Shown: positions 1-64,000 of the stretch, in pieces | How the letters are laid out: every line of letters starts with the position of its first letter | Position numbering within the stretch: the stretch's first letter is position 1 | Assembly: GCA_037127255.1 (NCBI GenBank) | Contig: JBANSL010000014.1 | Coordinates: forward strand, 72,337,646 to 72,401,645 | Source: Persicaria tinctoria | Taxonomy: Eukaryota > Streptophyta > Magnoliopsida > Caryophyllales > Polygonaceae | DNA length: 64,000 nt | Direction of reading: 5' to 3' | Notes under the pieces: generated by a model | What the model was told of the DNA's origin: nothing | What the model saw: only the letters and a program-made list of their open reading frames with translations | Database searches by the model: none | Program-made: the position numbers and the translations under genes

Positions 1-1787
1 TAGTCCACCCACTTCTAGGGTTGGGGCGAGCCCGACGATAGCCATGCGCGCTTGAGGTAAAAATCCGACATTTATCATGTTTTGAGCATTTTCCTACTTG
101 TTTATGTGTTTATTACCCGTCTAATGGAGATCCATGCTAACAACTTGGATTATAAACATAAAATTGGTAGAGACAATTAGGGTTTCTTGAGAGAGTTGTC
201 TAATTGTTGGAAAAGGTGAAAGCTTAGTCCTTTGATGCGATTTACATGATAATTTGTTTGGTTCTGCCTTATGCGTGCTTGGTTATCGTTGTTGCAAACC
301 TCAATCTTGGAAGCCTTTTACATACAGTTTATTTCGAAAGTCCCAAAGCATTTGCCTTTACTTTATTTCTTTATTTCGTTTTAATTCTCTGTCTACTCGA
401 TCTCGACCAAGCCTGGTCGACCTCGAGTTACTGATCTTCGATCTAGCATCGCTGTAGCTTACTTGTGCAGGTACTCGACGAGACGAAGCGAAGTCGACCA
501 AGACTCTACTCGACATCGAGTAGCCCCTCATCGACATCGACAAGCCTCTGCCTGCGACTGCTACGCTGTTCGACTGTCCGATCTTCTGTCGACTACCCTA
601 GTCGAGATCGAGGACCCTGTTGTCGACTTCTGTCCGTGAGATTTCACCGCTGCCTAGGATCCGCTGAAACGCTTCCTCGTGGATCGATCCTGACTTCCCA
701 CTGCTGCATCAGGAGGAGGTCTTGTAATTATTTGCAAGGGACGGAATCTGGTTTGCTGTGATTTATTTCTATTTTATATTTGCATTCTCGATTTCCTCCT
801 ATACAACACCTGTGCGCGGGTAAGATGGGCATACCAATTTTGAACCAGTTTACCCAAACTGTAGTGCAGTTCGTTCATTCGCCTAGACCTGTCTAGGTCT
901 ACCACGACGCTCTATCGAGTGGGATGGGGCAATGGAAAAGTCAGGAGGGGAAAGGGAAGAGTATATGGGACCATGGAAGGATTGGAAGGGGAAAGTGAAA
1001 GAATTCTCCAATGGAAGGATTGGAAGGGGAGTACTTGACATATTTTGGTAATTCGTTAAGTCTGTATGTGGAAAGAACGCCATATATGAATTCCACATCT
1101 ATAAGTTCTCATAAGTTACAATAGCTAGCTACAGCCTAGAGGACATAAAGTATAGACCTATTAGTTCTTTCCTGAATAGTATAGAAGTGTCTCTTCCACA
1201 TAGATTATAAAAGATTAAAAATGATGTGTTATAAAGGAGGATGAGACTCTACACAATTGCTTAAGCTTTTGTGTTAAGTTGGTGGATCACGACCTTATAA
1301 AAGAGTGAAGAATATTTTTTTTAAATTAAAAAAAAAACATATCATAAAATTTAGGTTGAATATATGAATTTTAATTTTGAAAAATTAATAAGAAAATAAT
1401 ATAAAGAGAAATTGATAGAAAAAGAGTGTAATAAGAATTGAACATTTGACTTTTAAATTGGTTTATGATTTTAATTAGTCTGGGTTTTGTTTAATTAGAT
1501 TCCTAAATCGATTATTTACGAGATCCCATGATTGCATCATCAACTCAAGTCAATTGAAATATGTCTACAAAATTAAAAGTTTGATAACTTTGTATTTTCA
1601 CATTAATACCTTGTGCGCTCTATATTAATTTGAATAAGATTCTTGTGCGTCATTAAACAGACATTAGCTTAAAAAAAAAAAGAAAAAAAAAAAGGGGTCT
1701 ATCAAAGAAAGTGTTGTTCTGAGAGCATATTTAACGAGTAAATCCAGCTAAACACGGCCTTGGGGGAGTGATTACCAACTCCACGCA
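1..1787. other. Unassigned repeat-like and AT-rich DNA
   Basis: No gene is supported here. Positions 395-680 are strikingly rich in the tetranucleotide TCGA (about 17 copies). The first 880 bases look like retroelement-derived sequence, but I recognise no protein domain or terminal repeat. From about 1300 on, the DNA is AT-rich with a poly-A stretch near 1671-1694. Confidence 0.5.
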
Positions 1788-1802
1788 GCCTACTACTATT
1801 CT

Positions 1803-1887
1803 TTTGAATAGGTAAATAAAGAGCGGTCATTTTGGAGTTCGAACCGAGGACCTATGGGTATTACCCACACGTCCTTTTCGGTGGGCC
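1803..1887 (-). mobile_element. Short tRNA-like retroposon, copy 1
   Basis: An 85-base unit read on the minus strand. It begins GGCCCACCGAAAAGGAC, carries a pol III B-box-like GGTTCGAACTCC, and ends in an A/T-rich tail (TTTACCTATTCAAA). It is bounded by a perfect direct repeat, TACTACTATTCT, at 1791-1802 and 1888-1899, as expected of a target-site duplication made by target-primed reverse transcription. A sister copy with a different duplication lies at 63028-63109. It is not a functional tRNA gene: no complete cloverleaf can be drawn. Confidence 0.7.
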
Positions 1888-2225
1888 TACTACTATTCTA
1901 TTAGTAGAGAGATCGCCACAAAAACGATGGATGAAAATTTCAACTTTCAACTATTTTGAAGCAAATTTTTCCACTTGTCTAATTTCCTTTTTTTTAGGGT
2001 AAACTATAGAACCATTCTTTAATTAGAGGCACCTTAATAACTTAATTAGACCTTTTTTTCACTAAACCACCCTTAAATTAAATATTTTGTCATTGATTTA
2101 AAAAAATTAAATATTTTGTCGGTAGACGACTAGACGTCCAGACCGGAACCATATCCTCTGTCCCCACTCCGTCTAGACCACCTTTAAATTAGAAAAATCC
2201 TATAACCTATTAACTTAATATCTTT

Positions 2226-2659
2226 AATTTTTTTTATTAGGAAATAATTCGAGGGTCGGACATACCCGACATCTCGAAAGACTGACAAAGTCGGCAGACG
2301 GCGAATCATCTAAACATACAACAAAATAATCATAAAAAAAGGTGCAGTACAAACGGTGAAAAGCACACAAATCAGTCAAACAAGCGAACCTAACCCAGAT
2401 AAGCATGGGATAACATGGACTAAAAGCCAACGCTAAGCATCACCAAACAGTGACACCGTTGCCCAGCGATACCAACATGAGTCCATGTAGGCGATGAAGA
2501 CGATCCTCCAAGAAAATTCCGTGGCGCAGAGTCGCCTCGATCCTAGCCAAACCCAACACCGGACGTCAGAGCCCCAACTCAAGAGATGAACGCCACGAAC
2601 AACAGACTCGCAGCCGAGAACCACCAATTTGTAAGACCACCAAGAGGCCCTTTCGGGAT
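2226..2659 (-). mobile_element. Non-coding retroposon with poly-A tail, copy A
   Basis: Read on the minus strand this 434 bp unit ends in CCTCGAATTATTTCCTAAT followed by poly-A (poly-T at 2226-2238 on the plus strand). An 11-base repeat, TTAATATCTTT, flanks it at 2215-2225 and 2660-2670. Related copies lie near 14361-14817 and 37831-38092, with a weaker relative near 59545. The shared part is the GC-richer body with the GTCTGCCGACTTTGTC region. No long ORF is seen, so it is probably a non-autonomous LINE derivative or SINE. Confidence 0.6.
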
Positions 2660-2679
2660 TTAATATCTTTTAAATTTTA

Positions 2680-3399
2680 TCTATATACATATACTAAAAT
2701 CAACGGATAACGTTATAAGTGATGTTCTATAGTTGATTCTAAGAAAAAAATTCTCAATATAAAAAATTAAAATAATATGTTGTCATTATTTATATAAAGT
2801 TATTATAAGTCACAATCTATCTATATATTTTAGTTAATTGATAAAAATATAATTCAAAACTATTTCATATCCACACTTACCAAAACATTAATAAATGTTT
2901 TTTTTTAAGATAAAAATCGGGTGGTGGTTAGCCAACCCGAGAGCATCCCGAAGGATGAGATCACGAAGATCTGAAAGAAAAACAAACACAAAATACATCA
3001 AAAGAACCAACCAGATCAAACCCAGAAAAAACTAAACCCTAAGCAAACAAGGGGACACAACAACGAGATGAAGGAAGCCCGACGTGGTGAAGTTGACAAC
3101 TAGCGCATGTGACAGGACCAGCTGACACGATGTCTCGCCGCCGGAAAGACAGAAATCAGAAATCCTCGCAAGGCAAAGACGACACCTGGGGAGGTGTGGA
3201 TCACACGCCGTATATATTCTTTTATTTGATAGTGTTATTTTATTTATATCTAGATTTAGTGAAAAGAATTATTTATATTGAAATTAATTATTTAATACAT
3301 GTTATTTTTATTTATATCTATATTTTTTTTGACCGAATGAAATATTTATATATAGAATATCGTACATATTCTCATGCACGAGACGGGCTACACACTAGT
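2680..3399 (+). mobile_element. Non-autonomous Helitron, copy 1
   Basis: It starts TCTATATACATATACTAAAA directly after an A and ends CACACTAGT directly before a T. These are the expected 5' TC and 3' CTAGT ends and the A/T insertion site of Helitrons. The start is the same as in the element at 10290-11104, and the AT-rich interior before the 3' end is also similar. The interior holds another retroposon-like insertion (about 2901-3195). There is no RepHel ORF. Confidence 0.6.
2901..3195 (-). mobile_element. Retroposon-like insertion inside Helitron 1
   Basis: A poly-T run at 2901-2908 is followed by a GC-richer 290 bp body whose base composition differs from the surrounding Helitron. Its layout (minus strand, 3' poly-A) matches the other non-coding retroposons of the window. 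I could not find a clean target-site duplication, so the ends are approximate. Confidence 0.35.
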
Positions 3400-3587
3400 T
3401 GTAAATAAAAGTATTTTATGGTGGTTTTGTGAAAAATGATACTCCATCGGTTAATCAAAATATATAATTTTAACAGTTTATACATTTTTGTTATAAAACT
3501 AACAAATATAATTTTATATATTCATTTATTATACTATTTTTCCCCTCAAAATTTCCAATTAAGACTTTATAAATCATTTTAAGAGCA

Positions 3588-4417
3588 ACTAGTATGATCC
3601 CCGTGCCAAGGCGCGATTTTTTGTAAATAAAATCTTATTAGTATATTAAATTAATATTATAACATAATTGTAAAAGTTCAGATAATTAAATATTTTGAAT
3701 TAAACTCATGGGTTGAGAAAACGATTAAAGTAGTATATATAGATATATATAGATATAGATTACTAATATTAATTTTATATTTTCTTATTATTAATTTTAT
3801 GTTTTGAATTAATCCCAATAGTTAGTAAAATTAAAGAAAAAAGAGAATTAAAGGAAAAAGAAGGAAAAAAAAATTAAAGAAAATAAAAGAAAAATGGCAA
3901 AAAAAATGATTGGTCGAGACTCCTAAAAGTCCTCTAAGCTTGCCACATCATCCTAAACTCTTCTAAATTAAGAGTTTATATAGATAGATATTGTTTTTTT
4001 AGAGAAAAAAAACTACTAAAATTATAATTTAGGCTAAGATCAATGTTTTGAAGTAAGCCCAATAATTAGTAAAATTAAAGAAAAAAGAGAATTAAAGGAA
4101 AAAGAAGCAAAAAATTAGAATTAAAGAAAATCAAAGAAAAATGGCAAAAAAAAAAAAATTGGTCGAGACTCCTAAAAGTCCTATAAGCTAGACACATCAT
4201 CCTAAACTCTTCTAAATTAAGAGTTTACATAGATATAGATAGTTAGTAAAATTAAAGAAAAAAGAGAATTAAATGAAAAAAAAAAGAAGAAAAAAAATTA
4301 AAATAAAAGAAAATCAAAGAAAAATGACAAAAAAAAATGATTGGTCGAAACTCCTAAAAGTCCTTTAAGCTTGACACGTCATCCTAAACTCTTCTAAATT
4401 AAGAATTTATATATAGA
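3588..4417 (-). mobile_element. Helitron-like element with triplicated 5' region
   Basis: On the minus strand the 3' end reads GCCTTGGCACGGGGATCATACTAGT followed by T in parts: the CTAGT terminus is at 3588-3592, with a short GC-rich hairpin before it. The 5'-type terminus (TCTATATA..CTCTTAATTTAGAAGAG) occurs three times, near 3985, 4240 and 4417. Each copy is followed by the same roughly 170-200 bp block containing TGGTCGAGACTCCTAAAAG or a near-variant on the plus strand. The result looks like tandem head-to-head-end insertion or 5' end duplication. No coding capacity. Confidence 0.55.
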
Positions 4418-4594
4418 ATAGATTTTAATAATTAAATACTAAAATATCTAAAATGATACTAATTATCTTTATTTAACAAAATTTACCCAATAAAATGCCA
4501 AAATAATACTGTACTACATTTGTTAATATAAAAAAGCCCTATAATACTAACTACCTTCATGATCAAATCAACCTTTCAAACACCAGCAAAAATA

Positions 4595-5614
4595 CGGGAC
4601 CTAGACATACCACCAAAGATCAAAATCTTCCTTTGGAAGATCACAAAAAATGGTTTACCAACTACCTCTAAATTAGCTTCAAGATGATTAGGGATCCCTA
4701 CTGACTGCCCGCTATGTGACTCTAATTTCGAGGACATCCCTCGTCTTTATGGAGTTGCCCTATAACAAGGGACACCGTACTCACAATAGATCCAGTTCTG
4801 TACAGGAAAACCGCTAATGCATTTAATGACGACTCTAACCTCAACGAAATACTACAAGACATTAAAAATAATTTGGGTAAATCCCGCTTCTCCACTCTTG
4901 CCTTTGCATGGTGGGGAATCTGGTATTTCAGGAATAAGACACTATTTGATAAGATCCACCTAGATGTACGTTGCATAAAATCTTTCGTCAATGACCAAAT
5001 CACCCTTTGGAAATCAACCAGAACTACAAAAGACATCGACATCAAGGGAAACCCGGAACACATAACCAAAACTACAAGTAAACGAGGACATAAAGCAAAA
5101 CGGGAACCCCCGGCGGCAGAAAAATATAAACTCAACTTTGACGGGGCACTTTCTCCGTCAAGTTCTGCCTCCTATGGCTTTACAATTAGGAACCACTCGG
5201 GAACCCCGATCTATTTTGGTTGTGGTCCTTGCCCGATCCCTTCCGTTGCATGAGCCGAAAGCTATGGGGTCTGGCAATGTATCACGACCGCCTTAGACCT
5301 ACAAATAAAGGACCTAGAAATTGAAGGCGATAACCTCATTGCAATCAACAGCCTAAAAGGTCTTGGGAAACCTCCAGGAGACTCTGAAATGATTGTCTCA
5401 GACAGTCTAGTCTCGTTAGGTTTCCACTCGACATATGAGATTCGTCATGCCTACCGTGAGGCAAACCAAGTTGCGGACCGCCTATCGCATCTGAACTTTG
5501 CCATACACTGCCATAATAGCCCTGACGATTCTTTGCTCAGTTCCCTCATTCGCAAGGATTCCCTTTGCTCTTAGGGCCCCCCTAAAGCCAAATTATTTCC
5601 ATTTCAAAAAAAAA
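4595..5614 (+). mobile_element. 5'-truncated L1-type LINE (LINE-A)
   Basis: A 1.02 kb LINE 3' end bounded by a perfect 17-base target-site duplication (4578-4594 and 5615-5631) and ending in poly-A (5606-5614). It opens in the reverse-transcriptase-linked zinc-binding region (IPPKIKIFLWKI, then CPLC) and ends with an RNase H domain (YKLNFDGALSPSSSASYGF, IEGDN, ANQVADRLS). Several in-frame stops, such as those near 4690 and 5251, show decay. 5' truncation is the usual outcome of target-primed reverse transcription. Confidence 0.75.
5122..5574 (+). pseudogene. LINE-A RNase H domain (RVT_3) relic
   Basis: The plus strand encodes an RNase H fold of the plant non-LTR type: the first catalytic Asp in NFDGAL, then IEGDN around 5320, then the ANQVADRLS motif near 5470, ending in a natural stop at 5572-5574. 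A TGA at 5251-5253 interrupts it, so it is not functional. It lies at the very 3' end of LINE-A, where the RNase H domain of these elements is normally found. Confidence 0.65.
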
Positions 5615-5872
5615 AAACACCAGCAAAAATAGAACAACAACAACCGACAAGGAACTTCGACATCTACAAATCGGCGATCTGAGCTTTGAAAAAAACCACC
5701 AATAGGCCATTACAAGCTCAATTTCGAGGGGTATTATTTTCCATCTCAAAGGGGTTCTTTTGGATTCGCCATACGTGACTGTAACAGAACGGTTGTGTCC
5801 CTTGGCTCCGGCACTTGCAACAACACGTCGACTGTATTCTCCGAGGCAATGGGCCTCCATTTGGGGGTGATT

Positions 5873-8800
5873 TGTAAAGGCCCGGATTTTTAAATAATAA
5901 ATTTCAACAAATAATATAAAATGGATTTAAGTCGGAAAAAAATAATAATAAAAAATCGAATATTTTAAGGAAAACTCGTTATCAAAATAATAAATCTAAC
6001 TCGAAACTCTTAAAGCGGGTTTTGAAATTTGTATTCCGGGTATTTTTTTGACCAAACTTGGGACCCCTTCCTTGTTTCTTTTGCTCCCCTCTCCGATTTT
6101 CCCAGTAGTAGGAGTGCAATAGGGGTGCAGTACTCATCCTTGTCCTATGCTTCCTTTCCCAAATGAGACAACCCACTTCCTATTTTATTTTCCTTTTTCT
6201 TTTCTTCTTTTCCTCTCTCTCATTCTCTGATTTCTGTTGAGGGCAGATGATGCAGATTCACTTGCCCCTTGTAATTGTAATTCACAGATCACTTTGTCCT
6301 TACTCTCTATTTGCACAGGCCTGCTCCTTATGTTTGTGCTCCCCCACAAACCCATTTTCATCCATTCACTCCCTCCCTCTGTTCCTCTCTGGAAACCACC
6401 AAAGAACCCTCACAGCAAAACCCTTTCTCTCGAGCTGTTGTCCGATTCACAGGCTCATCACCACCGCTATTTCCGTTCGTTTTCAGCCACCTCGTCCCTC
6501 GTCGGCCGTCGTTCCAAGTAACCGGATTCCCCTCTCCACGCCGTCGCCGAGCTTCCATCCTCACCCTCTGAATCCGAGGCAGCAGTGGCAGCAGCGCCAC
6601 CCAACCTTGTCCTCTGGTGCGAAGCCGAGTCGCAAGTACCCGCCGAGCGCTTTTCGAGCGCGTCCCTACAGCACCCCGTCTCCTCCTCTCTCCGTCAAGC
6701 AGCAGCAGCTGCCTTCCCGAGAGTCCCAGGCGAGACCGAGCAGCCCCGGACCAGACCAGGAGCACCCCGACGCCGCAGCGCCACCCCACTTCCTCTTCCT
6801 TTCCCCTGGTTCTTCATTCCGATCGGTAAAGCTTCCTCTCTTCGATTCCGACTCGATTCCCGCATAAAAGTACTCTTTTATAACGTCTCCCTTCTTCCTA
6901 GAATGGTTCGACGCTGATCTACCGTCGTTGGAGCCGAATCGGACCCGGCGAGCGTTCTTCCGACGAGTCTCGAAGCCCTCTCGGTGAGATTTCTTTTCCT
7001 CCTCCTTCCTTACTCGCGTTTGATCCTTATGGGTTGGTTGAGGTCGGGAAAAGGTGATGACGAGGAGGAGAGTGGGTCGAGAATTCATGGTCGCCGGAAC
7101 CTGGGATTCGCCCCCTTTCTTCCATGATTTCCGTAATCGCGCAGAGCTCTATTCTGGGATTTTGGGGGAGACAGTCCTATTATGCGGGTTGGGCTCGGAT
7201 CCGGGTTTTCCTATCGGGTTATAAACTTTGGGCCTTGGGTTGTCTTGCTTTAAGAGAGTATTGTTTAATGTGTGGTGCTAATATGTTATGTTATTATTTG
7301 TTATATCGTTATATAGTTGGTATATAATTATTCTTGATTTATAGATTATTATTATTAGTATGGTATTTCGGAATTTTGTGATGAATATATATTTTCTGAG
7401 AATTATTAGTATATATTATAAAATGGTTTAAAAGAGACATTATTTGGAATATGTATTTAGTGATGTTTTAATTTGGGAGTTAAGGAAATCTTAAATGAGT
7501 TATGGGTTTTGATTTATAAATATGGTTGTGGAAATAAAATTATTGTGGTGACAAAATGTCGCACTTTGTTATATAATGATTTTGAAATAAAATGCCTGAA
7601 TTATTTCTATAATATGATTTGAGAAATTGTTTTTAAAATGAGTTGACTTAACTTGAGATTTAAGGGTTTGGCAAACTTTGGGAAATCAGTTTGGAAATAT
7701 TATTTACTCCCTCCGTTTCCTTTTAATTGTCGTTTTACTATTCATGCACGTTTTTTAAGGTGTGAAAAACTATATGAAATAATAATTTTTTAAAATATTT
7801 TTTTCGATAATCTCATACTTATTGGTGATAAGTATCATATTATTAAAAAATATTATTAAAATATTAATATTTAATATAGTTTTTATCATTCTAAAACTAC
7901 GTGCATGATTTGAAAAAGTCACTTAAAAGGAAACGGAGGGAGTAATATTCAATGTTAAAGAAGGGATTTGACGGAACTTGAACTATTTGATCTTGAGCTT
8001 GAAGTTATGTTAAAAGTGTCATTTCAAATGTTGGGATTTTGTCTTGGCTTGATGATGTTGGTTTGAGAAGGGATTTGGAAGAATGATTTTGGTTGATGTT
8101 GGTCATATTGGAAAGGTTTTGGAAACGGCTTTACTATCGGTTGGTTTTGAGCATGTTGAGAACTTGGGTTCTGTGTGTATGAATGTGAGTTCGGTAGCTT
8201 ATGAAAATGGCTTATTGATAGGTGTGTATTGCTTTTGGATTGCTTTGGACTTGCATTGGGCCCTTGCTTGTGTTATCCTGTTGTTCTGCATCTTCAGGTA
8301 AGTTCCTTAGGGGGCTTACTCAGGTTGGACATTCATGCCTGTTGTTGCATTTTATGTTAGGTGTTGCATATGCATAAAAGCATGTCATGTAGTATCCTGT
8401 TTAGGTTGCACTGATTGAATGAGCATCTGCTTACTTTATGCGTTTGAAACATAACGGCCGTTATCTGTGATAGTCCTAGAGTCTTTGCTAGGGTCATAGG
8501 GTAGCCCAGCTTCATCGGGTACCCTGAGTCAATCGAGTCATGAACTTCCTTATATTATGAGATGCCTGCGGGCTTTATTGTGGAGCGGGTTAGGCATGCG
8601 TGCCGCCCGATTATGATGGAATGCATTCACGAGTTGGCCAGTCTCCGCCCTATCGGAAGGGGGTGGAGGTAGGAGAGGGATATGCCATTTGGCATTGTCT
8701 TGGGCCCTTTACAGTATTTCTGCACATTATTATACTTAGGGGCATGCTAGTGTGTTTGACTTTCGTACTGCATTAGAGCATCTTTATTAGGTATAGTACA

Positions 8801-9257
8801 TACTATGTGGCCTCAGCAATGACTGCCGGTCCCGCATGAGTGGCTCGATCTGACTCCTTTCCCCGTTCTTTTTTTCAAGGTATTTTCTGCAGATCTTGTT
8901 TGCTCCTTGCTTCTGTGACGGGAAACCCTTTGCCGAATCAAAGAACCTAGCTAATATTCTAACTTGGTATAAATGGTAATCATTCGCTTACGTTTTGGTT
9001 TTGACCCGGCTCTGCCGTGACACTTTGTATCTTAACTTGTTTCCGCTTTACTTTCATTTAAACTGAATTTCGCGACATAGTCTCAGGACAGGTTAAGGGT
9101 ACCCAATGACCCTTCGAGGTTTTTAGGGTTTGAAATCCCCCCTTCTACTAATCTTAAATGAGTTTAAAACCTCGACCCGTACCTGGATTGCAAGATCCGA
9201 ACAAGGGTTTTCATCCCTTGAAACGTAACCCGGAAATCATAATTCTGGGTCGTTACA
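5873..9257 (+). repeat. Left LTR (3385 bp)
   Basis: It is bounded by TG..CA termini with the inverted ends TGTAA and TTACA. The GC-rich block at 6400-7050 looks like an LTR transcribed leader. A Stowaway MITE (7707-7942) is nested in it. The last 194 bp match 9739-9932 with about six differences by eye, so the two ends of the element are moderately diverged. Confidence 0.65.
7707..7942. mobile_element. Stowaway MITE, copy 1
   Basis: A 236 bp element with terminal inverted repeats CTCCCTCCGTTTCCTTTTAA and its complement, and a TA target duplication on each side (7705-7706, 7943-7944). These are hallmarks of Stowaway MITEs mobilised by mariner-type transposases. A nearly identical copy in the opposite orientation lies at 57708-57944. 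Confidence 0.85.
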
Positions 9258-9261
9258 AAGA

Positions 9262-9278
9262 TGGTATCAGAGCTGAGG
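9262..9278 (+). other. Primer-binding site of the long-LTR element
   Basis: TGGTATCAGAGCTGAGG lies four bases behind the left LTR. It begins with the 12 bases complementary to the 3' end of plant initiator methionine tRNA, which primes minus-strand synthesis in most plant LTR retrotransposons. Confidence 0.75.
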
Positions 9279-10289
9279 TTGTGCAATTCGGGTATGCAAG
9301 GGTCGAGTGTATGTTTTGGAAAACCGCCAATGGATTTCAAAGGATTTGAAGATGTTTTGAAGGGGCAAAATGAACTTAAGACGTCTAACCCCAAATTGGA
9401 CTAAGTAATGAACTCGACTTGTAATAAATGAGAAAAAAACCGACCAAACGGGGACACGAGTGGGTAGTAAAGGCGCTAGACCACCCCTCTTGGGTGTAGG
9501 TTGGAATGGGTAGGCAAATATCAGCTTGTTCTTTACAGATGAGTTGGGAGACTCAAATGAGATCATTATGAGTGTTATTGACTGATTCTATGCTGAATGC
9601 TTGATATGCTAAAGTCTGATTTGGTAGTCCTAACAATGAGTTGTGTATTGATTGATCTGTGCAAAAGGGGTAGCGGGAGTGCCTTTATTTGTACATTGTC
9701 AAACCCAGCTTGTGTGAAACAGCCCCTTCTACTATGGTTGAATTTCGCGACATAGTCTCAGGACATGTTAAGGGTACCCAATGACCCTTCGAGGTTTTCA
9801 GGGTTTGAAATCCCCCCTTCTACTAATCTTAAATGAGTTTAAAACCTCGACCCGTACCTGGATTGCAAGATCCGAACAAGGGTTTTCATCCCTTAAAACG
9901 TAACCCGGAAATCATAATTTTGGGCTGTTACATGATTAAGGCCCTTCATTTAGGCCTTGATAATCTTCTCATAGAAGGGGACTCTTTAGTTGTGATTAAG
10001 GCTATTCTGGGAGACTGGTCTTGCCCATGGAATATTGAATTGACTTCGACCTTTCTTCGGTCCTTCTCTAATGTTGCTATTCGTAATATTTTCAGGGATT
10101 CAAACGCGGTGGCAGACAGGATTACTCGTCTGACTTGCTGTTTTTCCACGTGGCAACTTCTGGTTTAATATTTTCCCGCCTTTTTTTAACCAATTACACT
10201 GTGCCATGTGTATATTTTTTATCACCTATTTTTAATTTATTTTTTTAATAGTATTTTGTTATCTTTGGCAATCATATGATTCAGTACTA

Positions 10290-11104
10290 TCTATATACAT
10301 ATACTAAAACCGATGCATTGGGGCCTGCGTGGCGGCACGTAAGTGAATCTGCCTACGTGGCGGCGCGAGAGTGCGTCTCACAAAGCTTTCTCCCGTCAAA
10401 AAGGAAATCTAATAAAAATAATTATTTTATTTTACCATTAACACATATAATTGGATAGATGGAATATCTTATAAAAGAGTAAATATTATATAAGGAAAAA
10501 ACTATATCAATATAATTAAACATAGTAGTAGTAATAATAAAAATAATTAATAAAACTAATTTTCATAGTCATACTTACCAAAAATATTAATAGATAAATA
10601 TGTAATATTTGATAGGTGCTATTTTATTTATATTTAGATTATTTTTTGGTGGAAATAATTATTTATATCAAAATCAATCATTTAATAATTGTTATTTTAT
10701 ATCTATCTATATTATTTTTTGAGGCCAAAATAAATAATTAAAATATTATATAGCTATATATCTAGCCACAATCCATCCGTACATAGATATTTTAGTAAAC
10801 TAATGTAATAAATATGTACTACATATTTAATAAAAAAGAATATTAAAATATTTTTAAAAATCAACTATCTAATTAAATTACATGAGATTTAATTAACCAT
10901 AGATTAGATAAAAAAAAACTTTTACGTAGTACCTTATAATTGTGAATTTTATTTATATTTTGAGAGAATCTAATTAAAAGATATTTAGATTATACATAAC
11001 CTATCGAACTAATTTTATTTATTTTTATATTATTTTTTAGAGGAAAAAATAATTTATATTTAGATTAACACATTTCCCGTACACGGGACGGGATCTGCAC
11101 TAGT
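10290..11104 (+). mobile_element. Non-autonomous Helitron, copy 2
   Basis: It opens with TCTATATACATATACTAAAA after an A and closes with CTAGT (11100-11104) before a T. About ten bases before the end is a GC-rich stretch able to form a small hairpin (CCCGTACACGGG). The start is identical to copy 1 at 2680, and both share AT-rich interior segments. No protein-coding sequence. Confidence 0.65.
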
Positions 11105-11547
11105 TATATATATATAGTCATATAGATATATCGTTGATTTTGTTGAACCTTAATTAAAGAAATTTGTTTTATATGGTAAGTTGTTAATCATATATTTTTG
11201 TAAATTATTTTATTTTTTCTGATTGTGTATTTTATGTTCATATCGATTTTCCACTTTTCAAATTCAAGAGTTTTCCACTTTCCAAATATAAAAACTACAC
11301 ACATATTGCACAATTTTGGGATTTTTTCCGTCACTTCCCTGCTCAAACAATAGGTAATCCTTGGGGTTGCACATTTTTTATATAATATATTAATTCACTT
11401 GTCTTTTTTTTTTCCTTTATATAACATCGTAAGATTCATTCTTCGTTTCATCTTCGACTTCATTTGTATTTTCGGGTAGTTTACACTTCTTATCCTATAC
11501 TATACTAAATTAAAACATCTTTTTTTGTCACGTGTCATCTTTTAGTT
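11105..11547. other. AT-rich spacer
   Basis: No gene, terminal repeat or hairpin of note is visible. A second Helitron-like start (TCCTATACTATACTAAATTAAAA) occurs near 11493, but I found no matching 3' end. Confidence 0.4.
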
Positions 11548-11661
11548 AAAATTTTTGGGTGTTGCTAGATACACCACAAATCACAAGGTTAAAATTGCAC
11601 GTCCTTAAGGACGTGCAAGCCTTGTGTCTAATTAATATTTTTATAAAAAAAAATTAACCCC

Positions 11662-13032
11662 CTTTTTTTTTGTACAGTAAGCAATAATAAGGAAGTCTTT
11701 ACAGAGAAAGATCATCCTTGCGAATGATGGTAGCTAGTTCCCTATTCAAAGGGAAGTTACATATAGAATCACATCTAGCAATGAAGTCAGCTGCTAAATT
11801 TGCCCCTCTAAAGCAATGACTGAAGGTTGTTGATGTGAATGCTGTGCGAATTCTTCCGATCTTCTCAATAACTCTAAGGATCTCCCATGGAATCATGACT
11901 TGGTCATTGATTGCCTTGACCACCGTAAGACTGTCTCCTTCGATTATCACTTGCGTCCAACCTCTTCGATGGGCTAGTTCTAACCTCAAACAAAAAGCAA
12001 GGGATTCAGTTAAGACTACTGATCCCTTTGGTACCTGTCTGTTGAGAATCTCAATTACTTTTCCATTCCAATCCCTAGCTATACATCCTACTTTGCAATC
12101 TCCATTTTTGTTAACCGATCCATCAACATTTATTTTGTAGACATTCCTTGGTGGCTTCTTCCATTTGATGTTCCTTCCTTGCCTCTGTATTTTATTGGGC
12201 GGTTTTATATTTTCCCCATCTTTCCAATTCTTTAAATTATCCAAGATTTGTCGTATTATGTGATGGGTAATGCTACTACTATCATTTATATTGCAATTCC
12301 TGAAAATAATATTATTCCTAGATTCCCAAATGTTTTGCCATAGAAAACATAAATCGTTAAAATTCTGGTTATTATTTTTTATTTGTTTAACATCTAGAGT
12401 ACTAGGAACAGAATTCAAATAGTTAAGAAGAGTTTTCCCTGTCTTGGCCTCATAGGCGTGGATCACAGCTTTCGTAAATTGACAGTTTTGAAAAAGGTGT
12501 AAGGAGTCCTCATCTTCCTGGTTGCACAAGAAACATTGGGAAGGGACCCTGTTAAAGTATTTGTTTAGTCGTAACTTTGTAGGTAGTGCATCCACTACTA
12601 TTTTCCAAATGAAGTTGCGAATCCCAGGAGGGACACCAAGCTTCCAAATCCACTAATGATTGTTATTAGTGGTTGCATTAATAGAATTTTGGTTTCGAGT
12701 CGAGTTAGTCTTAAAATTTCCATCCTTGTTATATTTCCAAATTAGTCTATCTTCGGCATCCCAAGTCGGAATGTCAATTGCTAGGATTTGATTGACCACT
12801 TGCGCAGGGAACATCTGAATTAGGAGTGGTTCATTCCATTTTTTGTTGGGTAAGATAAGGTTATCAACATTCATCTTAGGATCATGGTTATCTTGGAAAG
12901 GTTTAAGTGAGGTGTTCTCTATCCAGTTATTGTCCCAAATGTTGATATTTTGTCCATTCCCAATGATCCAAAGTAGACCTTGTTGGAATTGATCATTCAA
13001 TTGGATTAGTCTTCCAAATTGCCAGGACGTGT
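11662..13032 (-). mobile_element. 5'-truncated L1-type LINE on the minus strand (LINE-C)
   Basis: A 13-base target-site duplication, AAAAATTAACCCC, flanks it (11649-11661 and 13033-13045). Its poly-A tail appears as poly-T at 11663-11672. It contains the C-terminal end of ORF2 and lies inside the hairpin MITE, so the MITE is older. Compared with the other LINE relics here it is well preserved, with a single stop codon inside the retained frame. Confidence 0.8.
11699..13000 (-). pseudogene. LINE-C ORF2 C-terminus: zinc-binding and RNase H domains
   Basis: One frame is open from 13000 to 11699 except for a TAG at 12653-12655. In order it shows the WIIGNGQNINIWDNNWI segment, the GVPPGIRNFIWKI entry to the RVT zinc-binding domain, its CFLC..HLFQNC ligands, then an RNase H domain (INVDGS with the first catalytic Asp, TESLAF, IIEGDSL, and ANLAADFIAR). 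The natural stop is at 11699-11701. The reverse-transcriptase core lies upstream and was lost in 5' truncation. Confidence 0.8.
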
Positions 13033-13111
13033 AAAAATTAACCCCTTTTAATCATGCACATCCTTAAGGACGTGCATGATTTGGGGTGTATATAGCCGAA
13101 CCGAAAATTTT

Positions 13112-13455
13112 CCCTCTAAAAAATTTGTCAAATTAGTTTTTGTCATCTCATTAAATGATGCTCCTTATTTACAATCATTTTAGTAAGTTTCTATACACAT
13201 TTTTTATTATGCCATTTTTTCAAAAGACTGTAACTCAATTACTAAACATATTATAACTCAATTATCATCATTATTAACCTATAAATCATAAATTTTCGTT
13301 TTCAAAACAATGTATTCAATATCGGAAAATAAAACATTTTAATAATGTAATTATATATAAAAAAAAAAGATCCACGATGAATGTTTATTTTCTCTTTTTT
13401 TAGTTAACATGTTTATATGTTGCAACTTATTACTTTTTAAAAAAAATATGTTAAA

Positions 13456-13525
<70 letters not shown>

Positions 13526-13551
13526 CATTCTACAGTAATGAGTTATAATTG
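13112..13551. repeat. AT-rich spacer with (TA)n microsatellite
   Basis: No gene. A pure TA dinucleotide run occupies about 13459-13524. The rest is low-complexity AT-rich DNA. Confidence 0.7.
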
Positions 13552-13559
13552 ATCCCATC

Positions 13560-13801
13560 TAGACCTGTCAAAACACAACCCGACTCGGACTTATGAACAA
13601 CGTCTTTCATTTTAGAATTTTAAAATTATCGCAAAAGTATCTAATCATGATTTTTTTAATTTAAAAAACAAAAAATTGACAAATCCGAAATGGACCCGAA
13701 ACTCAGTCAAACTTGGGTTCAAGTCAACCCGGATATACCAGAAACCCGTTTTACCCGAGACCCGAAGTGACCCAACCCGGATGACCCATTTGACAGGTCT
13801 A
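13560..13801. mobile_element. hAT-type MITE
   Basis: A 242 bp element with terminal inverted repeats TAGACCTGTCAAA and TTTGACAGGTCTA and a perfect 8-base target duplication, ATCCCATC (13552-13559 and 13802-13809). An 8-base duplication with TAG-type ends is characteristic of hAT elements. It has no coding capacity. Confidence 0.8.
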
Positions 13802-13809
13802 ATCCCATC

Positions 13810-14360
13810 ACATGTGTCATATATAACCACTTATTTATTATTTTTATAATATTTTTTATAACAATTTTGAAAATAGAATGATCTATTTTTTTATTATAAA
13901 TAAATTAATTCTGTATTTATATAATTATTATTAATAATAATTTTTTATTTATTTTTGACAAGGTTCATTGTATCCCACACTTTAAAATAAATAAATTATA
14001 TCATAATATGATTAATATTTGTTATTTCATTTTTTTTGTCTTGCAAATCAGGTACATCTTTGCAAGCTTAATTGAATTAAATTTTATGTTTTGATCAACT
14101 TTTAAATATAAAAGTAAGTTTCAAATCAGGACTATTTTTTTACAATATTTTAATCATTTTTAATTCATTATATATTATTTTCTAAATTTTTGACGCGCTT
14201 TATTTAGTCCAATTTACTGCATTTGTCAATAAAGATGTAATCAATATTAAAAGTTTAGTTTTTATAATATTTTATATATAGGTTCAAGAAAAAACATTAT
14301 ATATATAGATATATATAATTAATTTTAATCTTTAAATTGTCAAATTAAAAAATAAGTTAT
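13810..14360. other. AT-rich spacer
   Basis: Low-complexity AT-rich DNA without a recognisable gene or element. Confidence 0.5.
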
Positions 14361-14817
14361 AATTTTTTTTTTATTTTTTTTGATTAGGTAATAATTCGAG
14401 GACCAGACAAGTCTGGCACCTCGAGAGGCCGACAAAGTCGGCAGACGGCGAACCGTCAAACATACAATGAGAAATAAAAACGATGCAATACAAATGCGGA
14501 AACCAAACCACCCAGTCGAACAAACGAGTCTAACCCAAAACAGCAGGGGACAACGTAGACTAAACCCGGAGCCAAGCATCACCAAGCGATGATACCGCTG
14601 GCCAGCGGTACATCAGGAGTCCCTGTGGGTGATGAAGACGAACCTCCAAGGAAATTTCCGGAACATGGAGTCGCCTCGATGCACACCGCCACGACCCCAG
14701 CCAGACCCGACACTGGACGCCAGAGCCCCAACTCAGGTTAGAACCGCCAAGAAGCAACCGGAAACGCAGCTGAGAACCACCCTGTATAAACGCACCAAAA
14801 AACCCTTTCGGGATTTT
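14361..14817 (-). mobile_element. Non-coding retroposon, copy B
   Basis: It closely parallels copy A (2226-2659): poly-T at 14361-14384, then TTAGGTAATAATTCGAGG, the AAGTCGGCAGACGGCGAA segment, and the closing CCCTTTCGGGATTT near 14815. On the minus strand it therefore ends in poly-A. A candidate short target duplication, TCAAATTA (14340-14347, 14842-14849), is weak. Confidence 0.55.
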
Positions 14818-15649
14818 AACAAGACCCCCACGGGATTTTTATCAAATTATTTCGGTTGAATTTACTCAAATTTGTCTGTCGGGCCACTTGGGCCTGAAGT
14901 ATGTGGCCTTGGGCCCAAGGCAAACAATTGGGACCGTACACCCAAAAATATATAAATAAAATTTTATTTTATTTTTTTCCTTTTTTCTTTTTTTTCTTCT
15001 GGACATTCATACAACCCCAATTGGGGAGGAATTCATGAATGCCCGATCGGAGGCACACTCCAACTGGCCGGAGGACCGACGCATTCGAAGAAGACGGAGA
15101 CCAACAAGCCGGAATCGAAACGTGAGGGGCACAAGGAAAGTCGATGCACCCCAACCAACCGAGGCGCAGAGCGACTCCACCGAGCGTGATGGAGATCTGT
15201 CGAGATGAGGAAGAAGATGGCTCGACCGGATGGATTGAACCAGGGAACCCATGGTGAGGTAGAAGAAGTCGGATTGAGTCCGAAACAACCGAAGCGACGC
15301 CGGAAAGAGGACGAATTCTCGCGACCCAACCGGAATCGAAAGCTTGTTGCAGAGATGACGGGGCAACAAAAACCCCAAGTTGGGGGTCGAATCGGATCAC
15401 GCGGAGGGCTAGCTGCTCAAACCGGTCTGAGACCAGGCCAAAATGAGACAAGAGGGGGTGAATCGGGGAGGATGCATCCGAGATTTAGGCTCCCGGTGGA
15501 GGAGTGCTCCCTCCAACAAACACCTAAGGGGAGGAGGGGGAGATGGACAATAGTACAGTGGATGGCGTGGTGGCTCCGACCACAGGAACGAAGCCATCAG
15601 CACAAGCGTAAGGGAGGCTTTAAACCTTGGTCTGCCGTGGTTGGTTAGT
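14818..15649. other. GC-richer unassigned sequence
   Basis: Several overlapping reading frames of 100-160 codons exist on both strands, but none shows a recognisable domain, and a frame open on both strands is expected in GC-rich DNA. It may be the body of an unidentified retroelement. No gene is called. Confidence 0.4.
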
Positions 15650-15756
15650 GACCTCCGAAGAGGGGTTATTTGCCTTCGAAGAGGTGGTATTCGGCCTCCG
15701 AAGAGGGGGTATTGGCCTCCGAGGAGGTGGTATTCGACCTCCAAAGAGGTGGTCGG
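15650..15756 (+). repeat. 22-bp minisatellite, about five units
   Basis: Imperfect tandem copies of GCCTCCGAAGAGGTGGTATTCG occupy this stretch; units run 20-22 bases with a few substitutions each. The block lies in the unassigned GC-richer sequence. No gene is associated with it. Confidence 0.8.
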
Positions 15757-16131
15757 AAGTCATGTTCTTCAGCCCCATTCAAGGGGTTTCTTCAAGCTCA
15801 CCCGAAGAGAGCTTTTTCTCTTCATTTTGTAAAGCCCTTTAATACAACCATAGGTTTTTGTTTCCTTCTTTTGGATTAATTGGTTTTTTTTTAATAAGAT
15901 TTTGGATTAATTGTTGATTATAGGTCTAAAACCATTTGTAAAAAATAAGTTATAAGGTTTTTCTAGCTAAGATGATTTTCGAAGGGGTAAACCATGAGAT
16001 ATAATGGGTCATGCATGCATGCATGCATGATGCTTATGAGCTAAGCCATATATTCAATCGCTCAAAGGGAGTCACGTGTCATACATTGTCCTTGAATGTC
16101 GGGAGAAAATGTTATCAAATGACATAAACCT
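15757..16131. other. Spacer with a short (ATGC)n run
   Basis: No gene. A short microsatellite of alternating ATGC lies at about 16011-16029. The remainder shows nothing I can assign. Confidence 0.5.
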
Positions 16132-16496
16132 ATGAAAAAATTCATAAAATTCAGTTTTGATGCATCAATTAATAAATACAAAGGGTGTGGTATTGAAATT
16201 AATGATCTAAATGAGCAGGGTCAAGAGTGGATTAGTGATGCCGGTTGTAGAGCTATTCAAATAAATTCAATCGCACCTTGGATGTGGTACAACGAAAACA
16301 ATCCTTTATGTTTTTTCAATTGGTTTTAGACGATGGTTTGCCACATATATTTGTGGATTTTGATTGTCAAATTGTTGAATTCTTTACCTGGAGATTAAAA
16401 ATCCGTTTGAGGAATGTGTTGAGTATTATTTTGAAGAAGGTGATATCTGAGGTTAGAGATTTTTTAGATTGCATGATTGATCTTATGGTAGGATGA
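16132..16496 (+). pseudogene. LINE RNase H relic (LINE-D)
   Basis: The frame from 16132 reads FSFDASINKYKGCGIEINDL, an RNase H opening with the first catalytic Asp. It continues after a frame change near 16280 as LDDGLPHIFVDFDCQIVEFF, matching the gl..i.vesDc segment of plant RNase H domains. The frameshift and missing C-terminus mark it as a relic. Its ends are not defined. Confidence 0.5.
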
Positions 16497-16926
16497 CAGA
16501 CAATTCAATCGCATGCTTATTTTCACACTCGAACTAGATTTGTTTCTACTTTTTAAACATTTTTATAGTTCTTCTTTATCTATTTGTTCTGATTTTCTTT
16601 GAAAATTATTATTGTTAACTAATGAGGGAGTTTTAATTTGATTTCAATAATAATCTTCTGGTATTATTTAATTTTTTTAAGCTATATAAAAATTACAATA
16701 AGATTAAGGTTATTATTTATATTTGTAGCTGAATATAGTTTGTTTATTTATTTATTTCTTTAATGTTAATGTTTTTTACATTTAAATATGAAAAAATGTT
16801 ATAATTTGATCCTCCATAATATCTTTACATTAAAGTTTTTAGTCTAAAGCATATTTTTATACTCCGTAATCGTATGTTTTATTTTTAAATCAATTAAAAA
16901 AAGGCTACAAATTAATCAGAAAACCT
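16497..16926. other. AT-rich spacer upstream of the ARM gene
   Basis: No gene or element recognised. It presumably contains the promoter of the ARM-repeat gene, but no clear TATA box can be singled out. Confidence 0.4.
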
Positions 16927-16927
16927 C

Positions 16928-17501
16928 CATGGAGACGCGGGGGAAATTGCGCAATTGCTTGACCCACCTCGTCTTCCTCAGTTCCTCTCGCTCTTTCGGG
17001 GTCTCCCTCTCGCGCTTTGTAAGTATTCTGAAATCTTGACCTCAATTTGTTGCTGATGCTGACTGAAATTAGATTCTGATTAAGAAACTAATGGAGAACT
17101 CACGAATTGTTGTTGAGCTCTCCCCCTTGTGATTTTTCTGCGTTTTGCCGATTTTGAAATGTCGTATAATCAATGACTGATGAATTTTAGGTTTTATTAT
17201 CTTTGGAATTTCAGTCGGATGTTGTTACGTCAACGTTTATCGTTTTAGGACTGAATCTGATATTCTGATTGTTTTGTTCTTGTAATTGTATTTGATTTTG
17301 GGGCAAACTATCTAATCCAAGTAAACAGTTTGGTGGAATTTCAAGTTATAAATTCATAAATAAGGATAGAAATGTCAGATTCTTGTTTTCAGCTTCTCTA
17401 TTTATGTTCCAGTTTGTCGATTGAATAGCTGTCTTGATTTCTGACTTCTTTATAGAAGAAGCATGAATTGGTATCTGATTTGAAGAATGATACTTTGCAG
17501 A
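16928..17501 (+). other. Probable 5' leader exon and intron of the ARM gene
   Basis: A GC-richer stretch at 16928-17017 ends in TTT/GTAAGT, a strong donor site. A plausible acceptor, GATACTTTGCAG, ends at 17501 just before the coding exon. This would give a 5'-UTR exon and a roughly 480 bp leader intron. A short upstream reading frame starting at 17537 would precede the main start. Inference from splice consensus only. Confidence 0.4.
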
Positions 17502-17629
17502 AGAACAGCCTCTTGTTGTGTAATTGAATCCCTCCTATGCAAATTCCTATGACTTGTTTACATGGTGAATTCGGCGACTGCTGAAAGGGAAAATAAAGAA
17601 ACCGATCTTAGCTTTGCTGGAACACTCGA

Positions 17630-18705
17630 ATGGCTGACAGATCTCTTAGTCATAGACATGTTATTGGGGGATCAGCTAGGAATCATATTCCTGAAATCGT
17701 TTCTTCGCCTTGTATGGAGACTAGGCCTTCAATTTCAGCAGTTGAAACCCAAGTGGTGAAGCTAGTTGTGGATCTGAATAGTAGTTCCATTGAGACCCAG
17801 CGAGAAGCTGCAGCTCAGATACGAATGCTTAGCAGGAACAACACGGATAACCGCATGGTGATTGGTAGCTGCGGAGCCATACCGCCGCTGGTTAGTCTGC
17901 TTCAGTCACCAGACTTTACGACTCAGGAACACGCGGTCACAGCCCTGCTTAACCTCTCTATCAATGAGAATAACAAGAGGGCCATTGTTGATGCTGGTGC
18001 AATCGAACCTCTTGTCCATGTTCTTCAAACGGGTACCCCTGAAGCTAGGGAGAACACGGCTGTCACTATCTATAGCCTTGCTAAAATTGAGGAGATCAGC
18101 ACTCTGATAGGGCACTCTGGGGCCATTGTTCCTCTGGTTGAGCTGCTGAAGAATGGGACTCCTTGGGGAAAGAAAGATGCAGTCACAGCTTTGTTCAATC
18201 TGTCCATATCCAAAGAGAACAAGATTCGAATTGTAAAGGCTGGGACCGTGAAGCTTCTCGTGGAGTTGATGGATCCGGCTGCTGGTATGGCCGACAAGGC
18301 CATTGCTGCGCTTATGGCAAATCTTGCCAGCATTGCAGAAGGGAGGGCTGCCATCAGTCAGGCTGGGGGAATTCCTATCTTAGTCGAGACTATTGAGTTG
18401 GGATCGCCTAAAGGGAAGGAGTTTGCAGCTGCAGCGCTCTGTCATCTTTGTTCAAACAGCAACCGTTGTTGTAACATGTTGCTCAAGGAAGATGCCATAC
18501 CACCTTTAATGGCTTTGCTTAATTCAGGCTCTCCTAGAGCCAAAGAGAAGGTATATGTATGTCATTGATATAGAATCAGAAAATTCGAATGAGCACTTGA
18601 TTTTTATATGACCAAACTCATGGAATTCCTTGTCCCTGATTTCAGGTGAACAAGATTCTTAAGAACTTGAGGATATACCAACATAGCAACTGCAGGAGGA
18701 AGTGA
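17630..18705 (+). CDS. Armadillo-repeat protein, PUB4-like without U-box
   Basis: Two coding exons, 17630-18550 and 18646-18705, joined in phase 0 across a 95 bp GT-AG intron, give about 326 residues. From residue 40 on it is a tandem array of armadillo repeats with typical NxxNRxxI, GAIxPLVxLL and AVTALLNLSxNxNNK signatures. It closely follows the C-terminal ARM region of plant U-box E3 ligases of the PUB4 type, but no U-box is encoded upstream. It therefore most resembles the short ARM-only proteins of that group, which serve as protein-interaction scaffolds; the partner is unknown. Start choice: ATG 17630 opens the ARM frame, while an upstream ATG at 17562 is in another frame. A young copia element sits 155 bp behind the stop. 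Confidence 0.8.
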
Positions 18706-18854
18706 TTAGTCCTATACCAGGTTTAAAGTATGTTTGATTCCCTTGACTATCACACTTGCACATGACTTTGTTGTCAAATTTAACTGTTAGAGATTGTGAA
18801 TGTTGAGATCTTCTTTATGAATTATACTCCTAGGATTATTCTTGTCAAAGGGTG
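18706..18854 (+). other. 3' region of the ARM gene up to the copia insertion
   Basis: This non-coding stretch follows the stop codon. After the copia element the same transcript region probably continues at 23360. The insertion therefore lies in the 3'-UTR or immediately downstream, in the same orientation as the gene. Confidence 0.5.
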
Positions 18855-18859
18855 CTTAT

Positions 18860-19051
18860 TGTTAATATATTGTATATATTTAATTAAGTTTGTTTTTCTG
18901 TTCAGTTTTTATATCCTACAAACTAGGTAGACTTAGTCTAAGTTAGTTGAGATTTTCTCCACCATCTCCTCCTCAACTCATGCCTTGTACTGCTATATAT
19001 TTGGAACGTTTACACTGATAATAAATCAGCTTTTGGTTCATCTATCTAACA
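18860..19051 (+). repeat. Copia-1 left LTR
   Basis: TGTTAATATATTG to TCTATCTAACA, 192 bp, with TG..CA ends. It contains a TATA-like CTGCTATATATTTGG in its second half and ends next to the primer site. Identical by eye to the right LTR. Confidence 0.9.
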
Positions 19052-19068
19052 TGGTATCAAGAGCAAGG
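19052..19068 (+). other. Copia-1 primer-binding site
   Basis: TGGTATCAAGAGCAAGG follows the LTR directly. It matches the plant copia initiator-Met tRNA primer site TGGTATCAGAGC with one extra A, as is frequent in copia elements. Confidence 0.8.
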
Positions 19069-19084
19069 TTTTGATTTTTTCCTG

Positions 19085-22000
19085 GTGTCCCTCCTCCTCC
19101 AAGCGATGGCCACCTCTTTACCCTCTGGGCAAATTCCTAACCCTGGAGAACCAAACAAACCCTTCCAAATAATCAATTTCCAAAATTGCCTCAAACTCAC
19201 ACCCACTAATTACATTACTTGGCTTAATCCAATCCGTTCTCTTTTGATTGGCCATGGACTCCTCTCCTATGTTGATGGCTCGATCTCAGAACCCACCAAG
19301 ACCATCACCACTAATGGTCAGTCGTCGCCCAATTCCGCCCACACTACTTGGCTTCGCCAAGATCAACTCCTCAAGGGTGGACTGATTGGCACACTCTCTC
19401 CCTCCGTCGCCTCTCTAGTGACCCGGGCATCCACCTCGCAGCAAGTTTGGAAGACCCTGGAGGATACCTACGCCAACCCTTCCAGAGCCCACATCGGTCT
19501 CCTCAAGGAGAAGCTCAACTCTACAACCAAAGGATCATCCTCCATCACAGAATTTATGCATCAAATCTCCGGGAACGCGGACCTCTTGGCCTCGCTTGGG
19601 AAGCCTCAAGATCCCGAGGACATTACCGACGCTGTCCTCAAAGGTCTGGATGCCTCGTATCAGTCCGTCATTGATGGTGTAAAGGCTCGAGATACGCCCA
19701 TCGACTTCCCGACCCTTCATCAAAAACTCCTAACCCATGAAACCTTTCTCCAGTACAAATCCAACCCTTCTCCCTTCCCGGCTTCTGCCATGGCCGCCCA
19801 ATCTGGCTACCGTCCTCCCAAGGGCAGAGGCAAGCCTCAGCCGTCTCCTTCCACTCCTCCGCCTTTTGATCACCACCGCCCACCGTCTCCAGTTGCACCC
19901 ACCGCCCCACCATCTCGCCCACCTCCCAAACCCTTCCTCGGTCGCTGCCAATGGTGCAAGACTCAAGGCCATGTCCTCGCCCACTGCCAAGCCTTCCGTT
20001 TGATAGCCCCTAACCTCCGCCCACCGGCCAACTATCCTCCCTCCCATAGCCCGCAGGCTCACGCAACCTCTGTTCATGCCTCTTCTCCACCCCAGCCACA
20101 GTGGATGTTGGATAGTGGATCAACTCACCATGTGGCAAAAGACCTCGACATCCTTGCCGAACATTATCCCTACGACGGAACGGATGAGCTCCAAGTTGGT
20201 AATGGTTTGGGTCTCCCAATTTCTAACATTGGAAACACTTTTTTACATTCTTCATCCAAACGTTTTAATGTTGATAATGTTTTGCATGTTCCTCATATTG
20301 CTAAAAATATTTTGTCAGTCTCCGAATTCACTACTCAAAACCAAGTTGAAATCTCATTTAAACCTACTTGTTTTGTTGTGAAGGATCTCTACTCGGGAAA
20401 TATCCTTCTTAGTGGCCCCGTCTCCGCCGGACTATACACTTGGCCTTCCTCCACTTCACCGACTGCATTCACGCTTCGCCGCTCACTTGGGACGGCTTGG
20501 CACCATCGTCTCGGCCACCCCTCAGCTTCTACTTTTCGTCTTTATAATTCTTTCCTGCCTAGTGGTGAATTGAACTCTTGTGTGGATTTTTGCAATGCTT
20601 GTTCTATCAATAAGGCCCACAAACTTCCTTTTCATGCTTCTACTATTACGTCTTCCGCACCACTTGAAGTTATATTTTCTGATGTTTGGACTTGCCCGGT
20701 TTTATCTTTTGATGGGTTTAAATATTATATTATTTTTGTTGATCATTTCACGAAATATATATGGTTTTATCCCCTCAAAAACAAATCGGATGTATTTCCC
20801 ATCTTTGTCAAATTCAAAGCATTGGTGGAAAACAAATTCAACTCCAAAATCAAAACTTTTTATTCTGACAATGGAGGGGAATTTATAGCTTTACGCTCCT
20901 TCCTCGCCTCAAACGGAATCTCTCATCTCACCTCACCGCCCCACACTCCACAACACAATGGCTTTGCCGAACGTCGACATAGACACATTGTGGAAACCGG
21001 CCTTTCTCTTCTCTCCCACTCAAGCATGCCACACAAATTTTGGCCTCTTGCCTTTCAAACGGCAGTTTATTTAATTAATAGAATGCCGACTCCAACTCTC
21101 CATAACAACTCCCCTTTTTATACAATTTTTGGAACAATTCCCAATTATCATAAATTAAAATGTTTTGGATGTTTGTGTTTTCCATGGTTGAGACCCTACA
21201 CCATTACCAAAATGGAACCGAACTCTGCCCCGTGTGTTTTTGTGGGTTACTCTCTAACCCAAAGTGCATACTATTGTCTCGATCCCAAATCATATAAATT
21301 ATATACTTCACGCCATGTGACTTTTGTGGAATCCACTTTCCCATTTGCTACACTTAGCCCACCTCCACGCAGTCCCACCCCCTCCCTGGCCCACCTTGGA
21401 CCCATCTCCTCAAGCCCACTCCCTACCGCTACTTCCACAAATGACGTCCCCAATCCTGCTCCCAATTTACAACAACCCTCTCCTCCCATACCGCCGACCA
21501 CGTCCTCCTCTCGCCCTCCCCCACTCACCCCTCCCGTCCGTCAAATTGTCACCCGCTCCATGAATCAAATATCCAAACCTCTCACCAGGCTAAACCTTCA
21601 TGCCATGGTCACCCCTTCCGAGCCGCAAAACATCACTCAGGCCCTCAAACACCCGGATTGGCGCCAGGCCATGACCGATGAGTACACTGCCCTCCTCTCG
21701 AACAATACATGGACCCTTGTCCCTCGCCACACCGCCTCCAATGTGGTGGGGTGCAAATGGGTTTTTCGGGTCAAAACCAACCCTGACGGTTCTCTCGATA
21801 AACTCAAAGCACGCCTCGTGGCCAAGGGTTTCCATCAGCGCCCCGGTTGTGACTTCACTGAGACTTTTAGTCCCGTTATCAAGCCGGTCACTGTTCGCAC
21901 TGTTCTTACTTTAGCAGTTCAATCCGGTTGGAAGCTCCGCCAAGTTGACATTAACAATGCCTTTCTTCAAGGTACTCTCGACGAAGATGTTTTTATGGAA

Positions 22001-23155
22001 CAACCTCCGGGGTTCGTTGACACTGCATTGCCGGACTCCGTCTGCAAACTCAATAAAGCCATATATGGCCTCAAGCAAGCACCGAGAGCATGGTATACGG
22101 AACTCCGCTCCTACCTCATCCAAACAGGTTTTGTTAACTCCATTGCTGACCCATCTCTGTTTATCTCTCGCCATAATGCCAATGTCATTTACATCCTCAT
22201 CTATGTTGACGATATTATCATTACTGGCAACCACCCACCCGCCCTAGATCGATTCATTTCTTCCCTATCCAACCGTTTCTCCCTTAAGGATTTGGGCAAT
22301 TTGTCCTATTTCTTAGGGGTTGAAGTTCAGGACACCACACATGGCCTCTTTCTCAGCCAACATAAATATATCCAGGATCTTCTTCTTAAGGCAAACATGT
22401 CCACTTGCAAACCTATCTCCACACCCATGGATGTATCGGCCTTCCTTACCAAAACCACCGGTACCCCTTTAGATAACCCAACTGACTACCGTGCCCTTGT
22501 TGGTAGTCTCCAGTACCTCTCCCTGACTCGCCCTGATGTTACGTTCGCAGTCAACAAGCTCTCCCAGTTTATGCAAGCTCCAACTTCTGCTCACTGGAGT
22601 GCCTTGAAGAGAGTTCTACGCTATCTACAGGGGACCATTACTTCTGGCATCAACATCCACAAAACTGGTTCTCGGGTGCTTCACGCCTTCTCCGACGCTG
22701 ATTGGGCTGGGAATAAGGATGATTACTCCTCTACAACTGGCTTCGTGTTCTTTCTTGGTCGCACCCCTATCTCATGGAGCTCCCGGAAGCAAAAGACGGT
22801 TGCTCTATCCTCCACCGAGTCTGAATACAAGGCCTTAGCGGACACATGTTCTGAACTTGTTTGGATCACCTCCCTCCTGGCTGAGCTTGGTGTCGATGAT
22901 ATACCTCAACCAGTCATCTTCTGCGATAATTTGGGGGCCAAACATCTCAGTGCTAATCCGGTCTTCCACTCCCGTATGAAACATGTAGCCTTGGCTTACC
23001 ATTTCATCCGCCAACAGGTCCAAGCTGGTTCCCTCAGAGTCTCCTATGTTCCGACCGCAGATCAGCTTGCCGACTGTCTCACGAAACCACTTCTTCGGGC
23101 TCGTCACTGCACTCTGATCACCAAGATCGGACTATCTTCACCCCGCCAATCTTGA
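19085..23155 (+). CDS. Copia gag-pol polyprotein
   Basis: A single 1356-residue frame without interruption. In order: Gag domain (about 30-260), CCHC zinc knuckle CQWCKTQGHVLAHC at 288-301, aspartic protease with DSG at 343-345, integrase (HHRLGHP zinc region near 473; catalytic D533, D595, E629), reverse transcriptase (from about 890, QVDINNAFLQG, YVDD at 1040-1043) and RNase H (SDADWAG near 1203, ESEYKAL near 1245, ending CLTKPLL). This is the Pseudoviridae order with integrase before RT. All catalytic residues I checked are present. It would make virus-like particles and the enzymes for retrotransposition. Start: ATG 19085 is 33 bases behind the LTR; ATG 19106 (MATSLPSG) is an alternative. 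Confidence 0.95.
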   Translation: MSLLLQAMATSLPSGQIPNPGEPNKPFQIINFQNCLKLTPTNYITWLNPIRSLLIGHGLLSYVDGSISEPTKTITTNGQSSPNSAHTTWLRQDQLLKGGLIGTLSPSVASLVTRASTSQQVWKTLEDTYANPSRAHIGLLKEKLNSTTKGSSSITEFMHQISGNADLLASLGKPQDPEDITDAVLKGLDASYQSVIDGVKARDTPIDFPTLHQKLLTHETFLQYKSNPSPFPASAMAAQSGYRPPKGRGKPQPSPSTPPPFDHHRPPSPVAPTAPPSRPPPKPFLGRCQWCKTQGHVLAHCQAFRLIAPNLRPPANYPPSHSPQAHATSVHASSPPQPQWMLDSGSTHHVAKDLDILAEHYPYDGTDELQVGNGLGLPISNIGNTFLHSSSKRFNVDNVLHVPHIAKNILSVSEFTTQNQVEISFKPTCFVVKDLYSGNILLSGPVSAGLYTWPSSTSPTAFTLRRSLGTAWHHRLGHPSASTFRLYNSFLPSGELNSCVDFCNACSINKAHKLPFHASTITSSAPLEVIFSDVWTCPVLSFDGFKYYIIFVDHFTKYIWFYPLKNKSDVFPIFVKFKALVENKFNSKIKTFYSDNGGEFIALRSFLASNGISHLTSPPHTPQHNGFAERRHRHIVETGLSLLSHSSMPHKFWPLAFQTAVYLINRMPTPTLHNNSPFYTIFGTIPNYHKLKCFGCLCFPWLRPYTITKMEPNSAPCVFVGYSLTQSAYYCLDPKSYKLYTSRHVTFVESTFPFATLSPPPRSPTPSLAHLGPISSSPLPTATSTNDVPNPAPNLQQPSPPIPPTTSSSRPPPLTPPVRQIVTRSMNQISKPLTRLNLHAMVTPSEPQNITQALKHPDWRQAMTDEYTALLSNNTWTLVPRHTASNVVGCKWVFRVKTNPDGSLDKLKARLVAKGFHQRPGCDFTETFSPVIKPVTVRTVLTLAVQSGWKLRQVDINNAFLQGTLDEDVFMEQPPGFVDTALPDSVCKLNKAIYGLKQAPRAWYTELRSYLIQTGFVNSIADPSLFISRHNANVIYILIYVDDIIITGNHPPALDRFISSLSNRFSLKDLGNLSYFLGVEVQDTTHGLFLSQHKYIQDLLLKANMSTCKPISTPMDVSAFLTKTTGTPLDNPTDYRALVGSLQYLSLTRPDVTFAVNKLSQFMQAPTSAHWSALKRVLRYLQGTITSGINIHKTGSRVLHAFSDADWAGNKDDYSSTTGFVFFLGRTPISWSSRKQKTVALSSTESEYKALADTCSELVWITSLLAELGVDDIPQPVIFCDNLGAKHLSANPVFHSRMKHVALAYHFIRQQVQAGSLRVSYVPTADQLADCLTKPLLRARHCTLITKIGLSSPRQS

Positions 23156-23162
23156 GGGGGCA

Positions 23163-23354
23163 TGTTAATATATTGTATATATTTAATTAAGTTTGTTTTT
23201 CTGTTCAGTTTTTATATCCTACAAACTAGGTAGACTTAGTCTAAGTTAGTTGAGATTTTCTCCACCATCTCCTCCTCAACTCATGCCTTGTACTGCTATA
23301 TATTTGGAACGTTTACACTGATAATAAATCAGCTTTTGGTTCATCTATCTAACA
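23163..23354 (+). repeat. Copia-1 right LTR
   Basis: 192 bp, TGTTAATATATTG to TCTATCTAACA, identical by eye to the left LTR, preceded by the polypurine tract and followed by the CTTAT target duplication. Confidence 0.9.
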
Positions 23355-23359
23355 CTTAT

Positions 23360-24089
23360 CACTTGTACAGTACAGATTATATGTAGTTAACTGGATTCAT
23401 GAGTTTGATACAGGGATGATTGATGTAGCTTGTGGATTTCTCTGTACAAAAAAAACCCCAAGAAGATCATTGCTTGTAGTTTGTTTTATACAATACGTTT
23501 GATCTACTGACATAACAGGAATGACTGATTCAGATGTGATTTATATAAACCTGGGTTGTTGATTTCTCGCGAGGTTGATAGAACTTCTTTTACTAACGCG
23601 TCAACAAGTGATAAACACATTGCGTCAAACTAACGCGTTATCATAAAGTCGGGTTCTTTTTATGGAATCCGATTGGCAGAGGTTGCTTGTCTTGGCCTCT
23701 ATACTACGCATAATGCAGCTTTTCCTGGTTCTTCATAAGAATATGCTATTACAGTATCAAAACACTTTAAAATGGGTGCTTTTATTTGGTTATTTAACAT
23801 ACATTGCTCCAAGCCTCCAAGGGTCAATCATTTCTTCCTGGTAAATAGTAGGACAATAATTCAAGGGATATGGAATTCAATACAGTAAAAAAAAAAAGGA
23901 CAATTGCAATAAATAAATAGTAGTACAGTAGGAGTAGTGGAGTACCCATTACTCAAATGGTAAAATGAAATAAATGAAATATCTCCACCGACGGGCAAAA
24001 TAACAATGTAGACCAATAGATCTCTTCTCAGACATTAATTTGAGGCTAACAAAATACAAAAAAAAAAAAAAAACATTTTTTAATTATTT
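23360..24089. other. Intergenic DNA between the convergent ARM and AGP genes
   Basis: The first part likely continues the 3' end of the ARM gene. Nothing else is recognised apart from short poly-A runs near 23887 and 24058. The ARM gene reads in from the left and the AGP gene from the right, so both terminators should lie here. Confidence 0.45.
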
Positions 24090-25149
24090 CTAAAACAAGA
24101 ACAGTGCAAAAGCAGCTGTTAAGCTAGCGATCATCTTCCCCACAGCCATCATCATCTTCTCTGCTCCACTCTGCAATTTTCAACTTTCCATAATCAATTT
24201 TTCTTTTCCTTTTTTTTTAATGCCTAAAAAGACAGACATTTTATCTGAATAGATAATTTAATCTGTGACAGATTTTGCCGGTTGGTTGGTGACAAGCTAC
24301 TAACGTCATGGCATATCACTGTAGTACTGTATAATCTTTGGATTCGATTAGCTTAATGTAAATGTAATTGAATTATATTAGGCTTTCAATGTTGAATTGA
24401 AAACCTAAATCAGGTTCGAGATCAATTCAGTAAACACTCATTTTCCGCAGATCTGAAGTAATTGATTTGGATTTTGAGAAATGAAAGATCGGCGAGATTT
24501 ATAAAATGAAGTTACTCACCTGGTCATCGGCGGAAGGCGCGGGTGATTCGGAGTCGGCGCTTGGCCCAGGGGCGCCGACGGGAGGCGCGGGCGGGCTGAG
24601 CAACTCCGGAGCGGGAGCGGGGGCCTGGTGGTGCTTCTTGCTCTTCTTCTTAGACTTCTTGCTAGGAGCAGGAGCCGGCTCCTCCACCGCCGGCGGGGAG
24701 GCTTCGGGAGCGGGAGCGGGAGGCGAGCTGGCAGGCGCGGTCTCCGGCGCCGGAGTAGGCGGCGAGCTGACAGGCTCGGATGCCGGAGGTGAGCTCACCG
24801 GCGCGGATTTAGGAGCAGCGGCTGGAGCCGGCGGCGACGAGACCGGAGCCGCCGCGGGAGCCAGCGGCGACGAGGCCGGAGCCACTACGGGAGCGGCGGC
24901 CTTTGAGGAATGAGCCGGTGAGGGAGACGCGGAGGACGGAGATTTGGCCGGGGGAGAGGAAACAGGGGCGGTTGTCGGCGCGGGAGAGGTCTTGAACTTG
25001 GAAGGCGCTTCGGCAGGGGAAGAAGAGGCCGGAGCCGGAGATTGGGACTTAGAAATGGAGGTGGACGGAGATGAGGCCGGAGACTGGGCGGCGACGCCGG
25101 TGGCGATGAGACAGAGGAATGCGAGGGCGAGAGCGGAGGAGCGAGCCAT
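24090..25149 (-). CDS. Lysine-rich classical arabinogalactan protein (AGP17/18/19 type)
   Basis: Two exons, 24520-25149 and 24090-24170, are joined in phase 0 over a 349 bp intron (GTGAGT..TTGCAG) and give 236 residues. Residues 1-21 are a signal peptide. The body is rich in Ala-Pro, Ser-Pro and Ser-Pro-Pro, the substrate for prolyl hydroxylation and arabinogalactan addition. A lysine cluster (KKSKKKSKK, about 164-172) defines the lysine-rich subclass. The second exon adds SGAEKMMMAVGKMIAS and a hydrophobic tail ending LFLF, a GPI-anchor signal. The product should sit on the outer plasma-membrane face or cell wall, where this class acts in growth and signalling. Exon 1 alone would miss the anchor signal. 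GC content is far above the flanks, as expected from Pro/Ala codons. Confidence 0.9.
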
Positions 25150-25218
25150 GGCGGTGAGGAGGGGAGTGATGACTGATGAAGACTGAGGAGAGTGGTAAAG
25201 ATTGGAGTTTGATTGGGG

Positions 25219-25227
25219 CTAAAAATA
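25219..25227 (-). promoter_or_regulatory. Candidate TATA element of the AGP gene
   Basis: On the minus strand the sequence reads CCTATTTTTAGCCCC about 70 bases before the ATG, with a CCAATC motif just downstream. It is the best TATA-like element at a plausible distance, but a match to a degenerate signal only. Confidence 0.35.
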
Positions 25228-25666
25228 GGCGAAGGTGGGGAAGAAGCCTCCGTACGTCAAGAATTTAAAGTGGGACCCACACAGGCAGAGTGTTGAGCAC
25301 GGATGGCAACGTTACACTCAGTGAGTCAGTGTGACAATAGCCGTTATACGAACCGAATCGAGTCGAGTAGCTTGGTTGGGGCTCGATTCGACAAATGTTG
25401 GGCTCGTTTGCATACCCATTAAGTCAAGTATATAGCATGTTTTTAAGTTTAATAGGAATACATTTTTAAAATCCATGGTAATGAAAAACGTATTTAAATT
25501 AAAATGTGACCTAGTATCATAGAAATTCCCTACTTAATGTCTATCCTCCTCGACCTTCCTCTACCTAAAAAAAACCTTAAATGTCATTCAACTTAACCTA
25601 ATGACTTTTTCTTATATTAAAGTTCAACTTATTGTGTACGTATCATACAGTCAGGTAGAATTTGCA

Positions 25667-26822
25667 CTAAAGAACCAGAAAGTTTTTCTCTATTTTCTCT
25701 CTTGTGAATCCTTCGAAATTTTGATGAACCTGCTCTAACTTAACCCGTTGCTGGCTTAATCTCTCCTCCGATCATTCGTTTTTTGGTCCTATCCTCACTC
25801 ACTCACCTTCCATGTGTATGTGGTGGTTGGATTTGGGTTTTTTTTTTTTTTTTTTTTTTTCTGGTCGTCTTCCATCCCGAGCTCCGTCTCTAGTTTTGGG
25901 GTTCTTCTGGCCGTCTGTCACAACTTGGATCTCCCTTTCTCTATTCATTCGACGGTCTCCGCTGCCCTCGGGTCCTCTCCTTCATATATCCCCATCCCCC
26001 CCCTTCAGTTTGGGGCTTTTGATTTCCTTCTTGGGCACATCTCGCGGGGTTGTGTTTGGGGCTTTCGGGGATTTCGTTTTCCCTTGCATCTTCCTCCCCT
26101 TCCTTTGGCTGTTTCGAAATTTCTTTCTCCCTGGTTTGGGATCCTTCTCCTGGCTCCCTTCTGTCTCCGCCTTGTCAATCTCCATCTTCCTTGGTTGTCC
26201 GGGTCTTGGCCACCTCCTGTGCTCGGGTTTTGCGCTTCCATGGTCAGCATGATCAGTGGGCGGTTTCCTGACCTGGGCTCGTCTTCAATCCTTTGGGCTC
26301 AAGGCATAGCATTGGGTCCGAGGGTGACCCGCTGTTTGGGCCCGTCTATTGGTCTTTAGGTTTAAGGCTTTTGCCTTGAGCCCTAAACAACTCGTTTTAT
26401 GGGGGAAAAATGTGGTTTGGCTAGGTTTGTCGAGTTGCTTGGTTGTGTGATTATTTGGCTTTGAGGCTAGTAGTTTAGAGCGGTGTTCTTCTCATTTGTC
26501 GACGCATGAGAGGTCATGTACATGATCGAAACCTGAAGGCTCGTCAGTAGAATCCAAATATGAGGTTTTCACTTGGTTCCTCATGGATTCCTTGCGTCTC
26601 ACCTCTACCAACTGACAGAGGAGATGCCACATTTTGCTATTGTTCTTTCTTTGATAGTACTAGCCCGTGTCTGTAAATGTACTCTTGTAATTTTTTTTTA
26701 TCTGGGTTGGTGTTGCTTTGCAATATGCTTGTATTGATGGTTTGTATGTTGTCAATTTCTTTGGCCTATTGATCCACCGGGTTGGTTCGGTGCATCAAAT
26801 TTTTACTTAATACAAAAAAAAA
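25667..26822 (+). mobile_element. Non-autonomous LINE-like retroposon (1.16 kb)
   Basis: An 11-base direct repeat, TAGAATTTGCA, flanks it (25656-25666 and 26823-26833), and it ends in poly-A after TTTTTACTTAATAC. It starts with pyrimidine-rich sequence and contains a long poly-T run (about 25840-25860). Frames of 146 and 181 codons begin near 25812, but they overlap each other, start in the poly-T tract and show no domain, so I do not call them. It looks like a LINE that kept its 5'- and 3'-untranslated regions and lost the coding part (inference). Confidence 0.65.
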
Positions 26823-26833
26823 TAGAATTTGCA

Positions 26834-27289
26834 TGGTGAAATTTATAATAATTATAATAATGGGATTGAATATTATTATTATTATTATTATTTATCATTA
26901 ACTGGACTTTATAATTTAATATTGCAACTTGTAACATATATATACAAATATATTTTACTAACATAACAAAATTAATTACTTTTTTCAATAAATATTAATA
27001 AGAAGTAGGTAATATAATAATTTTAGTTTTTTTAATAAATATTATAACAATTTTAGGTTTTGAAACTATGTAATATCAAATATGATCTGTTGAGTTGACT
27101 CAAATCCATAACATAAGTTGAATGTTTTATGACCCATAATCCGAAACGACACGATCCGTAATTAACCTGAATCAGAGGTTGAGACAACCGTTCTAAATCC
27201 GACTTGTCTAATAGGGGGTAATAGATGTATCCTTTTAACCACTCTTTAATTATATTTATTATAAATTAATACATGGAAGAATGTAGTAA
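26834..27289. repeat. AT-rich spacer with (ATT)n
   Basis: No gene. A trinucleotide repeat of ATT occupies about 26871-26892. The remainder is low complexity. Confidence 0.6.
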
Positions 27290-27433
27290 TGTTTGATAGA
27301 TTACACAGGTCTCATATTATATAGTGGGCTAAAAACCCATTAAGGCCCAATACCTTTGTAACCTATATATATATATTATATCAATGAATGGAAACCCTAA
27401 AGGATGACTTTACATCAATTCTACCTTTCTACA
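27290..27433 (+). repeat. Copia-2 left LTR
   Basis: TG..CA-bounded 144 bp segment immediately ahead of the primer-binding site. It contains ACCTATATATATATATTA as a TATA-like element. No partner LTR remains in the window. Confidence 0.65.
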
Positions 27434-28007
27434 TGGTATCACAACCTTTTCTTCCTCACGGAACCCTAAACTGATCCTCCCGCCTCCCCTCTTCCCTTAC
27501 CGGCAAACGCCCCTCTTTTCTTCTCCTTCCTCGACCTGGAACCTGCCGCCGCCGGTAACCACGTACGCTACACCAACACCCATTCGACCGGATCCACATC
27601 CGATCTCCCTGCCCTTGCTCTCCGTTCTCCCTGCTCGCTCTCGCTGTCTCTCACGCCGGCCACCACTGCACACCACATCCGATCACCATCGACTCTCCGC
27701 CTCTGCCCTCGCTACTGCACTTGATCGTATAGTTAATTAGCCTTGCTAATTAATTAGGCACTTCGCGTTTGCCGTTTGCAATTTTGATCGAGGTCAACCT
27801 CAGCACCTTGGAATTCAAAGTAAACCCAGCCCCCATCAATTTGCTTTCATAAAAAAAAAAAAGATGCAACCGTATTTCGGATATCCTGCCCCTCGTCATG
27901 CCGGTCCTCACGCCTATCTGACATCGTCTGATCCAGGCTCTGTTCCGCCTGCTATGCACCACGCCTTCTCCTCTACGCATCCGACATTCCCCGACACTTC
28001 TTGATAC

Positions 28008-31000
28008 ATGGACACTGGTGCCACCTCCCACATGACGAACTCCTCAGGTAACCTCTCATCTATTTCTTTTAAAGGCCATGCCCACTCTATTATCGTCGGA
28101 AATGGTGGTCGTCTTGCCACTTCGGGGATTGGCCACGCCACATTACAGACCCCAACCCACCCACTACACCTCAACAATGTCCTTATTGCCCCAAAGATTG
28201 TCAAAAACCTTATCTCTGTCCGTCGGTTCACTACTGACAACAACGTTTCCCTTACGTTTGATCCCTACGGTTTCTCTGTGAACGATCTTACTACGGGGGT
28301 TACTCGCATGAGATGTAACAGCACCGGGGAGCTCTACCCTGTTACACCACCACCCGCGTCCAGTCAGTTGTGCCCGGTCGCCCTCTCGGCATCGTCGTCC
28401 AGCCTGTGGCATGCACGCCTGGGCAATCATAGTGTTGCCGTTCTAGATGTCCTCCGTTCTCAGAGCCTTATCACCTATCCTAAAGACCCACGCTCTGGTT
28501 TATGCTCTTCCTGCCAACTAGACAAACATGCCAGACTGCTGTTCCAACGGTCTTTGACCTCTACCCTTGCTCCCTTTGATATCATTCACAGCGACATTTG
28601 GACCTCTCCCGTGCCTAGCAAGGAGGGTCACAAGTACTACCTCTTGTTTCTTGATGATTATACTCATTACTTATGGGTCTTCCCGTTGCATTTCAAGTCC
28701 CAAGTGTTTCCTATCTTTGCTAGATTCCATACCTACATCAAAACACAGTTTCACATGTCCATCAAATGTTTCCAATGTGACAGTGGCCGTGAATTTGACA
28801 ACAAAGACTTTCACTCCTTCTTTGCCGCAAATGGGATCTCCTATCGCTTGTCTTGCCCCTATACTTCTTAGCAGAATGGCAAGGCAGAAAGAATCATCAG
28901 AACCATTACCAACATGATGCGATCTCTCCTCTTTCACGCATCTATTCCCCTTCCCTATTGGCCTCACGCCTTATCCACCACATGTTATCTCCTAAACATT
29001 CTCCCTTCCACTACCCTACACCATCGCTCGCCAGCTCATACACTTTATTACGCTGAGCCTAGGTATGATCACCTTCGCACCTTCGGGTGCTTGTGTTTCC
29101 CAAACCAGTCCTCCACAGCCACGCACAAGCTTCACCCGCGCTCCACTCCATGTGTCTTCCTAGGCTATCCATCTGATCATCGCGGTTACATTTGCCTCGA
29201 TATCAAGACCCACAAGATCATTCTCTCACGTCATGTCACCTTTGATGAGTCGCGATTTCCCTTTGCGTCTCCCACACCCCCTGTGTCTCCGTCAGAGTCC
29301 GAGTCACCATTCCCTCACTTTCTTTTTCCCCAGAGCTCTCCCGGTGCTCTTGCTTCTCCCCCAACACCACCACCACCACCACCACCACCCACCACCAGAC
29401 CACACACCCGCAGCGTCTCCGGTGTCTTCCGACCCCGTCAGATCGTCTCCATGACCACCGCCCATCACCCCGCTATCCACCTCCCATCACCCCGCCAAAC
29501 AGCCTCCCGTCACCTACGTGCGGCGCCCGCAGCATGGCATGCGGCGCCCGCCGCATGTACAAATGCTGCGCCCGCAGCCTTAAACCCTTCCCTGGCGGCG
29601 CCCGCCGCATGTACAAATGTTGCGCCCACAACTTTACACCCCTCCCTGGCGGCGCCCGCCGCAACCCTCGCCGCCTTTGACCCGCCCGATGCCTCTTCCC
29701 CTTGCTTAGTCCCTCTTGCCCCCGTCCTTCCCGACTCCCATTCACCATCTGCCCCCACCCAGACCTCCCTCTCCCCCGTTCCCACCTCCCACAAAACAGC
29801 CATCCTCGATCCGAATTGGCAGGCGGCTATGCTCGACGAATACAGGGACCTTACGAAGAATGGTACTTGGGTTCTTGTTCCTCGCCCTCCTGAGGCGAAC
29901 GTCATTCGCTGTATGTGGCTTTTTCGTCACAAGTTCCGCTCTGATGGGACGTTGGAGCGCTACAAGGCCCGTCTTGTGGTGAACGGTAGATCTCAACATG
30001 TCGGTATTGATTGTGATGAGACGTTTAGCCCTGTGGTCAAGCCTGCCACTATCCGAGTGGTCCTGAGTCTGGCTTTTTCGCGCAACTGGGCCATCCATCA
30101 GTTAGATGTCAAGAACGTCTTTCTGCATGGTCATCTGAACGAGACAATTTACATGTTTCAGCCGCCGGGGTTTACTGATGCTGAGCGTCCAAAGCATGTC
30201 TGTCTCCTCAAGCGCTCTCTATATGGTCTGAAACAGGCTCCGCGGGTGTGGTTCCAGCGTTTTGCCTCTCATCTGCTCCGTTTGGGTTTCACTGGCAGTC
30301 GTTCGGATACGTCTCTGTTTATCTATCGCAGAGGCTCAGACTTGGCATTCCTGCTGCTTTATGTCGACGACATCATTCTCACAGCCTCTTCTGATGCTCT
30401 TCGGACGTCGATAATCTCGCAGTTGAGTGCGGAATTCGCCATGTCTGATCTGGGTCAGTTGTCTTACTTCTTGGGAGTTGCTGTTCAGCGGCATGCGTCT
30501 GGTCTGTTTCTCTCACAAAGTAAGTATGCTGCAGAAATTGTTGCTCGGGCTAAGATGGTCAACTGTAATCCCGTCGCAACCCCAGTCGATACATCCAACA
30601 AGCTCAGTGCTCATTCTGGTCCTTTGGTTGACGATCCCACACTGTACAGAAGCCTCGCCGGTGCTCTTCAGTATCTCACTTTCACCAGGCCTAATATTAG
30701 TTACGCCGTTCAGCAGATCTGCTGTTCATGCATGCCCCTAGGGAACCTCACTTTCAGGCTTTGAAGTGGATCATTCGGTACATCAGCGGCACCGTCGAGT
30801 TCGGCACCACCATCACTCCTTCCTCTAAGCTTGATCTTGTGGCTTACACTGATGCGGATTGGGGTGGTTGTCCAGACACACGTCGCTCCACGTCTGGTTA
30901 CTGTGTCTTCCTCAATGACACTCTTGTATCTTGGTCAGCCAAGCGTCAGTCCGCCGTGTCTCGCTCCAGCGTTGAAGCCGAATACAGGGGTGTTGCCAAC

Positions 31001-31297
31001 GTTGTCTCCGAGTGCTCTTGGCTCCGCAATCTCTTGCTTGAGCTACGTTGCCCCTTGCAGAAGGCCACTCTGGTCTACACTGACAATGTCTCCGCCGTCT
31101 ACCTGGCTAGCAACCCAGTCCAGCATCAACGCACGAAGCACATTGAGCTTGATCTCCACTTCGTCAGGGATAAGGTTGTCATTGGACATGTCCGCGTTCT
31201 ACATGTCCCGTCCTCTTATCAGTACGCTGATATATTCACCAAAGATTTACCTAGACAGTTGTTCATTGATTTTCGTATTTCACTTAACAACAAAATC
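28008..31297 (+). pseudogene. Copia-2 pol pseudogene
   Basis: In order: protease starting YMDTGATSHMT (DTG active site), GAG-pre-integrase zinc region (LWHARLGNHS, CSSCQLDKH), integrase core (SDIWTSP, CDSGREF), reverse transcriptase (LDVKNVFLHG, LYGLKQAP, YVDDIILT) and RNase H (YTDADWGG, VEAEYRG, FTKDLPRQLF). A TAG at 28869-28871 breaks the integrase before QNGKAER, and a frameshift near 30725-30730 separates reverse transcriptase from RNase H. The order and motifs are ordinary copia. It cannot make a functional polyprotein. Confidence 0.85.
29520..29672 (+). repeat. Ala/Pro-coding tandem repeat inside Copia-2
   Basis: Two to three imperfect units of about 65 bp built around GGCGGCGCCCGCCGCA, translating to alternating APAA segments. 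They lie in the low-complexity linker between integrase and reverse transcriptase, a region that is variable in copia elements. Confidence 0.65.
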
Positions 31298-31373
31298 TAC
31301 TTTAGTGAGTTTCATGTCAATCATTTTTTAAATTATTTTCAAATATTGACTACATGAAAATTTGTGGCTATTA

Positions 31374-32554
31374 TATTTATAAAAAATAATTATGAATAGA
31401 TTTGTTTACGTAATTTATTACTGTAATAAACAATGATTAATTTTAGGGTTAAAAGTAACTGTCTTTCTATTATATTTTCTAAGAGTATTGATAAAATCCT
31501 AAATTATGAAATACCCTATTAAAAAAGAAACGAATCTAAAAAATTAATTTAAAATTTAAGTAATGTATTTAATTATTTATCGAAATTCCAATAACCACAA
31601 CCACACGCTCCGAATATGGTAGTCGCCATTTGGCAAAATCATACAGTAGTTTAAAAAAAAAGGGGTGAGATTAAGGTCCCGTTTGGCAATAAAGTAAAAT
31701 TGATTCCTTGCTGGACATTTGATCAAGAAGGGGACCCACAAAGGACACGGGAGGCAAGTAATCGCCAGCTGGGAATCCACTATGACTGTGGGCCCATCTC
31801 TCCGTACTATTAGTGTCTAGGACGAAGATTTCACCCACACTCGACTCAAATCCGAGTCATCCAATTTGAAAACATGGGTAAAAACACAAAAAAATGTGAA
31901 ATTCATAGAGTAGTTTTTAATTTCTTAAAAGCTACAACTAATATTCTATTAATTATTAAAAGATATATTTATAAAGTAGATATCAAAATATCTACAATGA
32001 TACAGAGTATTGAATACTTTACCTTCCCTTTTTTCTTTTGGTAGCCTATTGAGGTTATTTTTCTATGCAAGTTGAACATGTTTTAGAGGACAACCACCAC
32101 CACTGAACCTTTTATGTGATGTGTGTGACAGAGAAGAGACTGTTGATTTTTTTTATAGACATTGTGGCGGTTTTGAGGTTATCAAAACAGGTTAATCGAA
32201 AAAACAAAAGAATAAGATGTAAGACAGACTCAACTCATCCACCTAACACAAATGTCAATAAGGCAATTTGAAGTTTTGAACCCTTAATGATAGTAGCAAA
32301 TATTACTATCAATGCTTAAGAAAAATCAACTATGTGGAAACCTCATTTCTCTTTTTATTTTTTTCTCTCTTCACAATAATTTTACATCGCATTTATTTAT
32401 TTTTTCTTCAAATTATTTTTATTTTATCTGCCTCTTTCCCTTCAAGGTTTATTATTTAATTTGTCCCCCATCTATGAGTTTAGCTCATTAATTACCTCTC
32501 TTCTCCACTCAATACATACCCATGAACAATCTCCACCAATAATATATATAAAAC
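31374..32554. other. Intergenic AT-rich DNA
   Basis: I see no gene, RNA or delimitable element. Confidence 0.5.
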
Positions 32555-32565
32555 ATGGACCACTT

Positions 32566-32765
32566 TTTTTTTTTTTTTTTCCTGACTGGAGTGGGCGAGT
32601 AAGGGATCTCCATCCCCTTTTTTGGGTGAAAATATAAGGTTTGCCTTACTCTGTACTAGTAGGTAGGACCGATCGGCGCAAATCGGTTTACATGGTACGT
32701 GGCTCTTGCTGGTTGGGTCACGTGCTTGGGATTTCTCACCTTCCTCGATCGTCATAAAAAAAAAA
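32566..32765. mobile_element. Short retroposon with T-tract and A-tract ends
   Basis: A 200 bp unit flanked by an 11-base duplication, ATGGACCACTT (32555-32565, 32766-32776). It begins with poly-T and ends with poly-A, so the strand is ambiguous. The GC-richer body, with CGATCGGCGCAAATCGGTTT and GGGTCACGTGCTTGGGATT, differs sharply from its flanks. No ORF with a recognisable domain. Confidence 0.55.
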
Positions 32766-32776
32766 ATGGACCACTT

Positions 32777-35467
32777 CTGATTAAAAAAATAGAAGACGTA
32801 ACCTCTTTATATCCTGATAACCCCTTCCTACCTCTTCCGTATATTTCTTTACTTTGACGTTTGTGAGAGGTTTAACTCACATCATGACATTATCCAATCC
32901 AACCTTATTAGAATAGAGAAAGTGTTAAGAGGTAAACAAACTTATTGGTTGTTGCAGTTGCAGGTGTTCCGAGGGAGCAGTATCTTCTCTTCACAAGAAA
33001 AGGGGTTCATTGGTTACTATGTTGAATCTGTTTGTTTGAATTGATTGGAGTTTGTGCTTTTGAGATTTCATTGCATGTGTTGTGGTCTCTCATGATTTTC
33101 GAAAACAAGAGTGGAGCCCAACCCCAACAAAGCCCATTGAAGCCCGTGATAAAGCCCATTACCATTGTAGCCCAATACATAAGCTACTACTCTTTGAGTC
33201 TTGATTGTTGCAACTTGCAAGGTTCCCTCCATCCTCCTCCTTGATCATTCATGTTTCATTGCTTCTACTTGGTTGAAGAGTAGTTTCTTAGTTCTTATTA
33301 TCCATTGGTATTTCAATCTCATCATACTAAAAAACCATATGGAATGCCCCCATTTTCTAAGAACTCGATTGTACACCCCAGTTTCATATTTAAACTTCAA
33401 AATTTCAACTGCATATATCGTTGTGGTTTACACATTCATGATGTGAACATCATGCGCTAGCTCAAGCTGAGCACATAAGATCAGGTTTAATCCTAAAATC
33501 GATTGACAATAAGAGGAGTTGTCTATCGACTTATGTACAAAAACTTATGTGGTACAATCATCCTTTCACATCACAACAATGATTCAATCATAAGAACTAT
33601 TGTAATTCACAATAAGAAAAGTAGTTTGCGACTTATATACAACACTTGAATTTCCATGGTTTTTTGACATAGGATAATTATCTTTTCCCACCGCAACACA
33701 CCACACGTGAAAAAGAGTACAAGTAAAATATAAAATATCTTTTTTTTTTTCACTCGAGTTCACGCTTTGCTTAGTCAATCTCGAAGAACATGTGGCTGGA
33801 GGCACCTTTACTTTTCACGCCTAACAATAAACTGAACTCCAATTCCATAATTAAATACCTGAGTTATGAGGATCTACATGTGGCAACTCTTTTAACTTGT
33901 AACAACATGGACCTTGAAAGTTCTGACCTTGAAAATCAACTTTAGGTTGTTTCATTTTGACACCATAAACATGGATCTTATTCTTGGTCACTGAATAACT
34001 TCGCTAAGATTTCTATCTGCCTTATTTTTGGATTTTCGTTAGCATCCGAACCCTCCTTGTAGGCTCGATAAATTCCATGAGAATACTGTCTAGAGCTTAA
34101 TTATAAACAAGTCTTACTAACTTAGTTGATAAGGATGACATTCACGAGTTCAGATTCCTTGAGCAAGGTACCAAATTGCACTTTGCCCTAAAAAAATGAG
34201 ATTTTTGGCGATAAGAAGGAAGAAGAGGAAGTGGCTATAGGAATAATAAAATGAAAGTTGAGTGTAGATGGAAGATAAATGCTTTTGATGCAGGTGAGAG
34301 AGTTCGCCGCAATTCCTTGAGACCAACACCAAGTTGTACTTGCAACTCAATATACAAATGCATTTGGAGAAGTTGCTCTTTGCCTTTTGAGTTGGATATG
34401 GAGCTTTTAACTTGGAAGGTGTGATCTTCTTGTGTGCAGCCAATCATCATCTTCTACCCTCTCATGTTGAATTTGAAAACCAATTAAACTCTAATTAATT
34501 AATTCATTCATAATCTTGGAGGTGGGAGAAAGGAGAGGGACCATAGACCTAATTTCCTCCCATTGCAGAGAGATGGTTAGCATCATAACATGCTCATCAT
34601 TTCTGTCATATCTTTCTTAGTGGGCTTCAAACTCTCTATAGGCTTAGACCTCAAGCTTAGATTATTATCATAATATAGGTCTCCTGTCACTTGCAGTACT
34701 GTACTAGTTGGTTTATTGTTTTTAGACAAATAGTTTATAGTCTTATCAGGCTCCCCAAGAAAGGAAACTCCATCTTTATACCATTTTCGGGGAGTCGGAA
34801 ATCATCCATTCCAATTCCGATTCCGTCTTTGGTCTGCTTTGGAATGACAATCAATCTCATTTTTGAAATGAGTCATTTCTTTGGTTAAGATGTGGCTATG
34901 TTTGGTGAAAAGGTAGTTGAAGCTGAATAGCTGAAACTGATGGATTATTTGTTAAATATAAATAAATAAGCTAATATGGTGTTTGAGAAATCTAGCTATT
35001 AGGGTATCTGATAAAAACTTATGAATAAAAAGCCATAAGCTTTGAAAAACTTGTGTGAGTAGTCGATGAAAAACTATGATTCTAAAAGTTAATTAAACTA
35101 AAATTTTATATTTATTTTATTTAAAACTATATAATATCAAAACGAGAAGCACTCCGAAAAGCTGCCAAACATTGATGTCCATTCCACATCGATTGTACAC
35201 AGGTTTATTTGGCTGTAGTACCTTTTTGACTTACAAGCTGATTCAGCTAATGCTGTTTGATCTCCCATACTTTAATTGATTAATATGATATTAAATTGAA
35301 GCATGTTGTATTATATTATTCTTGTTCTTCATAATTCTTTAATACTACAGTACTATATTATAATATATAGTTTGCTTTACTAACCACTAATACTATTCCA
35401 TAGGCCCCAAATTGCTTGCCTTTTTCTATTGTTCTTCCTGTTCCTCCAACTTCTCTAATCTTGGACC
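32777..35467. other. Intergenic DNA upstream of the ARM/TPR gene
   Basis: No gene is supported in these 2.7 kb; the short frames show no domain. Around 34895-35175 the ends TGTTTGGTG and CCAAACAT are imperfectly inverted and might delimit a small DNA transposon, without a convincing duplication. The promoter of the following gene must lie at the right end. Confidence 0.4.
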
Positions 35468-37204
35468 ATGGAGAGGAAGAGCGAAAGATCGACGATGAAC
35501 GAAACCACGAATCAGTCGTGTGCTCAGCCCTTCTGCTTCTACTGCGCAATGGCGGAGCCAAACCGAAGCCTGAGACGAACCCGTCTAGCGAAATGCTTCA
35601 AAGAGCTGCCCCAAAGAGACAGCCAGGAGCATGTCCTAGTCCTCAGCAGTCTATGGAAGTTAGCCATGAGCCAGCCAAACAACACCGAGTTCTCGTCCCT
35701 TGGCTTGTTTTCTTGCTTGTCGAAGCTCATCAATAGAGGCCTCAGTGACAAAGAGTGGCTAATGAGGGATCAAAACATCTACATACCATACTATGCAGCA
35801 CACATCATAGGGTCTTACACCATCAACAAGCCCAAGGCCGCGGTGAAGGCTGTGGAATCCGGTGTGATCCCACCGCTCTTGGGGCTTCTAGAGGGCGATC
35901 TCAGCTGGGTCGAATCGCGTGTTGCTGTCCGAGCACTTGGCCACTTAGCAAGCCATAAGACCACCTTCAAAGCACTCATTGAGTATGAGCAAGTGATAGT
36001 CAATTCGGCTATGAAGACGGCTTCAAGTTGCCTTGAAATCGTCTATGGCGAATTTGTCAGCAAGAAGAGTGCTGACAGATTGGCTTACCATTGTGATCTG
36101 CTGACAAGAGGTGTTGGTGGGGCGAAACTCGAGACCAGGAAGGCGGAGGAGTGGGCGAGCCAGCTGCAGTGCTGGTCCCTCGCCCTCCTAGAGCGATTTG
36201 CACGGAATGAGAGGTGCCTAGATTCGATATGCAACCCGAGTTTCCTCAAGGAGTTGGGCGGAATGTGGGGCGGGATTGCGAACATGAGCTTGCCAGCCGG
36301 CGTGGGGCTGATTAGAACATTGTGCAAGACGAAAGGTGGGAGGATCGCGGTGGCTGATTCGAAGCAAGCCATGGAGAGCCTATGCAACAAGTCGAGATCA
36401 TCGGATGATTGGCAGATCATGGCAATTGAATCTCTCCTCCTAATCCTCAAAGACCAGGATTCAAGATACAAAGCTATTGATCTTGCAGCCTTGTGTCTTA
36501 GCGACTTGGTCGAAATGCGTAGTGTCGGAGGGAGGAGCAAGGCAGGCGAAGCAATCACGCAGATTCTATTGCAAGACTACAGCAAGATCAAGTTCGGTCA
36601 GCTCGGTTTGAAGAGCAAGAGAGCTCAAAAGGCGCTGGAAGAGGTTTGGGACCTCAAAGTCGAAAGGCGGAAGAGGGAAAAGCTCATGTCGGAAGACGAA
36701 ATCATAGAGGTAAAAGCTTCATCTAGCAAACTGAAAAGGCAGGGAAACCGGCTGTTTTGGGAAGGACATGTTGAACGCGCTAAAGTGAAGTACTCGGAAG
36801 CCTTGGTGTCATGCCCATTGAGGTACCGAAAGGAGAGGATCGTCTTGTATAGCAATAGGGCTCAGTGTTGCTTGCTACTTAAGGATTCGGAGGGTGCCAT
36901 TCGTGACACGACAAGGGCGTTGTGCTTATGTAGCCGGAGGAGTCTACATGGGAAGAGCCTTTGGAGAAGGTCACAAGCTTATGACATGAAGGGAATGGCC
37001 AAAGAGAGTTTGATGGATTGCTTGTTGTTCCTCAATGTGTATGGGAAGTCTAGTGAGGACGCGAAACATGTTGGAATCTCGCGTTCTGTCACGCGTATGA
37101 TCAACAAACAGATGAATGCCGCGTGGATTTTCTCCGATGTGCATCATAGTTGTATCCGATCAAGGGGCGATGAGCTAGTCGAACAAGGTACAATAGTGGT
37201 CTAA
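35468..37204 (+). CDS. ARM-repeat/TPR-like protein
   Basis: An uninterrupted frame of 578 residues. The N-terminus carries a short Cys pattern (CAQPFCFYC, near 18-26). Residues about 85-410 form armadillo/HEAT-like helices (AVESGVIPPLLGLLEGDL, RVAVRALGHLASH, WQIMAIESLLLIL). Residues about 425-530 form a TPR region (KLKRQGNRLFWEGHVERAKV, YSNRAQCCLLLKDSEGAI, SLWRRSQAYDMKG). This matches plant proteins described as ARM-repeat/TPR-like (for example Arabidopsis At3g50030, from memory). The biochemical role is unknown; both folds bind proteins, and TPRs of this type often dock chaperones (inference). The start is the first ATG of the frame, shortly after pyrimidine-rich leader sequence. A possible spliced alternative C-terminus using 37187/37267 is described in the findings. 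Confidence 0.85.
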   Translation: MERKSERSTMNETTNQSCAQPFCFYCAMAEPNRSLRRTRLAKCFKELPQRDSQEHVLVLSSLWKLAMSQPNNTEFSSLGLFSCLSKLINRGLSDKEWLMRDQNIYIPYYAAHIIGSYTINKPKAAVKAVESGVIPPLLGLLEGDLSWVESRVAVRALGHLASHKTTFKALIEYEQVIVNSAMKTASSCLEIVYGEFVSKKSADRLAYHCDLLTRGVGGAKLETRKAEEWASQLQCWSLALLERFARNERCLDSICNPSFLKELGGMWGGIANMSLPAGVGLIRTLCKTKGGRIAVADSKQAMESLCNKSRSSDDWQIMAIESLLLILKDQDSRYKAIDLAALCLSDLVEMRSVGGRSKAGEAITQILLQDYSKIKFGQLGLKSKRAQKALEEVWDLKVERRKREKLMSEDEIIEVKASSSKLKRQGNRLFWEGHVERAKVKYSEALVSCPLRYRKERIVLYSNRAQCCLLLKDSEGAIRDTTRALCLCSRRSLHGKSLWRRSQAYDMKGMAKESLMDCLLFLNVYGKSSEDAKHVGISRSVTRMINKQMNAAWIFSDVHHSCIRSRGDELVEQGTIVV

Positions 37205-37817
37205 GGAGTAGCATTGCAAGCTTGTCAATGTTGAAGTCATGAGTGTTATGTAACTTCATTTTTCAGGTATGATCTTATACGCAGATTTTCGAGTACCGTT
37301 GATGGATGCAAAGACGTCGATCAGGAGGAAGCGACGAAGATTCAAACCGATGAGAACGAGAAGCGAAATAGTTGAAGCCAGTATGATGAAAGTAACACAA
37401 ACAAGGGGCCCCTGAAGGTTAGGTTGGATTGATCTTTCTAAAATAGTTGGTAAGATATTGTAACATGTCTTTTTTTTGTGTGGTCATTTGATGCTTTAGA
37501 TAGTATCTACATGTAGGGTAGACAAAAGGCCTTAGTTATTGTAACAAGTGATGTTCATATATATCTTACTTCACAAGTTAATATGGTCTCATGAAGAAAG
37601 CATTAAATCTTCATCTCTTGGTTTGAAACTCACTTTTTTGTATGATCATTCATTCATTCATTCATCCATTTTGTTTTCCCTTAATAAGAGGTTTCATGTT
37701 TAGCTCTATGAAGGGAGCTCTTTTTTAAAAGGAAAAATAAATAAAAGAGTTAGATAAATTATACGCGATCAGTAGTTTATCCTAAAACATCTTTTTCGGA
37801 TGAGAACCTATAGTTTT
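37205..37817. other. 3' region of the ARM/TPR gene and spacer
   Basis: It contains the probable 3'-UTR, possibly a short terminal coding exon at 37267-37415, and otherwise AT-rich DNA. Confidence 0.4.
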
Positions 37818-37830
37818 AAATCTCTTATAT

Positions 37831-38092
37831 TTTTTTTTTGTTTTTTGATATCGGAAATAATTCAAAATACCAAACAAGTCTGGTAAATTAAGAGGCCGAA
37901 GAATCGGCGGACGGACTAACTGTCATGCTACAACATAGGATAAAGTACACTAAAAGCACTACAATACAAATATAAAACCAAAGGTGGAGCGCAGGCTGGA
38001 CCGACTGTACTACATACAGAGCGACAAGAAACCAAGCCAAGCACTACGAAAATAGCACCGCTACACGACGATATAACAGAACTATTAATGCC
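37831..38092 (-). mobile_element. Non-coding retroposon, copy C
   Basis: A 262 bp unit with poly-T on its left, bounded by a perfect 13-base duplication, AAATCTCTTATAT (37818-37830, 38093-38105). Segments such as ACAAGTCTGGTAAATTAAGAGG and CGGCGGACGGACTAACTGTC echo copies A and B. It is a diverged or shorter member of that family on the minus strand. Confidence 0.65.
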
Positions 38093-38105
38093 AAATCTCT
38101 TATAT

Positions 38106-38991
38106 GGTCGGGAATGGTGGTAATATGATTCAAAAAGACCAATTAATCTACTCACTAACTATTAATTTCTCTAAACATATGACTAATATGAACTATCTAA
38201 AAATGATGAAAATTCATCAAAGAATAAAAATTTATCATAAACCACACTAGATGCAAAGATAACATAAGTGACTGTTACTAGTGGAAAAGTAAGTGTAAGT
38301 TGATGAGAAAAGGGGAACACTAATGTGCCAAAAAGTAAGATGGAAGGGCAAGCAAAAGGCCTCTTTTTAGGTAAAGTGTTGTGTACATGTTTACCTAACC
38401 GCACTAATTTGTGATATTAGGAGCTAATCAACCACTAATTAAACCACCTCCAATCATTTGGCATTCACTTGTAAGACTTCTTAATATCTAATTTGAAAGT
38501 AGTATATCGTGTTAGAATGTTTGGCTAAATCGGAAACATTCTAAGTTTTTTATTGATGAAAAAACGATTTTTCTATCTTATATCCCAAGAGTATAAAATA
38601 AGCAGTTGGGATCTTCTGTCCCAATCCACCCCGGTCTCTCCCTGTGCCTTCTCCCAATTCATCCCATTATCTACCCATTTACTGATTTTTTTTTAATTTT
38701 ACTTATTTTTTATTTTTTTTTAAAGAAAAGTGTTGTGAGGTCCGTGAGGAAGGACATATTGGGGATAGAGGAAAGGGGGACGGTTGATCCCATTCATAGG
38801 ATTAGAGTCCAAATTTAGAACTATATTTCAAATTTTAATTATTTTAGCTTTTCTTTTAATTAGATTCCTATGGTTAATAATTTTTTTATCAGGAAATCTT
38901 TTTCAATTTTGGCTCTTATTTTATGCCCTTAGGGCAAATGATAGAAAGATCGGTAAAAAAAAATTATCATTACATTGCGTTAAACAAATTC
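38106..38991. other. Intergenic spacer
   Basis: No gene or element recognised. Confidence 0.45.
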
Positions 38992-38994
38992 TAA

Positions 38995-39342
38995 GGCCCC
39001 ATTTGGTTTAAATTTTGAATGAATATATGTAGTTCATTTATAGTTCAAGATACTGTTAAAAATTTTAATCATTACCCTATTCTCCCAACATTTTATACAA
39101 AATTGGTTTTGTTTCCCTCCGTTTCAATCACCCATTTATATTTTCATACAAAAAATAGCATTCTTCTAATCATACCCATATCTTCTATACTCTTCTAATC
39201 ATACCCATTCTATCTTATTTTTAATACAAAAAATAACATTTTTCTCTCATTTAGACTCACAAAACTTATAAACAATATATTTTCTGATACAAAATTTATT
39301 TCCATTCCGTTTACCTTACACGATCTTATACTAAACGAGCTC
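38995..39342. mobile_element. Tourist-like MITE (348 bp)
   Basis: The ends GGCCCCATTTGGTTTAAATT and the complement of ATACTAAACGAGCTC are imperfect inverted repeats, and TAA flanks both sides (38992-38994, 39343-39345). TAA duplication with GGSCNNNTTTGG ends is characteristic of PIF/Harbinger-derived Tourist elements. It is AT-rich inside and has no ORF of interest. Confidence 0.5.
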
Positions 39343-39345
39343 TAA

Positions 39346-40843
39346 ATGTCTTTCTAACCGATCTTTGTGGATTGTGTTGGATTCACTTTCTTAACCCACA
39401 AACATATGTATGGGGAGATTAAGAAAAATGATGACCTCAAATTTGATATATTTTTATAAATCTGAATACTTTAAAAATTACAAGAGTTGCAAGCTAATTA
39501 AGCAACCTTTATATTTATATAATATCCAATCAATATATTGAAACAAATAGTAGGAATGTGTGGTTGGTACTTGTAAGTCATGGTTGTCCACACGTTCATG
39601 GTTGGATGCCTACCTCAACGTCTTCTACATACGTTTCGAAATCCTCCTATATATAAGCGACGAAAATGGAGTTCTCAAATTTATTCATACAATCTATTAA
39701 TCAAACCTCATAATATATTATTCGAAAATATCTATCTTTCTTTCGTGTAAAAAGCACTAAAGCGACCCCTCAATTTTTGTTCTTTGTCTTTCACCAAAAA
39801 AAAAAAAATTTGTTCTTTGTCGAGTCCATGCTAGTAGCTTCCTCATAAATGTAGATCTTTCTATAAAATGAACTATTGTCAACAAATTAATAAGGGTTTT
39901 TAAAGTATGTATCATCTTATAAATAAATTAAATACGAATACGGTTATATGAGTAGAGTAGTCTGACCTCAACTTAAACAAATTTGGCTCGAATTTTTAAG
40001 CTCAATACATATACTTGATTCAATTTGAGCTCGAATTTTGTTAAATTTATACCATTTTTCTTAAATTACTATGTTATGAGTAAGCAGGATGCTCTATGAG
40101 GTGAGTAGTTTGAGCTCGAGATTTTAAAGCTTGAGTCAAAATTAAGGTTGGGCTCGTTTAATCAGAACAACCAATGTTCAACTTGTGTAGCTTGAATAAC
40201 AACTCACCAAATCCTACAACGCTAGTTGTTGTTTTGTGAAAGTCGGACCTTCTGTGTTGATTGCTGATAATGAGCTTATTTATGCGTATAACGAATCGAT
40301 AAAAGAACCTATTGCACCAAACCGAGTTGGGTACTCACCAGGGTAATTTCCACCTCTATTTCCTGTTAGTCAATTACCATCAACATTCATAGCTTGATGA
40401 AACAGGCAACGCGGAAACCCTAGTTCTCCGATTTTGACAAATCCAGTCAACAAACTCTTCAACCTTCATCACCTTGACCAGGATCAATCAGCTGCTCAAA
40501 TTCCCACCTGGGGAAGGTTTTCTGAAATTTCAATCTGATTCTGATTTCAAAGATCCCCTCATTCAACAGACAAGAAATGTATAAACACAGACTGATACAG
40601 ACGAATTTCGAATCCACATTCGAAATGAATATATGAGGCAAATTACAAATGGGGAAGAGAGACCAGTCAAGTAATTGAACCCAGTAAATCCTTTTCATAC
40701 ACTTACATACATGTTTACTAACTCTGTACAAAATGACAATCTCGTTATCCTCAAATGTATTTGCTATGAAGGTATTTGTCCCTCCTTGTATATTCTTACT
40801 ATATAACAATTTAAAAGGGAAAAAATAAACTCGCGACAACTAC
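39346..40843. other. Intergenic DNA downstream of the PP2C gene
   Basis: No gene is supported. The stretch near 39950-40200 has repeated GGCTCG/GAGCTCGA words reminiscent of a decayed hAT-type MITE, but I could not define its ends. The PP2C 3'-UTR must lie toward the right end. Confidence 0.4.
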
Positions 40844-43214
40844 TCAGTAGTAGGGTGAAGTTTCCTGTGTACAATCTAACTCAGCGTTGCAGGAAACGAT
40901 GTCTGCTGGTGTGACCGTGTGGCTCAGCAGAGGACTATTATCACTGGCTCGACGTTTTATTCGGCTATTCGGATTGTCAAAGTATATCACTATGACAGTA
41001 ATATCATCGTGAATATGGCGTCTTAGCCCCTTGTCGAGTAGGGAAAGGTCGTCGTATGTCAATCCTCTTTTCTTGGCAGCTTCATCTATAGCTGCTCTTG
41101 CCAATCGCTTTGCAATTCCCTGTTCAAGTAAATGTAAATAAAGTCGTTAGTATCTCTGACGTAATTGATGAAAAAGGAAGGATCTGTCTAGGGTGAAAAA
41201 TCTTACGACTCTTGGGCTTCGGTATACAATTTCAGCGGCTGCTTGATCACTTAAATTCTCCCAAAGGCCATCTGATGCGAGGATCAAGAATAGGTCGTCT
41301 GTCTCTAATTTTCGCACTGAAACTGAAGGCTCTGCGGTTATTACAGCTCTCTTCAAAGGAACAGATGAACCAAATTGCTTGTAAAGTTTGCTAAATTCAG
41401 GGTACTTCAAGTATATGTCTCCAATGGCTCTTGATACCTAAACATGGATAAGTTTAGAAGGTTAAAATAAAAACCTATAATAGCATTTGGGAAAAACAAA
41501 GTTCAGTGATGCACCGAAAATCAGAGCTCCACTGTAATGGTCCCTTAAGTTGACAGGTTAAACAATAGCAACAGCCAACAAGCCAGCACACATTAAAATG
41601 ACACTACCAAGAAATGGAGAGACGTATTTTAAGTAAAATAGACAAGATCAAGCCCTCCAAACAACCAGGAAAAGGTTGCAATCCTATAACAAACTTTTCA
41701 AGGTAGACGAAGTCTATAATCAACTAGTATATGTGCATCAAAATCAACTAGCAACAAATTAATGTGTTGTTTAATATTCATATCAGAAAAGATCAAGCCC
41801 TCCAAATAAGCAGGCAAAAGTTGCAATCCTAAAACAATCTTTTCAAGGTAGACAGAGTCTATGATCAGCTAGAACGAACTCGTTCACTCCAAGTTCTTAA
41901 CTACCCTAGATGTTGCTCAGAAATAATTTGAGTTGGTCGCCGTTCTTAACACAATAAACCATGTCTAGTAAGAATATATCCCCGCATATGGGGACAGGTA
42001 CAACTCCCTCTTATAATCTCTTGTTGACATGGAAAATCTGAATACAAATGGCAAAATCAAATCTCAATCAAAACCAAATATGAATGGTTCTTTATTTAAA
42101 AAAACAGATAACTAAGAACTTTCCATGTGAAGATCTCACACACAGCTTATGAAGTCATATTTGATCAATTTGTTTTGTGTCTAGTAGACATATTCGCCAA
42201 GACCAGCATCAAGAATCAGCTTATCAAATCAAAAGCTACGAATTAGCAATCCATACCTGTATAATTCCCTTGATTCTCCAACATCCGCGTGTATATACAA
42301 CTATGCTAGGATCATTGGGGTGGAGGGCTCGGACCTCCTTCCTCACATCCTCATTCCCAACATTATGGTCAGATGTGAGCCTCTCTGCCACAACCGTGGG
42401 TGGAGAGAACATCCCGCCCTCATAAACCTTCCTACCAAGCACGGCACGAGAATCACCAACATTTGCAATGTAGAGCTTGTTGTCAGAGATTGCAACAACT
42501 AGGCAACAAGAACCACATAGAGCAAGATGGGGCTTTTTGATCCATTCTCTCCTCACCAATCGAATCAAATCGGCCTCCGTTGTTTCAACTGCCTTTCTCA
42601 TCACGTTCATAGATAGGCCGTCTTGTTCCAGTGCCACCTCTGAGGAAAAACCAGTGACAGAAATAAGCACAAAACCATTAATAAAATATACTGTTTCTGA
42701 TATCAGCTAATTTCACCGTTTTCCTGAACAATTGAATCAAAATCAAAGACCTAAAATCAAACCCTAACATATGAACAAATAGAGACAAAACTGGAAGTAG
42801 GCAAGTAGCAAGATTCAATTGATGAACGAAATTCAAGTCCACTGCCCCACTACAAGGCCAGATTTCACTGCTAATGAATCGAATTTCAAATCTGAAACTC
42901 AAGAGGTGGAAACACATACTCTGAAGGCAAGGGATGAGGTTGCGGTTAACGAAGCGGGCGGCATCGGGGCCGCCGTGGCCGTCGAAGACGCCGGCGTAGG
43001 TGGCGGACGAGGAGGCGAAGACTTGGCCTTGATCTTCGAGTGAAGAATTCGCTTTGACCACCGCCATGGAATACTCGCCAAAAGCATGGGATCTCAAATT
43101 GGTCTGCCAAGATTGTTCATCCTCGTTAACAACGGTCGCCGTCCCCCCTCCTCCTCCTCCCACTCCAAAGCAGCTCTCTAATGGCTTCCTACACAACTCC
43201 AACATCTTCTCCAA
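40844..43214 (-). CDS. Protein phosphatase 2C, clade D
   Basis: Four exons, 42920-43214, 42257-42639, 41207-41437 and 40844-41119, all joined by GT-AG introns in consistent phase, give 394 residues. Clade-D features are GEYSMAVVKANSSLEDQ near 46-62, the metal-binding DGHGG at 78-82, GDSRAVLG, the long LHPNDPSIVVY insert, GIIQVSRAIGDIYLKYPEF across the exon 2-3 joint, SDGLWENLSDQ, and the terminal HDDITVIVIYFDN. The enzyme is a Mg/Mn-dependent Ser/Thr phosphatase. Clade-D members dephosphorylate plasma-membrane H+-ATPase and are inhibited by SAUR proteins (established for Arabidopsis). A glycine run (19-24) in the N-terminus is the only oddity. No lesion is visible, so the gene looks functional. 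Confidence 0.95.
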
Positions 43215-43401
43215 TGGCGCTCTCTCGATTCTGGAGGGTTCTCCACAGTCGATTAAAGTTTTTTAAAAACGATGGAAAACCGGAAACCAGAAACCAGAAA
43301 CCGGAAAATGGGTTTTTTTTTTCCTTTTTTTGGGAGTTTTGGATTAAATCAGTGGGAGAGGGTTTGAGACTGCCGGGTGCCGTTGGACGTTGGTGGTTGG
43401 G

Positions 43402-43411
43402 TTATATATAA
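43402..43411 (-). promoter_or_regulatory. Candidate TATA box of the PP2C gene
   Basis: TTATATATAA lies about 190 bases upstream of the ATG and reads as a TATA box on either strand. Transcription would start some 30 bases downstream, near 43370, giving a 5'-UTR of about 150 bases. Confidence 0.5.
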
Positions 43412-44283
43412 GGCGCTCCGTATAAAGACGTGTATTTATGTTTTATAATGTATTCCGTATATTAATAAAAAAAAATTAATGCAGAAGTTATAATATCTGA
43501 ATGTTGAGTTAAAAAAGGTAAATCATTTGTATGATTTTTAATGGTTGATATGTTGTTTAAAATATGTTTATAATTTTTAAATTGTGTTTATTAAAATATT
43601 TTTGCAGTTTATTTTCAGAGTGGCGAGCAAAGCGATTGATCGTCCCATTCATATGGCTTTAGAGTCCGGCTCGTTTTCTTGGAGTTTTGATTTAGAGTTT
43701 CAAACTCTCGTCCGTATGGACACTCTTAAATGATGGTACAATCATGGTTGACATTACAAATTCTTGCATGTATCGAAAAAATAAAATATTAGAGGCTTTA
43801 ATGTACTACTATTTTAATAGATGAGAGAATATAAACTCGAGAATTAATTGAGGACTTCATGATCAATTGAAATGCAAGGCATATAGTTGAAACAACAGAA
43901 AAACGTCATAATTAACCTATTCTTAATTAATTAGTGAATAATTAAGCACCTTATATACTGTATAATTAAGCAATTGGACTTATAAAAGGCATTTGAGGTG
44001 GTTAGCTAGACCACAGTTTTTATAATTCGGTGGACGCTATATACTTTAAAATATAATGCTAATAATTTGTAATTTTTGGTAGTTGTTATTATTTGATAAA
44101 TAATTATGTTAATAAGAGAGAGTACGTATTAATTGGAATGTTATGTCAACCAACTTTCAAATAAAATATACTCTAAAAAATTGAAGTTTTGGAGGTCTAT
44201 CTTACTTTTGGGAACAACTTATAAAACTCTACAGAACCGAGGTTAGTCAATTTCTTCCAAAAATATATAGTTTAAACAATAGG

Positions 44284-44342
<59 letters not shown>

Positions 44343-44452
44343 GAATTGTATAACCCTAATCTTAATCTATGTTCAACTCAACCGGTACCAATAGTTGAAT
44401 TATAGTTCCAGTTTTGCAGAATTTCTGGTTGCTCGGAATTTCAAACAGTCGT
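43412..44452. repeat. AT-rich intergenic DNA with (TA)n
   Basis: No gene is seen. A pure TA microsatellite occupies about 44289-44340. Confidence 0.6.
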
Positions 44453-44466
44453 AAAAGCTCCAAATT

Positions 44467-44714
44467 ACCAATCACAAGTTGGTGTAGTGGTTATGGGGCT
44501 ACATCTCATGCCTCGAACTTCAAAGTTCGAATCTCCGTAGAAACATGGAGACGCTTGTGAGTAGGAGGGTCAACCCCTTAATGGGCCTACAGTAATCCGA
44601 CCCAGATGTGAGACGCTTGTGAGTGGGAGGGTCAACCCCTTAATGGGCCTACAGTAATCCGACCCAGATGTAAAGTGGGCAAAGCCCACTTGAACTGGTA
44701 AGGAAATAAAAAAT
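44467..44714 (+). mobile_element. tRNA-derived SINE with internal 62-bp duplication
   Basis: A 248 bp unit flanked by a perfect 14-base duplication, AAAAGCTCCAAATT (44453-44466 and 44715-44728). The head is tRNA-like: an A-box-like TTGGTGTAGTGG near 44478 and a B-box AGTTCGAATCTCC near 44523. The body contains two adjacent copies of a 62-bp segment (44548-44609 and 44610-44671) differing at one position, and a stem GTGGGCAAAGCCCAC. It ends in an A-rich tail. Confidence 0.8.
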
Positions 44715-44728
44715 AAAAGCTCCAAATT

Positions 44729-45109
44729 TATTTTTTTAATAGGTATTTCCTCTGTTAATTAAAATTTATCATTTTAACAATATACACACTTATTAAGAAA
44801 TAAACAAAATATATGTATATCCTTAATTAGTACTCTACTTTTTTACTTTCTCAAAAACTACAAATAAAAATTATCTAATTATTACAAGGGCAATTTCGTA
44901 AAGTAGATGGCAAAATGCTTAAAATGACAAGTTTTTCTTAACAAATTTTACTTCATAAAATGACAAGTTTTAATTAACATATGGAGTATTATACAAAGCT
45001 AGTGGTCGAGATCACTAACTAAAGTTCACAAACAAATTTGATTAAAAAATATAAGATTATCTCAAGTCGAAAAAAATAAAATAAAGATATATATTGGATG
45101 TTATGAATT
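44729..45109. other. AT-rich spacer
   Basis: Nothing recognised. Confidence 0.5.
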
Positions 45110-45557
45110 GTGCTTATGGTACACATATTGTGTTTATGGCGCCTCCTTATGCAGCTCTGTATCTGACTTAGTAACTGAAGTTCTGGCGCTTCGTTCAGGA
45201 CTATTAGCTACCTGAGACTTGGGTATTCGAAGGATTGAGCTTGAAGGCGACAACCTCACGTACGGTGATTAATTAATTCGGTATCTGAAGTGTGGAGATG
45301 TCTTTGGGAAATCGAGATGATCGTAACAAACATCCTGCACATTCTACAATGTTTTGAGACGGTCTCCTCTAAGTATGTCTCCCGAGAAGTAAATCGGGTG
45401 GTGAACAAGGTGGCTCAGTTCAAGCATATCATAGACCTCGGACATCTCACATCGCATTCGGAGCTTTAGGTGTCCTCGTCCATAAGAATACTATTAGATG
45501 GTGGGTCAGTAGGATCTGACGCCACCCAAATTATTAAGTTGTATTAAAAAAAATGTC
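45110..45557 (+). pseudogene. LINE RNase H relic (LINE-E) with short A-tail
   Basis: Translation in shifting frames gives pieces of a plant LINE RNase H domain: SDLVTEVLALRSGLLAT, then IRRIELEGDNLT around 45230. Further on, REVNRVVNKVAQFKH (near 45390) corresponds to the REANxVAD motif. Several stops and frameshifts are present. It ends in TTGTATTAAAAAAAA at about 45553. Limits are approximate. Confidence 0.55.
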
Positions 45558-46080
45558 AAGCACATACATATAGATTGGAAGAAAAGAAAATAAAAGGTTG
45601 ATTTTTTTTTTGGGTCGAAAAAAGGAAAAGAAAAGTAGATGGAACATTCATTTGTATCTTGTTGTGTCTATCCCCATCCTGGCATCCTTGACATTTTCTT
45701 GTATATTAGAACGGTCAAAAAATGGCGTCGGCCGAAGATTATTATATTTTCAATTATTCTCTCTGTTTTTTTTTTTTTTAAATCAGAAGTGAATTTTCAA
45801 TTAAAATCGAAAGGCAATTAAAAAATCAAATTAAATAGTACAACTGGTCTCTAACTGTTTTCATTTTCTATCTCCATCGTATATTTGGAAGGTGGTGTCG
45901 ATGGCATTTTCAGTCCAGATATAGATCGATCAAAAAAGGTGATTAAATTAGTTGTCTATCGTCATCTAATACACGTAATTAATCGACTTAAAGAGTTAAA
46001 GTTATATCTGTCTCCCATTAGTAAAACTTGGTTTCGGTTGGCCAGTTCTCGTATTTTTTGCTCCGTCTTTTATTTTTTTA
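45558..46080. other. AT-rich spacer left of the Mutator-like element
   Basis: No gene or element recognised. Contains poly-T runs near 45601 and 45769. Confidence 0.45.
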
Positions 46081-46180
46081 TAAGGCATAGGTTAAAAAGG
46101 TTAATTTTCTCCCCAATTTAGTTATTGTCCCCCAACTATGTCAAATTGGGCTTTTGTCCACCTAAATTTTGTTGGATAAA
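46081..46180 (+). repeat. Left terminal inverted repeat of the MULE
   Basis: It aligns, with roughly 30 percent mismatch and small gaps by eye, to the reverse complement of 55330-55422. The most conserved block is GTCCACC followed by AATTTT. The outer end is uncertain by several bases. Confidence 0.6.
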
Positions 46181-46189
46181 ATTGCCCTC

Positions 46190-46199
46190 CCATATATAA
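46190..46199 (+). promoter_or_regulatory. TATA box of the Ulp1-like gene
   Basis: CATATATAAG lies just inside the left inverted repeat and about 140 bases before ATG 46341. A CT-rich leader follows at the expected distance. The promoter would thus lie in or next to the terminal repeat, as is usual in MULEs. Confidence 0.55.
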
Positions 46200-47782
46200 G
46201 GGTTTATGCTGCAAACCGCTCTCTCTCTCCTCACTCTGTTCTTCTCATCGCGTCCGTCGTACAATTCGCTCTATTCTCTCCATTTTCTTCGAAGTCACTG
46301 TTGCGGTTGAAACCGGCGGTTTCTTTTCGATTATGTTCCAATGGCAGAGAACAAAGTCTCCGGCGACATCGAGGGACCTGCTGTTGCTGCAATCGACGAT
46401 AAACATTCAAGCGATCCTTCAAATGGCGGTGTGTTATCTGTGTTTATAATTTTATACTTGTTTTGAAGTTGAAACCGACAGTTCTTTTCAATTTTTGTCA
46501 AGTTTCAGAGAACAAGGACTCCGATGAGAGGGAAGCAGTTGATGTTGCCGCGGTTGACAGTAAAACTGGAAGCGATTCGGCAGATGACGGTTTGTATTCT
46601 GTGTTTATGTCTTTTATGCATGTTTGTCATTTTTCCCCCCTTATTACTGTGTTTGATATCAAATGTGTCTGATTTGCAGTGAAGAAAAGCTCTTCTGAGA
46701 AGGTTCCTTCAGTTGAAGGTAGCAGTTCATCCGGTCCTTCAAGCAGAGGTGTGTTGTTATTGTTCTAAAGTTTTGTGTTTATGTTTTTCCAGGCCTTTGT
46801 TGTGTTTTTCTATCAAATGTATACATGCATTTGGTAATTTTTCTTTGATTTTAGCATAAATGCATATTTCAGCATAATCTGTAAAAGACCTATATTCAGC
46901 AGATGTTGTTATTCATGCTGAAACTGTTGTTGTGTATTCTTTGTGTGTGTTTTTTAGATGATAATGCCTCTGCAAGTGATCTTCAAGAATATAAATGTCA
47001 ATTCGATGTGAGTATATATTTTTTTTCATACCTTATCCCCCTTTTTGTGTGTTTTTATGTTTATTCATGTTTATGAATGTGTCTTTTTAACAGAGATTGG
47101 AGTATTGCATTCCTGTAAAGGATAGATTTTGTGCAAAATCCAATGTTTACTGCGCCCCAGATGTCTGTAATGTTATAGAGAAACATCTGTCTGAATCTGA
47201 TTTTGAGTTGCTGAGGAGAAGCTGCTTTGGATGGGTTTTTGTTCAAAGAGATAAGATGAAACTTAATTTTCAGTTGATTCATCAAATGATGGTTCGTTTG
47301 ATTAAGAGTGATAAGCTGCATGAATTGTGGTTCAAGGTTGATGGTCCAGTTGCTCGGTTCTCTTTGGTAGAGTTTCATGCAATTACAGGGCTTCCTGTCA
47401 TAGATACTTTAGTTAAACCGCCCGCGAAATTTGCATGGTCTCATTTTCTTGGGCAGAAGCAGTCAAAGTGTACGTACGATGAGTTGTTGGAGACATTTAA
47501 AAGATGTAGAAAATCGTCTCCAAAGAAGCTTCAGATGGCAAAGTTGTTGATTATCGAGAAAATGTTGTTGTTCAAGCGTTCTAAAAGTGTTAAGAAAGAT
47601 CATGCTGCTCTTGTATGCAATCCAACGAAATGTGAATTGTATCCATGGGGGAGGTTGTCTTATTCTTTGGTTGTGAAGTATTTAAAGAAGGTTCTGGATT
47701 GTGATCGATCTGATCCGAGACCATCATATGAATTGTTTGGATATATTTATGCTTTTCAGGTAATTAACTTCATGCATATATG

Positions 47783-47853
47783 TTTCAGCATCTGTTTGTT
47801 TCAGCATTTATGTTTCAGCAAAGTTTGTGTTTCAGCATCTGTATGTTTCAGCA
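47783..47853 (+). repeat. Five TTTCAGCA motifs in an intron
   Basis: Within intron 5 of the Ulp1-like gene, TTTCAGCA occurs at 47783, 47799, 47813, 47830 and 47846, at spacings of 14-17 bases. Spacer sequences such as TCTGTTTG and TCTGTATG recur, so local duplication contributed. This is the densest cluster in the element. Confidence 0.9.
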
Positions 47854-48862
47854 TCTGCTTGTTTGGTTATATTTGTAGGCTTGGATACTAGAGGCTTTCC
47901 CGGTGATTTCTGATAAGTTTCTTTGCGATTTCAAAGTTCGTGTGGGTGATCCATATTCTCTTCGTTGGGAGTGTAAGTTACGACATACTTACATTGAAGT
48001 GCAAGAGTTGTTTGATGGTGATGTGGTATAATTTTTGTCTCAGCTCTATCTTCATACAATCTTCTTTTTTTATTAAGTTCATTTTTATAATTTCAGTTGT
48101 CTTATTGTGTGTTAATATTGTTGGTTGTGTAGGCACCCATGTTCCCAACTTTTGGGGAGTTTGCAAGGTCCCCAATGATGGTCTTTAAAGATGAAGTTGC
48201 TCACCCCATTCTTGATCACATGACTGAACCTGTATTTTCCCAACCTGAGGCAGATAAGTTGTATGATTGTTGGAGACTTAGGACAAGAGCATATTGGAGC
48301 CGGTTCAATTGCTATGCAGATGGTGATTTATCATTGGATATACCTTTTGCTGAAACCCATGGCGAAGAATAACAAGAAGTCAATGAAGAGTCAGGTGGAA
48401 ATGAAAGTGGAGGTGCTGCAGGTTCGAAGAAGCGAAAGTCTGCGAGTAAAGCCCTGTCATTGGTGAAGAAACAGAAGATTGAAACAAGCAAACCTACCAC
48501 AACGCGGAGAGGTCGGTCTGCTGGTTTAGTTTTAGCTAAACAAGCTGATGTCATCTCCAAATCTCCCTGTGAAATTGGTTCTACTAAAAAAAAGACAAGG
48601 GGTAAAAAAATGTCAGCTGCAAAGAAACCACCAACCGTTGAAGATGCAATTGCGAAACCTAGGTTTGTATTTCGTAAGAGAGGTAAATCTGTTTCTGAAG
48701 ATTCTAGTGATTTGTTTATGCCAATTGAAGTTGCATGTCCATCCTTTCATCGAGTTGCTGAAACTGGATTGAGGCCGCCCATCGAAGTTGCATATGCAAA
48801 GGATTCTTTGTTATTTAAGGATGGGAATGACGATGGTAATGATAGAGTAGCAGAGGGTCCCC

Positions 48863-48878
48863 GGGGGGGGGGGGGGGG
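48863..48878 (+). repeat. 16-G homopolymer with frameshift
   Basis: A run of 16 G interrupts exon 7 of the Ulp1-like gene. The frame before it ends shortly after the run in SRRR and a stop, while the frame one base later continues for about 400 codons. A homopolymer length change, biological or technical, explains it. Confidence 0.8.
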
Positions 48879-50116
48879 TGGCTCGAGGAGGAGATGATGC
48901 AATGGATGTTGAAACTGATGAATACATAAACAATGAAGGCACTGAGAACGTTGCCAGAGATGATCACTTGGAAGGAGCGGGGAAGAATGTGGGTGGTGTT
49001 CAGACTGATGATTTCAGCAAACAAGGGGGACATCCTAGCTGGTTGAAAGAAATACAGATGAGGTTAGATAAGCTTGAAGAGTTGCCTCAAAGAGTCTCTG
49101 ATTTATCTGCGAGGGTAGAGATGCTTGAGGAACGTTTGTTAGGATGTTTAAAGTTGGTGGATGTTGTTGATGATCTGCTGAAGAAGGTAGATTCCTTAGA
49201 AAATAAGTTTACAATGCAAGAGTCAATGCAATTTAAGACCCAGTCATCTAATGTTGCAACTTGTGACCTAGTGATTTCAAAGGCTGTGAATGAGGTGTTG
49301 GATGAAATTCGGGAAGAGGTACCTACTGAGATTCTAGGTCAACCAATTGGTACAAATGTTTCAGCATCTGTGAATGAGATTATACCTATTACCCTTGTTG
49401 AAGGGCAGAAGTCATTAGATTCATCTTCACGGCATGTATATGTTGTTGACTTAGGGCGCGACTCTGATTTTGAATTGAAGGGTGGGGAACAGTGCTTAGA
49501 TGATGGCATTTCTGTTGGGTTGAGGAAGGTGGTGGGTGGTCCTGAAGTAAAGGTTGCTGGACCTGAAGTTGCTGAAACAAAAGTTGTTAAAAGTAAAGTT
49601 GCTGAAACCAAGGTTAATGCAACAGAAGATGTTGAAGCCAAAGCTGATGGAATAGAAGATGCTGAAATGGTTGATGCTGAAGCTGCATCACCTCATGGCC
49701 AACTAGTCAAAGATGCTGAAATGGGTGATGCTGAAGGTGGTGTTGATGCAACAAAAGATGCTGCAACCAAAGATGTTGCTGGTGACTTAATGACCCCACC
49801 CCCTGGAAAAACAATACATTTAAGTGATGGTGAAAGTGATGATGAAAACTTGGTGAAGAAGCCATGCACTCAGTGGGATACAATTTTCAAAGATCCTAAA
49901 TGTGTGGAAGAAATTGAAGACTTCAGGCGTTCAAAGCGTCTTCCAAAAGCAAGTAGTTTTCTGTTGAGCCCGTTTGATGCTGAAAAGGTAAGGATCCCGA
50001 AGCATGTTGAAAAAAAATCATTGCTCAGCAAGGTTGATCATGACTTCATGTATCAATGTGTTAAAAGCTCAAGGTATGTCCATCTTAAATTTTCATGTGT
50101 GTTTTCGAGTGCTCTA

Positions 50117-50118
<2 letters not shown>

Positions 50119-50208
<90 letters not shown>
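50119..50208. repeat. (TA)n microsatellite in intron 7
   Basis: About 45 TA units lie in the seventh intron of the Ulp1-like gene, just after the donor at 50074. Reading through them gives a meaningless Ile-Tyr repeat. Confidence 0.9.
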
Positions 50209-50210
<2 letters not shown>

Positions 50211-51152
50211 TGACCTGATTTTTTAATCTTGTAATAATAATAATATGTGCAGGGATTTTTCAGTACTTTTAATGGGATCTAGAAAAGAGAAGTCATTTTT
50301 TAGGAACATTGTTAGGAAGGATGGTTGGCTTGATATAGATGTAAGTATGATGAAACTGTTTTTCTTTTCAGCATCTTTTCGAGTAAATGTAACTATGTAT
50401 GTATTTTTGTTAGTATGATTTTCAGCACCTTACACTGTTTACTATTTCAGAACCTTGAAGCTGGACTGGTTCACATGAGGAAGAGAATCACTGAGGATCC
50501 TAGCAGATTTGAAGGCATTGTCGTGATGGATCCTATTTTTCATCAGAAATATCTTCCAGAATGCACGTCATCTTACGAAGAAACAACCCCTGTTGAACAA
50601 TTCACTGCTAGCTACTTCCTGGGCTTATATCCTAGTGATTATCCCAAGAGTTGGGAATCTGCAAAAAAGGTCTACACCCCATTCAACATAAACAATGAGC
50701 ACCGGATTGCATTGGAGATAAATCTTGCTGAAAAGGTTATAAATGCATATGACTTCAACCACTACATTGTGTCTGCTGAAAAGCTTGTTGATCATCTGCG
50801 CGCGATGGCTGAGTGGTTGCCAATTCACTTGGATAAGGTTGGTGTGATCCCAAATTTTCAACCGTCTACATTCCACATTAACAAGGTCCCTGATCTAGTG
50901 CACGATACAAAGGGGTATGGAAACCTACACAATGTTTTTAAAGTCATTTAGAAGCATTATGTTGTTGTGCTTGTTATCAATATGTTTTGTTTCATTTTTT
51001 GCAGCGCATCTTGTGGGGTCTTTGTACTGAAAGCAATCGAGGCACTGGTGTTTGGGGGAGATGTCAGGAAGTTTACCAATGAAAGAATCTTTCGATACCG
51101 AGAACTTATGGTCTCAGACTTGATTCAAGAGAAATGGAGCTTTAAATTCTAG

Positions 51153-51964
51153 CTAATAGCATCTTTTGTGTAACGCCGTCTATCAGATTTAGGGATTTCA
51201 AGACATTCTAATGTAGCTGTGGTTTAGTTGTATTTCCGTGGGATATTCTGGACAACTGTTGGTCTTTTGTACCAATTTGGATGCGTTTTCAGTGGAACTC
51301 TTTGAAGCCAATGGAATTGACATTTTATCCAATGTTTTAATGTAAATTGTGTATGCATTCCTGGTTCAGCATTGTTTTCTGCAAGTTTGTTTTAGCAAAT
51401 ATTTCAGCAAGTATTTCAGCAAATACTTCACCATATCTGTTTGCTGAAACAGTTTATAAGTTAACCAAAAATCAAAATCATCATTATTTGTCTGTATCTA
51501 TCTGGTGTTGAGCTTATTAAATAGACATTTAGTTAATGGTATAATGTAAATTGTTCAGTTTTCCTGTTTCAGCATTTTGTTTCAGCAAGTTATGTTTTCA
51601 GCATTCTGTTCAAGTTGACACCAACATACACTGTTAAGTTGCCATATTTTAGAGAAACACAGAAATATAATCTCAAAAAAGGGCACTTATTGCGTCTGTT
51701 AAGGTGACATAGTTGTTCAAGTTATGTTTTCAGCATTTTCCATCAGGATGTTGTTTTCAGCACATTTTTCATGCTGAAACAGAGAGGATTGTCTAGATCA
51801 AAGCTTAAGCATAGCAATAAATGGTAAACATAATGAACTAAAAATAATATGATATAGTAAAGCAATGACACAGAGTACAACTGATTAAAAAAAACACAAA
51901 GCATCTCATAAAATTCATATCAGATTGCTGAAACAGTGTAAAACTGAACTAAAAATTAAAATCA
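51153..51964. other. Region between the two convergent MULE genes, rich in TTTCAGCA
   Basis: Non-coding DNA between the Ulp1-like stop and the most distal possible end of the transposase frame. It holds ten exact copies of the 8-mer in either orientation (51402-51933) plus near-matches. The 3' ends of both transcripts must lie here. Confidence 0.75.
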
Positions 51965-54555
51965 TCATATTTTTTCTGTAGCCAGCTGGTGTTGAGCTTT
52001 TGAATTCTTCTCGTGCTCCCTTTGAAGCCATTCCTTACTGTATTTTGCTCTTCTCACAAACTCTCCCTTGGAAAGTTTCCTTTTATAAGGAGGTCGACCA
52101 CATCTCTTCCTTACATTGGGGGGGGGGGGGGGTTAACATTTAATCTGTTTAATATATTCAGGAAGGTTTATTTCATCATCAGGGAGGACTGGATATATGG
52201 TTTCAGCATGTGCTAAAATCCAAGCTTCATTTGTGTAGAAACTAGCAACAAAATCTAACACATCAAGCCTTTTAGACACTATTGCCGACAGAGCATGTAT
52301 GCATGGGATTTTTTTAATGTCAAACACTCTACAGGTGCATTTTTTTGCTGGAAGATCAACAACAGTCCGCGTACCTTCTCCAGTAACCTCAAAGACAGAC
52401 TCATTCAAGTGCTTTACAGTGTATGCACCGACATCCTTTTGCAATTCCTGGATCATTTTCATTATTGCAGGGGCGACTCTTTGTGTATTCAGTGCTGCAG
52501 ACTTCCTTCTCTCTTGAGACCACTTTGTGAACTTATCTCTAAAAAATTCCAACAGTGCAACAATGGGCAAAAATTTTTTACCACTCAAAACAGAGTTTAA
52601 GCTTTCAGCGTTGTTGGATGTCATCATGTTATACCGATTACCCTTTGCATGTGCTCTTTCCCACCTCTCCAGCTCCGCGGATATCAAATATGTTGCTAGG
52701 CTTGGGCATTCTTCTTTTATACGGCCAAATTGGTGTGCAAAATCACCAACAGTGTAGGTTTTAGCAGCCTGTTGGAACATGTCTGCAAGATGCCTTTTCT
52801 TGAAAGTTGCTTGGATGTTCTGCTTCAAAATCCACATGCATACGCAGTGGGTAGCATTAGGGTATATCTTTTTGATAGCCTTAGAAATGCTGGAATGCCT
52901 ATCAGAAACAAACACCAAATCATCTGTAGGTTGTATAACTTTACTGAGTTGCTGGAAAAACCACTCCCAAGATGCATTATTTTTTGTGTCAACAATCCCA
53001 ATAGCAAGCGGGTATAATTTCATATTTGCATCTTGGGTAACTGCTCCAAGCAATGTACCCTTATATTCCCCTATTAAGAATGTGCCATCTACTACAACAA
53101 CCTACAAATAAGATGGGAACAATTTAAATGCTGAAATCATCATAATTTTGCTAAATTATAAATGATTATGTACATATACATACATTTTTTAAGATGGGGA
53201 ATGCTCTAATGGATTGTCCATAAGACAGGAACAAGTATTCAAACCTTTCAGCACTGTCTGTTTTAATGAGAGCTACTGTTCCGGGATTTTTCTCCATAAG
53301 AATGTGACAATATGACGGCAAGGCGGCAAAATTTGATTCCGGTGACCCTTTTTCTCTCACTTGAGCTATTCGCGCTGACTTCCATGCCTTGCAATAAGTA
53401 ATTGAGATCTTGTGGTCTGTTCTCATCTTATCAATAATTTGTTTTGGGTTGTATCCACTGTTGAAAACACAGAAATTAGTAAATGACTGCTAAAAAAACT
53501 ATCAATTACTTATTCGAATGAAAGCTTAAACTAACAATAAATATAGTGCTGAAATGAAAGCTGAAACTAATATGCTGAAATTAACTGCTGAAACAGTATA
53601 CACCTTGATTGCATGAGGCTGGCAATAACATTGGATGGTGCATGCCTGCAGTGTCTTGTTCTTGTATCCCATGTGTATGTGTGTATATCTCTATACAATA
53701 TCACCTCATGACAAATAGCTGAAATTCTCTTTGTATGCAATTTTCAATCACAATTTCTGTCTATGTATACTGCTCTATAATATTTTGGTGTTGATTTTTT
53801 AACCTCAAATCCAAATATGTCTGTCATAGACATAATGTATAGAGCATCATTTACTGTCTGTCTAGATTCAAATGTTTTTCCAACATACATAACCCTTGGG
53901 CATTGAGTGACACAGTTGATAATACTGTCCGTGATAGAGCTTCCAACACCCCTTTTATCAACTGTGTTCCCTTTTCTTTTCATCATGGCATAGCGCTCAT
54001 TCCAATACCCATCATTGGAGTTATCTGAAAATGATTCACTGTTTTCAGCATTAGAGGAATATGAAAATCTATCAGCATCCATATCGTCTTGTGGCACATC
54101 CTGAATCTCATAAAAAATAGAGATATTTTCTATTATATCCATATTGCTGCTATATCTCTCATCAGTTTCAGCAGTAAGTGTGTTTATGGCAGAAGCATCT
54201 TCGCGAAATTGAAATTCATGGACAACAATATCCAATGGCAAGGTGTTTGTGACACACAACTCTACGGAAAAATTCACTCCATCCAGCTTACTCAACAACA
54301 AGAATTCTTTTAAATCAGCATCAGAATCTACCTTAAGCGTGCTTTCAATGTCTTGAAGGCGTGCAAATGGCTGAATTTCAATTCAACTGATTCATCAACA
54401 TTGAATCTGCTGCAAACCTTGTCCCTCAAGGTTAATAAAGTGATTGAATCCTCTAGCACAAAAGCTTTTGAAGTAGTGTTTCCATCGAACAGTAATCCTG
54501 TTTCAGCAACTCTGCACTTTCCTCCATACGCAACAGTTACAATGTTTGATGACAT
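51965..54555 (-). pseudogene. Mutator-like transposase (MULE, SWIM zinc finger)
   Basis: Three exons read right to left: 53604-54555, 53184-53457 and 51965-53101, with GT-AG introns of 146 and 82 bp in phase. Exon 1 starts MSSNIVTVAYGGK and holds an acidic region and the MuDR DNA-binding domain. Exon 3 opens VVVVDGTFLIGEYKGTLLGA (first catalytic Asp), continues with VFVSDRHSSISKAI (second Asp) and TSNNAESLN (probable Glu), then the SWIM finger CTCRVFDIKKIPCIHAL, and finally a basic GRPPYKRK tail. Lesions: a one-base frameshift near 54355, a TGA at 53744-53746 in place of a conserved Trp, and a TAA at 52133-52135 ahead of the basic tail. The enzyme would cut and paste the element via its inverted repeats; this copy cannot encode it intact. 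Confidence 0.85.
52118..52132 (-). repeat. 15-C homopolymer behind the transposase stop
   Basis: On the coding (minus) strand 15 C follow the TAA directly. They equal five Pro codons and keep the frame open into the basic C-terminal tail. The poly-G run at 48863 in the partner gene is similar in length. Confidence 0.8.
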
Positions 54556-55329
54556 TCCTACCCCTACAATTCATTGTTTGACAGTATTAAAGTACTTGAA
54601 ATATAATTTGAATGCGTTTCCGCAAAAACGAACATTGCACCAAAAAACAGAGTTGTTGAAACAATTCAAAAACAGATAACTGCAATCCACATGAGATCAA
54701 TATTCCACAGTTTCAGCAATCGAAAACGATAGTTTCATTCCACATGCTAATGTTATATAGAAAATCGAAACACATACCTGCAGAAACACTTTTAGTAGCA
54801 ATAAAAAAAACCGAAATTCTGTTAGTTTCAGCAGATCTGGTAGTGCAAAATCAAAATAATTTCGTAGAAACTTTGCGCCTTCACAACAGATCACAACAGA
54901 AAGTATTGAACTAATCAATTGATAGAAAGTATTGATCTATAAGCGGTCACAACAGAAACAATATAAACGATCATAACATATCTGTTGCAACGTTACTTGT
55001 AGCAGAAAAATCGAAAATCCGTGTTTCAGCAAACCGAAATTCTGTTAGTTTCAACGATCACATCAGATCTGTAATGAATCAATAGCATAATCAAAAGTTC
55101 GAAGAACATTGCTGAAGAATAGTCCAAAATTACAGGAAAAAACGAGCGATAATGCTTACTTTGTCGATATGCTTACGTAGTTGAAGCAATTCAGCAATAT
55201 ATTGATTGATTGAGCAACATATCGATCGTTTATAGCAGATAAGCAAAAAACAATCAATTTACAGCAGCGAGGATGAAGAGGAGGATGCTTGTGTGGCAAG
55301 TTTTTCGGCATGTTTCGTTTTCAGCATGT

Positions 55330-55422
55330 TGAAAAATTCGGTGGACAAATCCCAAATATGGAGAGGTTGGGAGACATATTCCTAATATAGTCCAAAATCG
55401 TGGCCTATATGGTAAACGCCCC
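55330..55422 (-). repeat. Right terminal inverted repeat of the MULE
   Basis: Reverse complement aligns with 46081-46180. Read outward to inward on the minus strand it begins GGGGCGTTTACCATATAGGCC, a typical MULE-like GG-start. The last TTTCAGCA motif (55319-55326) lies directly inside it. Confidence 0.6.
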
Positions 55423-55829
55423 ATTTTATTTTGTAGGAGAATTGTGTTTTTTTAGTTCAATAAATAGCTAAAATAATTAGGCTCTGTGTGGCACCACAAG
55501 TAAATTTTCGGAGTTTTTTTATTTTAATATTATAAAGTTTCCAACGAGATAAATATATAAGATTTTATTGTAATTAGCTCTTCAAATTAGATTTTCAACA
55601 GCTACCTATATATCTCAAAATTTTCAGAATTTTTCTTTTTTTATTCACAAATCTATTCATTTTATCATTTCTCATCGGCTAATTTGTACCGGTTAATCTA
55701 TAAGGTAAGATTAACAAACATTGTATCAGCTTCAGCTACTCCATAGTCTATGTGTTAGCAAACTCATTTACCTTATATATTAGTAGTCCATCGATTTATA
55801 TACATACAATGCTTGGATTTTTCACATTA
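55423..55829. other. AT-rich spacer
   Basis: No gene or element recognised between the MULE and the next Helitron. Confidence 0.5.
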
Positions 55830-57478
55830 TCTATTAATATTACTAATTCTGCTAGCATTTTGCTGACGTGTCGCTCTGTAAATTAAAGTTGAATTTTTTA
55901 ATCAAAAGTTTCCTTTCTTATTAATCAATGTTATTAAGGGAAGTTTAAATATTTGTTTCCTATATTATATTCATCACAATCGTATTAAAAATGTCTAGAC
56001 AATTAATTCAAATGTCAAAATAAAAATCTATTAATAATATTAATAATCTATTAATATTGCTAATTCTTCTAGCATTTTGCTGACGTGTCACGCCCACAAT
56101 TAAACTTAATTTTTTATTTTAATGGTATTTTTTTATTGGTCAATATTTTTGCTGAAATTTTAAAATACACGTTTCATATTTTAAACATATTTGTTTTCTA
56201 TTTTCATACTAATCAAAAGTTTCTTTTCTTATTAATCGATATTATTAAGGGAAGTTTAAATATTTGTTTCCAATATTATATTTATCAGTCATATTAAAAA
56301 TGGATAGATATTTAATTCAAATGTCAAAGTAAAAAGTAATTATAAAAATCAATGATTCTCAAAATCATATTTCTTTTCAAAATTTACATATTATATGGTA
56401 TAGACATATTTTTTCATGAAATTTTTTAAATATTTTTGGAGATGGAAGCGAAACATCATTAATTTTAAGAAGAGATTATTTTTGCACATGTTATCCTTAA
56501 AAATGGTAGAAAAAAATTATCGAAAATGAATAAATCTATACTAACTCTACACATTCTACATGACATCTATTTACATTTTTAACCTAAGATTTTTTCAGAT
56601 AGAAATTATATTTATTCTAAACATCTTAAATGACTATTAGGAATAGTAAAAAAAAAAGAACATTTTAAGATCTACATACAAAAATTGAAGAATTTTTAGA
56701 AAAGCAAATGTGAAATTTGAATAAATAAATAAACACTCTTTTAAGATTAATTTCTGGGTGTTTGGCTTCAAATATTGAAGAAAAAAAAATCAAAATGATA
56801 TTTTACGTCTATATTTATTTTATACAACCTAGAAGGCCCTTATTATAATTTCAATATTTTAAGGCTTGCAAAAGTTTTTTTTTATGAAGTTAGGAAAAAT
56901 AATCTATTTGTGAATACTCGATTTCAAAAATTAATTATAAAAATCAGTTAGAGCCAAAAAAAAAGTTTTTTTCTTACAATTTACTTATTTTAGACATCTT
57001 AAATGACTATCAAAAAATAAATAATATTTTAAGACTTATAAGCATTACTAATGCTTATTTTACATCTTAGATGAGGCTTCTTAGATCATTTTTCTACCTT
57101 TTAGGATCTTTTTATTTTTACCATCTTACCTTTATTTTCACTATTAATTTCCCTCTCTTTCTAGCCATCTTTCTAATGAAAATAATGAATAAGTTATGTA
57201 TATCTACATAACTTCAAAAATATTCGTATAATCATGTGCTTATGACAATAATTATATATTTATTTCAATTATATTAGGTGGTGTGTTTGAGTATTATTAA
57301 TACTTTACCTTATTAAATCATTTAAAAAAATTGTATTGTATCTCTTTCTAACTAATTGATAAACTACAAAAAAAATTTTATACGTACATATTTTTGTTAT
57401 AAACAATTATATATATATAGATATATAAAATGATGTTTAAATTAAAATGGATAAAAAAGGCACGAGTATTACACTAGT
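55830..57478 (+). mobile_element. Helitron-like element (1.65 kb) with a duplicated 5' end
   Basis: It starts TCTATTAATATTACTAATTC after an A and ends AAGGCACGAGTATTACACTAGT before a T. The 5' sequence, including GCTAGCATTTTGCTGACGTG or a near copy, recurs at 56047, so either a second Helitron start or a tandem insertion is nested inside. Low-complexity AT interior, no RepHel ORF. Confidence 0.6.
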
Positions 57479-57707
57479 TCTAAACTAAAAATCAAACCAA
57501 ACACACAAAACTAGAGGAATTCCGTCCTAAAATCAACCGATAAGAATTCAAATAGAATCAGGTTTTATATATTAGCTAGACCACCACTCGATAACGTCTT
57601 TTCAAACTAGAATCCAAACCAATTCAACATAGAACTCCATGCCATGATCAGCCGGGTGACAAATTAAGCTACCCAACTCTATCCTCCCACTTGGTTAATC
57701 TCAACTA

Positions 57708-57944
57708 CTCCCTCCGTTTCCTTTTAAATGACTTTTTCAAGTCATGCACGTAGTTTTATAACGATAAAAACTATATTAAATATTAATATTTTAAAAATAT
57801 TTTTTTAATAATATTATACTTATCATCAATAAGTATGAGATTGTCGAAAAAAATATTTAAAAAAATTATTATTTCATATAGTTTTTCACACCTTAAAAAA
57901 CGTGCATGAATAGTAAAAAGTCAATTAAAAGGAAACGGAGGGAG
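57708..57944. mobile_element. Stowaway MITE, copy 2
   Basis: A 237 bp element with the CTCCCTCCGTTTCCTTTTAA inverted ends and a TA duplication (57706-57707, 57945-57946). Its reverse complement is nearly identical to 7707-7942, so the two copies are members of one young family in opposite orientations. Confidence 0.85.
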
Positions 57945-57946
57945 TA

Positions 57947-58670
57947 ATATTTTTTTAAAAAAAATCAGTTTCAAGGGGCGGTGAACAGTAAATTTAAGAA
58001 TATATATCCATTAAAAAATATACAGTACTTCCCTTTTTTATATTGTACGCATCACAAGCCATAGGAATATACGGAGTAGTATATGATGATAAACTTAATT
58101 AATTAGGTAGGTGGATTAATCCAAATGACTCACACACATAAATTCAATTTTTTTCCTGGAAAAAATATATAATAAGTGAGTAATAATGGAGCACGCCCAT
58201 CAAAATTCAATGATACTCCTATATTTGCGTGCTGAATTACATACCCGAATGTACACACAAGGTTTTAATTATAACCATACACATATATAAATACGTATCA
58301 ATTTAACACGTCACATATCACACCTATATTACACGTACCTGTTTAGTAAGTACGTGTATATATCATTCATTCAAGATGATTTATTTTTATATTTTTCCTT
58401 TAATTATGAAATATATGACTCACATACGAGATGATTTATGTTTATATTCGAGATGATTTATTTTTATTTTTATATTCAAGATGACACCCTTTCACACCAG
58501 TACGTACACCGCATTCTCGAAAATCAATTCAAGTCTTCGAGGATGCAGCGAATTGTTGTGAAAGGGTGTCATCCTCTCAATGTGCAAGGGAGGTTGGGGA
58601 GATCAGAACCGTCGCTGGAAGCACAGGTGCAACGCGAGACTACGCCTAATGGTAGCTGTCGGATTCGGGT
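57947..58670. other. AT-rich spacer
   Basis: No gene. GATGATTTATTTTTAT-type words repeat near 58375-58475. Confidence 0.45.
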
Positions 58671-58675
58671 TATAT

Positions 58676-59105
58676 CAAAATAAATTGTGATGCCTCAATG
58701 TCGGAAGAAAAAGGATGTGGAGTGGGCACAATCGCTCGAGACTCGAATGGCTCTTTGGTGTGGACTGCTGCTGGAAATATATATACAAAGGGGCTCGGAC
58801 TCGAATGGCTCTTTGGTGTGGGCTGCAAGGCTTGCAGCGGAAAGGGATTCACAACAGTTGATAATCGAGTCAGACTGTCCGCGCCTTGTTCAGAGTATGC
58901 AGCAACGAAAATAGGTAGGAGGTGTGGCGGGGGTCCTCCTCAAAGAGCTGGACGTACAGGCGTTCGAGTGGGTTTTGAGAATGTCGATGGAGCTTTGTGC
59001 GCCGAAATGGGAATCAAGCAGCTCATTTTCTTAGTTGTTTCTTTAGTTTTGCAGAAGACGATTTACCGCCTTTTTTATTTGACATTGTGTTTGGAGATTT
59101 GATGG
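58676..59105 (+). pseudogene. LINE RNase H relic (LINE-F)
   Basis: It reads INCDASMSEEKGCGVGTIARD (RNase H opening with the catalytic Asp) in one frame and, after shifts, AARLAAERDSQQLIIESDCP and GVLLKELDVQAFEWVLR. A 24-base segment starting GACTCGAATGGCTCTTTGG is repeated 58 bases apart (58740, 58798), an internal duplication that helped destroy the frame. It ends near a short A-run at 59137. Confidence 0.6.
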
Positions 59106-59284
59106 TAACGAAATAAATAATGTGGTTTTTCATCATAAAAAAAATAGGGTTTGGGGTGGCGGATCCAAATAGGGTTCGGGGTAACTAAAGCCTCTCTAGT
59201 CTAAAACAAAAACCTAGAAAAAAAAATTACGGGATTTTTTTTTGTAATTTTTATTAATTTGTTAGATAAAAGAGTCTAAAAGAA

Positions 59285-59372
59285 GTAATGAATCACTGAG
59301 ATAGCTTAGCTTAGTTGAAAATGGGGTTCGAATCTTCTGTCACCTTATACTGTCCCCTCTCACAAAAAAAAA
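59285..59372 (+). mobile_element. tRNA-like SINE fragment with A-tail
   Basis: GATAGCTTAGCTTAGTTGAAAA resembles a pol III A-box region in part, and GGGGTTCGAATCTTCTG a B-box. The unit ends CCCCTCTCACAAAAAAAAAA. The order and roughly 35-base spacing of the boxes fit a tRNA-derived SINE. No target duplication was identified. Confidence 0.45.
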
Positions 59373-59540
59373 ATATATTTTTTATTCTTTTAAATCTATT
59401 TTTTTTAATTTTAATTTGTTTTTCTTTTTCTTTTTATTTGAAGTTTGTGAGGGGAGGTGGTTGGGGATAGGAGGGGGGGGGGGACAAATTAGGGGACAGA
59501 TGATTTGGAGCCGTTGAAAAGTAGGGTTATTTCTTAGTTT

Positions 59541-59660
59541 GAGTTTTTTTTTTTTTTGGAATTCAGGAAAGAAATTCAATTATCTAGACAAGTATAGAGG
59601 AATCGAGATATCGGACAAACTGGTAGATGGACTAACCATCATGTACAACTAGAAGCAAAT
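59541..59660 (-). mobile_element. Diverged relative of the non-coding retroposons (copy D)
   Basis: Poly-T at 59545-59558 is followed by GGAATTCAGGAAAGAAATTC and TCGGACAAACTGGTAGATGG, echoing the same-position words of copies A-C (in particular copy C). The right end and target duplication are not found; downstream to about 59960 may belong to it. Confidence 0.4.
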
Positions 59661-60851
59661 TACATATAGGAAAATACATGAAGCAAATGATGTAAATATT
59701 ATGCAAAAAAAAAGTACATGTCATCCTACACTTTAAAATACACTAATTGTCCCACCAAAAACAAATTAAACCTACACAGAGAACTCTGGAGATCACTGGT
59801 CGACACCTTAGATTATGGACTCCAAGAGCCATCAAGTGTCGATCACACTTCCACTACATTGATCTCCAAACATGACAAATCAAACCATCGAAACCTGCAC
59901 CACAACAAGAACATCAAAGCACGTTAGCACGTACACCAATCGCAAACCCACACCGGCCCAAGCCACGCTTATTTTGAGATTATGAGTTTAAATCTCATTA
60001 ACCTCATTTTTTATATATATTTTTTATTTCTCTTAGTTTTTCTCTACTAAAATGCTTAATTAAATTGCAAATTTAAGGTCTTTTTGAATATATTTTAATA
60101 AAAACATTCTTTTATATATATACATATAACCAAATTCTCAATTTTTTTTAATAATTTTTGTTTTTATTTATTTTCTTCTATAAAAATATCTATTTAAATA
60201 ACAAATTTAAAGTTTTTCTATAAAAATGTATATGTAAATCACAAATTTAATTTTTTTTATTATAATCAATTTAAATAAAAAATATTTTTTTCATACATAC
60301 ATTCAAAAAAAATAGTGAAAAAATAATTTAGCCCTCATAAAAAAATTATGGAGCCATCCTGTATTAATATGGTACGATTTTAGTTGCATTTAAATGATTA
60401 AATCTGTCCTTTTTTTCTCCAGGCTGGCAAATAGGAGTATTCTGGAACGTACATACGGAGTGTATTGGACAGATCGATCAAAGATTCAAAAAAAATACTC
60501 CAAAGTTTAATTAAATTAATTGGAATTGTAGATATTTTATGTTTTAATTGTTTGAACGGCCAACCAATCGATGACACTTGTCATCCTCTCCTGCTTTGAT
60601 TGGTGTTCCGTTTGGGGACCATCGCTGTGCTGTGTATATCCTGTCGTACGGACTTCGAATCGAAAAATAAATATACGAAGTAAATAAAAATGAGATTCTA
60701 TAATGTACTCCGTATATGTGTCGTGATAGAAATATTTTTAAAAATAGCCAAAAGATTTTTTAAAAATAGAAAAATAGCCTACTTTAGAAATTTATTTGGA
60801 AAATAGTTAAAATGGGATAATTAGTTAATTCAAACAACGGGCCTAGTAACA
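59661..60851. other. AT-rich spacer
   Basis: No gene or delimitable element recognised. Confidence 0.45.
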
Positions 60852-60854
60852 TAA

Positions 60855-61757
60855 GAGCCCGTTTGGAAAGGGTATATAGATATATGATATAGACTATGAG
60901 TATGAGATATAGATATCAAGCTATGGGTATGGAATTGATATCTATATCTTATATCTACTGTTTGACAAAGGTATATAGATATCAGAAAAAAATAAAATAA
61001 AGAGAAAATGTAATAAAAATGAACCAAAAACCTTATAACTTTCGAAATGTTAAAAAAAAGGTGTAGTAATTTTCGAAAATAATTAGGCAACCCTAATTTT
61101 CGAACCCTAATTCAAGAGTAACTAGTGTAAATTCTGACAGAAATTTTCAAATAGTTGCAACAACAAAAAATTCGAACAGCAACAATACTTCGTACAGCAG
61201 CAATGGCGAACAGGGAGCAAAATTCGTACAGAAGCAACCTTAATTCAAACATTCGAAAGCAAAATTATTGTTGTTGCTTGGTATATTAGCAACAATGGCG
61301 AACAGGAAGCAAAATTCGAACAGAAGCAAAATTTGCACAGAAAGCCCTAATTCGAACAAAAGCAAAATTTGAAGGCATGTTAGTTTCGAACAGAAGCCTA
61401 ATTCATCTAGAAATTTTCGAACAACAACCCTAATTCGAACAGAAATCGAATGCAATGGCAAACAGAAGAAGAGATGCAATCGAACAGAAATCGAATGCAA
61501 TGACGAACAGAAGAAGAGATATAATCGAATGCAATCGAACAGAAGGAGAAGAAGGAGAAGAAGTACGTTGCTCAGTCTTTTCCTATACCGCCCAATTTGG
61601 TCAGATATCCAAGAGGGAAAAAAACCTAGAATTAATATATGGGAGATATAGGATTGATATTTATATACGAATTTGGATAAACATACCAAACAGGGTATAT
61701 AGAAATTGGGCCTTCTATACTCATAGTCTATATCTATATACAGTCCCAAACAAGCCC
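60855..61757. mobile_element. Tourist/Harbinger-like non-autonomous element (903 bp)
   Basis: Terminal inverted repeats GAGCCCGTTTGG and the complement of CCAAACAAGCCC continue inward with GTATATAGATATA and TAGACTATGAGTAT on both sides, giving repeats of about 50 bp. TAA flanks both ends (60852-60854, 61758-61760). The interior has imperfect direct repeats around TTCGAACAGAAGC and AACAGAAGAAGAGAT. No transposase remains. Confidence 0.65.
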
Positions 61758-61791
61758 TAAATTATTAAGAAATAATAAAACAATCGCGAAA

Positions 61792-61918
61792 ACTAAATAC
61801 ACCACAAATCACCACGTTCAAATTGACGTGGTGGTTTACGGTAGGCTAATTAATTGAAAAGGAGCCACCACGTTGGAATGGACATGGTGATTTGAGGGAA
61901 GATTTACGGTATATTTAA
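61792..61918. mobile_element. Small hairpin MITE
   Basis: Ends ACTAAATACACCACAAATC and the complement of GATTTACGGTATATTTAA are inverted repeats of about 19 bp. Two internal hairpins are formed by CCACG..CGTGG words. The ACACCACAAATCAC end is shared with the MITE at 11548-13111, indicating one family. Target duplication unresolved. Confidence 0.5.
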
Positions 61919-62725
61919 CATCGCCATAAAATAATTGAGTCGTGTTTATAACGACGGACGACTTATATTTTTATTTATACCACTTTTAACATTTTTGAAA
62001 ATGAACTAAATTGTTTTCATTAAATAGAACTGTTGTTACAAATATTGGCTTTATTGTATTTTTTTTTTTAAAGAATTGTAGACACAACGATGGACGATTG
62101 ATAAAAAAGAGTCGTCGTCATAATCAACGACTTGTATATAATATATATTTTTATCTAAAATTTTAATTAACAACTTATCTCTGTTTTGATTATTTTCCAA
62201 ATAAGATTCCGACATCACTATTTCTCTATTTTTTTTTTAAAAAAATTGCCTATTTTGAAAAATAAAATAAAATTCTTAAGAGTATGAATAGCAGTGTACA
62301 GATCGAGTTTTGCATCTTTATAGTTTATGCTCAAAATTTCTCTCATTTCAAATTAAACGACGTGGATCGGCCTATCAACAACCCAGCCGATAATCCTATT
62401 TTTCTTTTATTGATTCTTCAACTTTCCAAAAAAAAAAAAAGGGGTCAAATATAAATGAGAGAAAGACGAAAATACTGAAATGTGGTTGGAGTTATGAATT
62501 GAATCATACACTGATGTACGTAACTCAAAAGGAATACATATCTTCATCTTCATATATATATAGTATCAAATTAAAGCGATGGTAGTACAAAGTCTATCAA
62601 GTTTCCCGTGATCTTGGATGAGTTGTGTTTAATTAATATCTTTATATTTCATTGTCCGGCCAATTGATAAAGGGACTAGTATGATCATCTATATTAAAAA
62701 AGTTTAGAGTTGTTCGTGGGAGATG
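61919..62725. other. AT-rich spacer
   Basis: No gene or element recognised. Confidence 0.45.
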
Positions 62726-62733
62726 GAGATGAT

Positions 62734-63512
62734 TAGATCCGGGCAAACGCGGGTGCGGGCCGGACTTGGGCCGGACTATACTCGAGATTTCGTCCCGTTG
62801 TTGTGGGCGCGGGTCAGGCTAAGCCCGCTTAAAGGGTTGGAAGTCGTGTCCAATCCCGTCCGCGAATGCAGGTGCGGGTACCCGCAAACCCAGTCAATTT
62901 TTCGTATTAAAGTTATACATATTATTTTTATACATATTGCATATATTATTTATACTGTTTTATATTACATATTATTTATATACTAAGCCTACTGTTTTTA
63001 TTAAAAAAAAATATATTACCTACTCTTGAATTGGTAAATAAAGAGCGGCCATTCCGGTGTTCGAACCGGGGACCTATGGGTACTACCCACAAGTCCTTTC
63101 CGGTGAGCCATTACCTACTCTTTTTATACTAAGCCTACACTAATCCAAAGAAAAAAAATACTACCTACTGTTTTTATTATTATTTACATACATATATATA
63201 TAGTTTACTCTTTATTATATTACTTACATACATATATATCATTACTGTTTTTTATTTTTTTAAATGAATAATTAATATTATTTATTACATCTATATATAT
63301 ACATATATTTTAATTTTAATTAAAAAAATGCGGGTGCCCGTTACGGGCCTAGCGGCCCGTAACGGGTAGATTGGCTTACCCAATCCCATACCCGCTGCGG
63401 GCGCGGGCCGGGCTTAGCGGTCCGCGTGGGCTTTTCCCCCTACCCAAGCCTATCCAATTTTACGGGCAGGCGGGACGGGCCGGGCGGGCCGGCTCGCGTT
63501 TGCCCAGGTCTA
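62734..63512. mobile_element. GC-ended hAT-type element (779 bp)
   Basis: Inverted ends TAGATCCGGGCAAACGCG and the complement of CGCGTTTGCCCAGGTCTA, with a perfect 8-base target duplication GAGATGAT (62726-62733, 63513-63520). Subterminal regions are rich in GGGCC/GCGGG words, while the core is AT-rich. It contains the tRNA-like retroposon at 63028-63109. No transposase. Confidence 0.8.
63028..63109 (-). mobile_element. Short tRNA-like retroposon, copy 2
   Basis: An 82-base unit on the minus strand beginning GGCTCACCGGAAAGGACTTG, with CCGGTTCGAACACCGG (a T-arm-like hairpin and B-box), ending TTTATTTACCAATTC. A perfect 13-base duplication, ATTACCTACTCTT, flanks it (63015-63027, 63110-63122). 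It is clearly homologous to 1803-1887 over its whole length and is nested in the hAT element. Confidence 0.75.
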
Positions 63513-63550
63513 GAGATGATATTAGACACTTTTCTTTTGCATCCACAATT

Positions 63551-64000
63551 TGAAGTGGTTACTGAATTTTTCTCATTTATACCTAATTAGAAATGAATCA
63601 TATGGAAAATCAATTACTCTTTTCTCTTTGCCTTACTCTCTCTCTATCTCTATCCCTAATCTCTCCCTTACTTTCCCTTTTCCTTTACTGTTCTTCCTCC
63701 TAAACCCTTCCTCCTCTATCCCTAAACTCATCTCCTTCCCTTAATCTCTTCCCTTACCTTCAATCTCTCTTGTTTTGGTAATGATCCATCCCATGTAACA
63801 CTTAGGGTATAAATATACCCTAAGACTTTGTAATGATCATCGAATTGAATAATCAAATCCAATTACTCTTACTCTTTACTCACTCTCAACCCTAAACTCC
63901 CTAATTCCTTCCCTAATCTCTACCTTTTCCTTTCAATTCCACATGTTTCATGGCTTAATCTGATTTGGATCATGACAAATTTGTATCAGAGCAAGGTTTC
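63551..64000 (+). mobile_element. 5' end of an LTR retrotransposon cut by the window edge
   Basis: Near the right edge TTGTATCAGAGCAAGG (63979-63994) resembles the initiator-Met tRNA primer site with one mismatch, four bases behind a CA (ATCATGACA). The preceding sequence contains a TATA-like GGGTATAAATATACCC and long pyrimidine-rich stretches, as LTRs often do. The LTR start is a guess. Confidence 0.4.

What the first reader, a model, noticed from the sequence alone, without database searches (positions are those of the whole stretch)
46867..55326. One 8-mer, TTTCAGCA, is strewn over an entire Mutator-like element
Reading both strands I count 43 exact TTTCAGCA/TGCTGAAA (26 and 17 on the plus strand) between 46867 and 55326, plus near-matches such as ATTCAGCA and TTTTAGCA. 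Chance would give well under one in 8.5 kb. In the other 55 kb I noticed only three (17579, 17734, 56150). The motif lies in introns, exons, the intergenic part and the leader, and its last copy lies directly inside the right inverted repeat. Precedent: VANC anti-silencing proteins of Arabidopsis VANDAL MULEs bind short words that accumulated in their own elements. A similar self-recognition code, read by the Ulp1/DUF1985 protein or the transposase, is my inference; this word in this element type may be undescribed.
Basis: partly seen in the sequence, partly recalled or inferred. Interest (0 to 1): 0.92.

Follow-up and report, generated by a model that had tools for sequence, protein, structure and literature searches.

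The report
Jumping gene's self-recognition DNA word
A plant jumping-gene family is peppered with one eight-letter DNA word, even inside its protein-coding parts and in short relatives that share only its ends, most likely so that a protein it encodes can find it and protect it from being switched off by the host.

Summary

The word is family-wide: six copies chosen by transposase alone hold 16-25 in 3.7 kb each. Eight loci of other DUF1985 families in the same genome hold 0-1 and show other enriched words. A 2.3 kb non-autonomous element sharing only the termini has 16.

The DNA word itself seems to be kept. Exonic words exceed a codon-shuffle expectation (16 against 3.1), their synonymous sites barely change among siblings, and noncoding words stay intact more often than control octamers.

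Best explanation: a VANC-type self-recognition code read by the DUF1985 protein. Binding and demethylation are inferred, not tested. The kind is known from Arabidopsis VANDALs; dense use inside exons and enrichment in a non-homologous relative make this a new variant.

The parts
46103..55422 (.). Whole Mutator-like element as bounded by homology to siblings; in the window copy the outermost left nucleotides (about 46077-46102) differ from siblings, and a one-mismatch 9-bp duplication (CTTTTATTT / ATTTTATTT) would place its left end near 46077
   Evidence: sibling alignments start at 46103 in 6 copies; of 14 right ends 11 lie at 55422-55426; exact 9-bp duplications read by eye in L130, L134, L139, L144
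46126..46170 (+). left terminal inverted repeat arm (degenerate)
   Evidence: 73% complementary to 55332-55376; gapped alignment starts at 46118
55332..55376 (-). right terminal inverted repeat arm (degenerate)
46508..51149 (+). DUF1985 + Ulp1-like gene, hand model with about nine exons; window copy has an in-frame TAA at about 48370 and a frame change at a G tract near 48863
   Evidence: Pfam PF09331 5.3e-20; PF02902 7.4e-4, just below its cut-off; three-frame reading
47095..47758 (+). exon with the DUF1985 domain, homologous to VANC21
47759..47879 (+). intron with five TTTCAGCA; the same stretch has 2-4 in 11 siblings and 8 in L147, where the segment is duplicated
49560..49790 (+). exonic repeat region, word read as T GCT GAA A (Ala-Glu); L153 has five words at a 15-bp period
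51989..54546 (-). MURA-type transposase gene (MULE domain, SWIM finger), hand model; window copy has a frame change near 54365 and a TAA before the C tract near 52120
   Evidence: PF10551 3.2e-22, PF04434 3.3e-8; reading frames
46867..55326 (.). 43 exact copies of TTTCAGCA/TGCTGAAA, 26 on the plus and 17 on the minus strand
51402..51933 (.). cluster of ten words between the 3' ends of the two genes (11.9 per kb of that spacer)
54711..55326 (+). four words upstream of the transposase gene; the last lies just inside the right inverted repeat

Best explanation
TTTCAGCA (perhaps TTTCA[G>A>T]CA) is the cis-acting recognition word of this MULE family. It is read by the family's own VANC-type protein, the DUF1985+Ulp1 gene product, whose DUF1985 domain has the fold of the VANC21-DNA complex. 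Many words per copy recruit the protein along the element and counteract host DNA methylation and silencing; other DNA is spared because it lacks dense words. The words multiply by tandem duplication in introns and spacers, and are kept in exons where reading frame and splicing allow (as Ala-Glu). A non-autonomous relative has the same word in unrelated internal sequence and so could profit in trans. Shown: family-wide enrichment, scarcity in other DUF1985 families, DNA-level retention, array turnover, enrichment in a non-homologous relative, homology to VANC21. Inferred: binding of this word by this protein, loss of methylation, mobilisation.
Confidence: 0.75

Rival explanations
1. The word is a binding site of the transposase or of a host transcription factor, used for transposition or for driving transcription of the element.
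For: DNA-level retention and presence in a non-autonomous element would also follow from a transposase or activator site; four words lie upstream of the transposase gene.
Against: Words are not gathered near the ends: none in the first 764 bp, most in introns, the central spacer and exons. Enriched words differ between families of DUF1985 elements, although their transposases differ too. The structural match of the DUF1985 domain is to VANC21 in complex with its target DNA.
Confidence: 0.13
2. The words are a by-product: minisatellite-like slippage multiplied one segment and inheritance spread it; no protein reads it.
For: 16 of 43 words lie in tandem arrays, and array length varies among copies.
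Against: 27 of 43 lie outside arrays. Noncoding words are retained above control octamers. Synonymous sites inside exonic words change about six times less than elsewhere. Codon shuffling does not reproduce the exonic count. A non-autonomous element has the same word in other repeat units.
Confidence: 0.06
3. The word acts in RNA, as a splicing signal (TTTCAG resembles an acceptor; the GAA-bearing reverse complement resembles an exonic enhancer) or as a small-RNA decoy.
For: Strand choice follows transcripts: 12 of 13 intronic words read TTTCAGCA in the sense strand, 2 of 16 exonic words do (Fisher p 2e-5).
Against: No word coincides with an acceptor of my hand model, though two modelled acceptors end in TTTCAG. 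The word is dense in the intergenic spacer and in a non-autonomous element without homology to the genes. Sense bias is also expected if an orientation-free DNA word must avoid creating acceptors or stops.
Confidence: 0.06

Closest known systems
VANDAL21/Hiun and VANC21 (Arabidopsis thaliana), word YAGTATTAY
   Same: MULE with a transposase gene and a DUF1985 gene; a short word accumulated at high density in the element's own copies, in same-direction tandem arrays in introns and spacers with variable repeat number; DUF1985 homology and fold
   Different: Different word; here 16 of 43 words are in coding exons and seem to be kept there as DNA, while in VANDAL21 the word is mainly noncoding (PMC5735166); here the DUF1985 gene also has an Ulp1-like part
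VANDAL6/8 and VANC6, words AGTTGTCC / AGTTGTAC
   Same: Another family with another word; VANC6 words also occur in an unrelated element type (AT9TSD1) that responds to VANC6 (PMC5735166), as L128 shares the word here
   Different: Different word; response of L128 not tested
KIU / Kaonashi: Ulp1-carrying VANDALs (described in the review PMC13317346, passages seen)
   Same: DUF1985-type protein with an Ulp1 part in a MULE; the review says such VANDALs recognise their own motifs
   Different: Primary paper (Sasaki 2022) not held, so its words and their positions could not be compared

Membership tests
Mutator-like element (MULE) | MURA-type transposase | tested here: met
   PF10551 3.2e-22, SWIM 3.3e-8, PF00872 6.5e-7
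Mutator-like element (MULE) | target-site duplication of about 9 bp | tested here: met
   exact 9-bp duplications read by eye in siblings L130, L134, L139, L144 (not found by eye in L147) and in L128; the window copy itself only with one mismatch
VANDAL-type (VANC-carrying) MULE | encodes a DUF1985 protein homologous to VANC | tested here: met
VANDAL-type (VANC-carrying) MULE | family-specific short word at high density in its own copies | tested here: met
VANDAL-type (VANC-carrying) MULE | words in tandem arrays with variable number | tested here: met
VANDAL-type (VANC-carrying) MULE | words mainly in noncoding DNA (as in VANDAL21) | tested here: not met
   16 of 43 exonic by hand model; density still about 3-5 times higher in introns and the spacer than in exons. 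This is a trait of VANDAL21 rather than a requirement for working like it
VANC anti-silencing system | the protein binds the word and causes loss of methylation of the element | not testable with these tools
   needs binding assays and bisulfite sequencing
KIU (Ulp1-carrying VANDAL) | Ulp1/C48 domain in the DUF1985 gene | tested here: inconclusive
   PF02902 E 7.4e-4, 19.8 bits against a cut-off of 20.7; catalytic-type H, D and SCG positions seen by eye, the triad recalled, not from a call

The most novel reading that the evidence does not exclude
In one plant genome several DUF1985 MULE families run parallel, mutually foreign self-recognition codes. In this family the code has invaded the coding exons so far that DNA recognition, rather than protein function, shapes codon choice and the Ala-Glu content of both proteins. 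Short non-autonomous relatives have re-created the code in unrelated sequence to share the protection.
Probability: 0.55. Interest if true: 0.8.

Novelty: new variant of a known kind. Interest (0 to 1): 0.7.

Why it matters
VANC anti-silencing, worked out in Arabidopsis, is a case of a transposon that protects itself by sequence-specific recognition. This element, in another plant genome, offers a strong natural word, sister families with other enriched words, and a short element that shares little but termini and word. That makes it directly testable how DUF1985 proteins change specificity, whether word density alone is enough for protection, and how far a DNA-binding code can override protein-coding constraint.

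Tried and rejected
Transposase in viral contigs: 3 stretches matched a pattern, none confirmed. Protein database: 7 MULE transposases at 28-41% identity, six named, all Brassicaceae; only the 7,996 candidates sharing most words were scored. Two searches with the DUF1985 protein found nothing. Single-sequence fold of the DUF1985 exon was useless (mean pLDDT 37.7); the ten-sequence alignment gave 61.9. Foldseek alone gave no match with E <= 0.001. Search for the letters TTTCAGCA: 1,971 papers, 10 listed, none about transposons by title. Helical phasing of words: no support. For that reason I lowered the probability of the novel case from 0.6 to 0.55 and the confidence of the best explanation from 0.76 to 0.75. 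L123 has the word pair in DNA without homology to the element (2 words in 3 kb). The words of other DUF1985 families were picked post hoc among the most enriched 7-mers; L159's is weak (CCTGTCA, 7 in 6 kb) and L160 also has an unrelated one (TACTCGA, 10). L161 and L162 are 94-95% identical copies of L157 and L158, hence not independent; between them words are retained 10 of 11 and 13 of 13, against 0.72 and 0.79 for all words of that length.
Full report
OBSERVATION. An order-4 Markov model of the remaining window predicts 0.42 on average, at most 4 in 300 simulations; a model trained on the element predicts 15 on average, at most 27. In the 8.5 kb tiles that do not span the cluster no complex 8-mer exceeds 9.

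THE ELEMENT. Pfam finds DUF1985 (5.3e-20), a sub-threshold Ulp1/C48 domain (7.4e-4), and on the other strand a MULE transposase (3.2e-22) with a SWIM finger. Reading frames give a DUF1985-Ulp1 gene on the plus strand, about 46508-51149, and a transposase gene on the minus strand, about 54546-51989 (hand models without transcripts). The window copy has lesions in both genes. The genome of the window (1.68 Gb, 221 contigs, unnamed) could be searched. The 322-residue transposase exon has 124 scored matches (a lower bound), many at 90-95% identity without internal stops. Twenty siblings fetched through a word-pair pattern (174 hits in the genome against 0 for the reversed pattern) all align to the element (mean identity 74-94%, 23-98% of its length). 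Their alignment sets the ends at 46103 and about 55422, and exact 9-bp target duplications are readable in four of the five siblings whose two ends were both compared (by eye). The terminal inverted repeats are degenerate (73%), as described for VANDALs (PMC10398659; part 1 of 6 and passages seen).

FAMILY-WIDE AND FAMILY-SPECIFIC. The twenty siblings hold 10-45 words each in 10 kb loci. Since they were found through the word, six more copies were chosen by transposase similarity only; they hold 18, 19, 17, 17, 25 and 16 words in 3.7 kb each. A search for DUF1985 in the genome scored 150 loci (a lower bound), all at 98.9 bits or more, against 72.3 for the window's exon. Eight of the 150 were read in part (4-6 kb). 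They show no nucleotide homology to the element (six tested; the other two are copies of these), 25-32% identity in DUF1985, and 0, 0, 0, 1, 0, 0, 0 and 1 copies of the word (L155-L162). They are rich in other words: ACATGAC in L157 (15 in 6 kb, 1.4 expected) and its copy L161 (15 in 4 kb); TGTCAC in L158 (21, 3.3 expected) and its copy L162 (13 in 4 kb), and in the related L155, L156 and L160 (16, 20, 11). L159's word is weak. These words were chosen post hoc, so this part is suggestive; their retention between copies (10 of 11; 13 of 13) exceeds the average of 0.72 and 0.79.

DNA-LEVEL RETENTION. Against the twenty siblings, noncoding words are intact in 265 of 392 comparisons (0.676), control octamers of equal G+C in 0.476 (p 0.0004); without the four seed sites of the search 202 of 322 (0.627, p 0.013), and 232 of 322 against 0.52 if position 6 is left free (p 0.001). 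A/T sites inside words change 2.5% against 6.7% outside in noncoding DNA and 1.0% against 5.8% in exons. Position 6 (G) changes about as much as CAG/CTG sites elsewhere (16% in noncoding, 22% in exonic words), mostly to A. In 200 kb of sibling loci there are 566 TTTCAGCA, 136 TTTCAACA and 86 TTTCATCA, where about 13, 9 and 24 would be expected from the rest of the window (half a count added).

THE WORD INSIDE CODING SEQUENCE. 16 words are exonic; 14 of them, in two genes on opposite strands, are read as T GCT GAA A, Ala-Glu. Of 20 Ala-Glu pairs 17 are GCT GAA and 14 are the whole word. Shuffling synonymous codons within each gene, which keeps protein and codon usage, gives 3.1 +- 1.5 words, never more than 9 in 2000 trials, against 16. 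In these 14 words the wobble sites changed in 8 of 589 cells (1.4%), against 8.6% at wobble sites elsewhere, 6.6% at A/T wobble sites, and 8.0% and 6.7% at the third positions of GCT and GAA outside words. Resampling whole sites gives p 0.0009 and, against A/T wobble sites, 0.007. The second codon position that falls on word position 6 changed in 47 of 197 (24%). That is far above all second positions (6.1%, p 0.002), but only modestly above the C of exonic CTG outside words (265 of 1491, 17.8%), so much of it is context; one word (50726) supplies 15 of the 47. The plain octamer test for exonic words is not significant (149 of 225 against 0.586, p 0.18). Still, synonymous sites that the genetic code leaves free are the ones kept, while the amino-acid-changing site is not protected, which points to the DNA word. 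None of these tests corrects for shared ancestry of copies.

ORIENTATION. Intronic words read TTTCAGCA in the sense strand in 12 of 13 cases, exonic words in 2 of 16 (Fisher p 2e-5). An orientation-free DNA word whose strand is filtered by splicing (TTTCAG could make an acceptor) and by reading frame explains this; base composition was not controlled for. Among noncoding words neighbours tend to share direction (6 switches, 11.3 expected, p 0.013; for all 43 words 16 against 20.6, p 0.09).

TURNOVER AND NON-AUTONOMOUS RELATIVES. The intron 47759-47879 holds 5 words in the window, 2 to 4 in 11 siblings, and 8 in L147, where the exon-intron segment is duplicated. L153 has five exonic words at a 15-bp period. 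Of the eight loci cut out around the first pattern hits, six share the interior of the element, L123 has no homology, and L128 shares only the termini. L128 is an element of about 2.3 kb with both terminal repeats of the family and a 9-bp duplication (by eye). It has 16 words, in repeat units that I could not relate to the element (blastn and five protein pieces). A 551-bp piece of its interior has 54 matches in about 40 places of the genome, itself included. It looks as if the word was built up twice under the same termini, unless the interior is an old copy diverged past recognition.

COMPARISON. Hosaka et al. 2017 (PMC5735166; parts 1-3 of 6 and passages read) show that VANC21 binds YAGTATTAY, mainly noncoding and dense in VANDAL21 only; that VANC6 targets AGTTGTCC/AGTTGTAC; that arrays gain and lose repeats; and that the unrelated AT9TSD1, which holds the same words, is hypomethylated by VANC6. 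The review PMC13317346 (passages read) says that Ulp1-carrying VANDALs recognise their own motifs. Sasaki et al. 2022 (EMBO J), the paper most likely to hold similar cases, is not held, so novelty against it is unchecked. Different from what I read: the word itself, its dense use in exons with retained synonymous sites, and its enrichment in a non-homologous non-autonomous element beside sister DUF1985 families with other words.

VERDICT. A real, strong and family-specific DNA word, retained as DNA, in a VANC-carrying MULE. The mechanism is inferred by homology.

Noticed in passing
L130, L134, L144 left ends: Sibling left termini carry an inverted repeat, GAGAAAATTTGCGCC-GAAG-GCGCAAATTTTCTC (one base different in L130), that the window copy lacks or has lost.
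   Followed up: partly
L128:~951-1025: A tRNA-like stretch (by eye) inside the non-autonomous element.
   Followed up: no
window 48863 and about 52118: Homopolymer tracts (about 15 G, 14 C) inside exons of the window copy where the reading frame is disturbed; could be assembly error or decay.
   Followed up: no
L147 (intron region): Duplication of part of the DUF1985 exon together with its word-bearing intron.
   Followed up: no
L155-L162: Most of the other DUF1985 loci read are rich in words that share TGTCA (TGTCAC, TGTCATGT), one step from the TTTCA of this family; the codes may be related by descent.
   Followed up: partly
L123 (one search hit, TTTCAGCAGAAGCTTTCAGCA): A word pair in DNA without homology to the element; the same 21-mer recurs elsewhere in the list.
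   Followed up: partly
window 19025-23152, 28005-31354, 11702-13051: Long open frames that look like copia-type and LINE-type retroelement proteins (by eye; no family search).
   Followed up: no
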